From a virus: a DNA stretch of 37,022 bases. Positions 1-37,022 of the stretch are shown piece by piece; within the stretch, counting starts at the first letter, position 1; every line of letters begins with the position of its first letter. A program made the position numbers and the translations under genes. Location of the stretch: IMG/VR virus record IMGVR_UViG_3300043434_000965, positions 1 to 37,022 of that record; one strand, given 5' to 3'. The notes beneath the pieces were generated by a model, which was not told the origin of the DNA, made no database searches, and saw nothing but the letters and a program-made list of their open reading frames with translations.

Positions 1-1
1 C

Positions 2-235
2 ACAGGAGACGTTACCTCGCTAAGCCTGGTCCGCAGTTACCAGAGAGAGGTCGAGCGACAAAAGCTCATCATCAAGAAATCCGACTTTGCACAACAGCGC
101 CTTATGTTCGTCATCGGCGCACTCCGTTCTTTGTTAACCAATGAGAACTTCACGAACCTGTTACGTGCCGAGGGGTTGGACACATTGCCAACATTCCTAG
201 CTGAACGCGTATGGCCTAACGGAGTGGCTGTATGA
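2..235 (+). CDS. RepB-family ParB-like protein, C-terminal fragment (cut by window edge)
   Basis: Only the last 77 codons are present; the reading frame is open from base 2 and ends in TGA at 233-235. The fragment is helical and charged and contains LSLVRSYQREVERQKLI and a terminal LPTFLAERVW segment. It resembles the C-terminal helical part of the next protein (YKLVEESYGQDVLNLV..., ending with QPDVFSEFATIVE), so the two look like tandem paralogues of the plasmid-partition RepB C-terminal family. The stop overlaps the next start (ATGA), indicating an operon with coupled translation. Family assignment rests on this similarity and on context; the N-terminal ParB domain, if any, is outside the window. 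Confidence 0.55.
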   Translation, partial: TGDVTSLSLVRSYQREVERQKLIIKKSDFAQQRLMFVIGALRSLLTNENFTNLLRAEGLDTLPTFLAERVWPNGVAV

Positions 236-1110
236 GCCAGATTGCACTGGGGTTCATCCCCGACCCGATGACTGTCAACTTCGACAAGCTACTTCCAAGC
301 CGAAAACTGCCTGAAAACGTGGTCACTTCTAGGAAGTACAAACAGATCATCGAGTCACTACGCTCAGTCGGTCTGATTGAACCGCTGACCATCAGCCCCT
401 CGGCAAGCGATGGAACGCATGTGCTTCTTGATGGGCATACCAGGCTACTAGCCATGAAAGAACTCGGAATGACCGAGAGTCTTTGCCTCATATCCACGGA
501 TGATGAGACATACACATACAACAACCGGATAAACCGCTTATCAACAGTTCAAGAACACATGATGATCAAACGGGCAATCAACCGGGGAGTGTCACCAGAG
601 AAGTTGGCCAAAAGCCTGCATTTGGACATCGCCCACATCATGAAAAAAGTCAAACTGCTTGATGGCATATGCGCGGAAGCAGCAGAGCTTCTCCGCGATC
701 AGATGTTCTCAGCAAAGCTTAGCGATGTCTTGCGCCGTATGAAGCCGACAAGACAAGTCGAGTGTGTGGAGTTAATGATTTCAGCAAACAACATAACGAT
801 TCCATACGCTGAGGCATTGCTCGCAGCCTCCCCGTCTCATTTATTGGTTGGCGAGGTCAAGCCTAAGAAGGTTCGCGGAATCAATGCTGAGCAGATGCAC
901 AAGATGGAACGTGAGATGACCAATCTACAAGAACAGTACAAATTGGTCGAAGAATCCTATGGGCAGGATGTCCTGAACCTAGTGCTAGCAAAAGGATATC
1001 TGGTGCGTCTGCTTGAAAACAAAGCAGTGGCTAAATATATCCAGCAAAACCAACCTGATGTCTTTTCTGAATTCGCGACCATCGTTGAGACAGTCTCCAT
1101 GGACAAATGA
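232..1110 (+). CDS. ParB/RepB-like partition protein (292 aa)
   Basis: The protein is 292 aa. The N-terminal third carries a ParB/sulfiredoxin-like fold: residues 20-75 read KLLPSRKLPENV ... IIESLRSVGLIEPLTI ... VLLDGHTRLLAMKELG, with the DGHTR signature of the CTP/nucleotide-binding pocket. A central helical segment (about 105-145; VQEHMMIKRAINRGVSPEKLAKSL) is a likely helix-turn-helix. The C-terminus matches the RepB C-terminal type, with a coiled coil around 220-250. Family members segregate plasmids or, in chromosomal islands, regulate element maintenance. The start overlaps the upstream stop by 4 nt and its stop overlaps the next start. No ParA ATPase is visible, so a complete partition system is not shown here. 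Confidence 0.75.
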   Translation: MSQIALGFIPDPMTVNFDKLLPSRKLPENVVTSRKYKQIIESLRSVGLIEPLTISPSASDGTHVLLDGHTRLLAMKELGMTESLCLISTDDETYTYNNRINRLSTVQEHMMIKRAINRGVSPEKLAKSLHLDIAHIMKKVKLLDGICAEAAELLRDQMFSAKLSDVLRRMKPTRQVECVELMISANNITIPYAEALLAASPSHLLVGEVKPKKVRGINAEQMHKMEREMTNLQEQYKLVEESYGQDVLNLVLAKGYLVRLLENKAVAKYIQQNQPDVFSEFATIVETVSMDK

Positions 1111-2450
1111 TGCATACGAGCCAGAAAACTATCTCAACTTTAGAACTCTCAATTCCAAGCGAAGAGACAGATCCACACCGCAATGCACCAACTCCTGACC
1201 CGGCATGCTTATATGGCTTGGTAGGTGAAGTGGCCAGAGCTGGAAGCCAGGGCAATGAAACAAACCCCTTCGCGATAGCCACTAACTTTCTAGCGTACCT
1301 TTCATGCGCCATTGGGAGGGGCACCTTCTTACAGATTGGCAACACGGATCACCATGCAAGAATTTTTAGCCTTCATGTTGGTCGTTCAGGGCGTGGCAGA
1401 AAAGGCGACTCGCTATCCCTAGTCATCAAAATTGATGAGTGCATCCGGTCGCATTTGCCCGCGCTTTGTCCTCAGATACACCGAGGTGGGTTGTCTTCAA
1501 GAGAGGGACTTGCCGCCTTGATTCATGATGGATATGAGCAAGGCAGTAGTGAGGTACCTGGAGTAGATGACAAGCGACTTTGGGTAGTGGAATCAGAATT
1601 TGCGAATGTGCTCCAACAGTCCAGACGGAAGGGGAATACCCTATCTACAGCATTGCGCGACTGCTGGGATGGTGTATGCATCAAGCCTGCGACAAAGAAC
1701 AATCGAGTATTTGCAAGCAATCCCCATGTATGTCTGAGCGGAGCCATAACACCAAATGAATTAACAGCACTCATGTCATCTAAAGATCTGAGCAACGGAT
1801 TTGCCAATCGATTTCTGATCATTTGGGCAGAGCGAACAAAAATCACCGCATTCCCTCAAGCAACTTCTGTCAAAGAAATCGAATACCTCGCAAGTCGAAC
1901 ACAAGAAATATTGAACTTCGCAAAGGCAGAGGCGCATTCGGAAAATAACTGGCTACAAATGGAACTAAGCCCATCAGGGAAATGGCACTATGGGCAAATC
2001 TACCGTTCCGTTCTGGCGCAAGACTCAGGCAGTGAACGAATTAACGCAATTCTTGAACGCAGAGCACCTATGTTGCTGCGCCTTGCGATGGTCTTTGCGA
2101 TGTGTGACCTAAGCACGAAAATTGATGAAAAGCATCTTGAAGCCGCATTGGCATGGATCACCTTCTGTTCGGATTCCGTCAAATATGTCTTCTCAACTGC
2201 AAGTGAAGTTGCATTTACAGAGCGAGTGACGAAAAACTCCAACCTGTTGCTTCAGTATTTATCTAGCGGAGGCCAAGCTACCCGGAGTGACATCCTGCGC
2301 GAGTGCTTCAAGGGGCATTTGAGCAAGGTAGAAATTGACGCATGCTTGAATAACCTACTCAATACATCGCCGCCTCAAATTCAAGTCAGGCAATTAGCTC
2401 GCGTGGAAGGTAAGCCAGGTCCATCCGCTCATGTCTACAGCCTAGTTTGA
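1107..2450 (+). CDS. DUF3987-like P-loop ATPase/primase-helicase-like protein
   Basis: This 447-aa protein begins at an ATG overlapping the upstream TGA (ATGATG; the second ATG at 1110 is also possible). A degenerate Walker A region lies near residues 91-102 (VGRSGRGRKGDS), followed by RLWVVESEFANVLQQSRRKGNTLS, CLSGAITPNELTALM and NGFANRFLIIW. This order matches DUF3987 proteins of plasmids and islands, which resemble helicase/primase ATPases. The C-terminal 100 residues look like a winged-helix segment (LLQYLSSGGQATRSDIL). It is probably a replication or maintenance ATPase of a mobile element, co-transcribed with the two RepB-like genes. The classical GKS/T lysine is displaced (RKGDS), so activity is uncertain. 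The gene ends 200 bp before the convergent phage lysis genes. Confidence 0.65.
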   Translation: MMHTSQKTISTLELSIPSEETDPHRNAPTPDPACLYGLVGEVARAGSQGNETNPFAIATNFLAYLSCAIGRGTFLQIGNTDHHARIFSLHVGRSGRGRKGDSLSLVIKIDECIRSHLPALCPQIHRGGLSSREGLAALIHDGYEQGSSEVPGVDDKRLWVVESEFANVLQQSRRKGNTLSTALRDCWDGVCIKPATKNNRVFASNPHVCLSGAITPNELTALMSSKDLSNGFANRFLIIWAERTKITAFPQATSVKEIEYLASRTQEILNFAKAEAHSENNWLQMELSPSGKWHYGQIYRSVLAQDSGSERINAILERRAPMLLRLAMVFAMCDLSTKIDEKHLEAALAWITFCSDSVKYVFSTASEVAFTERVTKNSNLLLQYLSSGGQATRSDILRECFKGHLSKVEIDACLNNLLNTSPPQIQVRQLARVEGKPGPSAHVYSLV

Positions 2451-2501
2451 ACAGATTTCTCTCAATGGTTCGCAAATGTTTTCAAGGCCTCTGCAACTTT
2501 A

Positions 2502-2521
2502 AGTCATTGATTCAATTGACT
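2502..2521. repeat. Short imperfect dyad at the island/prophage boundary
   Basis: AGTC-ATTGA-T-TCAAT-t-GACT forms a nearly symmetrical 20-bp dyad in the AT-rich gap 2451-2613 between the plus-strand island genes and the convergent lysis genes. It could be a recombinase or protein binding site at the element junction, or simply the weak hairpin at the end of the DUF3987 transcript. Nothing else is recognisable in this gap apart from the terminator at 2614-2643. Confidence 0.25.
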
Positions 2522-2613
2522 ATTTAATTGTTCGCACTTTTCGCAGTAGCAAATGGAATCGATCCAGAAATGCGCCCTTTGCACACGTCACTCAGCGACT
2601 TGAAACGAAAAAG

Positions 2614-2643
2614 AGCCCGACCTGTCCTAAGACAAGCCGGGCT
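2614..2643. terminator. Bidirectional Rho-independent terminator
   Basis: A 13-bp stem (AGCCCGACCTGTC / GACAAGCCGGGCT, two wobble pairs) encloses the loop CTAA. On the minus strand it is followed by CTTTTT, and on the plus strand by a T-rich stretch (TTATTTT). It lies just past the stop of the Rz gene, so it ends the lysis transcript. It also protects the convergent plus-strand island operon. Confidence 0.85.
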
Positions 2644-2649
2644 TTATTT

Positions 2650-3147
2650 TCACGGTTCAATCATTGACTGCTCGCGGTACCACCGCTGCAACTCCACCAA
2701 CATCAGGGTGGTTTGCGCCGCATCTTTGCTCAACTGCTCGCAGCTCACCGCTCCCGAATCTCCTGAGGGAGCAGGTAGAGGGTCGGAGCGGGTTGGAGCA
2801 GCTCCGGCGGGAGATTCGGCAACGGCGGGCAGATCCCTGCCACCGGCTGTGGGGATGTTGCACACCCCGACAAAACGAGGATCAGGCAGACGCTCAGCCA
2901 GATGTTTGGATTTTTTAAGGAAGTCATTTGAAATCTCCTGATTGATTTGGGTTTGCATGAGCTTCACGTCAACCACTTGCTGCTCTAGCTTGGCGACGGA
3001 TTCAGCGTTCTTGGTCTTCTCCGCGTTCCACTCCTTATGGACATGGGACTCGCCGACCTGAATCCCGATGATCAAAGCCATCAAGAGCAACATGCCATCC
3101 ATCAACCATGACCAGTTGGCCAACAGAAATCGATTCAGCCAGTTCAT
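2650..3147 (-). CDS. Rz: Rz-like i-spanin (inner-membrane spanin subunit)
   Basis: The protein is 165 aa. A single N-terminal transmembrane anchor covers about residues 13-32 (SWLMDGMLLLMALIIGIQVG). A charged coiled coil follows at about 35-85 (KEWNAEKTKNAESVAKLEQQVVDVK). The C-terminus CEQLSKDAAQTTLMLVELQ is characteristic of Rz lysis proteins. With Rz1 it spans the periplasm and fuses inner and outer membranes in the last lysis step. The start ATG overlaps the endolysin stop (ATGA). The Rz1 gene is wholly embedded in a different frame of its 3' half, and the terminator follows directly. Confidence 0.88.
   Translation of the reverse strand: MNWLNRFLLANWSWLMDGMLLLMALIIGIQVGESHVHKEWNAEKTKNAESVAKLEQQVVDVKLMQTQINQEISNDFLKKSKHLAERLPDPRFVGVCNIPTAGGRDLPAVAESPAGAAPTRSDPLPAPSGDSGAVSCEQLSKDAAQTTLMLVELQRWYREQSMIEP
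2745..2927 (-). CDS. Rz1: Rz1-like o-spanin lipoprotein, embedded in Rz
   Basis: A 60-aa protein lies entirely inside Rz in another frame. It has a signal peptide (residues 1-20, with hydrophobic WLSVCLILVL) and a lipobox LSGC, with the acylated cysteine at about residue 22. The mature part is proline-rich (PPLPNLPPELLQPAP), as in lambda Rz1. It would sit in the inner leaflet of the outer membrane and pair with Rz. The full embedding matches the lambda arrangement and is the main reason to call it despite its small size. Confidence 0.88.
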   Translation of the reverse strand: MTSLKNPNIWLSVCLILVLSGCATSPQPVAGICPPLPNLPPELLQPAPTLYLLPQEIRER

Positions 3148-3608
3148 TTCAGACCTCCGTCAAATGAAATTAGGTTGTGTTTTTTCATTACTCCGATCAC
3201 CTTGTCCGCATAAAGCGGATCGGTGGCATAGCCAGCCTTCGCAAGTGCCCGGACAAATGCATCTGCTGTTAGGCAACTAAAGCAAGGCGCGTAGCGTTGG
3301 TTTTGCTTCAAAAAGGCTGCGTGGTCATCAATGCTGGCTTGCCAGCTTGCGTATTTGCGCCACTTGGCTGGGACAACAACCCATTGCCCCTTGATGAACT
3401 CTTTGGTTGGAAGGGTCAAGGTCTCCCCCCTCCAACGACTGTCAGCCTTGATCCCGAATAAATTGTTCCCCGTCTTGGCCAGCCCGGACTCTCCCCAGCC
3501 TGACTCGAGGGCAGCTTGTGCAATTGAGAGACTCGCGGGAACACCTGATTGCTTGGCGACCACTTGGGCCGCTTTGGCGATTTGGTCAATGAAGTCTTGA
3601 GGTTTCAA
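3144..3608 (-). CDS. Endolysin, FlgJ-type N-acetylglucosaminidase
   Basis: The protein is 154 aa and is a single glucosaminidase/mannosyl-glycoprotein endo-beta-N-acetylglucosaminidase domain. The signature SIAQAALESGWGES carries the likely catalytic Glu35, followed by GNNLFGIKAD, the Y/W-rich KWRKYASWQASIDDHAAFL and AGYATDPLYADKVIGVM. It has no signal peptide, so it should depend on the holin for release. The start is a TTG at 3608 overlapping the holin stop (TTGA), with a strong AAGGAG Shine-Dalgarno 5 nt upstream; no suitable ATG exists. It cleaves the peptidoglycan glycan strand. Confidence 0.9.
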   Translation of the reverse strand: MKPQDFIDQIAKAAQVVAKQSGVPASLSIAQAALESGWGESGLAKTGNNLFGIKADSRWRGETLTLPTKEFIKGQWVVVPAKWRKYASWQASIDDHAAFLKQNQRYAPCFSCLTADAFVRALAKAGYATDPLYADKVIGVMKKHNLISFDGGLK

Positions 3609-3988
3609 AACAACTCCTTCACATCCCTGGCCACTTCGTCGATGGTCTCATCTCTGCGTTGCTCGATGAAATTGAAAAGCCACCTCACGAGAGCCCAGCC
3701 AGGCAGTCCACAGGCAAAGATGACTCCGCCCATGGCGTACAGACCAATGGTTGAAAACGCCCAGTGGTGCAACTGGAAATACTCGACGGTGATTGCGCCA
3801 CCGCAGATGCTTGAGACGACGGTGCTGATCAGTCCCGCCGTCCATTCGCGAATGTTTCTTGGTGGGGTCATGAGCATGACAACGACCGCAGCGAGAGTTG
3901 CACCGCTGGCTGCCGCTCCCGCTGCTCCGCCAATGGCTTTGTATGCAGCTGCTGCCCCTGCGACTCCGGAGCTTGTAGGTTCTGGCAT
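3605..3988 (-). CDS. Holin-like membrane protein
   Basis: A 127-aa protein with about three hydrophobic segments: near residues 20-42 (Ala/Gly-rich, ending LAAVVVMLM), 50-70 (AGLISTVVSSICGGAITV) and 78-102 (FSTIGLYAMGGVIFACGLPGWAL). It ends in a charged tail (FIEQRRDETIDEVARDV). Size, topology and position directly before the endolysin fit a class I phage holin. ATG 3988 is preferred over an upstream GTG at 4012 because GGAG lies 7 nt before it and the GTG sits inside the terminator stem. It should form the membrane lesion that times lysis. Confidence 0.75.
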   Translation of the reverse strand: MPEPTSSGVAGAAAAYKAIGGAAGAAASGATLAAVVVMLMTPPRNIREWTAGLISTVVSSICGGAITVEYFQLHHWAFSTIGLYAMGGVIFACGLPGWALVRWLFNFIEQRRDETIDEVARDVKELF

Positions 3989-3998
3989 TGATTTCTCC

Positions 3999-4034
3999 AA
4001 AAGAAATGCCACCGTGAGCGAACTCAGGGTGGCA
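3999..4034 (-). terminator. Strong terminator between the radical SAM gene and the lysis cassette
   Basis: On the minus strand TGCCACCCTGAG and CTCACGGTGGCA form a 12-bp stem with one C-C mismatch around a UUCG loop, followed by TTTCTTTT. It lies 19 bp after the radical SAM stop and just before the holin Shine-Dalgarno. Lysis genes therefore need read-through or antitermination, or a promoter not recognised here. Confidence 0.85.
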
Positions 4035-4052
4035 GGTTATGAACTGTTTGGC

Positions 4053-5423
4053 TTAGGCCGAAACGACTGGTATTGGAAAAGGCTTCGCTTTGATCTCTTG
4101 CCGCGTTACTGGTTGGTCAGACAAACCGAAGATGTCTTTTCTGTCAGAGCGGAATTCACCCTCAATATGCACAGGGATCAAGCCCGTCAGAAACTCTATA
4201 CCTGCAGCAAAGATGGGTAACGCATCCGAGTAGGCGTTGTCACAAGATCTCTCCCAAAGCGGGCCTTCCAAGAACATGCATGCACCCTTGCATATTTGCA
4301 GCACGGGGCATTGCGGACATTCAGCACGCTTGGACCAGTGCGTTGAAGTGCGCAGCGCCACTGACGCAAGATCGCTGACGTATCCGATTCGGTGACTCTC
4401 GCCATTAGGCGCGGTTGACCGAGCACTCACGTTTTGGCAGGTCAGCACATTGCCCTTCAGGTCTACAGCGATGGAGTCAGATTTGTCCATGCCGCACTTT
4501 TGACCCAAGCTAGATGCAGGTCGATTGAATCGGATCGAATTAACGAACGACATCATGCGATCTCGCACACTGGCAATGCGAGCACTTTTGCCTTGTCTGA
4601 TGTCCTGAAACGACTGACGCCTAAAAGAGTGAAATTCATCTGACCTCAATGACAAGGCCTCACCGCCAGCGTCATAGGCGTCAACGAAACCACCTTCACC
4701 AATCATGACATTGGGATCACCGGTTAGTTCCGTGAAAAACGCCTGAATCGCAGCTCGTGACTGGTTTGATCTGTTGACCATGGCGTTGAAACTAAAACGC
4801 CCCTGAGGGGCGAGTCGTTGGTAAAGTTCAAGAATGGCTTTCTTGGTTGGAGGATCCGCCAACGGATCAGGACCACGTACATGCTGCCCGGGCCCATCGT
4901 GCGACACGGCAACAGCAAAACCCATGTCAACAAGCCATTGGTTCAAATCGGCATTGAGCAACGAGCCGTTGGTGATCACTGAAAAGCGTGCCTGCGGGTA
5001 TTTTTCGCGCAAGGCCTCAGCCAGTGGCCGCATGGTCTTGATATAGACCAGTGGCTCGCCACCCCAGAACTCGATGGCCTCGGGCGGCGAGAGAACCCAA
5101 CTATCCAGCGAGGCCATGAAACCTGTCACGTCCTCAGGATTGGTCTCATCATTGCGCTCCACGAAGCGCTGGGAGCAGTACTCGCAGGCATAGTTGCAGG
5201 ACAGGCCCAATGAAATTTTGAGGATGCGGGGTGAGGTTTTTCCAAGCGGAGCTTCCCGGGCGGTCACTGGCGCCACAGGATGTGGTGCCTGCAGAGCGGG
5301 ATCCACCGTGCGAATGACTGACAGACCCTTGAGGTCTGTCAGGCTTGAGTCCATGTTGTCATAGAGCAGTGGCACCACCATGTCATTGCGCGGGTCCAAT
5401 GCCGTGATCAGAAATTTAGCCAT
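4053..5423 (-). CDS. Radical SAM/SPASM peptide-modifying enzyme (456 aa)
   Basis: The radical SAM motif CNYACEYC gives Cys76, Cys80 and Cys83 (CxxxCxxC), which bind the 4Fe-4S cluster that cleaves S-adenosylmethionine. A GGEP motif follows at 121-124 and TNGS at 151-154. The C-terminal SPASM set is complete: Cys310, Cys329, then CPQCPVLQICKGAC (369, 372, 378, 382) and Cys394, enough for two auxiliary clusters. SPASM enzymes of this kind mature ribosomal peptides or protein side chains (for example thioether or carbon crosslinks, anSME formylglycine). The first 60 residues have no motif I recognise. The start overlaps the stop of the oxygenase gene by 8 nt (ATGGCTAA), so the two are coupled. 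The likely substrate, by context, is the Cys-rich tail fibre two genes upstream. Fold certain; substrate inferred. Confidence 0.92.
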   Translation of the reverse strand: MAKFLITALDPRNDMVVPLLYDNMDSSLTDLKGLSVIRTVDPALQAPHPVAPVTAREAPLGKTSPRILKISLGLSCNYACEYCSQRFVERNDETNPEDVTGFMASLDSWVLSPPEAIEFWGGEPLVYIKTMRPLAEALREKYPQARFSVITNGSLLNADLNQWLVDMGFAVAVSHDGPGQHVRGPDPLADPPTKKAILELYQRLAPQGRFSFNAMVNRSNQSRAAIQAFFTELTGDPNVMIGEGGFVDAYDAGGEALSLRSDEFHSFRRQSFQDIRQGKSARIASVRDRMMSFVNSIRFNRPASSLGQKCGMDKSDSIAVDLKGNVLTCQNVSARSTAPNGESHRIGYVSDLASVALRTSTHWSKRAECPQCPVLQICKGACMFLEGPLWERSCDNAYSDALPIFAAGIEFLTGLIPVHIEGEFRSDRKDIFGLSDQPVTRQEIKAKPFPIPVVSA

Positions 5424-6042
5424 CGATTCGTTCCACCTGGATGTTCAAAAGCACCTGTACAAACGGGTCGTCCCTGAGAGGGTCACCGGGATAGGGCTTT
5501 TGGAAATGAACGGCCCGGGCGTCAAAGGCCACCAGCAACCCCCTGTGAGGCTTGATCCAGTACTTGGCGTGTTGCTCCCAGGGCATCAGGCGTTTGCCAA
5601 AGCCAGATGAACGCCAGTCCGGATTGCAGATGGCAAATGCATTCGGTCCGTATTGATTGACCTGCGACTGCAGGCACTCCCCCGGATCGAGCTCCGGTCC
5701 GTTGGGGAAGTACACCGCCTGCAAATCGCACTCGTCCTCGTCCGAGTGCGGCATGATTTCCACGCCACGGGTGCGGACCACCTCGCGTCCTTGCAGACTT
5801 GTGATCAGTCCCTTCGGACCGATGAAGTCCTTTTGCAGCACGGGCAAGGCCTCTCTGGCCAGCATGGTGGCTAGTCTCACTGAGCCGTCAAAGATGTCGT
5901 GTGGCTTGCGGTCCCAAATCTCGGATCCGGTTTTCATTTGTTCATGGAGCCGCAGCAATTCCTTGCACAGGAAGTGATCAAAACTGCCACCCAGATTGAG
6001 CGCCCAGATGCCCGCCGTCGTCGGAAAGAGTTCAAGCTTCAT
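5416..6042 (-). CDS. Putative 2-oxoglutarate/Fe(II)-dependent oxygenase (208 aa)
   Basis: The sequence has an HxD...H facial triad: His99 and Asp101 in EIMPHSDEDE, and His179 in AFDARAVHFQKPYPGDP. Arg190 lies 11 residues after the distal His, where 2-oxoglutarate is bound in prolyl-hydroxylase-like enzymes. Length and predicted strand pattern (LLVAFDARAVH, PFVQVLLNIQV) fit the double-stranded beta-helix superfamily. Such enzymes hydroxylate protein side chains such as Pro, Asn or Asp. Start and stop overlap neighbours (ATGA with the upstream gene, 8 nt with radical SAM), so it belongs to the same maturation unit. Assignment is from motifs, with no close relative recognised; a non-enzymatic cupin is the alternative. 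Confidence 0.7.
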   Translation of the reverse strand: MKLELFPTTAGIWALNLGGSFDHFLCKELLRLHEQMKTGSEIWDRKPHDIFDGSVRLATMLAREALPVLQKDFIGPKGLITSLQGREVVRTRGVEIMPHSDEDECDLQAVYFPNGPELDPGECLQSQVNQYGPNAFAICNPDWRSSGFGKRLMPWEQHAKYWIKPHRGLLVAFDARAVHFQKPYPGDPLRDDPFVQVLLNIQVERIDG

Positions 6043-6896
6043 AGGAGATTCACCATCAGGTCATCGGTGCCGGAGAAATACTTGAAGCCGACCTTGATCT
6101 TGGCGTTCTCCCCCGCAACCATGCCTTCCGAACGGAAGCTTGTGGAACCCTGCCCGCCCACGGTCTTTATGCGCCGTCCCACTAGATAGCCCGCAGTTGC
6201 CTCAAGGTACACCTCTGCATTACTGTCGGTGATGGGTTCGCCCTGTGGGGTTTCCAAGCGAAATTTGATAACAACTTCATCACCAGGCAATGCATCCACT
6301 GAGGAGTCACCCACAAACCGCACTACAGGCAGCACCTCCTCGCGCACCATTGCCAGCGTGATAGCGGGTATGACATCGATGTTGGGGCTGGCTTTGATTA
6401 GAGCGGGTTCAAATACATTGAAGCCTAGGCTCCACTCCCCGATCGGGGAGGATTTGAAGGGGACCAAGATATGGCCAAGCGGGTGCGTTTGAAGGACGGA
6501 GGCGTGGTAGGCCTGTGCATCCATCTTTGAAGCAAGCGTTGCTACGTAAAGGTTGGGAGTCTGAGCGTAAAAACCCTCTGGCGTGTTGTATCGTTCCATC
6601 AGACCAACGGGGGCGTACAACATGAAGCTTGCGTGATCAGAAAACTCAGGGTGTTGCTGCAGTGTCTGCAGATCGATCGAGCGCTTATAAATTGACTCGC
6701 CAAACACGCCAAAGTCACCTCGCCACTCAGTGATCAGTTTCTCGTCAAAATACTTTCCGCCGTTTGAATGTGTGTTGTTAGGGCTTCCTACGAACTCGCG
6801 CTGCATGATTGGACGAACGCTGTATGAAAGTATTGAGCCTTCAAGCGCGACATCTAAAGCAAACGGCGGGTTTTTATTACCTGTGAAGAGTTTCAT
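6039..6896 (-). CDS. Fibre-associated protein with C-terminal Ig-like domain (285 aa)
   Basis: No family is recognised for residues 1-190. Residues about 200-285 (DALPGDEVVIKFRLETPQG ... VYLEATAGYLVG ... TSFRSEGMVAGENAKIKVGF) have the alternating-strand pattern of a bacterial Ig-like (invasin/Big-type) domain. Start choice: the first in-frame ATG (6902) touches the AGGA, whereas ATG 6896 has AGGA 6 nt upstream and is preferred. It lies between the Cys-rich fibre and the oxygenase, coupled to the latter by ATGA. It could be a structural fibre subunit, a fibre chaperone in the position usually held by tail-fibre-assembly genes, or a substrate-presenting partner of the two enzymes. Confidence 0.6.
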   Translation of the reverse strand: MKLFTGNKNPPFALDVALEGSILSYSVRPIMQREFVGSPNNTHSNGGKYFDEKLITEWRGDFGVFGESIYKRSIDLQTLQQHPEFSDHASFMLYAPVGLMERYNTPEGFYAQTPNLYVATLASKMDAQAYHASVLQTHPLGHILVPFKSSPIGEWSLGFNVFEPALIKASPNIDVIPAITLAMVREEVLPVVRFVGDSSVDALPGDEVVIKFRLETPQGEPITDSNAEVYLEATAGYLVGRRIKTVGGQGSTSFRSEGMVAGENAKIKVGFKYFSGTDDLMVNLL

Positions 6897-6905
6897 GCCC
6901 ATTCC

Positions 6906-7868
6906 TTAGCAACAGTTGCAATCGCAATTGCAGTTGTATCGAGTGGTCTGTGAGCCAAAGCTGATGGTTGAACCACCGTCATTCAATCGCAGCATGTAGA
7001 TTCCGGAGTTGGAAGGTTGATCGCCACAGTTGTAATAGTCACTTGTATTGGCCGTGCAGTTTGGTGCACCTTGCCATCCTGAACTGGGGTTGTAGCTTCT
7101 GAAGCAGTTGCTGACCGCATTGAAGAAATAGTCATGCAGCCAACCGTAGTTCGCAGTCCACATGGAGCCGCCGTTGTTCATGTACATGTCCCAGTTGCCG
7201 TCGGACTTTAAAAAGCCCATCAAGTTGCTGTTGACATGCAAATAGCGGGTCACGTTGTCCGTGTCCTGCATATTGATGGTCGGAGCAGTGTTCTGAATAG
7301 TCAGATTCCCCGTCATCGTGTCACCGGTCTTGGCGACTCGGCTGGACAGGTCTATGTTGACCGTCGCATTGCCAGCGGCATCTGGTCCGGCACCGTTGAC
7401 GGACCTCACAAACGCAGTGGAGTCATAACCATCGAGCTTGTCGGCGTCGGCGGCCTTGGCGGTGATGCCGAGGTAGGCGGTGTTGTGGTTGTGCGCGCTA
7501 GAGGCAAATGCGCTCGCATGTTGGCCATCGAGCAAGTCAGCGTCGAGCCCAGTGCCTGCACCATCAACGGTCAGCAGCTTTGCCAAGACATCGGCTGCCG
7601 TGTAGCTCGCAGCGTTGAGCTTGGCGGCGAACTGCGTATCGATGCCGCTCGCCAAGTCCAAGATGAAGCGCCAGTTGTCGGGGCTGGTGCCGATCAACTG
7701 GTAGAGCTTCAACTGATCCGTGCGGTAGCACAGCATTCCGATTTGCAGGTTCGTCGTCGGGAAGGTGGTGCCGCTGTTGCATGAGATAGCTGTCTTGTCG
7801 TTGTTCAGAATTTGAGACAACGAGTCCGAGAGCGTCGAGGATGAAGGTATTTCGGTGTAGTTTTGCAT
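6906..7868 (-). CDS. Tail fibre protein with Asn/Asp-Cys repeat C-terminus (320 aa)
   Basis: The start ATG 7868 has GAGAG just upstream. Residues 1-70 hold a short conserved phage motif (IGMLCYRTDQLKLYQLIG). Residues 100-155 carry fibre-type repeats (DADLLDGQHASAF, ADKLDGYDSTAF), and 180-245 read KTGDTMTGNLTI and WDMYMNNGGSMW, typical of trimeric tail fibres. The last 70 residues are unusual: Cys255, 271, 281, 313, 315, 317 and 319 each directly follow Asn or Asp, and the chain ends YNCNCDCNCC. Two other cysteines (30, 47) do not follow this rule. It is the first gene of a block ending in an oxygenase and a radical SAM enzyme, which makes this tail a candidate substrate. Metal binding or disulfides at the fibre tip are alternatives. 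Confidence 0.85.
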   Translation of the reverse strand: MQNYTEIPSSSTLSDSLSQILNNDKTAISCNSGTTFPTTNLQIGMLCYRTDQLKLYQLIGTSPDNWRFILDLASGIDTQFAAKLNAASYTAADVLAKLLTVDGAGTGLDADLLDGQHASAFASSAHNHNTAYLGITAKAADADKLDGYDSTAFVRSVNGAGPDAAGNATVNIDLSSRVAKTGDTMTGNLTIQNTAPTINMQDTDNVTRYLHVNSNLMGFLKSDGNWDMYMNNGGSMWTANYGWLHDYFFNAVSNCFRSYNPSSGWQGAPNCTANTSDYYNCGDQPSNSGIYMLRLNDGGSTISFGSQTTRYNCNCDCNCC

Positions 7869-7881
7869 TTCGTTTCTCTCG

Positions 7882-9072
7882 TTAGTACCCCTGAGCGACC
7901 CATGCGATCGCACCAGTGACTCGCACTCCTGATGTGTTTTCTAAAACAGCCGTGAAGCCTGCGGTGCTCACGCTTCCGAGAATTCGGGGGACAGCAACCG
8001 TTGTTCCCCCTTTGAAGGTCAGCGTCACCTCTGGTGAAACCCTGAACATTCGGGAGAAGCCAACAAAGACGCCATTAGCCGCATTGACCACTTGGGCTGT
8101 TCCGCGATCAAACACATCAGGGACGTCAACCGTGACGCGTAGGCCATCGATGTAACCCCTGTCGGCGTTGTTTGACGTGATCACTGCTCGAAACAATGCA
8201 CGCTGGTAGGTGTAGTCCCCTTGGATGAAGTCCCGGAAATTCGTGTATCCCGGTGGATGCCCTGACTCCAAGATGTCCATGAAGTCCTGCTCAGTAATTT
8301 CGGCGCTGGCAACGATCATGTCGCTGATCACGCCATTCGCTTTTCGTCGGTATTGCTCAACAAGTGCAAATGCCTCGCTGAGCTTGATCGTCTGAGCACG
8401 CTTTAAAGCCTCACCAATGGCATAGCCCTCTGCGATTGCTCTTCGATAAGCAACCGTTCTTCCAAAGATTTCAGCGAATGCAAAGGCCTCAGCCACTTGC
8501 TTGGTCTGCGCCTTAGCAAGACCATCCGACAGTCCAAGAGTTTCAAATTGAGGTTGAGTGATGCTCTTGGCAGGAACCTCGGAAAATCTGAAGCTCTCAC
8601 TCACGCGCAGGATGTATGCGATGAGGTCGGTATAGGTTTCAGCGATCCCAATCGCTTCGAACTTCTTGAGGACCAGCTGCCGTGCTAATCCTTCACCAAC
8701 TTGAAATGCCTCAAGCACAACCTTGGTCCAGTTCTGCTTGTACTGCTCCGATACCGAAAACGACTCCACGAACCGCAGGACGTAGGCAATTAGGTCGGTA
8801 AAGGTTTCAACCAACCCCCAGGCTTCGAACTTATTAAGTCCCACACCACGACGGCTGGTTTCGACAATGCCAAAACCATCGGCGATTTGCTTGGTGTTGA
8901 GCTTTTGGACCAACTCTGCGAAGTTGAGATCAGACGCCACATTGAGGGCATAGATGGCGGGATAGGCGTTTGTCCAGTTTTTTCCTGAGGTGGCGCTGTT
9001 CCACGCAAACTTTGCCGTGTTCCAGGTGTAGTTAGCACCAGGTGTCGTTGTGACGCTTGCGGTCTCGGCCAT
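7882..9072 (-). CDS. Tail fibre/tip protein with ~19-residue internal repeats (396 aa)
   Basis: Three parts are visible. Residues 14-36 hold a tryptophan motif (WNTAKFAWNSATSGKNW) that is also present near the end of the J homologue. Residues about 45-245 are about ten degenerate repeats of roughly 19 residues with core E-[AS]-[FWI]-x-[VIF]-x-E, including two near-identical blocks at 81-113 and 137-169 (FEAWGLVETFTDLIAY and FEAIGIAETYTDLIAY). Residues 250-396 form a compact domain (GYTNFRDFIQGDYTYQRALFR, VDVPDVFDRG, VTLTFKGGTTVAVPRI) known at the end of several phage fibre proteins. It is probably a receptor-contacting tail fibre. Confidence 0.75.
   Translation of the reverse strand: MAETASVTTTPGANYTWNTAKFAWNSATSGKNWTNAYPAIYALNVASDLNFAELVQKLNTKQIADGFGIVETSRRGVGLNKFEAWGLVETFTDLIAYVLRFVESFSVSEQYKQNWTKVVLEAFQVGEGLARQLVLKKFEAIGIAETYTDLIAYILRVSESFRFSEVPAKSITQPQFETLGLSDGLAKAQTKQVAEAFAFAEIFGRTVAYRRAIAEGYAIGEALKRAQTIKLSEAFALVEQYRRKANGVISDMIVASAEITEQDFMDILESGHPPGYTNFRDFIQGDYTYQRALFRAVITSNNADRGYIDGLRVTVDVPDVFDRGTAQVVNAANGVFVGFSRMFRVSPEVTLTFKGGTTVAVPRILGSVSTAGFTAVLENTSGVRVTGAIAWVAQGY
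8995..9024. repeat. 30-bp near-repeat, copy 1 (in fibre gene)
   Basis: GCTGTTCCACGCA followed by 17 more bases matches positions 10169-10198 at 26 of 30 positions by eye. Both copies encode the WxTAx[FY]AWNS motif in the same frame, so this is a duplicated or shuffled coding module between two tail genes. Confidence 0.6.
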
Positions 9073-9085
9073 AGCCCCAGTCCTA

Positions 9086-9532
9086 TCAGCTCATGGTGAA
9101 GGTGAACACAGCGGTCAAGCTGTCATCTGCACCCTTGTTCACCACGGGGAACACCACGCGATCAAACATGGAGCCAGCAGACGCAGCGTTGAACACACCA
9201 GCCTCGGTGATAGCCCCCGTTGCATCGCCTGCGGAATAACTGGCGGTGAAGGTAAAAACCTTGGTGCCAGCCGTATGGGCATACGTTGCAGCGTTGCGTT
9301 TGATCTCGGTGACCAGCGCCGTTTGCGTTGCCGCTGCTGCCGTGGTCCCCGTTCCAAGGGCAATCCATCCCATCACGCCGGGGCGACTGGATGAGTTACC
9401 AATGGCGTCGGCTACAAAGTCAAAGCCTCCATTGACGATGATGTTCTCTTTGTGGACCACCTCCACTTCGCCACTGGCCTTGGCCAACAGCAACGTGATT
9501 GCGCCTTTGATGTTCATGCCTTCTTCAATCAT
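9086..9532 (-). CDS. Phage tail-associated structural protein (148 aa)
   Basis: It contains the pattern NGGFDFVADAIG, IALGTGTTAAAATQTALV, VFTFTASYSAGDATGAITEAGVF and MFDRVVFPVVNKGADDSLTAVF, which recurs in small structural proteins encoded between J and the fibre genes of lambda-like tails. These are annotated only as phage or tail-fibre-associated proteins. The start ATG 9532 has AGGA 7 nt upstream. It is the first gene after the terminator that follows J and would begin the fibre operon. There is no signal peptide or catalytic motif. Function is unknown; a fibre-attachment or baseplate role is inferred. Confidence 0.65.
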   Translation of the reverse strand: MIEEGMNIKGAITLLLAKASGEVEVVHKENIIVNGGFDFVADAIGNSSSRPGVMGWIALGTGTTAAAATQTALVTEIKRNAATYAHTAGTKVFTFTASYSAGDATGAITEAGVFNAASAGSMFDRVVFPVVNKGADDSLTAVFTFTMS

Positions 9533-9555
9533 GAGTAATTCCTAGTTGTGCAAAG

Positions 9556-9587
9556 AAAAAGGCGCTGGACCTTTCGGTACAACGCCT
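9556..9587 (-). terminator. Terminator after the J homologue / before the fibre operon
   Basis: The transcript-sense stem AGGCGTTGTACC / GGTCCAGCGCCT (one mismatch, one wobble) closes a GAAA loop and is followed by TTTTTC on the minus strand. In minus-strand transcription order it sits just upstream of the 148-aa gene that begins at 9532 and after the J gene that ends at 9611. On the plus strand a GGTTTTTG run follows, so it may work in both directions. Confidence 0.82.
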
Positions 9588-9610
9588 GGTTTTTGAAAAT
9601 TCCGTGAGGA

Positions 9611-12600
9611 TCAATAAAGCTTGAGTGCGGTGTAGCCCGCTGTAGGTGTCATTGCGCTACTAGCGCTTTGCACATCCCCACCCATCTTTCCGATAAAGAG
9701 CCTGCGCTCTGTCGCGGTTTGACACACCCCAACGCAAATGCGATCATTCACATTGACGGGGTATGGAACTTGGATGCGATTGAACAGGTGGTCTTCAAGG
9801 AAAAACACCTGGTTCGTTGCGTCATACCCGACACACAAACTCACGCCTACACCTGTCGCACTCCAGATCACCGATGTGGTGACTTGATTGGGGATGAACC
9901 AAAAGCTCACATGGAACACGCCCGGTATCCGAACCCCCCATGACACTTTGGTCGTGTCTTTGATCAAGACGCCAGTCCCGTAGCGACCATCTCCGTAGCT
10001 CACGCCTGAGGCATCCCCACTTGTAGGACTGCCGTAGCCGCTGAGCACCCCGTTGAGGCGCCACCCATAAATTTCGCCTGCCTGTAATGTGTCTTCACGC
10101 GAAATTTGAAATCGCGCCTCAATGCTCTTGAGCGCCCCGTCATAGGTCCATTGACGTTTGGCCGCTTGGCTGTTCCACGCATAGTTGGCCGTGCTCCATG
10201 TTTCGCGGTCATCCAGCGTTGCACCAATGCTGGCCAACAAAGTGTTCTGCGCCCGGTAACTGGTCGGAAGGTTCACTTCGAACAGATATTCAGACTGGCT
10301 CACGCCGCTGTCCATGCGAAGCACATCGAGGCTGTTGACGGACTCCACAGATGCAAAGTGCTTGATTCCCGGAAACCTTGTCGCTTGCGCATCCATGGTC
10401 ACCAGTAGGTTGGCGTTTTGCGGCTGGGCCACCACCGTTGAGACAAACGTGGCTTCGTCCGAGTAGATGCCAGGAGAAGCAATCGCCTTGATCCAGAACT
10501 TGCGCTCACCATCGAAGCCCGATGGCAAGGTGTAGCTACTGGACTTCACCTCTGCAATGAAGATAGAGGTGTCCCAGGCTCCCCCTTCCCTGAGCTCATA
10601 AGCCACAACCTCAGGCTCTGGGTTGGGAAGCCAACGAAACTCCAGACGGTTGGCAGACTGGACCACATCAAACTGCCTCACCGACGATGGGGCCAGCAAG
10701 ATCAGCTGAAAAGTCGTGACATGCGTGCTGTACTTGCCCGAGGTATCAAACGCACGGATGAAGTAGTTGTACTGACCAGATTCACTTTGGTCATGAACAA
10801 GCTGCGTGCCTGCGGTTTGGCCAACCAATACTCCGGAGTCCCAGCCGCTACCTACTCGAACCTCATAACCCGCCAAGTCAGCATCTGTGTTGGCTGCCCA
10901 CTTGAGAAGCAAGTCAGTCGTTCGGCGATACACAAGGAAATCTTGCACATCGTCTGGGGGCTGCAATTTGCCAAGGATGGTTTGACTAAGCGTTGCGCCG
11001 TTACTAAGTTTTCCTGAAACGCCAACGGCTTTGACCGTGAAGACATAGTCTCCAGTTTCGGCATTGCGAATTTCCAGATAACTGGTGGTCACACGAGGCA
11101 AGGTGATGGTGTTGCCGCCATTGACCCGATAGCTCACCTGATACTCAAGCGCACCAAAGACCTGCTCCCACGCCACCTGAATCAATACGAGCGCTTGATC
11201 CTTGACCCGATACAGGCTCTCAGACACCTTCAAGCCTGTTGGCGTTGCAGGGGTGGTCGACAGCACCGTGATGTCACGAGGTTGCAGCGCCAAGCCCTGC
11301 TCAATCGCAGCGTACTTGCTTGGGTTGTGCGCAAGGGCTGTCACCTCATGGATGCCCGGCTCACTCTCAGCAACTTGCACCACCCGGAAGAGCTGTGCCT
11401 CGACCTGACTTGAGGCCAAGACCCAAATCGCCCCCGGTTGAGGTGCCGCAGAAAACGGACTGGTCACACCAAGTGTTCGACCGCTGAACGATCCAACTTG
11501 TCGTTCTTCCACCGTGCCAGCTGGCGTGATGACTGAAATTAGCCACGAACCTGCAGGCGGGTCTTGGTCAAGGGTCACGGTCACACTCGTAGCCGCTGCA
11601 ATGCGCCCACCGAGTCGCAATCCTCCACGGCTCGAGTCTGCCACTTTGATGACGTCACCTGGACGCACCACCGCACCTTCAAGCCCCGTGCGAAACGTGA
11701 TGATTTCCGACTCAGACTGCTCTGAGTAGAGCAACCACTTACCAACTCGGTTAGCCTGACCTCGGGAAGTGCATCCCATGGCCAGAACATCAGCTTGCAC
11801 CACCCCGTAGCGGGCAATGCCGTCGACATCCTCAACGTATTCCACCTTCTGACGGTAAAAGTCGTCCGGGTCAATCCAACTCACCAACGCCACAGTGTGA
11901 CGCGCTTTGGCAGACGAGCCTTGATACGAGAAGTCCCCATCGATGACGTTGGCAGCCGTGAATTGATAGACCGCATCTTGCGGTGCATCTTGGGTCACGG
12001 TGATGGCACCACCAGACCAATACGCCATGCCCCTGAAGATCGAGGCCATGTCCTGCACGACCTTGTAAGCCTGCTCTCTTGTCTGGAGATACAGGTTACA
12101 GGTGAACCGAGGCTCGTAGCTTCCTAACCCGTTAGGCACCAATTCATCGCAATATCGAGCCACGCGATACAGAGCCCACTTGTCGACCTGTGCCTCTGGG
12201 ATGTAGTTGCCCAGCCCATATCGTGTGCTTGTCACAAGGTCATAAAAACACCACGCGGGGTTGTCCGTCCATGCGACTTTGAACGTGCCATCCCACACGT
12301 CCGAATATGAGCGCGTTTCGGGATAGTAGTTAGACGGTATGCGAACCCGAAGCAGCTTCAAGTCATAACTGCGCTTCGGGATAGAACTGAACTGCGAGGC
12401 ATCAACGCGCAATGCCATCAAGGCGCTGTTTGGGTAGCGAAGTTTGCTCTCAATGACTTCGGTGTAGGACTCCAGAAATGTCTTGTTCTGGATGTTGGTC
12501 TTGGTTGAGTCCTCTGTGATGCGACGCAACCGCACATCCCATGGTGCAGAACCATTGAGTGGGATGTAGTAGCTGCGTTGGTATTTGGTGGTGGTTTTTC

Positions 12601-13138
12601 CCGAAACCGAGTCAGCCACCACCTGCGAATAACCACCGCCGTTGCTTTGCACATCGATCGCAAAGTCCACGGTTGTGCCACTCAAGTCGCCATTGGTAGC
12701 GTCTTGATAGGTCAGCGCCGGAAAACTGATCTTGATACGAACAGCGTCCACATCCGGATCGGTGATGGCGCGAACGACAGGCTGATTGAACTTGCACTCA
12801 ACACCCACAGCCACCTCGTTCTCAACCGATGAGAAACCGGGGATGTAGCTTTGCTGTTGCGTTCCGTTGCGAGTTTCTAGCGTTACGCCCGCGAAGTTGT
12901 AGCTGCCATCGGCATTTTGAATGGCCGTGTCGTCCAGATAGACCGACTTCAGGCCATTGGCCAGCCCTTGGATTTCACCCTCGCACACCAAGTCCACCAC
13001 GCGAGCGAAGGCTTTGGAGCGCAGGCTATCGGGGGCCTCTTGTGCAACTCGTGCGCTGCCTCCGCCACCTTTGCCGCCACCGCCTGCACCAATGATGAGT
13101 GAAGGTTGGCTTATAGATTCGGTGATCAATTCACTCAT
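9611..13138 (-). CDS. J: Tail tip/host-specificity protein, lambda J family (1175 aa)
   Basis: The N-terminal GGGGKGGGGSARVAQEAPDSL and SKAFARVVDLVCEGEIQGL segments open the classical J-family tip-attachment region. AWCFYDLVTSTRYGLGNYI and ARYCDELVPNG mark the conserved phage-tail tip domain. Fibronectin type III-like repeats lie around residues 620-900 (TPATPTGLKVSES, YQVSYRVNGG, KLQPPDDVQDFLVYR). The last 200 residues (IEARFQISREDTLQAG, GVFHVSFWFIPNQ, RLFIGKMGGDV) look like a LamG/concanavalin-type lectin domain, likely the receptor-binding end. The start overlaps the stop of the I-like gene. Length is close to lambda J. It forms the tail tip and chooses the receptor. Confidence 0.92.
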   Translation of the reverse strand: MSELITESISQPSLIIGAGGGGKGGGGSARVAQEAPDSLRSKAFARVVDLVCEGEIQGLANGLKSVYLDDTAIQNADGSYNFAGVTLETRNGTQQQSYIPGFSSVENEVAVGVECKFNQPVVRAITDPDVDAVRIKISFPALTYQDATNGDLSGTTVDFAIDVQSNGGGYSQVVADSVSGKTTTKYQRSYYIPLNGSAPWDVRLRRITEDSTKTNIQNKTFLESYTEVIESKLRYPNSALMALRVDASQFSSIPKRSYDLKLLRVRIPSNYYPETRSYSDVWDGTFKVAWTDNPAWCFYDLVTSTRYGLGNYIPEAQVDKWALYRVARYCDELVPNGLGSYEPRFTCNLYLQTREQAYKVVQDMASIFRGMAYWSGGAITVTQDAPQDAVYQFTAANVIDGDFSYQGSSAKARHTVALVSWIDPDDFYRQKVEYVEDVDGIARYGVVQADVLAMGCTSRGQANRVGKWLLYSEQSESEIITFRTGLEGAVVRPGDVIKVADSSRGGLRLGGRIAAATSVTVTLDQDPPAGSWLISVITPAGTVEERQVGSFSGRTLGVTSPFSAAPQPGAIWVLASSQVEAQLFRVVQVAESEPGIHEVTALAHNPSKYAAIEQGLALQPRDITVLSTTPATPTGLKVSESLYRVKDQALVLIQVAWEQVFGALEYQVSYRVNGGNTITLPRVTTSYLEIRNAETGDYVFTVKAVGVSGKLSNGATLSQTILGKLQPPDDVQDFLVYRRTTDLLLKWAANTDADLAGYEVRVGSGWDSGVLVGQTAGTQLVHDQSESGQYNYFIRAFDTSGKYSTHVTTFQLILLAPSSVRQFDVVQSANRLEFRWLPNPEPEVVAYELREGGAWDTSIFIAEVKSSSYTLPSGFDGERKFWIKAIASPGIYSDEATFVSTVVAQPQNANLLVTMDAQATRFPGIKHFASVESVNSLDVLRMDSGVSQSEYLFEVNLPTSYRAQNTLLASIGATLDDRETWSTANYAWNSQAAKRQWTYDGALKSIEARFQISREDTLQAGEIYGWRLNGVLSGYGSPTSGDASGVSYGDGRYGTGVLIKDTTKVSWGVRIPGVFHVSFWFIPNQVTTSVIWSATGVGVSLCVGYDATNQVFFLEDHLFNRIQVPYPVNVNDRICVGVCQTATERRLFIGKMGGDVQSASSAMTPTAGYTALKLY
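10169..10198. repeat. 30-bp near-repeat, copy 2 (in J homologue)
   Basis: Partner of 8995-9024 with four differences by eye. It encodes WSTANYAWNS just before the lectin-like C-terminal domain of the J homologue. Confidence 0.6.
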
Positions 13139-13728
13139 ACAGGCACCTCGTCCACATCAATGCCAGCGCTGATGACAGCAGAACCCACAATCAAGCGTCC
13201 GTAGCCCACAGGCACTGGCTGACCTTGCGCAGTCGTGTTGACTGCACCATTGAATGCATAGCTGGGCTTGTTCTCTGGCCGCTCTGAAGGGTCTGAGGAT
13301 TTAGGCGTTGGAGCGATCATCTGAGCAACACCGCCAAGAATCATTGATGTGCCCACCGAATACAGCGTGGCTTGCGACAAGAAACTTCCTGCCGCAGCCC
13401 ATCCCATGGGGTTCCACCAAGCCACGGCAATCAAAGCAGCGCCAAGGATGATTTGCCCGAGACCATTGCCGCCAGCACCCGAGATGACGGGCGCAATCGT
13501 GATGCGCTGCTGGCCACTAGGTTCATGCAAACGCTCAAGATTGAGTTCATCTCGGCCAACCAGGACTTTGTAGCCAACCCCGCGCTCACCAGAGCTCACC
13601 AACTCACGCTCAAAAGTTGGGAAGTTGGCACTCAATGCACGCACGGCCTCTGCTGCGCTTGCCACCACCATCTTGTGTCGGCGACCGAACTGTCGCCCTA
13701 GTTCGCCGAGAAGAATGATGGTTGCCAT
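13135..13728 (-). CDS. I: Tail assembly protein, lambda I family (197 aa)
   Basis: Starting at ATG 13728 the protein begins MATIILLGELGRQFGRRH and carries the ubiquitin-like N-terminal pattern of I-type proteins (AVRALSANFPTFERELV, GVGYKVLVGRDELN). A glycine-rich hydrophobic middle (GAGGNGLGQIILGAALIAVA) and a short C-terminal conserved piece (NTTAQGQPVPVGYGRLIVGS) follow. The start overlaps the K-like stop by one base (TAATG), and the next gene J starts 4 nt inside its end. An upstream in-frame start at 13776 would add 16 residues and is less likely. It is needed for tail tip assembly but is absent from the mature virion in lambda. Confidence 0.88.
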   Translation of the reverse strand: MATIILLGELGRQFGRRHKMVVASAAEAVRALSANFPTFERELVSSGERGVGYKVLVGRDELNLERLHEPSGQQRITIAPVISGAGGNGLGQIILGAALIAVAWWNPMGWAAAGSFLSQATLYSVGTSMILGGVAQMIAPTPKSSDPSERPENKPSYAFNGAVNTTAQGQPVPVGYGRLIVGSAVISAGIDVDEVPV

Positions 13729-14441
13729 TACCGTTGTGACTGATGTCGAAGAATGTGTGTTGTGATCTTTTGCCAATAGCCGCCATAAACATCGCGGCTT
13801 GATAACCGGCCTTGAAGGTGATGCAAGATCAGTCCGTCGCCCAAGTAAATAGCCGCATGATTCGGAACATCCGAATTCACCTGCATAAGCAAGACATCGC
13901 CTTCGCCTAAACCATCTGAACTGGCAACGTCAAAACCCGCATGTGCAAAGTTATCGAGGTAGAGGTTCTCACCTCGCTTCCACCACTCGTCAAAGCGTTG
14001 GTAGTCGGGCAAGATGACCTTCATCTCGTGGGCATACCAATCTCGGATCAGCGAATAGCAGTCCAGAACGCCGTGGGACCACTCCCTACCAACCAGCGGG
14101 GCCACATACCCCTGCGGCTCAATCTCTTCCCACATCCCATTGGGATAGGAGACGATGAACCAAGGAATACCACTGGCCTCACAGGCCACACGATCCGCTT
14201 GGCTTGGTGTCGCAAGCATGTTGGGGTGCGAGTGAACGACCCCAACAATCTGCCCACGCTTGTCTGCTTTGGCATAGTCCACAGGGTCAATCACAAATTG
14301 ATCAGTCCCCACACCAATGTTCTGACACGCAACGTAGCTCTCCTTGCCTTTGCGGATGACGAGCAAGCCGCATGACTCGCGTGGAAATTCACGCGCTGCA
14401 TGCTCAAAGGCCAGTTGTTTATTGGTTTCAAGCATCTGCAA
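13728..14441 (-). CDS. K: Tail tip assembly protein, lambda K family: JAMM + NlpC/P60 (237 aa)
   Basis: Two peptidase-like domains are visible. The N-terminal JAB/MPN domain has Glu22 (RESCGLL) and a full JAMM motif at 70-83 (HSHPNMLATPSQAD: His70, His72, Ser80, Asp83), which binds zinc. The C-terminal NlpC/P60 domain has Cys128 (GVLDCYSLI) and His195 (NHAAIYLGDGLILHH). In lambda-like phages K works in tail tip assembly and may cut peptidoglycan during entry. It lies between the L and I homologues as expected. Confidence 0.92.
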   Translation of the reverse strand: MQMLETNKQLAFEHAAREFPRESCGLLVIRKGKESYVACQNIGVGTDQFVIDPVDYAKADKRGQIVGVVHSHPNMLATPSQADRVACEASGIPWFIVSYPNGMWEEIEPQGYVAPLVGREWSHGVLDCYSLIRDWYAHEMKVILPDYQRFDEWWKRGENLYLDNFAHAGFDVASSDGLGEGDVLLMQVNSDVPNHAAIYLGDGLILHHLQGRLSSRDVYGGYWQKITTHILRHQSQR

Positions 14442-14444
14442 ACA

Positions 14445-15149
14445 TCACCGTATCAATCCAGCAGCGGGAAACCCGCCAAAGGGAAGCTCCGCATTGGAGC
14501 CAAATCGCTTTTGGCAAGAACTCAATCGCTTGCCACAGGCGTCTTGAGATTTCAAAGAAACGGACACATCGTTGGCATTGAAATATGCCGTGCCCGTGTA
14601 GCCACACTCTGAGCTTCGATAGCCCCAAGGGCACACGTTTTGCACAATCTGTCTGCGCGGCAACGACACACCCTCAAGATCAAAAGATGCTGCCAGTTCG
14701 AAGTCGACCACATCACGCGTTTCGCGAGACTTGCGATCGATGTAATAAACGTCATCCGCAAACTCCGCACTTGGATCCGCCGTTAGATTGGTGCCGCTTG
14801 CAAAGTTCACCCCGTCTAGATACTTGACCAAGGTTCGCTTGCGAGTGATCTTGGCTCCCACCAGGTCTTGATACGACAAGATCAAGGCCGTGATACTGCC
14901 AGTGACGTTGGCCACTTTGAGCTTTGGCCTTGGCACTTGCCCATTGCCGTTGAACTCAAAGCCATCGGCCTGAATCGGAAACGGCTCGTAGGCATTGCCT
15001 TGCCAGACCACCTGTCTGCGCAACTCATTTGTTCCCGCATGAAAGCGCACGACCCCTTCATTGAAGAGACTCAGGTCCAGAACGAACAACTCAATGACTG
15101 CACTCGGTGCTAGGCGTTGGATTTCGGTTGTGATGGCTTGTGAGGTCAT
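14445..15149 (-). CDS. L: Minor tail protein, lambda L family with four-Cys cluster site (234 aa)
   Basis: Sequence order matches L: IELFVLDLSLFNEG, RQVVWQGNAYEPFPIQADGFEFNG, GSITALILSYQDLVGAKITRKRT, and the C-terminal cysteines 173, 182, 205 and 212 (NVCPWGYRSSECGYTG, DACGKRLSSCQKRFG). Lambda L is known to coordinate an iron-sulfur cluster through this conserved C-terminal set, so the same is expected here. The start overlaps the M-like stop (ATGA). Confidence 0.92.
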   Translation of the reverse strand: MTSQAITTEIQRLAPSAVIELFVLDLSLFNEGVVRFHAGTNELRRQVVWQGNAYEPFPIQADGFEFNGNGQVPRPKLKVANVTGSITALILSYQDLVGAKITRKRTLVKYLDGVNFASGTNLTADPSAEFADDVYYIDRKSRETRDVVDFELAASFDLEGVSLPRRQIVQNVCPWGYRSSECGYTGTAYFNANDVSVSLKSQDACGKRLSSCQKRFGSNAELPFGGFPAAGLIR

Positions 15150-15484
15150 GACAAATCAAACACCTGCTTGAAGGTGGCGCGTATGTTTTCGATGTTGGGC
15201 TCTTCAATCGTGCGACTCCATTCCTCACAGGTGAATTTGCCCGTGAGGCCGCTTGGCGTTGTCCAATCGAATGCTTGAACCGCACCTCGGGCACGTAAGA
15301 AGCTATCGATGGCAGATGCGTCACTGGTGGACTTGCCCCGAAACTCCAGTGACCAGACTTCAGGCTGCGTGTTGATGCCGTATACCAAGCGTTGCTCGTA
15401 GCCATCTCCAAAGGAGACCCGTCGCACATTTGGTTTAACGGTGAGTGAAGCCCCGATGGATGGAATCCATGTGAAGGTAGCCAT
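15146..15484 (-). CDS. M: Minor tail protein, lambda M family (112 aa)
   Basis: The 112-aa protein has the hallmark VRRVSFGDGYEQRLVYGIN, the W/L pattern EVWSLEFRGKS and the aromatic AVQAFDWTTPSG typical of lambda M and phage minor tail proteins of the distal tip. It sits between tape measure and L in the conserved order. It helps build the tail tip on which the tube polymerises. Confidence 0.9.
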   Translation of the reverse strand: MATFTWIPSIGASLTVKPNVRRVSFGDGYEQRLVYGINTQPEVWSLEFRGKSTSDASAIDSFLRARGAVQAFDWTTPSGLTGKFTCEEWSRTIEEPNIENIRATFKQVFDLS

Positions 15485-15508
15485 CGAAAGTTCCTTGATT
15501 CAGTCTCA

Positions 15509-17956
15509 TCACCCCATTCTTCGGGGATCAAGCAAGCCGCCAGCTCGCTTTTGGTTGAGCAACTCTTGACGCACTGCGCTAGAGATAGCGCGACCTAAGT
15601 CTTGGCCTTGGCCAGCCGTAGAAGTAGTTCCACCCTCAGCCACGTTGACCGAGATGTTGAAAACATCCCCACCACCCGAGCCACCTTGGCGCATGGTGAC
15701 GGGAATTGAGCGGCCATCAGGCAATGGGACATACGCCTCATTCATGGAGCCTTCACCAAACACAGCCAATTGAGGCGAGGATGCAACCCCGCCACCTGCA
15801 TAGGTGCGCAATGGCAATGGGCCAGCTGATGTCATCACGCCACCATTTGCAAATCCAAACATCCCGCCCAAGGCATTCGCCATTGGCAAGGTGATGGAGC
15901 GTTGGATCTGAATTCGAATCAAGTCCGAAATGATCGACGTTGCAAGGGTTCGGAAATCAAGCTTTCCTGTCATCACGAAGTTGGTCAGCGCATCGGTCAT
16001 GCCGTTGAAGGCTCTGGTGGTCACTGCCTCCATTTGCTTTCCCACTTGCTCGGTCTCTTCCCCAAGGGTTCGCAACGCTTTAGAAAACCCTGCACCGGGA
16101 TCTGCTAGTTCGAATGCGCGTTGGCCTAAAAGCTGTGCACCATCAGCGGCCTGCCTTGCCGCTTCCTCAATTCGCTTGAAGGAGTCAGCCAACTTGTCGT
16201 TGCCTGGTGCAGCCTCCACCAACTCCCTTGCCTTTGCGGCAAAGTCAGCCAACTCATCTGCGCTGGACTTGCGTGCAGCCGAGAGACGTTTGAGCGACTC
16301 CACCTCGCTGATGGCACCACTATCTTTGAGCACCTTGATCTGCTCTTCGGTGGCTCGCAGTTGGTTTTGACCTCTGGCGACTTGCTCTTGGATGTCCTTG
16401 AGCGTCTCGCCGGGCAGTTTGATCTCGCGCTCCAGATTGGATTGTTGAGCATCACGCTCGAGTTTTTCACGACGTAGCGTGATCTCTGCCAGTTTGTCTT
16501 GGAACTTGAGTTTGTCCTGAGTGGTTTTGGCAACCGTTGCAAGACCGCGCTTGAGAATGGTTTCCTCTTGCCCAGACAGGTCACCCAGCTTTTGCGTGAA
16601 GTCTTCCTGCGCGTTTAGCCTTGCTTCACTCGCTTCCTTGTAGCTGATGTAGCCCTGGCTCTCATACAAATCAATGATCTTCTGTCGGTCTTTGAGAATT
16701 CCGCTCTCAACGTCTGTCAGCCCTTGAAGCTTTTTAATATCACTCTCAATTTGAGCCATTGCTCCTGCGGTGATTGCTCCTGTCGCTGAGTTGTAGTTCA
16801 GCTTCGGTTTAGATGCACCACCTGTGGCATCTGATTCCCCTTTGTTGATGACATCAAATCGAGACTTGACCGCATCAGAGAGCAGCGGCATCTTCCACAG
16901 GTCAACATAGTTCTGGTTGGCCTTTTCGACAATCGCATTGCGTTTTTCAAGTGCAGCCTTGAGCGTGGCTTGGTTCTCATCGGAAAAAGGATTAAGACCC
17001 TTACCCCCAGCAATGAAAGTGCCAAGCAACTCCATATCGGCCCAAACGGCCTCAAAGCTTCCGATCACAGACTTGACCATTTGGATCAGACCGCGCATCG
17101 CATCAATCACGATCGCCAATCCAACGGCAGCATCTTGCGCCCACTCTTTCAGAGTGCCGTCATCGCGCAAACGAACCATGGCCTCAGCCGAGTTGTGCGT
17201 CCCAAGAACCACTTCTTTGAGTTGCCCAACTAACTCTTCCATAGCGGGTATTGCTGCAGTCACGATGGTCTGGGCCACAAAGTTGTGCTCTGCCTTCAAA
17301 CGCCCGAGCGCTTTAGACGCTTGCTCAGCGGATTCAATCTCCGCTTGAGTCATTCGGATGTTGAGATCCTGATTTGCAGCCAAGTCTTTGAGGAATGGCA
17401 GCAGCGTTGCTCCTGACTTACCGAACAACTCAAGCGCGATCGCAGTTTTGCCTGCACCGTCTTCAAAGTCCGAGAGCTTTAAGGCAATGTCGTTCATCAC
17501 CTCCGCTGGGTCGCGAAGATTGCCCCCAGAATCCTTGGCTTTGATGCCAAGGTAAGCCAGCGCTTGGCTGGCACCCTTGGTTTCATCGTCAACACCAGCC
17601 AGACCCTTGGAGAGTTTGGTCAAACCAACGCTGATTTGCTCCATGGCCACACCAGAAATGGTGGCTACAGGGGCAAAACCAGACAAAGCGACCGCACTGG
17701 CACCCGTTTGCTCGGCAAAGTCTTGCAATGCAGCAACGGATTCAAGCGTGTGAGCAATGAGCTCCTTGAGTGCGCCAACAGACTCAACCCCGATCGCAAT
17801 GGCAAAGGTGGTCTTTGCCACATCTGCCACCCGTTCGAGCGAAGAGCGCATGCCGTCGGCATGTTTTTCAAGAAGTCGGGCACTCTTGCCCAAATCTTCC
17901 CGAAACTCTGCCGTTTCAGCTGCGAGTTTGACAACTAAGGAGCCAATATCAGCCAT
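15509..17956 (-). CDS. H: Tail tape measure protein (815 aa)
   Basis: The N-terminus MADIGSLVVKLAAETAEFREDLGKS and the long helical regions match tail-length tape measure proteins. Hydrophobic helices lie near 45-75 and 260-300, charged coiled coils cover about 400-620, and the C-terminus (AFNGMTDALTNFVMTGKLDFRTLATSI, FANGGVMTSAGPLPL, VFGEGSMNEAYVPLPDG) matches the lambda-type tape measure end. It sets tail length and is ejected with DNA. The start overlaps the T-frame stop by 8 nt. At 815 residues it predicts a tail of about 120 nm if 1.5 Å per residue applies, an inference. Confidence 0.93.
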   Translation of the reverse strand: MADIGSLVVKLAAETAEFREDLGKSARLLEKHADGMRSSLERVADVAKTTFAIAIGVESVGALKELIAHTLESVAALQDFAEQTGASAVALSGFAPVATISGVAMEQISVGLTKLSKGLAGVDDETKGASQALAYLGIKAKDSGGNLRDPAEVMNDIALKLSDFEDGAGKTAIALELFGKSGATLLPFLKDLAANQDLNIRMTQAEIESAEQASKALGRLKAEHNFVAQTIVTAAIPAMEELVGQLKEVVLGTHNSAEAMVRLRDDGTLKEWAQDAAVGLAIVIDAMRGLIQMVKSVIGSFEAVWADMELLGTFIAGGKGLNPFSDENQATLKAALEKRNAIVEKANQNYVDLWKMPLLSDAVKSRFDVINKGESDATGGASKPKLNYNSATGAITAGAMAQIESDIKKLQGLTDVESGILKDRQKIIDLYESQGYISYKEASEARLNAQEDFTQKLGDLSGQEETILKRGLATVAKTTQDKLKFQDKLAEITLRREKLERDAQQSNLEREIKLPGETLKDIQEQVARGQNQLRATEEQIKVLKDSGAISEVESLKRLSAARKSSADELADFAAKARELVEAAPGNDKLADSFKRIEEAARQAADGAQLLGQRAFELADPGAGFSKALRTLGEETEQVGKQMEAVTTRAFNGMTDALTNFVMTGKLDFRTLATSIISDLIRIQIQRSITLPMANALGGMFGFANGGVMTSAGPLPLRTYAGGGVASSPQLAVFGEGSMNEAYVPLPDGRSIPVTMRQGGSGGGDVFNISVNVAEGGTTSTAGQGQDLGRAISSAVRQELLNQKRAGGLLDPRRMG

Positions 17957-18248
17957 TGTTCTTCTTCACCTTGTGAGCAAACATGGCCTTGAACCTCGCC
18001 ACATTGAGACTGACGTCTTGCGTTGTCGCTTGTTTTTCCATGAACGGCATGAAATCTTCAGGTCTAAAGGGACTCGCATCTTTGGCCCTGTGCGCATTGG
18101 CAAAAGTGGATGCCACCACTCCTGATCTGTAATCAGCGCGGTAGTCCCCAAAGGGCTCCAGTTGGTAGAAGGCCAGCCACTCTGAAAACTCATCAGAGCC
18201 CATCCGAGCCAGCATCTCGCGCACAGGCATCCCAAGTGCCAGTGCCAA
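17949..18248 (-). CDS. T: Tail assembly chaperone T-domain, expressed by -1 frameshift (GT)
   Basis: The frame carries LALALGMPVREMLARM, EFSEWLAFYQLEPFGDYRADYRSG and a C-terminal charged tail, as in T/DUF4035-like phage proteins. There is no good independent start (only TTG at 18248 without a clear Shine-Dalgarno), and the frame is open backward to the slippery site at 18287-18293. It is therefore made as a fusion with the G-like protein, in which the T part recruits tail-tube subunits to the tape measure. The fused segment between slip site and LALALGM reads RLKTHPTRRFAFR. Confidence 0.85.
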   Translation of the reverse strand: MALALGMPVREMLARMGSDEFSEWLAFYQLEPFGDYRADYRSGVVASTFANAHRAKDASPFRPEDFMPFMEKQATTQDVSLNVARFKAMFAHKVKKNNG

Positions 18249-18280
18249 GCGAAATGCAAAGCGTCGGGTCGGATGGGTTT

Positions 18281-18619
18281 TTAGGCGTTTTTTGCTTGTT
18301 CAACCTGTTCAGCACCGATGCCGTTCAGTCGCTGAGCCACAGCAAACACCCGGTCAAGTGCCTTGGCGCTTTTGGCACCCAAGGCAGCAACGTCTGCGTT
18401 ACCAAACAGGCGGTTGCCCGATTCATCGCACACGGCCAAGGAGACCAAGCGAGCGCGGACGTTTTCCAATCGGCCCTCTTTACCGATCAGACTGGCTTCA
18501 AACGCATCGCGATCTGTTCCCGTCATGGTGCGCACCTGCACCTCACCACCCCACTCGGGGACTTTGACTGTTTCTTTGGGTAAGTCGTCACATTGCAAAA
18601 TCTGTTCACGCGTCAACAT
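18281..18619 (-). CDS. G: Tail assembly chaperone G-like protein (112 aa)
   Basis: A small acidic protein with the EVQVRTMTGTDRDAFEASLI and LVSLAVCDESGNRLF motifs of phage tail assembly chaperones. The start ATG 18619 is preferred over 18664 because AGAGGAAG lies upstream and the longer form would overlap the tail tube stop. The last codons contain the slippery heptamer A_AAA_AAC two codons before the TAA. It coats the tape measure during tail assembly and is absent from virions in lambda. Confidence 0.85.
   Translation of the reverse strand: MLTREQILQCDDLPKETVKVPEWGGEVQVRTMTGTDRDAFEASLIGKEGRLENVRARLVSLAVCDESGNRLFGNADVAALGAKSAKALDRVFAVAQRLNGIGAEQVEQAKNA
18287..18293 (-). other. Programmed -1 ribosomal frameshift site A_AAA_AAC
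   Basis: The minus strand reads gcA AAA AAC gcc taa in the zero frame of the G-like gene, a canonical X_XXY_YYZ slip site. Slippage by -1 continues cgc cta aaa acc ... and joins in frame with the T-like open frame, avoiding the stop two codons later. This gives the usual G/GT product pair of long-tailed phages. Confidence 0.88.
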
Positions 18620-18632
18620 GTTTTTCTTCCTC

Positions 18633-19043
18633 TTAAGTTTCGGTAATTTCGCCATCGATCTCAATCGTCACAGACGCTTGCACCACAGCATCCACACCAC
18701 CTTGAACGCTGAAGGTGGTGACATAGCCGTAGAAGGTCCAAATCGCTGGCACGGTGTCCGTGAACGTCAACTTGAACTGACGACGTACACGATTGGCGCG
18801 ATCACTTCGCAGACCTTGATGGATCGTGTCGTCGGGGTTGTAGTGCATGGTCAGCGTTAACTGGCCTTCATCACGCAAGCCAACGCGCTTCTCTTTAGAC
18901 GCAGAGGCCAGGTTAGTGACATCGATCACGGCGGCTTGACCGCCAGGTCCTTGAAACGACACCACGTTGGGGATCACTTCAAAGGCGGTTGTTCCAAATC
19001 GGGAAATCGTGATTCCCTGTGCAGTAATTGCTGTGCTGCTCAT
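18633..19043 (-). CDS. Major tail tube protein (136 aa)
   Basis: Starting at ATG 19043 (MSSTAITAQGITISRF), with GGAG 6 nt upstream, which is better than the in-frame GTG at 19055. The sequence has the strand-rich pattern of siphophage tail tube proteins: GTTAFEVIPNVVSFQGPGGQ, TNLASASKEKRVGLRDEGQLTL, RRQFKLTFTDTVPAIWTFYGYV and VQASVTIEIDGEI. It polymerises as hexamer rings around the tape measure. Position just before the G/GT chaperones matches lambda V. Confidence 0.88.
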   Translation of the reverse strand: MSSTAITAQGITISRFGTTAFEVIPNVVSFQGPGGQAAVIDVTNLASASKEKRVGLRDEGQLTLTMHYNPDDTIHQGLRSDRANRVRRQFKLTFTDTVPAIWTFYGYVTTFSVQGGVDAVVQASVTIEIDGEITET

Positions 19044-19057
19044 TTGTAGCTCCACGT

Positions 19058-19408
19058 TTAGGTTGAACTGACCTGTCGGAAATAGGTGTAGTCCACGCTC
19101 ACCCGGTACAGCCGGGCCTGTTCTTCAAAATCGGATAGCCCCATGCGTACATCGACGACGGTGCTTTTGTCGACCAACAACGTCTCAAGAATCTCGTCGT
19201 GCAGACTCAATGCCTCTTGATACGTTCTGGCGTAGGTATCGACTTGCATGCGAATGCGTTGCAAGCCGTGCGGCCCATCGAGGCCAAAGATGTGCTCTTG
19301 AACGATGGGCGTGTAAACAATGGCTGGGTACTGAGCGTCTTGTGCGGCAACAAGCGCATAAACCTCCCCAGCCGCCAAAGTTTTGATGGCGTCGTAGAAG
19401 TCCTGCAT
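19058..19408 (-). CDS. Tail terminator/completion protein (DUF3168-like, 116 aa)
   Basis: The protein begins MQDFYDAIKTLAAGEVYALVAAQDAQYPAIVYTPI. It includes RIRMQVDTYARTYQEALSLHDEI and a C-terminal YRVSVDYTYFRQ, the layout of DUF3168/lambda U-like tail terminators that cap the tube and join it to the head. Gene order (HK97 gp10-like, then this, then tail tube) supports it. Confidence 0.75.
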   Translation of the reverse strand: MQDFYDAIKTLAAGEVYALVAAQDAQYPAIVYTPIVQEHIFGLDGPHGLQRIRMQVDTYARTYQEALSLHDEILETLLVDKSTVVDVRMGLSDFEEQARLYRVSVDYTYFRQVSST

Positions 19409-19410
19409 GG

Positions 19411-19899
19411 CTATTTCTTGTTGAGCGCTTTCGCTTCTAGTTCGATGCGATCGCTGAGTCGGTCCTTCATCGCTTGAACAGCTTCACGCCGCTTTGCTTC
19501 GAGTGCGGGTCTGAGAAATGGTCGAGCTCGCATCTTGCGAGTGCCAAACTCAATGAAGCGCCAGTACCAAGCGTCTTGGGACAGATTCCCTTTTTTGCCT
19601 TGCTTGCGGTACTTCTTGCCGTGACGCACAGTCACGAAGAAGGTTTGCCGAGTGAGGCTTGAAAGCTCAGGGATGTGCTTCATGATCACTGAGCGCTTCA
19701 ACGTGCCTGGCGGAGGTTGGTTTGGGCCCAGCGACTCAGCAGCCTTTGGTGCACGCATCCTCGCCTCATCTCGAATGACCTTGGCGCCTGCATAGACAGA
19801 TACGCGCAGTCCATTCTTCGCCACCCTATCTGGCAACTCGCGAAGCGCCTTTGCCAACTCTGCCAAGCCTTCTATCTTGACGATTTCATGCTTAGCCAT
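19411..19899 (-). CDS. HK97 gp10-family head-tail joining protein (162 aa)
   Basis: Residues IEGLAELAKALRELPDRVAKNGLRVSVYAGAKVIRDEARMRAPK and the C-terminal FIEFGTRKMRARPFLRPAL are signatures of the HK97 gp10/lambda Z-like family. ATG 19899 shares 8 nt with the stop of the head closure gene (ATGGCTAA); a TTG at 19905 would be only two codons longer. It acts at the head-tail junction. Confidence 0.88.
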   Translation of the reverse strand: MAKHEIVKIEGLAELAKALRELPDRVAKNGLRVSVYAGAKVIRDEARMRAPKAAESLGPNQPPPGTLKRSVIMKHIPELSSLTRQTFFVTVRHGKKYRKQGKKGNLSQDAWYWRFIEFGTRKMRARPFLRPALEAKRREAVQAMKDRLSDRIELEAKALNKK

Positions 19900-20242
19900 C
19901 GTCAAGTCCCTCAGAAACCAGAAGGATGATCTGCGTGCGCTTCTCGTCTTCGTTCAAAGCCGAGTGAATGTTGAAGATGCGGGACTTATAGAGCACGCGC
20001 ATTTGTGCGACTTGCTGTGGGTTGTCAAATACAGGCTGATATCGAACCGTGATCTGATGCGTCAATTCAGCAGAGATCCGGTTGGCGATCACAGCCTCTT
20101 TGCCCGACAGGGGTTGAATGTCCGCCCAAACTGTTGCCACATCCAGCCAGGTACGACAAGGTGCACCCAAGCTGTCTTTGATAGTGCTCGGACGTTGCAC
20201 CTTGATGCGTCGCGTGAGCATGCCTGCGCTGATGGGATTCAT
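19892..20242 (-). CDS. Head closure protein (SPP1 gp16/HK97 gp9 type, 116 aa)
   Basis: The sequence MNPISAGMLTRRIKVQRPS, TWLDVATVWADIQPLSGKEAVIANRISAELTHQITVRYQPVF and RIFNIHSALNEDEKRTQIILLVSEG matches phage head-tail adaptor/head closure proteins. The ATG overlaps the connector stop (ATGA). It closes the portal channel after packaging. Confidence 0.88.
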   Translation of the reverse strand: MNPISAGMLTRRIKVQRPSTIKDSLGAPCRTWLDVATVWADIQPLSGKEAVIANRISAELTHQITVRYQPVFDNPQQVAQMRVLYKSRIFNIHSALNEDEKRTQIILLVSEGLDDG

Positions 20243-20862
20243 ATGAATGAGACCTTGAATGGGTCGAGTAAGCCGTCAACAAATGGCAAAGATTCAATTC
20301 GGCCACGAGAGAGTGCTGCGACTTCTTCACGGTGCGCATAAAGGCTGCCAACTCTTAACTTAATCCAGCTTTTGATGCCTTCGGGCACCGCAGAAGCATC
20401 GCCATATCCAACATCAAAGGTGACCGATACCGAGCCAATTTGGGGCAAAGAGATGGGCCAGATTTGGCCAAATACGGGGGTAATCCGAGCAGGCTCACAG
20501 GCTGGATCGACCGTGTAGTTGCTCGACGGCATGGTCTGCATGACGCCAGCCATGTCGAGGTAGTTGATAGACACCACGTTCAGGACGGGTGACTTTTGAA
20601 TCAGGATGGCATGCCCAGGCAATGTGAAAGGCTGCCCCGCCGGAACCCCCATGAGGCTCGGTCCGGGAAAGCTATCCATCACCAATTTCCAACGTCCAGT
20701 GATGAACTGCCTGTTCGTGATGGTCTCTGCAGCTTGTCTAGCAGCAGATATCAAAGCCTGAATCAACCCATCGTCGTCATCGAAATCCACCCGCAGGTGG
20801 AGCTTGGCCTCTTCAAGAGAAACTGGCTCCCCTGCGGGAGGGGTGATCAATTGCATGGGCAT
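20239..20862 (-). CDS. Head-tail connector protein (phiE125 gp8/HK97 gp6 type, 207 aa)
   Basis: MQLITPPAGEPVSLEEAKLHLRVDFDDDDGLIQALISAARQAAE is the hallmark N-terminus of gp6-like connectors. It is followed by a strand-rich middle (FTLPGHAILIQKSPVLNV) and VTFDVGYGDASAVPEGIKSWIKL. Two ATGs (20862 and 20856) are possible; the first is used. It forms the ring under the portal. Confidence 0.88.
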   Translation of the reverse strand: MPMQLITPPAGEPVSLEEAKLHLRVDFDDDDGLIQALISAARQAAETITNRQFITGRWKLVMDSFPGPSLMGVPAGQPFTLPGHAILIQKSPVLNVVSINYLDMAGVMQTMPSSNYTVDPACEPARITPVFGQIWPISLPQIGSVSVTFDVGYGDASAVPEGIKSWIKLRVGSLYAHREEVAALSRGRIESLPFVDGLLDPFKVSFI

Positions 20863-20883
20863 GCCCTTGGTCTCCCCTCAAAC

Positions 20884-21330
20884 TCAGATAACCTGAGTCA
20901 CTGCAGCCTGGTTGCTTGCGTCACCCGGTGCGAATCGAGGATTGAACCCAAGCAACTGTGCAGAAGTCAGACTGGCTGCAACAGCCACAGTTACAGAGAG
21001 ACGGACATAACTGAACCCGTTGTTCACATCTAGCTCGTCCGGACGCAAGTTGATCAAGGCCTGCTTGCTGTCACCCGTGGCCTTAACGATCTGGGTGATG
21101 GCTTTGCCAGCTACGTCCTTGGCACCGGTGCCTGAGGCGTCGGTAGCTTGCTGGATCTTCGCGTCCAGCGTGGCACCCGTGCCCAAGACACCGCTTTGAA
21201 TCAAAGCCAGCAGGTTGTGGTGGTTGCCAGCTGAAATCCAGCCGGTGGTGACTGTGCCCGCTGCTTGGCTGGCGGGGTCGATGGTGGCCAGAACTGAAAT
21301 CAGTTCGCTGCCTTTTGCATTGGGAAACAT
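20884..21330 (-). CDS. Virion-associated protein next to the capsid gene (148 aa, unknown)
   Basis: It begins MFPNAKGSELISVLATIDPASQAAGTVTTGWISAG, with GGAG 7 nt before ATG 21330. The sequence is small-residue rich with regular strands (NLLALIQSGVLGTGATLDAKIQQATDAS and GFSYVRLSVTVAVAAS). Similar proteins recur between major capsid and connector in betaproteobacterial HK97-like prophages as hypothetical proteins. A capsid decoration or head-completion role is plausible from position. No catalytic motif is seen. Confidence 0.6.
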   Translation of the reverse strand: MFPNAKGSELISVLATIDPASQAAGTVTTGWISAGNHHNLLALIQSGVLGTGATLDAKIQQATDASGTGAKDVAGKAITQIVKATGDSKQALINLRPDELDVNNGFSYVRLSVTVAVAASLTSAQLLGFNPRFAPGDASNQAAVTQVI

Positions 21331-21359
21331 TAAGTTGCTCCTTCAGGTAATGGCGACGA

Positions 21360-22676
21360 TCAACGTGCGCCCAATTGAACAAAGGGCGACATCGTCGAGC
21401 TGCCCTTGGCAGGCGAGATGGGTGCCGCGATCTTGGACTGGCCGTCCATGCGGAAAGTCGTACGAAATGCCGTGAGGTCGGCATCAAAGTACAGATGCAT
21501 GGAAGTTGCCGTTTGCAAACCACCTGCCTTGGTGATAGTTTGGTAGTAGGACAAGTCGGCCAACATCACGTCACCTGCGCCCGAGAAGCTGTTCGCGTGT
21601 TGCGAGACAAACACCGGACGACCCAACAAGGTGCCGTAGGGAGAGACTTGGATGCCGCCAACGTTCAAGCCCATGGGCAGGTAGATCGGGTAGTTGCCCA
21701 AGGTGAGCGTGAACAGCGCAGGCAACACATCGTTGTTGACGATCCACACTGCCTTAGCAAAGGATGCTGGAGGCAAGCGAGAAATCATCTTGGCCAAGTT
21801 CTGAGCCAGGAGCGTTTGTGTAGCTTGGCCAGTTTCCTTGGCAACGGTCACGGTGGTGGCGTTGCTCATACAGCCGACAGGAACGCCAGTGCCAGAACCA
21901 AAGAGGATGGACTCATTGGTCTTCCAGCGAATGGATATGGCGATCTTGTCGGGCAGGTAGCTCGACAGCGCATTGGTGTCATCCAGCAACTCATCTGTCA
22001 CTGGCACCAAGGCCATGAGCTTTTTGAGGCGCAAGGTAGACAAGCCAAGCACTGGTTTGGTGTTCACCGCAGGGGTGGCTTCACCTTGCCAGTAGGCACG
22101 AATACCGTTGCTACCCCATGGCGTGGTTTCGTCTTTGGGGAATGCCATGGTGTTGCCTGTGATCTCCACGTTGTCGGTCAAAGGCAGGAGCGAGTCCTCA
22201 CCAAGCGACAACTGGAAGATTTCCTGAGCGAACTGAGGCGGCACCAAAAAGCCACCGTCTTGTGCAGAACCTTCACTGCCAAAGCTCGTGGGAACAGCGG
22301 CACCTCGGGTTGAGCCAATCAGCAATCGTTCATCAAGCGAGCTGCCATGTTTTTGGGCTTGGCAGACGGTCTTGAGAAACTCGCCAACGCTTTTGAAGCC
22401 GTGTTTGGGGTCAGAGGCTGCGTTATCCACAACCGTGATCACCGAAGCTGCGGGCAGTTGGGCTGCATGAGCCAACTGCGCCTCTTCGGCAATCAAGGCA
22501 GCTTCGCGATCGATAGCACCCGAAGTTGCTTCGATTTTGGCCTTCAGGGCTTCAAAAGCACTGACCTCTTCTTCGTTCATGTCACGCTGCTCAGCGGCAG
22601 CGATATCGGTCAGGGCACGTGCGTCCTTGACCAAGGATGCTTTGCGAGCTTGAAGCTCGCGCAAGTTTTTACTCAT
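21360..22676 (-). CDS. Major capsid protein, HK97 fold (438 aa)
   Basis: Starts at ATG 22676 (MSKNLRELQARKASLV), with GGAG 9 nt upstream; an open frame extends to 22757 but would include the terminator region. Residues 1-110 are a coiled-coil delta domain acting as built-in scaffold, removed by the adjacent protease. Then come DGGFLVPPQFAQEIFQLS, LRLKKLMALVPVTDELLDDT, ESILFGSGTGVPVG, WIVNNDVLPALFTLTLG and GRPVFVSQHANSFSGAGDVMLADLS, the usual HK97 capsid landmarks. Confidence 0.94.
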   Translation of the reverse strand: MSKNLRELQARKASLVKDARALTDIAAAEQRDMNEEEVSAFEALKAKIEATSGAIDREAALIAEEAQLAHAAQLPAASVITVVDNAASDPKHGFKSVGEFLKTVCQAQKHGSSLDERLLIGSTRGAAVPTSFGSEGSAQDGGFLVPPQFAQEIFQLSLGEDSLLPLTDNVEITGNTMAFPKDETTPWGSNGIRAYWQGEATPAVNTKPVLGLSTLRLKKLMALVPVTDELLDDTNALSSYLPDKIAISIRWKTNESILFGSGTGVPVGCMSNATTVTVAKETGQATQTLLAQNLAKMISRLPPASFAKAVWIVNNDVLPALFTLTLGNYPIYLPMGLNVGGIQVSPYGTLLGRPVFVSQHANSFSGAGDVMLADLSYYQTITKAGGLQTATSMHLYFDADLTAFRTTFRMDGQSKIAAPISPAKGSSTMSPFVQLGAR

Positions 22677-22695
22677 TGGTTTTACTCCAGAAATG

Positions 22696-22728
22696 AAAAA
22701 ACCGCCTGGTCGAAATGACTCAAGGCGG
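22696..22728 (-). terminator. Terminator/attenuator before the capsid gene
   Basis: The transcript-sense strand reads CCGCCTtg ... ccAGGCGG followed by TTTTTT: a stem of eight positions with one mismatch and an 11-nt inner loop. It lies between the protease stop and the capsid start inside the late operon, so it must be partly read through. Confidence 0.7.
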
Positions 22729-22740
22729 CGACAGGGATGA

Positions 22741-22783
22741 CGACCAACGGGTCGCAAGGTGATGCCCTCTCAACGGAGAGGGC
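22741..22783 (-). promoter_or_regulatory. Two tandem CGUU-loop hairpins in the capsid leader
   Basis: In transcript sense GCCCTCTC-CGTT-GAGAGGGC (22764-22783, 8 bp) is followed 9 nt later by CGACC-CGTT-GGTCG (22741-22754, 5 bp). Both close an identical CGUU loop on a C-G pair. They may be RNA processing or stability elements for capsid mRNA, or a phage RNA-binding site. The 3' arm GGTCG could alternatively pair with CGACC in the terminator loop at 22708-22712. Confidence 0.55.
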
Positions 22784-22800
22784 AACAAAAGTGAATTGAC

Positions 22801-23724
22801 TTAAATCAGCGCGAGGGCATCACGCGCTTGCTTCAGGCGTGATTGGTTGTTTGGTTTGCTGGGGCGATTGGCTTGCATCTTGGCCAGCACATCGTCAAAA
22901 GCTGCAACGCCATCGACCATGTTCAGTGCCTGCGCTGCATCTGCGCCAAGCACTCGCCCCTCGCCCATACCGTTTCGCACATCGTTGATTGAGACACCTC
23001 GGCCAATGGCAACAGCTTCCACGAAGGCGTTGTAGTAGTCGTCTACACGAGACTGCATGAAAGCCTGTGCTTGCTCATCCAGCGGCACATAAGGATTGCC
23101 CTCAACCTTGAACTTGCCAGCAGAGATGAGTGTGGGCTTGACGCCATCTTCTTCCAGCGCCTTTGAATAATCAAAGTGCGCTTGCCACACGCCAATGGAG
23201 CCAACCTCACCACCAGGGGTGACGTAGAACTCACTGGCAGAGCATCCAATCCAGTAAGCAGCAGAGGCGGCCAGACTGTTGGCAACAGCGATGACAGGTT
23301 TTTGGGCGCGTGCTTTGACAATCTCACTTGCGAGCTCGCTCACGCCGTAGACGCTGCCACCGGGACTATCGATGTCAATCAAGATCTGACCGACCGTATC
23401 GTCTGCCAACATCTGGCGCAAGACCGCAGTGAACTGTTGGGTACTGGTGCTACCAGGTCCAGAGATATCGTCAACCATGTTGCCGCGCTGCGTGACCACC
23501 CCATACAGTGGCAACACCGCAATGCCGGTGCCTGTAGTGGCTGCTGCCATTTGTTTACGAGTGTCACGAAGCACGCGATCGGTGTTCACCTGAAACATCG
23601 TCTCGTCACTAGGCTGCTCACCTGCAGACCAGCGCGTCAGGATGCCTGACATAGCTTGCAAACGCTCAGGCATCAACGCCCAAGGCGTGGTCAAGAATTC
23701 AGAGAGAAGGAGTTGTTTGTTCAT
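22801..23724 (-). CDS. Prohead protease, S49/SppA-type serine peptidase (307 aa)
   Basis: ATG 23724 overlaps the portal stop (ATGA). The ClpP-crotonase fold is marked by LIDIDSPGGSVYGVSELASEI and SLAASAAYWIGCSASEFYVTPGGEVGSIGVW. Ser154 (SLAAS) is the likely nucleophile and Lys206 (SAGKFKVEGN) the general base; their 52-residue spacing matches short SppA enzymes. In phages of this type it cuts the capsid delta domain during maturation. It lies between portal and capsid as expected. Confidence 0.93.
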   Translation of the reverse strand: MNKQLLLSEFLTTPWALMPERLQAMSGILTRWSAGEQPSDETMFQVNTDRVLRDTRKQMAAATTGTGIAVLPLYGVVTQRGNMVDDISGPGSTSTQQFTAVLRQMLADDTVGQILIDIDSPGGSVYGVSELASEIVKARAQKPVIAVANSLAASAAYWIGCSASEFYVTPGGEVGSIGVWQAHFDYSKALEEDGVKPTLISAGKFKVEGNPYVPLDEQAQAFMQSRVDDYYNAFVEAVAIGRGVSINDVRNGMGEGRVLGADAAQALNMVDGVAAFDDVLAKMQANRPSKPNNQSRLKQARDALALI

Positions 23725-25202
23725 TGGTTCATTCCAAGTTGAATAAGTGAAGCCGACAGCGCGACTTCTTTTAGCGGTAGAGCTTGCTGTGTTGCCCATG
23801 CCGCAACGTGAGATGCGTCAACGCCAAAAGCCTGTGAGATCAATTCGATTTCGTTCTGACCAATCGCACCCTTTTTGGCAAAGCGGCGCGCGAGTCGATG
23901 GGCGTTTGACTCCACCAGCATCCGAAAGCGCAGGCTCATCTCTTGATCTACAGATGAGGTGGTGTCATCGGGGTTAGAGTCACTTGGTTCGCTCTCTTGT
24001 TCTGCCTCTTCCGCATCCTCTTCTTCCACCATATTCAGCGGACGAAGCGGTTGATCGAGTCCCTGCAAGGGATTGAGGTTTTCAGCGATACGAGCTTCGT
24101 TGCGTGTGAGCCATCCGTTTTGGATGCCGCTTTGGTAATAGGCTGAGCGACTGGATGCGTCACCTCGCATGAGGTTGGCAAAGTCAAACTCAATCTCAAG
24201 CGCATCACCGTCTGGCAATAGATCCGCCTCAATGGAAGCCTCCCATCGTTCAGCCCAAGGGGTCATGGTGTGCATGACGAATTCAAGGCTTTGCTGTTCG
24301 ATGTTGGAAAACGTCGCACGCTCCAAATCCGCAATCATGTGCGGTGGCACACGAAACATCCGAGCAATGTCAGTGATCTGAAACTTGCGTAACTCGAGAA
24401 ACTGAGCATCCTTGTTCGTGACACCCACTTCATGGAATTTCATGCCGTTCTCAAGTACCAGCACCTTGCCCCTGTTGGAGCCAGCTTGTGCAGACTGATA
24501 CGAATCACGAAACACGCGCTTGGCTTCGGCATCCTTGAAGTTGCCCGGAAACTCAATCCAGCCACCCGTAGGTTTGGCATCATTTGTGAAGAATCGCGCA
24601 CCATAGTCTTGAGCGGCCAGCGCCATACCAAGACTCTCACGCGCAAGTTCAATCGGGCTCATGCCCATCAAACCATCAGAGGACAACCCTCTCAGATGCC
24701 AGATCTGCCCGCGCGGGAAAACCATCTCGTCACCGTTTTGCATTCGCACTCGGTACCGGAAGTCTCCGCTGTCCATCACTTCCATGCGCACACGGTCGGG
24801 ATGGATGGGCATCAACTCCGTGATCTCCCCCTTGGGGTTGGAGATGATCTGACAAAATGCATTGCCCCTAAGCGCCAGATGACCTTGCAGCATCTCGCGC
24901 CATTCAAACGGGTTTTGAAACCGGTTGGGTTTGCGGGCCAGCAGACCATAGAGCCAGTGATCGGTCACACGGTCCTTGCCACCATCCTTGCGTTGGCGAT
25001 AGAGCACCACAGGAAGGGACGCCATCGTTTCGGACAAGATCCGCACACAGGCGTAGACAGCGGCCAAGCGGAGCGCCCCATCGGGCGAGACGCGCATGCC
25101 CGATGAGCTTCGTACAGAGACGGGCTCAAAGAAGAAGTCACCCCATGGGGAGCGATCACTTGAAGTTGCTTTGAAACGATCTAATAGATTAAAAATTCCC
25201 AT
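23721..25202 (-). CDS. Portal protein, HK97 family (493 aa)
   Basis: It shows VYACVRILSETMASLPVVLYRQ, NPFEWREMLQGHLALRGNAF, WHLRGLSSDGLMGMSPIELARESLGMALAAQDYGARFF, FRVPPHMIADLERATFSNIEQQSLEFV and RNEARIAENLNPL, the classic HK97-type portal landmarks. The acidic stretch at about 395-420 and a C-terminal helical extension are additions after the core. It forms the dodecameric DNA channel at one capsid vertex. Confidence 0.95.
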   Translation of the reverse strand: MGIFNLLDRFKATSSDRSPWGDFFFEPVSVRSSSGMRVSPDGALRLAAVYACVRILSETMASLPVVLYRQRKDGGKDRVTDHWLYGLLARKPNRFQNPFEWREMLQGHLALRGNAFCQIISNPKGEITELMPIHPDRVRMEVMDSGDFRYRVRMQNGDEMVFPRGQIWHLRGLSSDGLMGMSPIELARESLGMALAAQDYGARFFTNDAKPTGGWIEFPGNFKDAEAKRVFRDSYQSAQAGSNRGKVLVLENGMKFHEVGVTNKDAQFLELRKFQITDIARMFRVPPHMIADLERATFSNIEQQSLEFVMHTMTPWAERWEASIEADLLPDGDALEIEFDFANLMRGDASSRSAYYQSGIQNGWLTRNEARIAENLNPLQGLDQPLRPLNMVEEEDAEEAEQESEPSDSNPDDTTSSVDQEMSLRFRMLVESNAHRLARRFAKKGAIGQNEIELISQAFGVDASHVAAWATQQALPLKEVALSASLIQLGMNQ

Positions 25203-25206
25203 TGCC

Positions 25207-26919
25207 TCAGAGCATCATCAACTCATAGTCGGAACCAAGCACCACCGATTCACCGGGTTTGATTGCTCGCGAGAGCGCCATGATCAGCGCCACGATTCCG
25301 TCTATCTTGTTTTCTGCTCGCTCCTTGCGTGGATAGATGTTGTCTTTGACGTCCAAGTGAGCAACCACGTTGCTAGCCATCCAAGCCAACACAGGGTCTC
25401 CGTCATGAACGAGCTTTCTTTGCAAGACCAAGGCTTCCAAGGTCTTCATGGGTTCGCTGAAGTTCAGCACCGTGGGGCGCACTTCAATCATGGGCAGGCC
25501 CTCAGACAGCATCCGTGTGGATAACTGCGTGGCTTGGAATGGATCAAACGCCACTGCCTGAATCTCATAGCGAGTTGCCATGTCCAACAAGTCAGACTCG
25601 ATCCAACCGAAATCAATCACGTTGCCGGGCGTCACGATCAGACTTCCAGAATGCATCCAGCCCGAGTACTGACTGTTGCCCGCACCGTTGACTGTGTCCT
25701 CAGGCAAGTAATACTTCCCAAAGGTCACGTAAGCATCAGAGATCTCTGGATGCTTAAACACCAGCAACAAAGCTGCAATGTCCGTCTTACTTGCCAAGTC
25801 CAACCCGATCCAGCAAGGCTGACCTTCGAACTGTTCAAGAAACACGCGAGTCTCTGAGCACGAGTCCCATGCCCGCATGTCCATCCAAGCCGTATCAGCA
25901 TTGACCCACTCGTTGAGGTGTTTCGTCTTGAAGTTGTTCACCGCGCTGGGTAACTGTTTCGCTTTTGCCTGCAGTGGCCCCAAAATCTCCGAGCGAACCG
26001 AAATGCCCCAGTTGGGGTTGGCCTTAATGAGCGACTCTTCGGTTGTCCAGTCATCACCATCGTCCAGGCCATAGATGATCCCGAACTGAGTGTCATCATC
26101 GAACACACCTTCGAGCAGCTTGGTCACAAACGAACGGACCTCGTAGCAAATGCCAGCGCGGTTACTTCCTGCCGTGGTGATGACCCACAACAAGGAGTTA
26201 TCTCGCTTGCCAGTTCCCGTTTCCACAACGTCATAAACGGTTCGCGTCTTGTGTGCGTGCAACTCGTCCACGCAGCCAAAGTGAATGTTCAATCCATCAA
26301 GGGTTGAACCTTCTGCTGAGAGTGCTTCGAACTTCGAGCCCGAAGACAACACGTTCATGTTGTGAGCACCGACGCTCACTGAGAACCGGTTACGAAAACC
26401 TGCACTACGCCTAGCCATGGTCTGCGCGTCCCCGAAAACAATCCGCGCTTGGTCTCGCGTTGTTGCCAGCGAGTAAACCTCTGCACCACCTTCGCCATCA
26501 GCGGCAAGCATGTACAGCCCAAGCGCAGATGACAGCGTTGACTTCGCGTTTCCACGTGGAACCTCGATGTACGAGCGACGAAAGCGTCGCGTGCCATCGG
26601 GCTTCACCCAACCAAACACCGTCGTGAGAATAAAGACTTGCCAGGGCTCCAACGTTATGGGCTCGCCTGCAAGAGGCCCCTTCACGTGCGGCAATCGTTC
26701 AATGAACGCACACAGGTTGTCTGCAGGGTAGTAGCCCTTGCCGCTTTTGCTTGTGAGCTTCGGATTGAACTGATATGGACTGGACTTGCCTTTGTACTTC
26801 TTCAGATCATTGAGCTGCCTCTGACAAGCTGCCTTCACCCATTTGCAAGCCAAGATTTCTCCGGCCACGACTCTCTGTGCGTACATCTTGGCGATGTCTG
26901 CATAACTGCCTTGTGCCAT
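25207..26919 (-). CDS. terL: Terminase large subunit (570 aa)
   Basis: The ATPase domain has a Walker A-like RGNAKS at 122-127 (EVPRGNAKSTL) and Walker B FGCVDELHAHKT. The nuclease domain starts with GLDLASKTDIAALLLVF and includes AVAFDPFQATQLSTRML and KIDGIVALIMALSRA with the last acidic residue. It packages DNA into the prohead and cuts the concatemer. The small subunit gene ends 5 nt before its start and the portal follows 4 nt after its stop. Confidence 0.95.
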   Translation of the reverse strand: MAQGSYADIAKMYAQRVVAGEILACKWVKAACQRQLNDLKKYKGKSSPYQFNPKLTSKSGKGYYPADNLCAFIERLPHVKGPLAGEPITLEPWQVFILTTVFGWVKPDGTRRFRRSYIEVPRGNAKSTLSSALGLYMLAADGEGGAEVYSLATTRDQARIVFGDAQTMARRSAGFRNRFSVSVGAHNMNVLSSGSKFEALSAEGSTLDGLNIHFGCVDELHAHKTRTVYDVVETGTGKRDNSLLWVITTAGSNRAGICYEVRSFVTKLLEGVFDDDTQFGIIYGLDDGDDWTTEESLIKANPNWGISVRSEILGPLQAKAKQLPSAVNNFKTKHLNEWVNADTAWMDMRAWDSCSETRVFLEQFEGQPCWIGLDLASKTDIAALLLVFKHPEISDAYVTFGKYYLPEDTVNGAGNSQYSGWMHSGSLIVTPGNVIDFGWIESDLLDMATRYEIQAVAFDPFQATQLSTRMLSEGLPMIEVRPTVLNFSEPMKTLEALVLQRKLVHDGDPVLAWMASNVVAHLDVKDNIYPRKERAENKIDGIVALIMALSRAIKPGESVVLGSDYELMML

Positions 26920-26924
26920 TGAAC

Positions 26925-27386
26925 TTATCCCGCGATGTCAGCCCAGGGATCCATGTCGTCATCTGCTGCCTCCATTGGCAAAGTGACTCTTGATCTTGAA
27001 GCGGGAGTGAATCCCATCTCCGTGGCTGCCTTTGTCATGATTTGCGCTTGCTTGTTAGCAATTGCCAGATAAGGCGACTGCATCGGCACGCCAGTATTTG
27101 GTGCCTTTACTAGCAACCCCGTTTTTGCGATCCCTGTTTGCGCCTTTCGGTAAAGGTCTGCTGCACACGCCCAGACCTCTAAGACCGACATGTCCAATTT
27201 CTTTAGCAAGTTAGGAGGCGCACACTCAAGTGCGTATCTCCATGCTGCTTTCGCCCCTTCGGGCATGTAGTCCGGTGGCTCAACCAAATCCCCGACTGGT
27301 TTTGGTTCTCGAAGGTTGGTACGGCACTTTTGAAGCGTGCCTTTGATTTGCTTAACCTTCGTTGGTAGTGGCTTACGTCCAGCCAT
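26925..27386 (-). CDS. terS: Terminase small subunit, P27 family (153 aa)
   Basis: It begins MAGRKPLPTKVKQIKGTLQK, the usual P27-family opening, then WRYALECAPPNLLKKLDMSVLEVWACAADLYRKAQ and GVPMQSPYLAIANKQAQIMTKAATEMGFTPASRSRV. It recognises the packaging site and loads the large subunit. Its Shine-Dalgarno is inside a short hairpin (27391-27404), and an HNH gene lies upstream. Confidence 0.92.
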   Translation of the reverse strand: MAGRKPLPTKVKQIKGTLQKCRTNLREPKPVGDLVEPPDYMPEGAKAAWRYALECAPPNLLKKLDMSVLEVWACAADLYRKAQTGIAKTGLLVKAPNTGVPMQSPYLAIANKQAQIMTKAATEMGFTPASRSRVTLPMEAADDDMDPWADIAG

Positions 27387-27390
27387 ATGA

Positions 27391-27404
27391 CCCCTCTTGG
27401 AGGG
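27391..27404 (-). promoter_or_regulatory. Hairpin covering the terS ribosome binding site
   Basis: In transcript sense CCCTC-CAA-GAGGG(G) forms a 5-bp GC-rich stem whose 3' arm is the Shine-Dalgarno (GAGGGG, 4 nt before ATG 27386). It could limit small-terminase translation or require ribosome traffic to open. Confidence 0.45.
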
Positions 27405-27489
27405 AAGCCCCCCCTATTTCAATTTGCACGCACAAAAATTTGGGCAGGCGAGCGCATCTTTGCCCCCAAACACCAGAGATTCAGACCCC

Positions 27490-27864
27490 CTACCCCCCTT
27501 TGGTCCGCAATGCGGTCTCTATGGCCGTCTTTCTGTTGTGACATGACACGCACAGCGGTTGAAGGTTTGAGTTGTCAAAGCGATCACCACCGTCCTTTAT
27601 GGGGACGATGTGATCAACCACCTTGGCAGCAACTGTTTGCCCTTTGGTGGCACATACACCGCAAAGAGGGTGCAACCGTAAGAAGTTGGCACGCAAGCGC
27701 CGCCAATTACTTGATTGATAGAACCCGACCTCTTTATCAAAACTACGTCGTGCTCGACCGTAGTCACGGTGCACATCAGAGCGATGAGCGTCGCAGTACC
27801 CCGGCTTAGCCAAGACAGCCATACAACCCGGATATCTGCAAGGAGTTGGTGCACTTCTTGGCAT
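27490..27864 (-). CDS. HNH endonuclease next to terminase (124 aa)
   Basis: The zinc-coordinating CGVC and CVSC pairs surround the catalytic DHIVPIKDGGDRFDNSNLQPLC and CHNRKTAIE segments, a complete HNH fold (Asp-His at DH, Asn at SNLQ, His at CHNRK). The N-terminus carries an extra CRYPGC ... CDAH cluster, giving a second possible zinc site. HNH proteins beside terminase are known partners in cos cleavage in HK97-like phages. ATG 27864 is used; an in-frame TTG at 27873 is the alternative. Confidence 0.92.
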   Translation of the reverse strand: MPRSAPTPCRYPGCMAVLAKPGYCDAHRSDVHRDYGRARRSFDKEVGFYQSSNWRRLRANFLRLHPLCGVCATKGQTVAAKVVDHIVPIKDGGDRFDNSNLQPLCVSCHNRKTAIETALRTKGG

Positions 27865-27971
27865 CTCAATCAACTTTCAAGAAATAAGCGACACATCGCG
27901 TAATTAGCTTGGCTTCATCTCGATTCAGAGCGTCAATGCTTTACATCGCAACACACAAAGGAATAAACGAA

Positions 27972-28175
27972 ATGACTTCCCCAAACCAAGAGCAAGTGAT
28001 TGAGCGGATCGCTTTAGAGCACCTGCACATCGAAACCCTTGAAACACAAAACAGGGATCGTTATGACTTTCACGACTTGGCCGTTTGGTCTATCAAGAGC
28101 GCGCTTGAAGCCGCCTACGCCGCAGGTGCTTCAGCAGCACAAAACAAATCAACAACATCGAAAGGTAAAAAATGA
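27972..28175 (+). CDS. DUF6900-like small protein (67 aa)
   Basis: From ATG 27972, MTSPNQEQVIERIALEHLHIETLETQNRDRYDFHDLAVWSIKSALEAAYAAG resembles DUF6900 proteins of plasmids and phages; the FHDLAVWSIK segment is typical. The Lys/Ser-rich tail is probably disordered. It is the first gene of a plus-strand operon against the direction of the surrounding phage genes, and its stop overlaps the next start (ATGA). Function unknown. The 107-bp divergent gap with HNH (27865-27971) must contain its promoter; I see no clear -35/-10 pair there. Confidence 0.65.
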   Translation: MTSPNQEQVIERIALEHLHIETLETQNRDRYDFHDLAVWSIKSALEAAYAAGASAAQNKSTTSKGKK

Positions 28176-28612
28176 AACTCACAGACACTCAGCGCAAACT
28201 CCTAGAAGCTGCTGCCAAACATCCAAAAAAACTACTGACAGATTTCCCTGCCACGCTCAAGGGTGGAGCGCTCAACAAAGTGCTGACCGCTCTGAGTAAC
28301 GCAAGCTTGATTGGCTCGTTTAAAAACCCAGCGGACGACACAACGCAATACTCGATCACCTACAGAGGACTCGAAGCAATTGGTGATGCGCCTGCAGCGC
28401 CTCCCAAACAAAGGGACGGAACCAAGCAAGCCAAGCTAATCGAATTACTCAACAGGCCAGAAGGCGCAAGCATTGCCGAAATGATTGAAGCCACAGGCTG
28501 GCAACAACACACCATCCGAGGAGCGATGGCTGGAGCCCTGAAAAAGAAACTAGGTTTGAACATCGTCTCAGAGAAGACAGATGGTCAAGAACGTAAATAC
28601 CGCATTGCTTGA
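28172..28612 (+). CDS. DUF3489-like winged-helix protein (146 aa)
   Basis: Two small helical modules are visible: residues 1-65 (TDTQRKLLEAAAKHPKKLL ... GGALNKVLTALSNASLIG) and 85-146 (KQAKLIELLNRPEGASIAEMIEATGWQQHTIRGAMAGAL ... GQERKYRIA). The second matches DUF3489, a winged-helix-like DNA-binding family. Overlap with the upstream gene and 7-nt spacing to the next make an operon. Possible roles are regulation or interference with host functions; no direct evidence. Confidence 0.75.
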   Translation: MKLTDTQRKLLEAAAKHPKKLLTDFPATLKGGALNKVLTALSNASLIGSFKNPADDTTQYSITYRGLEAIGDAPAAPPKQRDGTKQAKLIELLNRPEGASIAEMIEATGWQQHTIRGAMAGALKKKLGLNIVSEKTDGQERKYRIA

Positions 28613-28619
28613 GGTGACC

Positions 28620-28979
28620 ATGAAGTCCATGACCATCACGATTGATCGATCGCCTCGAACTTTGAACTTCGGAGGTGAAATGATTGAAGTCGAGGAGCTC
28701 AGTGTTCAACTGCCCTTCGCACGTAAGCCCTGTAGCCTTGAAGAGGTGGGAGGCTACGGCAACTACAAAGTCCTTGTGACTGAAACAAAAGAAATGACAG
28801 CCGAGGAATACGACCACTTTGGTCGAACGCTCCTAAAGTCACGCGAGTGGCTTGCAGGCAAAGGTGGCGGCACCGGAGACGGATTTTTGTGCGTTGAGAT
28901 CAAAGCACCTGGTCGACCTTACCTGTACGTGAATCCTGAAGGTGGTGACTACGCACGATACGTTGCGCGACTTGGATAA
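28620..28979 (+). CDS. Conserved unknown protein (119 aa)
   Basis: ATG 28620 has GAGGTG immediately upstream. The strand-rich sequence (MTITIDRSPRTLNFGGEMIEVEELSVQLPF ... YLYVNPEGGDYARYVARLG) has no motif I recognise. It contains a Gly-rich stretch (AGKGGGTGDGFLCVEI). Last gene of the plus-strand operon, followed by a bidirectional terminator. Confidence 0.65.
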   Translation: MKSMTITIDRSPRTLNFGGEMIEVEELSVQLPFARKPCSLEEVGGYGNYKVLVTETKEMTAEEYDHFGRTLLKSREWLAGKGGGTGDGFLCVEIKAPGRPYLYVNPEGGDYARYVARLG

Positions 28980-28983
28980 ACAA

Positions 28984-29012
28984 AAAGGCGGTGGGTTGCC
29001 CCTACCGCCTTT
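28984..29012. terminator. Bidirectional terminator between plus operon and HU gene
   Basis: AAAGGCGGT / ACCGCCTTT form a 9-bp stem, extended inward by GGG/CCC with a bulge. In minus sense it is followed by TTGTTT and in plus sense by TGTCTTG. It separates the DUF3489 operon from the convergent HU gene. Confidence 0.8.
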
Positions 29013-29030
29013 GTCTTGAAGCAAGAGAGA

Positions 29031-29312
29031 TTACTTCTTCTTGTTCACTGCAGCTTTAAAAGCTGCACCTGCTTTGAAGCTAGGCACTGTTGCCGCTGCA
29101 ATTTTTAGTGGCTCACCTGTACGTGGATTTTTACCAGTTCGTGCAGCACGCTTGTTGGCCTTGAAGGTACCGAAGCCGATCAACTGGACGTCTTCTTTCT
29201 TAGCAACTGTCTTGGTCACGATGTGCAACAACGCATCCAAGGTGCGACCCACCGCAGCTTTGCTTTGGTCTGTTTCTTTGGCCAGGGCTTCGATAAGTTC
29301 AGTTTTGTTCAC
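29031..29312 (-). CDS. HU-family DNA-binding protein (93 aa)
   Basis: The full HU/IHF fold is present: MNKTELIEALAKETDQSKAAVGRTLDALLHIVTKTVAKKEDVQLIGFGTF, the DNA-binding arm AARTGKNPRTGEPLKIAAATVPSFKAGAAFK, and a short lysine tail. Start is GTG 29312 with AGGAG at good distance. HU proteins bend DNA in packaging, replication or gene control; carriage by a phage is known. A 16-bp palindrome lies immediately upstream (29324-29339). Confidence 0.93.
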   Translation of the reverse strand: MNKTELIEALAKETDQSKAAVGRTLDALLHIVTKTVAKKEDVQLIGFGTFKANKRAARTGKNPRTGEPLKIAAATVPSFKAGAAFKAAVNKKK

Positions 29313-29323
29313 TCTTTTCTCCT

Positions 29324-29339
29324 ATTCGTTTGAACGAAT
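29324..29339. promoter_or_regulatory. Perfect palindrome upstream of the HU gene
   Basis: ATTCGTT-TG-AACGAAT lies next to the HU Shine-Dalgarno, just inside the leader. It may be an operator controlling HU; no regulator is identified. The rest of the 29313-29415 gap shows no clear promoter. Confidence 0.4.
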
Positions 29340-29415
29340 GAGATTCTGGCTCAAAAACTCATCAAATTCATGATCTTTCAGACAGGGATTGCTCTAAGCC
29401 AAACCCTCCGCTAAA

Positions 29416-30687
29416 TTAACCTGCAGTCTGGTAAGCAACGGAACTCATGGAATCAACTGCGACTTCAAGCTCACGGTTAGACAAGACTGCCTTTTCCCCT
29501 GTGTAGTCCTCCCAACGTTTGACGATAACGTCGACAAACTTGGGATCCAACTCAATTAAACGCGCTTGTCGATTGGTCTTTTCGCAAGCAATGAGGGTCG
29601 TACCAGAGCCACCAAAGAGATCGATCACGATGTCTCGACTCTTGGACGAGTTCTGAATCGCACGCTCCACAAGCTCAACTGGCTTCATGGTTGGATGCAA
29701 GTCGTTGACCCGAGGCTTGTTGTAGTTCCAGATGTCTGATTGATCACGGTCACCACACCAAAAATGATCTGTGCCCTGCTTCCATCCGTAGAGGATTGGT
29801 TCGTATTGGCGCTGATAGTCAGCTCGTCCAAGGGTGAAAGTATTCTTGGCCCAGATGATGAAAGTCGACCACTTGCCGCCTGCATCGATCCATGCTTTTT
29901 GCAATGTGTGCAACTCTGAGGAGCTCATGCACACGTAGCACGCTCCCTTTGTCACCACAAGCAAGTTCAGACATGCGTCGTAAAGGAATTGGTAGAACCC
30001 ATCACCCAACGCATCGTTCATGATGCGACGATCCTTGCCTCGCATCTTGTCTTTGGCACTGTTGCCGTAGTCCACGTTGTAGGGTGGATCTGTGAACGCC
30101 ATGTCCGCGAGTTGGCCGTTCATTAGTTTTTCAACATCGCTTAGCAACGTTGAGTCTCCACAGAGAAGGCGGTGGTTGCCAAGAATCCACAGGTCACCAG
30201 GTTTGGAAACTGGGTCCACGGGTGGCTCTGGGACTGCGTCATCCTCGGTCAAACCACCGCCATCATCAGCACCATTGAGCAAACGCTCAATCTCATCATC
30301 ACCAAAGCCCAAAAGGCCAAGGTCAACATTTGCACCTTGAAGCTCCTGCAACTCGAGTGTGAGCAATCCATCGTCCCATCCCGCATTCAAAGCAATGCGG
30401 TTGTCGGCGAGGATGTAGGCTTTCTTTTGGGTATCGCTCAAGTGGCCAAGCTCGATCACTGGGACCTCCTTAAGACCAAGCTTTCTGGCTGCTGCCAATC
30501 GACCGTGTCCCGCAATCAATCCATGCTCACCGTCCGTGAGGATGGGGTTGTTGAAGCCAAACTCAGAGATAGATGCTGCGATCTGTGCCACTTGCTCCTC
30601 ACTGTGTGTGCGGGCGTTGCGTGCATAGGGGATTAAGTTATCCACAGGCGTCATCCGAATTTCTGGATGGGTTTTGATTTGGCTCAT
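29416..30687 (-). CDS. ParB-domain/DNA methyltransferase fusion (423 aa)
   Basis: Residues 12-105 are a ParB/sulfiredoxin-like domain (IPYARNARTHSEEQVAQIAASI ... LIAGHGRLAAARKLG). Residues 165-400 are an amino-methyltransferase with DPPY at 200-203 (motif IV) before the TRD region and FGGSGTT at 358-364 (motif I), the beta-class order for adenine-N6 or cytosine-N4 methylation. ATG 30687 has AGGA 7 nt upstream, preferred over 30708. No restriction enzyme is present, so it is an orphan enzyme likely protecting phage DNA or tuning regulation. The fused ParB domain is common in phage enzymes of this type. Confidence 0.93.
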   Translation of the reverse strand: MSQIKTHPEIRMTPVDNLIPYARNARTHSEEQVAQIAASISEFGFNNPILTDGEHGLIAGHGRLAAARKLGLKEVPVIELGHLSDTQKKAYILADNRIALNAGWDDGLLTLELQELQGANVDLGLLGFGDDEIERLLNGADDGGGLTEDDAVPEPPVDPVSKPGDLWILGNHRLLCGDSTLLSDVEKLMNGQLADMAFTDPPYNVDYGNSAKDKMRGKDRRIMNDALGDGFYQFLYDACLNLLVVTKGACYVCMSSSELHTLQKAWIDAGGKWSTFIIWAKNTFTLGRADYQRQYEPILYGWKQGTDHFWCGDRDQSDIWNYNKPRVNDLHPTMKPVELVERAIQNSSKSRDIVIDLFGGSGTTLIACEKTNRQARLIELDPKFVDVIVKRWEDYTGEKAVLSNRELEVAVDSMSSVAYQTAG

Positions 30688-30702
30688 GCGAGTTCCTACA
30701 AT
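30674..30702 (+). promoter_or_regulatory. Sigma-70-type promoter for the small plus-strand gene
   Basis: TTGATT (30674-30679), 17-bp spacer, TACAAT (30697-30702), one base from consensus in the -10 and two in the -35. It points at the 71-aa gene starting 30727 and overlaps the start codon of the divergent methyltransferase, so the two are likely to interfere. Confidence 0.65.
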
Positions 30703-30726
30703 GACCACCTAAGGAAAGTTGGTCAG

Positions 30727-30942
30727 ATGAAGATTGAAGTAAAAGAAGGTGTCCTCGCCCGCAAGTTGGGCAAGGATTTCAAAGATGAAGGATTCATCCC
30801 CTTGGAGCCGGGGACTTATGAGGCGTCTGGCCCTGCTGAACAGGGCTACCTGTCTGTGATCGTTTCACCTGATGTAACGGGCCATATCCATGTAGACAAG
30901 CTCGAAGAGTTGGTGAAACAAAACCTTGTTGTGATTAGTTGA
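30727..30942 (+). CDS. Small unknown protein (71 aa)
   Basis: MKIEVKEGVLARKLGKDFKDEG ... GYLSVIVSPDVTGHIHVDKLEELVKQNLVVIS looks like a compact alpha/beta fold without a recognised family. AAGGAA lies upstream of ATG 30727 and a good promoter at 30674-30702. It is transcribed against the surrounding genes and ends facing the DUF6362-like gene. No function can be given. Confidence 0.6.
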   Translation: MKIEVKEGVLARKLGKDFKDEGFIPLEPGTYEASGPAEQGYLSVIVSPDVTGHIHVDKLEELVKQNLVVIS

Positions 30943-31065
30943 ATCAAGTTGCTTTGATTCCCAAGGTATCGATAATTTAACTGTTTCCGCCGCGAAATGC
31001 GACACCCTTTTTTGAGCCAAATTCGGCACTCACCGTATCTCAGTTAGCACTTGTTAGAACCGCTT

Positions 31066-31113
31066 GGAAATATTGCCCATTTTTGCCAACCTCCAATCTA
31101 GAGCAATATTTCC
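31066..31113. repeat. 11-bp perfect inverted repeat in convergent gap
   Basis: GGAAATATTGC (31066-31076) and GCAATATTTCC (31103-31113) are perfect inverted copies separated by 26 bp. They lie in the gap 30943-31125 between two convergent genes. No T-run follows in either direction, so it is not a simple terminator; an operator or RNA hairpin is possible. Confidence 0.5.
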
Positions 31114-31125
31114 GAGAGCCGCTTT

Positions 31126-31527
31126 TCATTTTTTGAGTTCATTAATCACTTGGAGCATGGCGTACTGCCAGTGACGCTGCGCTGTACGAGAGCAATAGCC
31201 AAAGCGCTGGCCGATGTCACGCCACGGGTATCGCCTCGCTCTCATCCACACGAGCTTGCGCTGTTCAACCTCGAGCAGCTTGACCCACCCCATGACCTCA
31301 AGCATTTCGTCCACCTCTTTCGGGCTTGGTGGAAATTTGATGTAGCGCCGCTCCTCAACGACGCATCGTTCAGTGCCTGTGCTCTTGATCTCCGGCCAGT
31401 AGCTCACATAGCCCTGCACTCTGACCGCTGGTAATCGGTAAGCGGTGCGTGCTGCCTGTCGGAACCGCTCGCCAATACTCTCGATGGTGTGCTCATCCAA
31501 TTTTTCCCCCTTTGCTTTTCGCCCCAT
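31126..31527 (-). CDS. DUF6362-like HTH protein (133 aa)
   Basis: From ATG 31527 (MGRKAKGEKLDEHTIESI). It contains GERFRQAARTAYRLPAVRVQGYVSYWPEI, typical of DUF6362, and ends with a helix-turn-helix: PWRDIGQRFGYCSRTAQRHWQYAMLQVI. The fold resembles sigma region 4-like regulators, so control of phage late transcription is plausible. It overlaps the preceding gene by 35 nt. A late regulator would fit the internal terminators of the structural operon, an inference. Confidence 0.7.
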   Translation of the reverse strand: MGRKAKGEKLDEHTIESIGERFRQAARTAYRLPAVRVQGYVSYWPEIKSTGTERCVVEERRYIKFPPSPKEVDEMLEVMGWVKLLEVEQRKLVWMRARRYPWRDIGQRFGYCSRTAQRHWQYAMLQVINELKK

Positions 31528-31708
31528 AGAGCCTGTTGCCAATGCTCTCAATGAGTTGTTTTTCTAAAAAATCGAGTCGTGTGTCATTTGCGGCGATGAC
31601 GAGTAGGTGGTTGTTTTGCCACCCTTCACGCTTGGTGCGTTCAACATCCATGGAAATGGGTTGGGCTCGACCGAGTGGTGATGGATAGCGAACGGGTGGG
31701 AATTTCAT
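31493..31708 (-). CDS. Small unknown phage protein (71 aa)
   Basis: ATG 31708 has GGAGG upstream inside the end of the RuvC gene. MKFPPVRYPSPLGRAQPISMDVERTKREGW followed by LLVIAANDTRLDFLEKQLIESIGNRLYG has no recognised family. Arg/Lys content suggests nucleic-acid contact, speculative. It overlaps the next gene. Confidence 0.6.
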   Translation of the reverse strand: MKFPPVRYPSPLGRAQPISMDVERTKREGWQNNHLLVIAANDTRLDFLEKQLIESIGNRLYGAKSKGGKIG

Positions 31709-31709
31709 C

Positions 31710-32183
31710 TCACACCTCCTCGTTGTTTTGAATCGCAAGGTTCAACAACGCAATGGCATCGGCTTCGTTGTCATCGCTGACGTGAAATCCGAGTTCACCC
31801 ACGGCTCTGATCACATCGTCTTTAGATGCGTTGCCTTTGCCGCTGATGTGTCGCTTGATCGTTCCAACGGGAACGCCTTCGTATGGAATTTGGTGATGCT
31901 CACACCAGGCGGTTAGCGTTGCCATCAATCCGCCATAGACATGAGCGGCATCTACGCCAAGATGTCGACGGACTTCCTCGAAGTACACGGCGTCGATTCC
32001 ATGTTCGTTTGTTGCTTTGATTTCTGTGAGCCAGCGCTTGAAACGCAAAAAGCGCATCCCGCCACCTTCAAATCGTTGTGGCTTGAAGCTCACAAATCCA
32101 TGTGTGATGCTCCCCGCTTGGTCACGAAGAGCCCATCCAGTTGTTGTACCCAAATCAAGGGCCAAAATCGTCTTGAGTGTCAT
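31710..32183 (-). CDS. RuvC-like Holliday junction resolvase (157 aa)
   Basis: Starting at ATG 32183 (MTLKTILALDLGTTTGWAL), the RNase H-fold catalytic acids are visible: Asp10 in LALDLGTTTG, Glu69/70 in VYFEEVRRH, and the C-terminal DDNEADAIALL (138-146). It resolves recombination or replication intermediates before packaging. An upstream start at 32285 would run through the palindrome region and is unlikely. Confidence 0.87.
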   Translation of the reverse strand: MTLKTILALDLGTTTGWALRDQAGSITHGFVSFKPQRFEGGGMRFLRFKRWLTEIKATNEHGIDAVYFEEVRRHLGVDAAHVYGGLMATLTAWCEHHQIPYEGVPVGTIKRHISGKGNASKDDVIRAVGELGFHVSDDNEADAIALLNLAIQNNEEV

Positions 32184-32196
32184 AGTCGTCCTTGCT

Positions 32197-32302
32197 CTGA
32201 CGCACTGACACATATCGACGTTATTTTCTATATTCCCTCTATTACGCGTACGCGTGAGACGTCGATAATAGGAAAACAGCGTCAAGCTGTGTCATGCGTC
32301 AG
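32197..32302. promoter_or_regulatory. 106-bp imperfect dyad with central 12-bp palindrome; candidate origin
   Basis: The outer arms CTGACGCAcTGACACA (32197-32212) and TGTGTCATGCGTCAG (32288-32302) are inverted copies, one base of insertion apart. Both are centred at about 32249.5, exactly the centre of the palindrome ACGCGTACGCGT (32244-32255). A further pair ATCGACGT / ACGTCGAT lies at 32214-32221 and 32259-32266. It fills the 160-bp gap between primase and resolvase. A replication origin or multi-site operator are the likely readings. Confidence 0.6.
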
Positions 32303-32343
32303 TTTTGTGTCTGAAAGTGAATCCTTTTTGATTTCTTTTGGTC

Positions 32344-34680
32344 TCAATCGACCTCATGCGGCGAGAAGCGAACAGGTGTTCCCTGCTTCAAACCAATGCC
32401 TTGAAAACCGCGAACACCACTTGAGTTCCGCCATCGCTCTATCCCTTTTGAAATCAAAAGGTCTGAAAACCGTCGCTGAGATCCTTGGTATTCACCGTTC
32501 GTCTCGGACCACTGCTTCCAGTCGTTGTAGAGCTCAAAAGTCAATGACTTGGCATTGCTGACCAGCACACAGCGCTCATCAATCCACCGACCCATGACGT
32601 CTTCAGACTCGAAGTACTCATTGGTAGCGGACGTAACGGATGTGGGCTGACGCAAGCCCTCGCGTTGCCACATCAAGCAACCTTCGACAGCCCAAGCCAG
32701 AATCGCATCGCGCTCCTTGAGCAGCTTGCTTGAGAGCAAGTGGTCGCGTTTTTCGGGCGGGATGGTCAGGGTGAATGGGATCAAGTGCATGCGCCTTTTG
32801 ATCGCCTCATCAATATTGCGAATCGCTGGCTTGTGGTTGCCAGAGATCACGATCTTGTAGGCGGGCACGTAGGTGAAAAAGTCCTGTCGCATGAAACGCG
32901 CTGAGACACGGTCACCCCCTGTGATCTCCTTGATCTTTGATTCATTCCAACGCCTACCTTGCTCTGTCTCTGTAGCGGTCACCAATCGAGAGCCCATCAA
33001 GCCTGCAAGGTCTGTTGGGTGTCGATCATTTCTCGACTCCATGAACGTCTCCATTGGTGCGTTGGCAGCGTAGTCACCCATGATCGTGAACAAGGTGTTA
33101 ACGAAGACAGACTTACCGTTGCCACCAGTGCCATAGAGAAACAGCAAAGCATGCTCGGTTGTGAGTCCTGTAAGGCAGTACCCCGCCATACGTTGCAAGT
33201 AGCCCAACAGCTCGGCATCCCCGCCAGTAATTTGCTCAAGAAAGGCAATCCACTGCGGGCACTCGCCCTTTGGACTCGCGGTTGTGATCTTCGTCATTCG
33301 GTCAATGCGTTGATGGGGACGAAGCAAGCCCGTCTTCAACTCGATGACCCCTTCGGGCGTGTTGAGCTGCCATGGGTCTGGATCCCATTCATCGATGTTT
33401 GCCGCATGCTTGGGATCTGAGCGAATGATTCGCTCAACAGAGCCAATCGTGGATGCGCTTGCAAGCTTTGACTTGAGCTTTGGTGTATCAGCCTTGCGAG
33501 ATGCGGCACGGCAAATACCTCGCGAGAGGTGCTGCACGTAGAGCATCTTGTCCTCAACCCAGCGCTTGCCGTTCCACCAGAACCACTTGCCCAACTGGGC
33601 GCAGTAGCGCAGGTCGATGCCATAGCGGTTGGTGAATGCGATCGCCAGACCGTCCTCTGTGCTCCAGTTCACGCCGTCGACCAAGTCAACGGATGAGGTG
33701 TCCACCTCTGAGGGGTCAGGGTCCTTTGCAATTGGCAATCGGTGACCAGTGAGGATGAAGCCATCCACATCGAAGACCACGTCTTGCCCCTCATAGGTCT
33801 CGACCTCTGTGAGCGCGTCAGCAGCGTCCCAGCCAGTGTGTTTGAAGTCGGGAGGAATCAAGATATCGCATGAGCGCGCTCCAGCCTCCAAGGCTGCCTT
33901 GGCAGCGGCCTCTGCATAACTCCAGCCTGGTGCATCTTTGTCTGGCCAAATCAAAACTGCTTTGCCCTCAAGGGGTTGCCAGTCCGTTTTGTCCACAGGC
34001 GCGTTTGCCCCCTGCATGGCAGTGGTTGCGCAATATCCCGCCTCAATCAATGCCTGCGCACACTTCTCTCCCTCTACCAAGATCACTATCTCAGAGACAA
34101 GCATTCCTGGCTGGTTGTAAAGCGGCCTTGGAGTTGGGGGAGCCATTCGCCTCTTTTTGACATCCCATGGTCGAAACTCCTTCTTGCCTGGCTCTGGCTC
34201 ATAGCGTGTCACCACAGCAATGAGCTTGCCCGAGGCGTCTTGGTACTCCCACTTCGCAGTGGGCGCTCCCAGTTCATCCACAGCAGGGCCTGCCTTCTTC
34301 GCTTTCGCTTTAGGCACATCCAGCTTTGGCATTCCGAGAATTTCCTGTGCCACTTCGAGCACACGTCCAAACTCGTTCTTTATGTCCAGATTCCTATTGC
34401 CCGCAATTAAGTGAAAGAGGTCTCCCCCCGTGCCCTCTGCCCTATCGGTCCAGAGCCCCGCCTTACCTCCCGTGAGCAATACCTCCAAACTGTCTCCCGA
34501 AGCTCCATAGACGTTGCCCACATAAAAGCAGTTGCGTCTGAACACACCTGCGGGAAGCAAGTAGGTGAGCACGCTTTCAATGTTGTCAATCAAAGCGCCA
34601 CGAACTCGGTCACGAAGTTGGTCTGCTGAGGCTTGTGTTTTTCCAGCTGACGTAGATCCAGCATCGTTGAAATCAAGCAA
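32344..34680 (-). CDS. Phage primase-helicase, D5/P4 type (778 aa)
   Basis: The N-terminal region holds a zinc-finger-less primase-like domain and a Toprim segment (ILVEGEKCAQALIEAG at 200-215, WPDKDAPGW around 245). The C-terminal helicase has Walker A GTGGNGKS (517-524), DYAANAPMETFM, LVTATETEQGRRWNESKIKEITGGD and VISGNHKPAIR, the D5_N/P4 family pattern. The start is TTG 34680 with a near-perfect AAGGAGG 6 nt upstream and no nearby ATG. It primes and unwinds at the phage origin. Confidence 0.92.
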   Translation of the reverse strand: MLDFNDAGSTSAGKTQASADQLRDRVRGALIDNIESVLTYLLPAGVFRRNCFYVGNVYGASGDSLEVLLTGGKAGLWTDRAEGTGGDLFHLIAGNRNLDIKNEFGRVLEVAQEILGMPKLDVPKAKAKKAGPAVDELGAPTAKWEYQDASGKLIAVVTRYEPEPGKKEFRPWDVKKRRMAPPTPRPLYNQPGMLVSEIVILVEGEKCAQALIEAGYCATTAMQGANAPVDKTDWQPLEGKAVLIWPDKDAPGWSYAEAAAKAALEAGARSCDILIPPDFKHTGWDAADALTEVETYEGQDVVFDVDGFILTGHRLPIAKDPDPSEVDTSSVDLVDGVNWSTEDGLAIAFTNRYGIDLRYCAQLGKWFWWNGKRWVEDKMLYVQHLSRGICRAASRKADTPKLKSKLASASTIGSVERIIRSDPKHAANIDEWDPDPWQLNTPEGVIELKTGLLRPHQRIDRMTKITTASPKGECPQWIAFLEQITGGDAELLGYLQRMAGYCLTGLTTEHALLFLYGTGGNGKSVFVNTLFTIMGDYAANAPMETFMESRNDRHPTDLAGLMGSRLVTATETEQGRRWNESKIKEITGGDRVSARFMRQDFFTYVPAYKIVISGNHKPAIRNIDEAIKRRMHLIPFTLTIPPEKRDHLLSSKLLKERDAILAWAVEGCLMWQREGLRQPTSVTSATNEYFESEDVMGRWIDERCVLVSNAKSLTFELYNDWKQWSETNGEYQGSQRRFSDLLISKGIERWRNSSGVRGFQGIGLKQGTPVRFSPHEVD

Positions 34681-35011
34681 CCTGAGCCTCCTTCTTTTTC
34701 TTGACCACTTTGTGCGGTGGCTCCTTACCCATGTAGCCCGTCTTCAATGCAACGTCACGAATGAAGTCAGCATCCAAGCTCACCGTGTTCGCCCATACGT
34801 GCAAACGCTCGTCTTGCAGGAAGTTCCATGCACGTGACTTTTCCACGTGCGTCGCATACAAGCAGTCGTAGATTGCTTGGCAAATAACGCCCACCACTAA
34901 ATTTGCCTCTGGCCCTTGTGGGTGTACTTGGCGAGAGAACATGCGAAAAATGGTCGAAATCTTGACCAACGGCTCAGAAGGCTTGTGAAGTTTTCGAGGT
35001 TCGATATTCAT
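34673..35011 (-). CDS. Unknown early protein (112 aa)
   Basis: The ATG overlaps the nuclease stop (ATGA). MNIEPRKLHKPSEPLVKISTIFRMF, VVGVICQAIYDCLYATHVEKSRAWNFL and a basic C-terminus (PPHKVVKKKKEAQ) suggest a small helical, perhaps nucleic-acid-binding, protein. No family recognised. It overlaps the primase start by 8 nt. Confidence 0.65.
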   Translation of the reverse strand: MNIEPRKLHKPSEPLVKISTIFRMFSRQVHPQGPEANLVVGVICQAIYDCLYATHVEKSRAWNFLQDERLHVWANTVSLDADFIRDVALKTGYMGKEPPHKVVKKKKEAQVA

Positions 35012-35745
35012 CGCGCACCTCCCCAGCAACGGTCAGACCATGAGCAGAACTTGCACTCAAAGTGGGTTTGATCCATGAATGCACGAGGCAACAACTCGCC
35101 AACCTCAGTGGCTTTGAGAATGCGTGCGGCACGGTCAGACATGCGCTGAGCCAGTGGCGCGTCAAAGGGGACCAACTCTGCATAGATCTCCATCGTGTCC
35201 GCATTCACGGCGGTGAAGAGCGCTGGGTTTTCATGCAAATCCAAATACCCTTGGTACACAGCCACTTGCGCGGCGTAGACGGGCTTTGAAACTGCAAGCT
35301 TGTTCTTGACCAAGTCCTTCCACGACTTGGAGCTCAAGCACTTGTTTTCCCACAGCGCGGGATATGAAAAGCCATCTGGCCCACCAATCAAAATGCCATC
35401 GATGTGACCGCGCAATCGCCCCTGTGCGAGTGAAAAGCCAAACTGGTGTCCGTCGTTCTTATGAGTCTTCAGATCAAAGCCAGCCAGTCGTAACCAGTTG
35501 ATGACCATGTCCTCCGTTTGATGTCCACGTTCAAAGACGCGCAAGATTCGGCCAGAGAAGGCTTTGCCTTGATCAACGGGGGCTTTGACGTATTCGTACT
35601 GGAGCTGACGCTCACACGATGCGCCTAGTCGTGACCCACCGAGATAAGTGCGTGGCGTGGTCTGTTCGTTTTGTTTTTGCATAGCGTGATCGATTAACCA
35701 CTCGATCTGTCCGCTCACACTAGATGTTGAGTTGAAGTCCATCAT
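35008..35745 (-). CDS. PD-(D/E)XK exonuclease, RecB/Cas4-like with Fe-S cysteines (245 aa)
   Basis: From ATG 35745 (GGAGG 7 nt upstream). The nuclease core shows His75 in FERGHQTED, Asp116 in RGHIDGILIGG and Glu133-x-Lys135 in LWENKCLS. Cys44 (GASCERQL) and Cys231, Cys234 and Cys240 (ECKFCSWSDRCW) match the four-cysteine iron-sulfur lock of Cas4/AddB nucleases. It probably acts with the ssDNA-binding-like protein in phage recombination or replication. No CRISPR locus is present. Confidence 0.9.
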   Translation of the reverse strand: MMDFNSTSSVSGQIEWLIDHAMQKQNEQTTPRTYLGGSRLGASCERQLQYEYVKAPVDQGKAFSGRILRVFERGHQTEDMVINWLRLAGFDLKTHKNDGHQFGFSLAQGRLRGHIDGILIGGPDGFSYPALWENKCLSSKSWKDLVKNKLAVSKPVYAAQVAVYQGYLDLHENPALFTAVNADTMEIYAELVPFDAPLAQRMSDRAARILKATEVGELLPRAFMDQTHFECKFCSWSDRCWGGAR

Positions 35746-36245
35746 GGCTTCACCTCCCAAGGTAAGTCATCCTCCATGTCCGCAAACGGGTTGGTTGAAA
35801 GCGCTTGTGCTGCGGCATCCTTAATGGGGTCGCTCACTGGCTTGCCCGACATGCGGACAGGGGGATATTTGTTTTGTTCGTGTTCCAGCGTCATGGCTTC
35901 AACGAAACCTGTGACGATGGCGTTAATGACGCTAAGCGCCTCGTCCTCGGAGTAGCTGCCAAGAGGCTTATCAAAGCCAATCTCAGCCGCCGCTTCACCG
36001 AAGAACTTCAGACACTTGCGCATGCAAGCCAGCTCGAGCTCAGTTGCATCAACCATGCTTGCCTCCGCTGGCGTTGCGTTGTCCATAGCTCTGACCCAAC
36101 TGCCATACATGCTGTGAAAAGCACGCTGGCAGCGTGGGGAGCAAAACACCCAGTCCATGGGATAGCGGGCGGGTGTGCCCACCCGCCTCCGGGTGTCTGT
36201 GTGCGAGAAGCCTTTCGCCTCTCTTGAGCAGACCCAACATTTCAT
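35742..36245 (-). CDS. Cys-rich early protein, DUF6511-like (167 aa)
   Basis: The N-terminal CWVC and the later FCSPRCQRAFH form a four-cysteine zinc-ribbon-like site. The remainder is helical with ELACMRKCLKFFGEAAAEIGFDKPLG and SVINAIVTGFVEAM. The pattern resembles DUF6511 phage proteins, tentative. It shares 4 nt with the nuclease start and GGGGAG precedes its ATG. Confidence 0.6.
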   Translation of the reverse strand: MKCWVCSREAKGFSHTDTRRRVGTPARYPMDWVFCSPRCQRAFHSMYGSWVRAMDNATPAEASMVDATELELACMRKCLKFFGEAAAEIGFDKPLGSYSEDEALSVINAIVTGFVEAMTLEHEQNKYPPVRMSGKPVSDPIKDAAAQALSTNPFADMEDDLPWEVKP

Positions 36246-36257
36246 GCTCCCCGTCCG

Positions 36258-36920
36258 TTATTGAGCCCAGCTGGGCTTGCCTGAGACAGGGGGACGCGCT
36301 GCGGCTACGTTGGCAGGAGCCGAATATGCAGGCGCAGGCGTTGCGGCTGGTGCGCCAGAGCTGCCACCTCCACCCGACTGAGCCTTACTCGGTACGCCCA
36401 TGAAGGCTGCGTACTCTTTGCTGTCAGGCTCAACAGCCAAACGAACAATGTTTCGGTCATCCCCGCGTCCATCTTTTTCGACATCAACACGGGCGAGGAA
36501 CTCGATCCCGTCGAGGTCAACGAATCCATTAATTCGACGTGCCGCAGAAGCCTGAGGTGAGTTGTCCTGTGGATGTACGTTTCGGGCACTATTGAGCAAG
36601 CCTCGAATGAAACCTCGCCCCATTTGTCCCCAAGTAGGCCCCTTGGCTGAGTGCAAACCGATGTTTGTCCACATCTTGCGTTTGGCATATGCGCCAGCAG
36701 TCACAACGAACTCAGCGGCAAGATAGACCGCCCCAGTTTCATTTGACTGTGTGGCATAGCCATCAGTCCAACCTTGGGTGTAGTCATCAAAACCACCGGG
36801 TTTGATGGACATGCGAACGGGGACGATCGTTCCTTTGGGGATGAGGTCAAAGCTGCCTTGCTGAGCTTGGGCGTCGTTAAAGTCGTTCCAGCTGGAACCC
36901 TGAGCGTGTGCTGAAGTCAT
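36258..36920 (-). CDS. Putative phage ssDNA-binding-like protein (220 aa)
   Basis: ATG 36920 has AGGA 6 nt upstream. Residues 20-170 are strand-rich with IPKGTIVPVRMSIKPGG, GAVYLAAEFVVTAGAYAKRKMWTNIGL and ARVDVEKDGRGDDRNIVRLAVEPD. Residues 180-220 are a Gly/Ala/Pro-rich flexible tail ending in PSWAQ. This plan (OB-like core plus disordered tail) and its position before a nuclease fit single-stranded-DNA-binding proteins of phage recombination sets. No direct homology is certain. Confidence 0.55.
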   Translation of the reverse strand: MTSAHAQGSSWNDFNDAQAQQGSFDLIPKGTIVPVRMSIKPGGFDDYTQGWTDGYATQSNETGAVYLAAEFVVTAGAYAKRKMWTNIGLHSAKGPTWGQMGRGFIRGLLNSARNVHPQDNSPQASAARRINGFVDLDGIEFLARVDVEKDGRGDDRNIVRLAVEPDSKEYAAFMGVPSKAQSGGGGSSGAPAATPAPAYSAPANVAAARPPVSGKPSWAQ

Positions 36921-36929
36921 TTCAATTCC

Positions 36930-37022
36930 TTAAATGTTTGTTGAGGCTTGTGTAGATGCGATTTCGTTCGCGTCAACGTTGAGGCACTTGTTGATCAACT
37001 TGCCGAGATCCGGTTGTTCAAG
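36930..37022 (-). CDS. C-terminal fragment of an early phage gene (cut by window edge)
   Basis: An open minus-strand frame runs from the window edge to TAA at 36930, encoding LEQPDLGKLINKCLNVDANE followed by IASTQASTNI. It lies 9 bp upstream of the next gene in the same direction. Too short to assign. Confidence 0.6.
   Translation of the reverse strand, partial: LEQPDLGKLINKCLNVDANEIASTQASTNI

Follow-up and report, generated by a model that had tools for sequence, protein, structure and literature searches.

Gene organization of the fibre locus

The window analyzed here, the whole stretch of viral DNA at its full length of 37,022 nucleotides, carries a fibre gene that sits after the J tail-tip gene (9611-13138), with the gene order J, g148, g396 and fibre. 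The fibre product matches tail-fibre families phrog_7389 (1.4e-10) and phrog_19602 (5e-8), and downstream of it, joined by start/stop overlaps, lie g287, a 2OG-oxygenase-like gene and, as the third gene after the fibre, a radical-SAM/SPASM gene (Table 1). The next listed gene, g135, may be part of the tail/lysis region rather than of this cassette. At the left end of the window (232-2450, plus strand) we noted a RepB/ParB-like partition gene and a DUF3987 gene; judging from these, the phage may have a plasmid-like state.

Table 1. Features of the fibre locus, in positions of the window
Feature	Position	Strand	Evidence or remarks
Tail fibre gene (320 aa) bearing the [ND]C tip and tail	6906..7868	minus	tail-fibre PHROGs, best 1.4e-10
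Alternating tail YNCNCDCNCC, residues 311-320	6909..6938	minus	predicted modification site
Variable tip domain, about residues 248-310	6939..7127	minus	NC at 255, 271 and 281
Cassette partner g287	6039..6902	minus	N-terminal part without match, C-terminal Ig-like domain
2OG-Fe(II)-oxygenase-like protein	5416..6042	minus	auxiliary, variable, sometimes missing; H99, H179 and R86 conserved
Radical SAM/SPASM maturase	4053..5423	minus	CxxxCxxC C76/C80/C83; SPASM Cys 310, 329, 369, 372, 378, 382, 394
g135	3605..4012	minus	phrog_1024; conserved after the radical-SAM gene in many relatives

Translation of the fibre gene gives a C-terminal end of RYNCNCDCNCC. The first-pass annotation had claimed that Asn or Asp precedes seven of the eight C-terminal cysteines, that the remaining cysteines of the protein break this rule and that chance placement is very unlikely, and its counts and coordinates proved correct on re-translation. 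Asn precedes Cys255, Cys271, Cys281, Cys313, Cys315 and Cys319, Asp precedes Cys317, and Cys320 follows another cysteine, whereas Cys30 and Cys47 follow Ser and Leu. Shuffling of the last 70 residues produced seven or more [ND]C dipeptides at a frequency of 1.5e-5, in line with composition-based binomial values of 5e-5 to 8e-5 for their enrichment. The NC-tail pattern occurs only once in the window.

Composition and conservation of the cysteine tail

Across 80 related loci from viral contigs, the alternating tail terminates nearly every full-length fibre homologue, with examples such as NCNCDCNCC, NCNCNCACDCCC, NCNCNCNCDCYC and NCNCNCNCCGC, and long forms containing at least 12 cysteines. Repeat number, which the annotation had marked for checking, does vary, from a minimal NCRCNC up to ACNCNCNCGSYTNCNCGNTAFNCRTNCNCNCACCGCC. 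Most tails end the fibre and have no visible leader. The NC stretch is not terminal in a few loci, an example being L170, where it is internal to the reading frame and about 170 residues lie beyond it.

For 65 distinct tails, we counted which residue precedes each cysteine in the 12 C-terminal positions; the tails were chosen for their cysteine density and their position upstream of a radical-SAM gene, without use of the [ND]C rule. Asn preceded 195 of the 336 cysteines, followed by Ala (38), Asp (30), Cys (28), Arg (13) and Gly (11); a few chance open reading frames are among the 65, so Asn is, if anything, under-counted. The proposed rule is real, and the homologues do not keep their cysteines while leaving the preceding residue free, but its wording as Asn or Asp was too strict: Ala is no rarer than Asp, and there are also cases of Cys, Arg and Gly. 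The true invariant is the (XC)n alternation, with a spacer that is far more often Asn than Ala or Asp.

Purifying selection on the tail is strong and acts at the protein level, with a pN/pS of 0.095 in the tail versus 0.53 in the 20 codons just upstream, and tail codons that vary freely. A DNA-level repeat is ruled out, since the codons vary under a conserved protein sequence and no second copy of the pattern occurs in the window; an N-glycosylation sequon of the N-X-C type is likewise ruled out because, in NCNC, the N+2 residue is Asn. The tip preceding the tail is different in kind among phages with a common fibre base, and is exchanged between phages along with the tail and the downstream cassette.

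Linkage between the tail and the radical-SAM/SPASM gene

An unbiased DNA scan of viral contigs for CNCNCNC yielded records that we divided according to whether the pattern formed the C-terminal tail of a protein or stood elsewhere; the 32 tail records exclude those from already known fibre and enzyme loci. The radical-SAM family was present in 31 of the 32 tail records (E values from 1e-31 to 1e-199) and in none of 39 control records with the pattern elsewhere (Fisher p 2.5e-19), although these counts and those of the other linkage sets overstate independence because related contigs are counted repeatedly, even if the tails sit on non-homologous proteins (unrelated fibres and short tandem proteins). 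The sole miss is a 5.5-kb fragment with a tail identical to that of locus L157. When tail and enzyme lay in one stretch, they were on the same strand in 26 of 27 cases, with the enzyme downstream in 25 of 27 (median 0.9 kb). For the reverse sample, comprising 69 loci found by the enzyme alone, an open reading frame with an [ND]C tail was located upstream in 62; of the other seven, re-examination showed L107, L133 and L116 to be truncated or fragmentary contigs, L123, L148 and L145 to have a short tail (NCRCNC among them) or one of the Ala type, and L146 to have a Hint-type fibre.

The J gene provided a further sample, in which 39 of 40 loci with enough downstream sequence had both tail and enzyme and one had neither. 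This exception, L434, keeps J, g148, g396 and the fibre base with an unrelated tip. As a natural tail-less case (L434:15367-20128), it is without the radical-SAM gene and g287, and several 2OG-like genes and a fatty-acid desaturase are kept downstream. Among 54 loci, similarity of the tip and tail tracks enzyme similarity once the fibre N-terminus is controlled for (partial r 0.59, permutation p 5e-4; 0.32 for the fibre N-terminus in the same comparison), a correlation to which physical closeness contributes.

Two arrangements at individual loci were also observed. In L118 (7624-8555) and L121 (8011-9090), three short tandem open reading frames, each with its own NC tail, precede one radical-SAM gene, which resembles a set of multiple RiPP precursors. 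In Polynucleobacter necessarius and its prophage (L364, L144), the radical-SAM gene is in several broken frames and an interruption splits the tail (NCNCDRNCGC), which looks like a joint decay of the two.

The first-pass annotation had read the cysteine pattern in three ways: as a recognition unit for modification, as a metal site at the fibre tip, or as a disulfide-stapled knot. The tight linkage of the radical-SAM/SPASM gene to the tail strongly supports the first of these, and it makes it very likely that this enzyme acts on the tail. For the metal site, alternating cysteines of three fibre chains would bind metal along the axis, in a manner like that of HxH tips or metallothionein, and the radical-SAM gene would serve some other end. 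This is improbable: the metallothionein-like endings CXCXCXCC and NCCGCC and the published HxH iron-binding fibre tips (PMC11705849) fit it, but the near-obligate adjoining radical-SAM/SPASM gene and the strong preference for an Asn spacer are left unexplained. Metal binding by three chains may nonetheless be a further end state of the tip, or another one in its place. Barely credible is the knot, that is, ordinary disulfides formed within or between chains after assembly; cysteines spaced as CXC are badly placed for disulfides within a chain, a radical-SAM enzyme would not be needed, and there is no linked thiol-disulfide isomerase among the cassette genes examined, for all that the tail is cysteine-rich, variable in cysteine number and at work outside the cell. 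Metal or disulfides may yet be the final state of the tail, but neither would alone account for the linked enzyme.

Breadth and Hint-domain variants

The link between tail and enzyme includes prophages of named bacteria. Bacterial genomes with both were found in Limnohabitans, Polynucleobacter, Burkholderia, Paraburkholderia, Rhodobacteraceae, Halomonas, Magnetospirillum, Rhodoplanes and others, while among 50,697 phage records a near-full-length enzyme relative was present only in Achromobacter phages JWF and 2-1. In these two phages, the tail NCNCDCNCNCS (or NCNCDCNCS) abuts CFPAGT, the start of a Hint domain, and loci of Burkholderia paludis and Halomonas have the same order, with the first Hint cysteine abutting the tail. 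In JWF the tail-bearing protein is gp028, and the radical-SAM gene is gp030. An NC or cysteine-rich tail followed by a Hint domain of the hedgehog/intein type at the fibre C-terminus was seen in L270 (6844-8295, phage JWF), L271, L326, L372 and L146. Self-cleavage of the Hint domain at the abutting cysteine would, as far as these sequences suggest, expose the tail as a new C-terminus, as in the window.

Features of the radical-SAM/SPASM enzyme

The enzyme scores above the cut-offs of both the Radical_SAM profile (PF04055, 1.8e-7; 32.0 against 29.5) and the SPASM profile (TIGR04085; 32.0 against 27). Among 43 sequences, the three CxxxCxxC cysteines are invariant, as are the SPASM cysteines listed in Table 1 up to C378, with C382 and C394 kept in at least 90%. 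The best NCBIfam match is the PapB ranthipeptide maturase (2.6e-16) and the third is QhpD (1.2e-13), and all 43 relatives match PapB along with several other peptide maturases. The window enzyme reaches 59.8 bits against the PapB equivalog cut-off of 340 (NF047865) and falls far short of every other equivalog cut-off, so its reaction is not readable from its family. An AlphaFold2 model (pLDDT 91.7) had CteB as its best structural match (Z 23.8, 342-362 residues), followed by ChlB and anSME (Z 20-22), with anSME at Z 20.4 and the epimerase EpeE at Z 12.9; this fold leaves the reaction unfixed.

A search of a plasmid collection for relatives of the enzyme returned none. Several loci have two or more radical-SAM genes (L131, L132, L128 and L380, and also the records of L157, L162 and L171), in tandem or in the same record near the tail protein. 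One relative, in L345 (3317-7686), lies beside ABC-exporter-like genes and is apparently cellular rather than from a phage.

Given its nearest relatives and the cysteine content of the tail, the chance that the product is a thioether is about even. PapB requires an Asp or Glu carboxylate partner, within a Cys-X3-Asp/Glu motif (PMC9413430). Against a thioether by the PapB route, the spacer in the window family is mainly Asn or Ala, and a bond between an adjacent Asn and Cys would be strained, so the partner would have to lie further away or on another chain. Sactionine-type bonds, which are made to the alpha carbon, need no carboxylate; since PapB depends on one and the usual spacer here is Asn or Ala, the enzyme may form a sactionine-type bond or carry out another radical reaction such as epimerisation.

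Other radical chemistry on the tail could take the form of alpha-carbon epimerisation, giving a strand of alternating L and D residues as in proteusins, or of conversion of cysteine to formylglycine by an enzyme of the anaerobic sulfatase-maturase type. Strict alternation fits the L/D strand, anSME and EpeE are among the structural matches, and the phage JWF enzyme is annotated as an 'anaerobic sulfatase-maturating enzyme'. We nonetheless consider such chemistry rather unlikely, as the best matches are CteB by structure, a thioether former, and PapB in NCBIfam (though the fold does not fix the reaction), and the CxPxR-type sulfatase-maturase site is absent from the tails of the loci read.

Partner genes of the cassette

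Searches of g287 against Pfam, NCBIfam and PHROGs gave no match, and its structural model resembles known proteins only in a common C-terminal Ig-like domain, as found in intimin, invasin-type proteins and the phage Chi neck protein. The gene is missing where the tail is missing (L434).

For the 2OG-oxygenase-like protein, H99 and H179 of the metal triad (HxD/E...H) are invariant in 40 relatives, with HxD in P0003 and HxE/HxD or HxH-like forms in others. The window protein joins a variable family by iterated profile, other members of which match PF13759; by itself it matched no Pfam family, and a sequence search of solved structures found no match. Its gene lies between the fibre and the radical-SAM gene in the window and in most J-based loci, and this position, together with the fact that Asn/Asp beta-hydroxylases are 2OG enzymes, would suit a reading in which it is the main tail modifier, hydroxylating Asn or Asp with the [ND] rule as its recognition site. 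That role is very unlikely, since phages JWF and 2-1 and locus L380 do not have the gene, and 2OG-like genes occur in L434 without a tail or a radical-SAM gene. The same absence from JWF and 2-1 and presence in tail-less L434 rule out the oxygenase as a constant partner and mark it as accessory. In L102 (2755-6513), two desaturase-like and several 2OG-like genes were found between the tail protein and the radical-SAM gene.

A probable radical-SAM-matured fibre tip

We think it likely that the tail is a RiPP-like substrate borne on the fibre tip and modified by the radical-SAM enzyme, with a thioether as the leading candidate product and with the 2OG protein and the Ig-like partner assisting. 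Gene linkage supplies the arrangement of a RiPP system, in which a modifying enzyme is encoded alongside a ribosomal precursor that bears a core segment. The [ND]C tail would be the substrate, or core, of a dedicated maturation system, carried C-terminally on the fibre in the way that a RiPP precursor carries its core, and the radical-SAM/SPASM enzyme would modify XCXCXC, most likely by thioether cross-links from cysteine to the backbone or to a side chain, with interleaved Asn, Asp or Ala or neighbouring fibre chains as partners. A second modification by the 2OG oxygenase may follow in many phages, and the Ig-like g287 may aid or cap the tip. The resulting receptor-binding tip would be stiff and would withstand redox change and proteases; its position at the fibre end makes a role in adsorption reasonably likely. 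The phage thus probably has dedicated chemistry for rewiring the part of the fibre that touches the host.

On a broader view, we lean slightly toward a mobile cassette, comprising the variable tip, the [N/D/A]C tail, the Ig-like partner, an optional 2OG gene and the radical-SAM/SPASM gene, that numerous phages infecting freshwater and marine bacteria carry. Its enzymes would cross-link the receptor-binding tip in a RiPP-like manner, the cassette would pass between phages as one piece to give them a different tip, and the result would be the first known class of radical-matured virion adhesin. In the open-access literature we found no description of a fibre tail matured by a radical-SAM/SPASM enzyme; a study of pelagimyophages reported radical-SAM cassettes in the host-recognition cluster, unlinked there to fibres (PMC7029224). 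The class of chemistry is known, and the substrate and setting appear new: radical-SAM maturation is known for small peptides that are secreted and for a handful of enzyme subunits. In the present case, very many viral contigs, and prophages of named bacteria as well, seem to have it coupled to the fibre end that binds the receptor. If so, part of the adhesin of some phages is made by chemistry that follows translation, a step that both sequence-based host-range prediction and heterologous fibre expression overlook. These enzymes would also form a new family acting on a substrate of very simple, repetitive make-up, and the two isolated phages, JWF and 2-1, allow testing.

Comparison with known systems

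The PapA/PapB system, which makes the ranthipeptide freyrasin, similarly has a cysteine-rich ribosomal substrate adjoining a radical-SAM/SPASM enzyme, but in the window the putative substrate is a fibre protein some 300 residues long instead of a short leader-bearing peptide, and its family motif is (N/D/A-C)n, with X mainly Asn, in place of Cys-X3-Asp/Glu. For the CteA/CteB pair, which produces a SCIFF thioether peptide, CteB is the closest fold and aligns from model residue 1 on, yet identity is only 16-17% and the SCIFF spacing is absent. QhpD, the third NCBIfam match, is a radical-SAM/SPASM enzyme that links cysteine to Asp or Glu by thioethers inside a protein subunit during maturation of quinohemoprotein amine dehydrogenase; its QhpC-type substrate is a subunit of a bacterial enzyme, not a virion adhesin. 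Fibre tips of the T4 gp37 type have HxH iron sites (PMC11705849) and share with the window fibre an alternation, at the tip, of residues able to bind metal, although these are His there and Cys with Asn here, and no maturase is known to be needed for them. The closest counterpart in arrangement is the Hom_end_hint protein of Achromobacter phage JWF, which has the same cassette and the same kind of tail (NCNCDCNCNCS) directly before its Hint domain; there the tail would be freed by self-cleavage of the Hint domain, whereas in the window it directly meets the stop codon.
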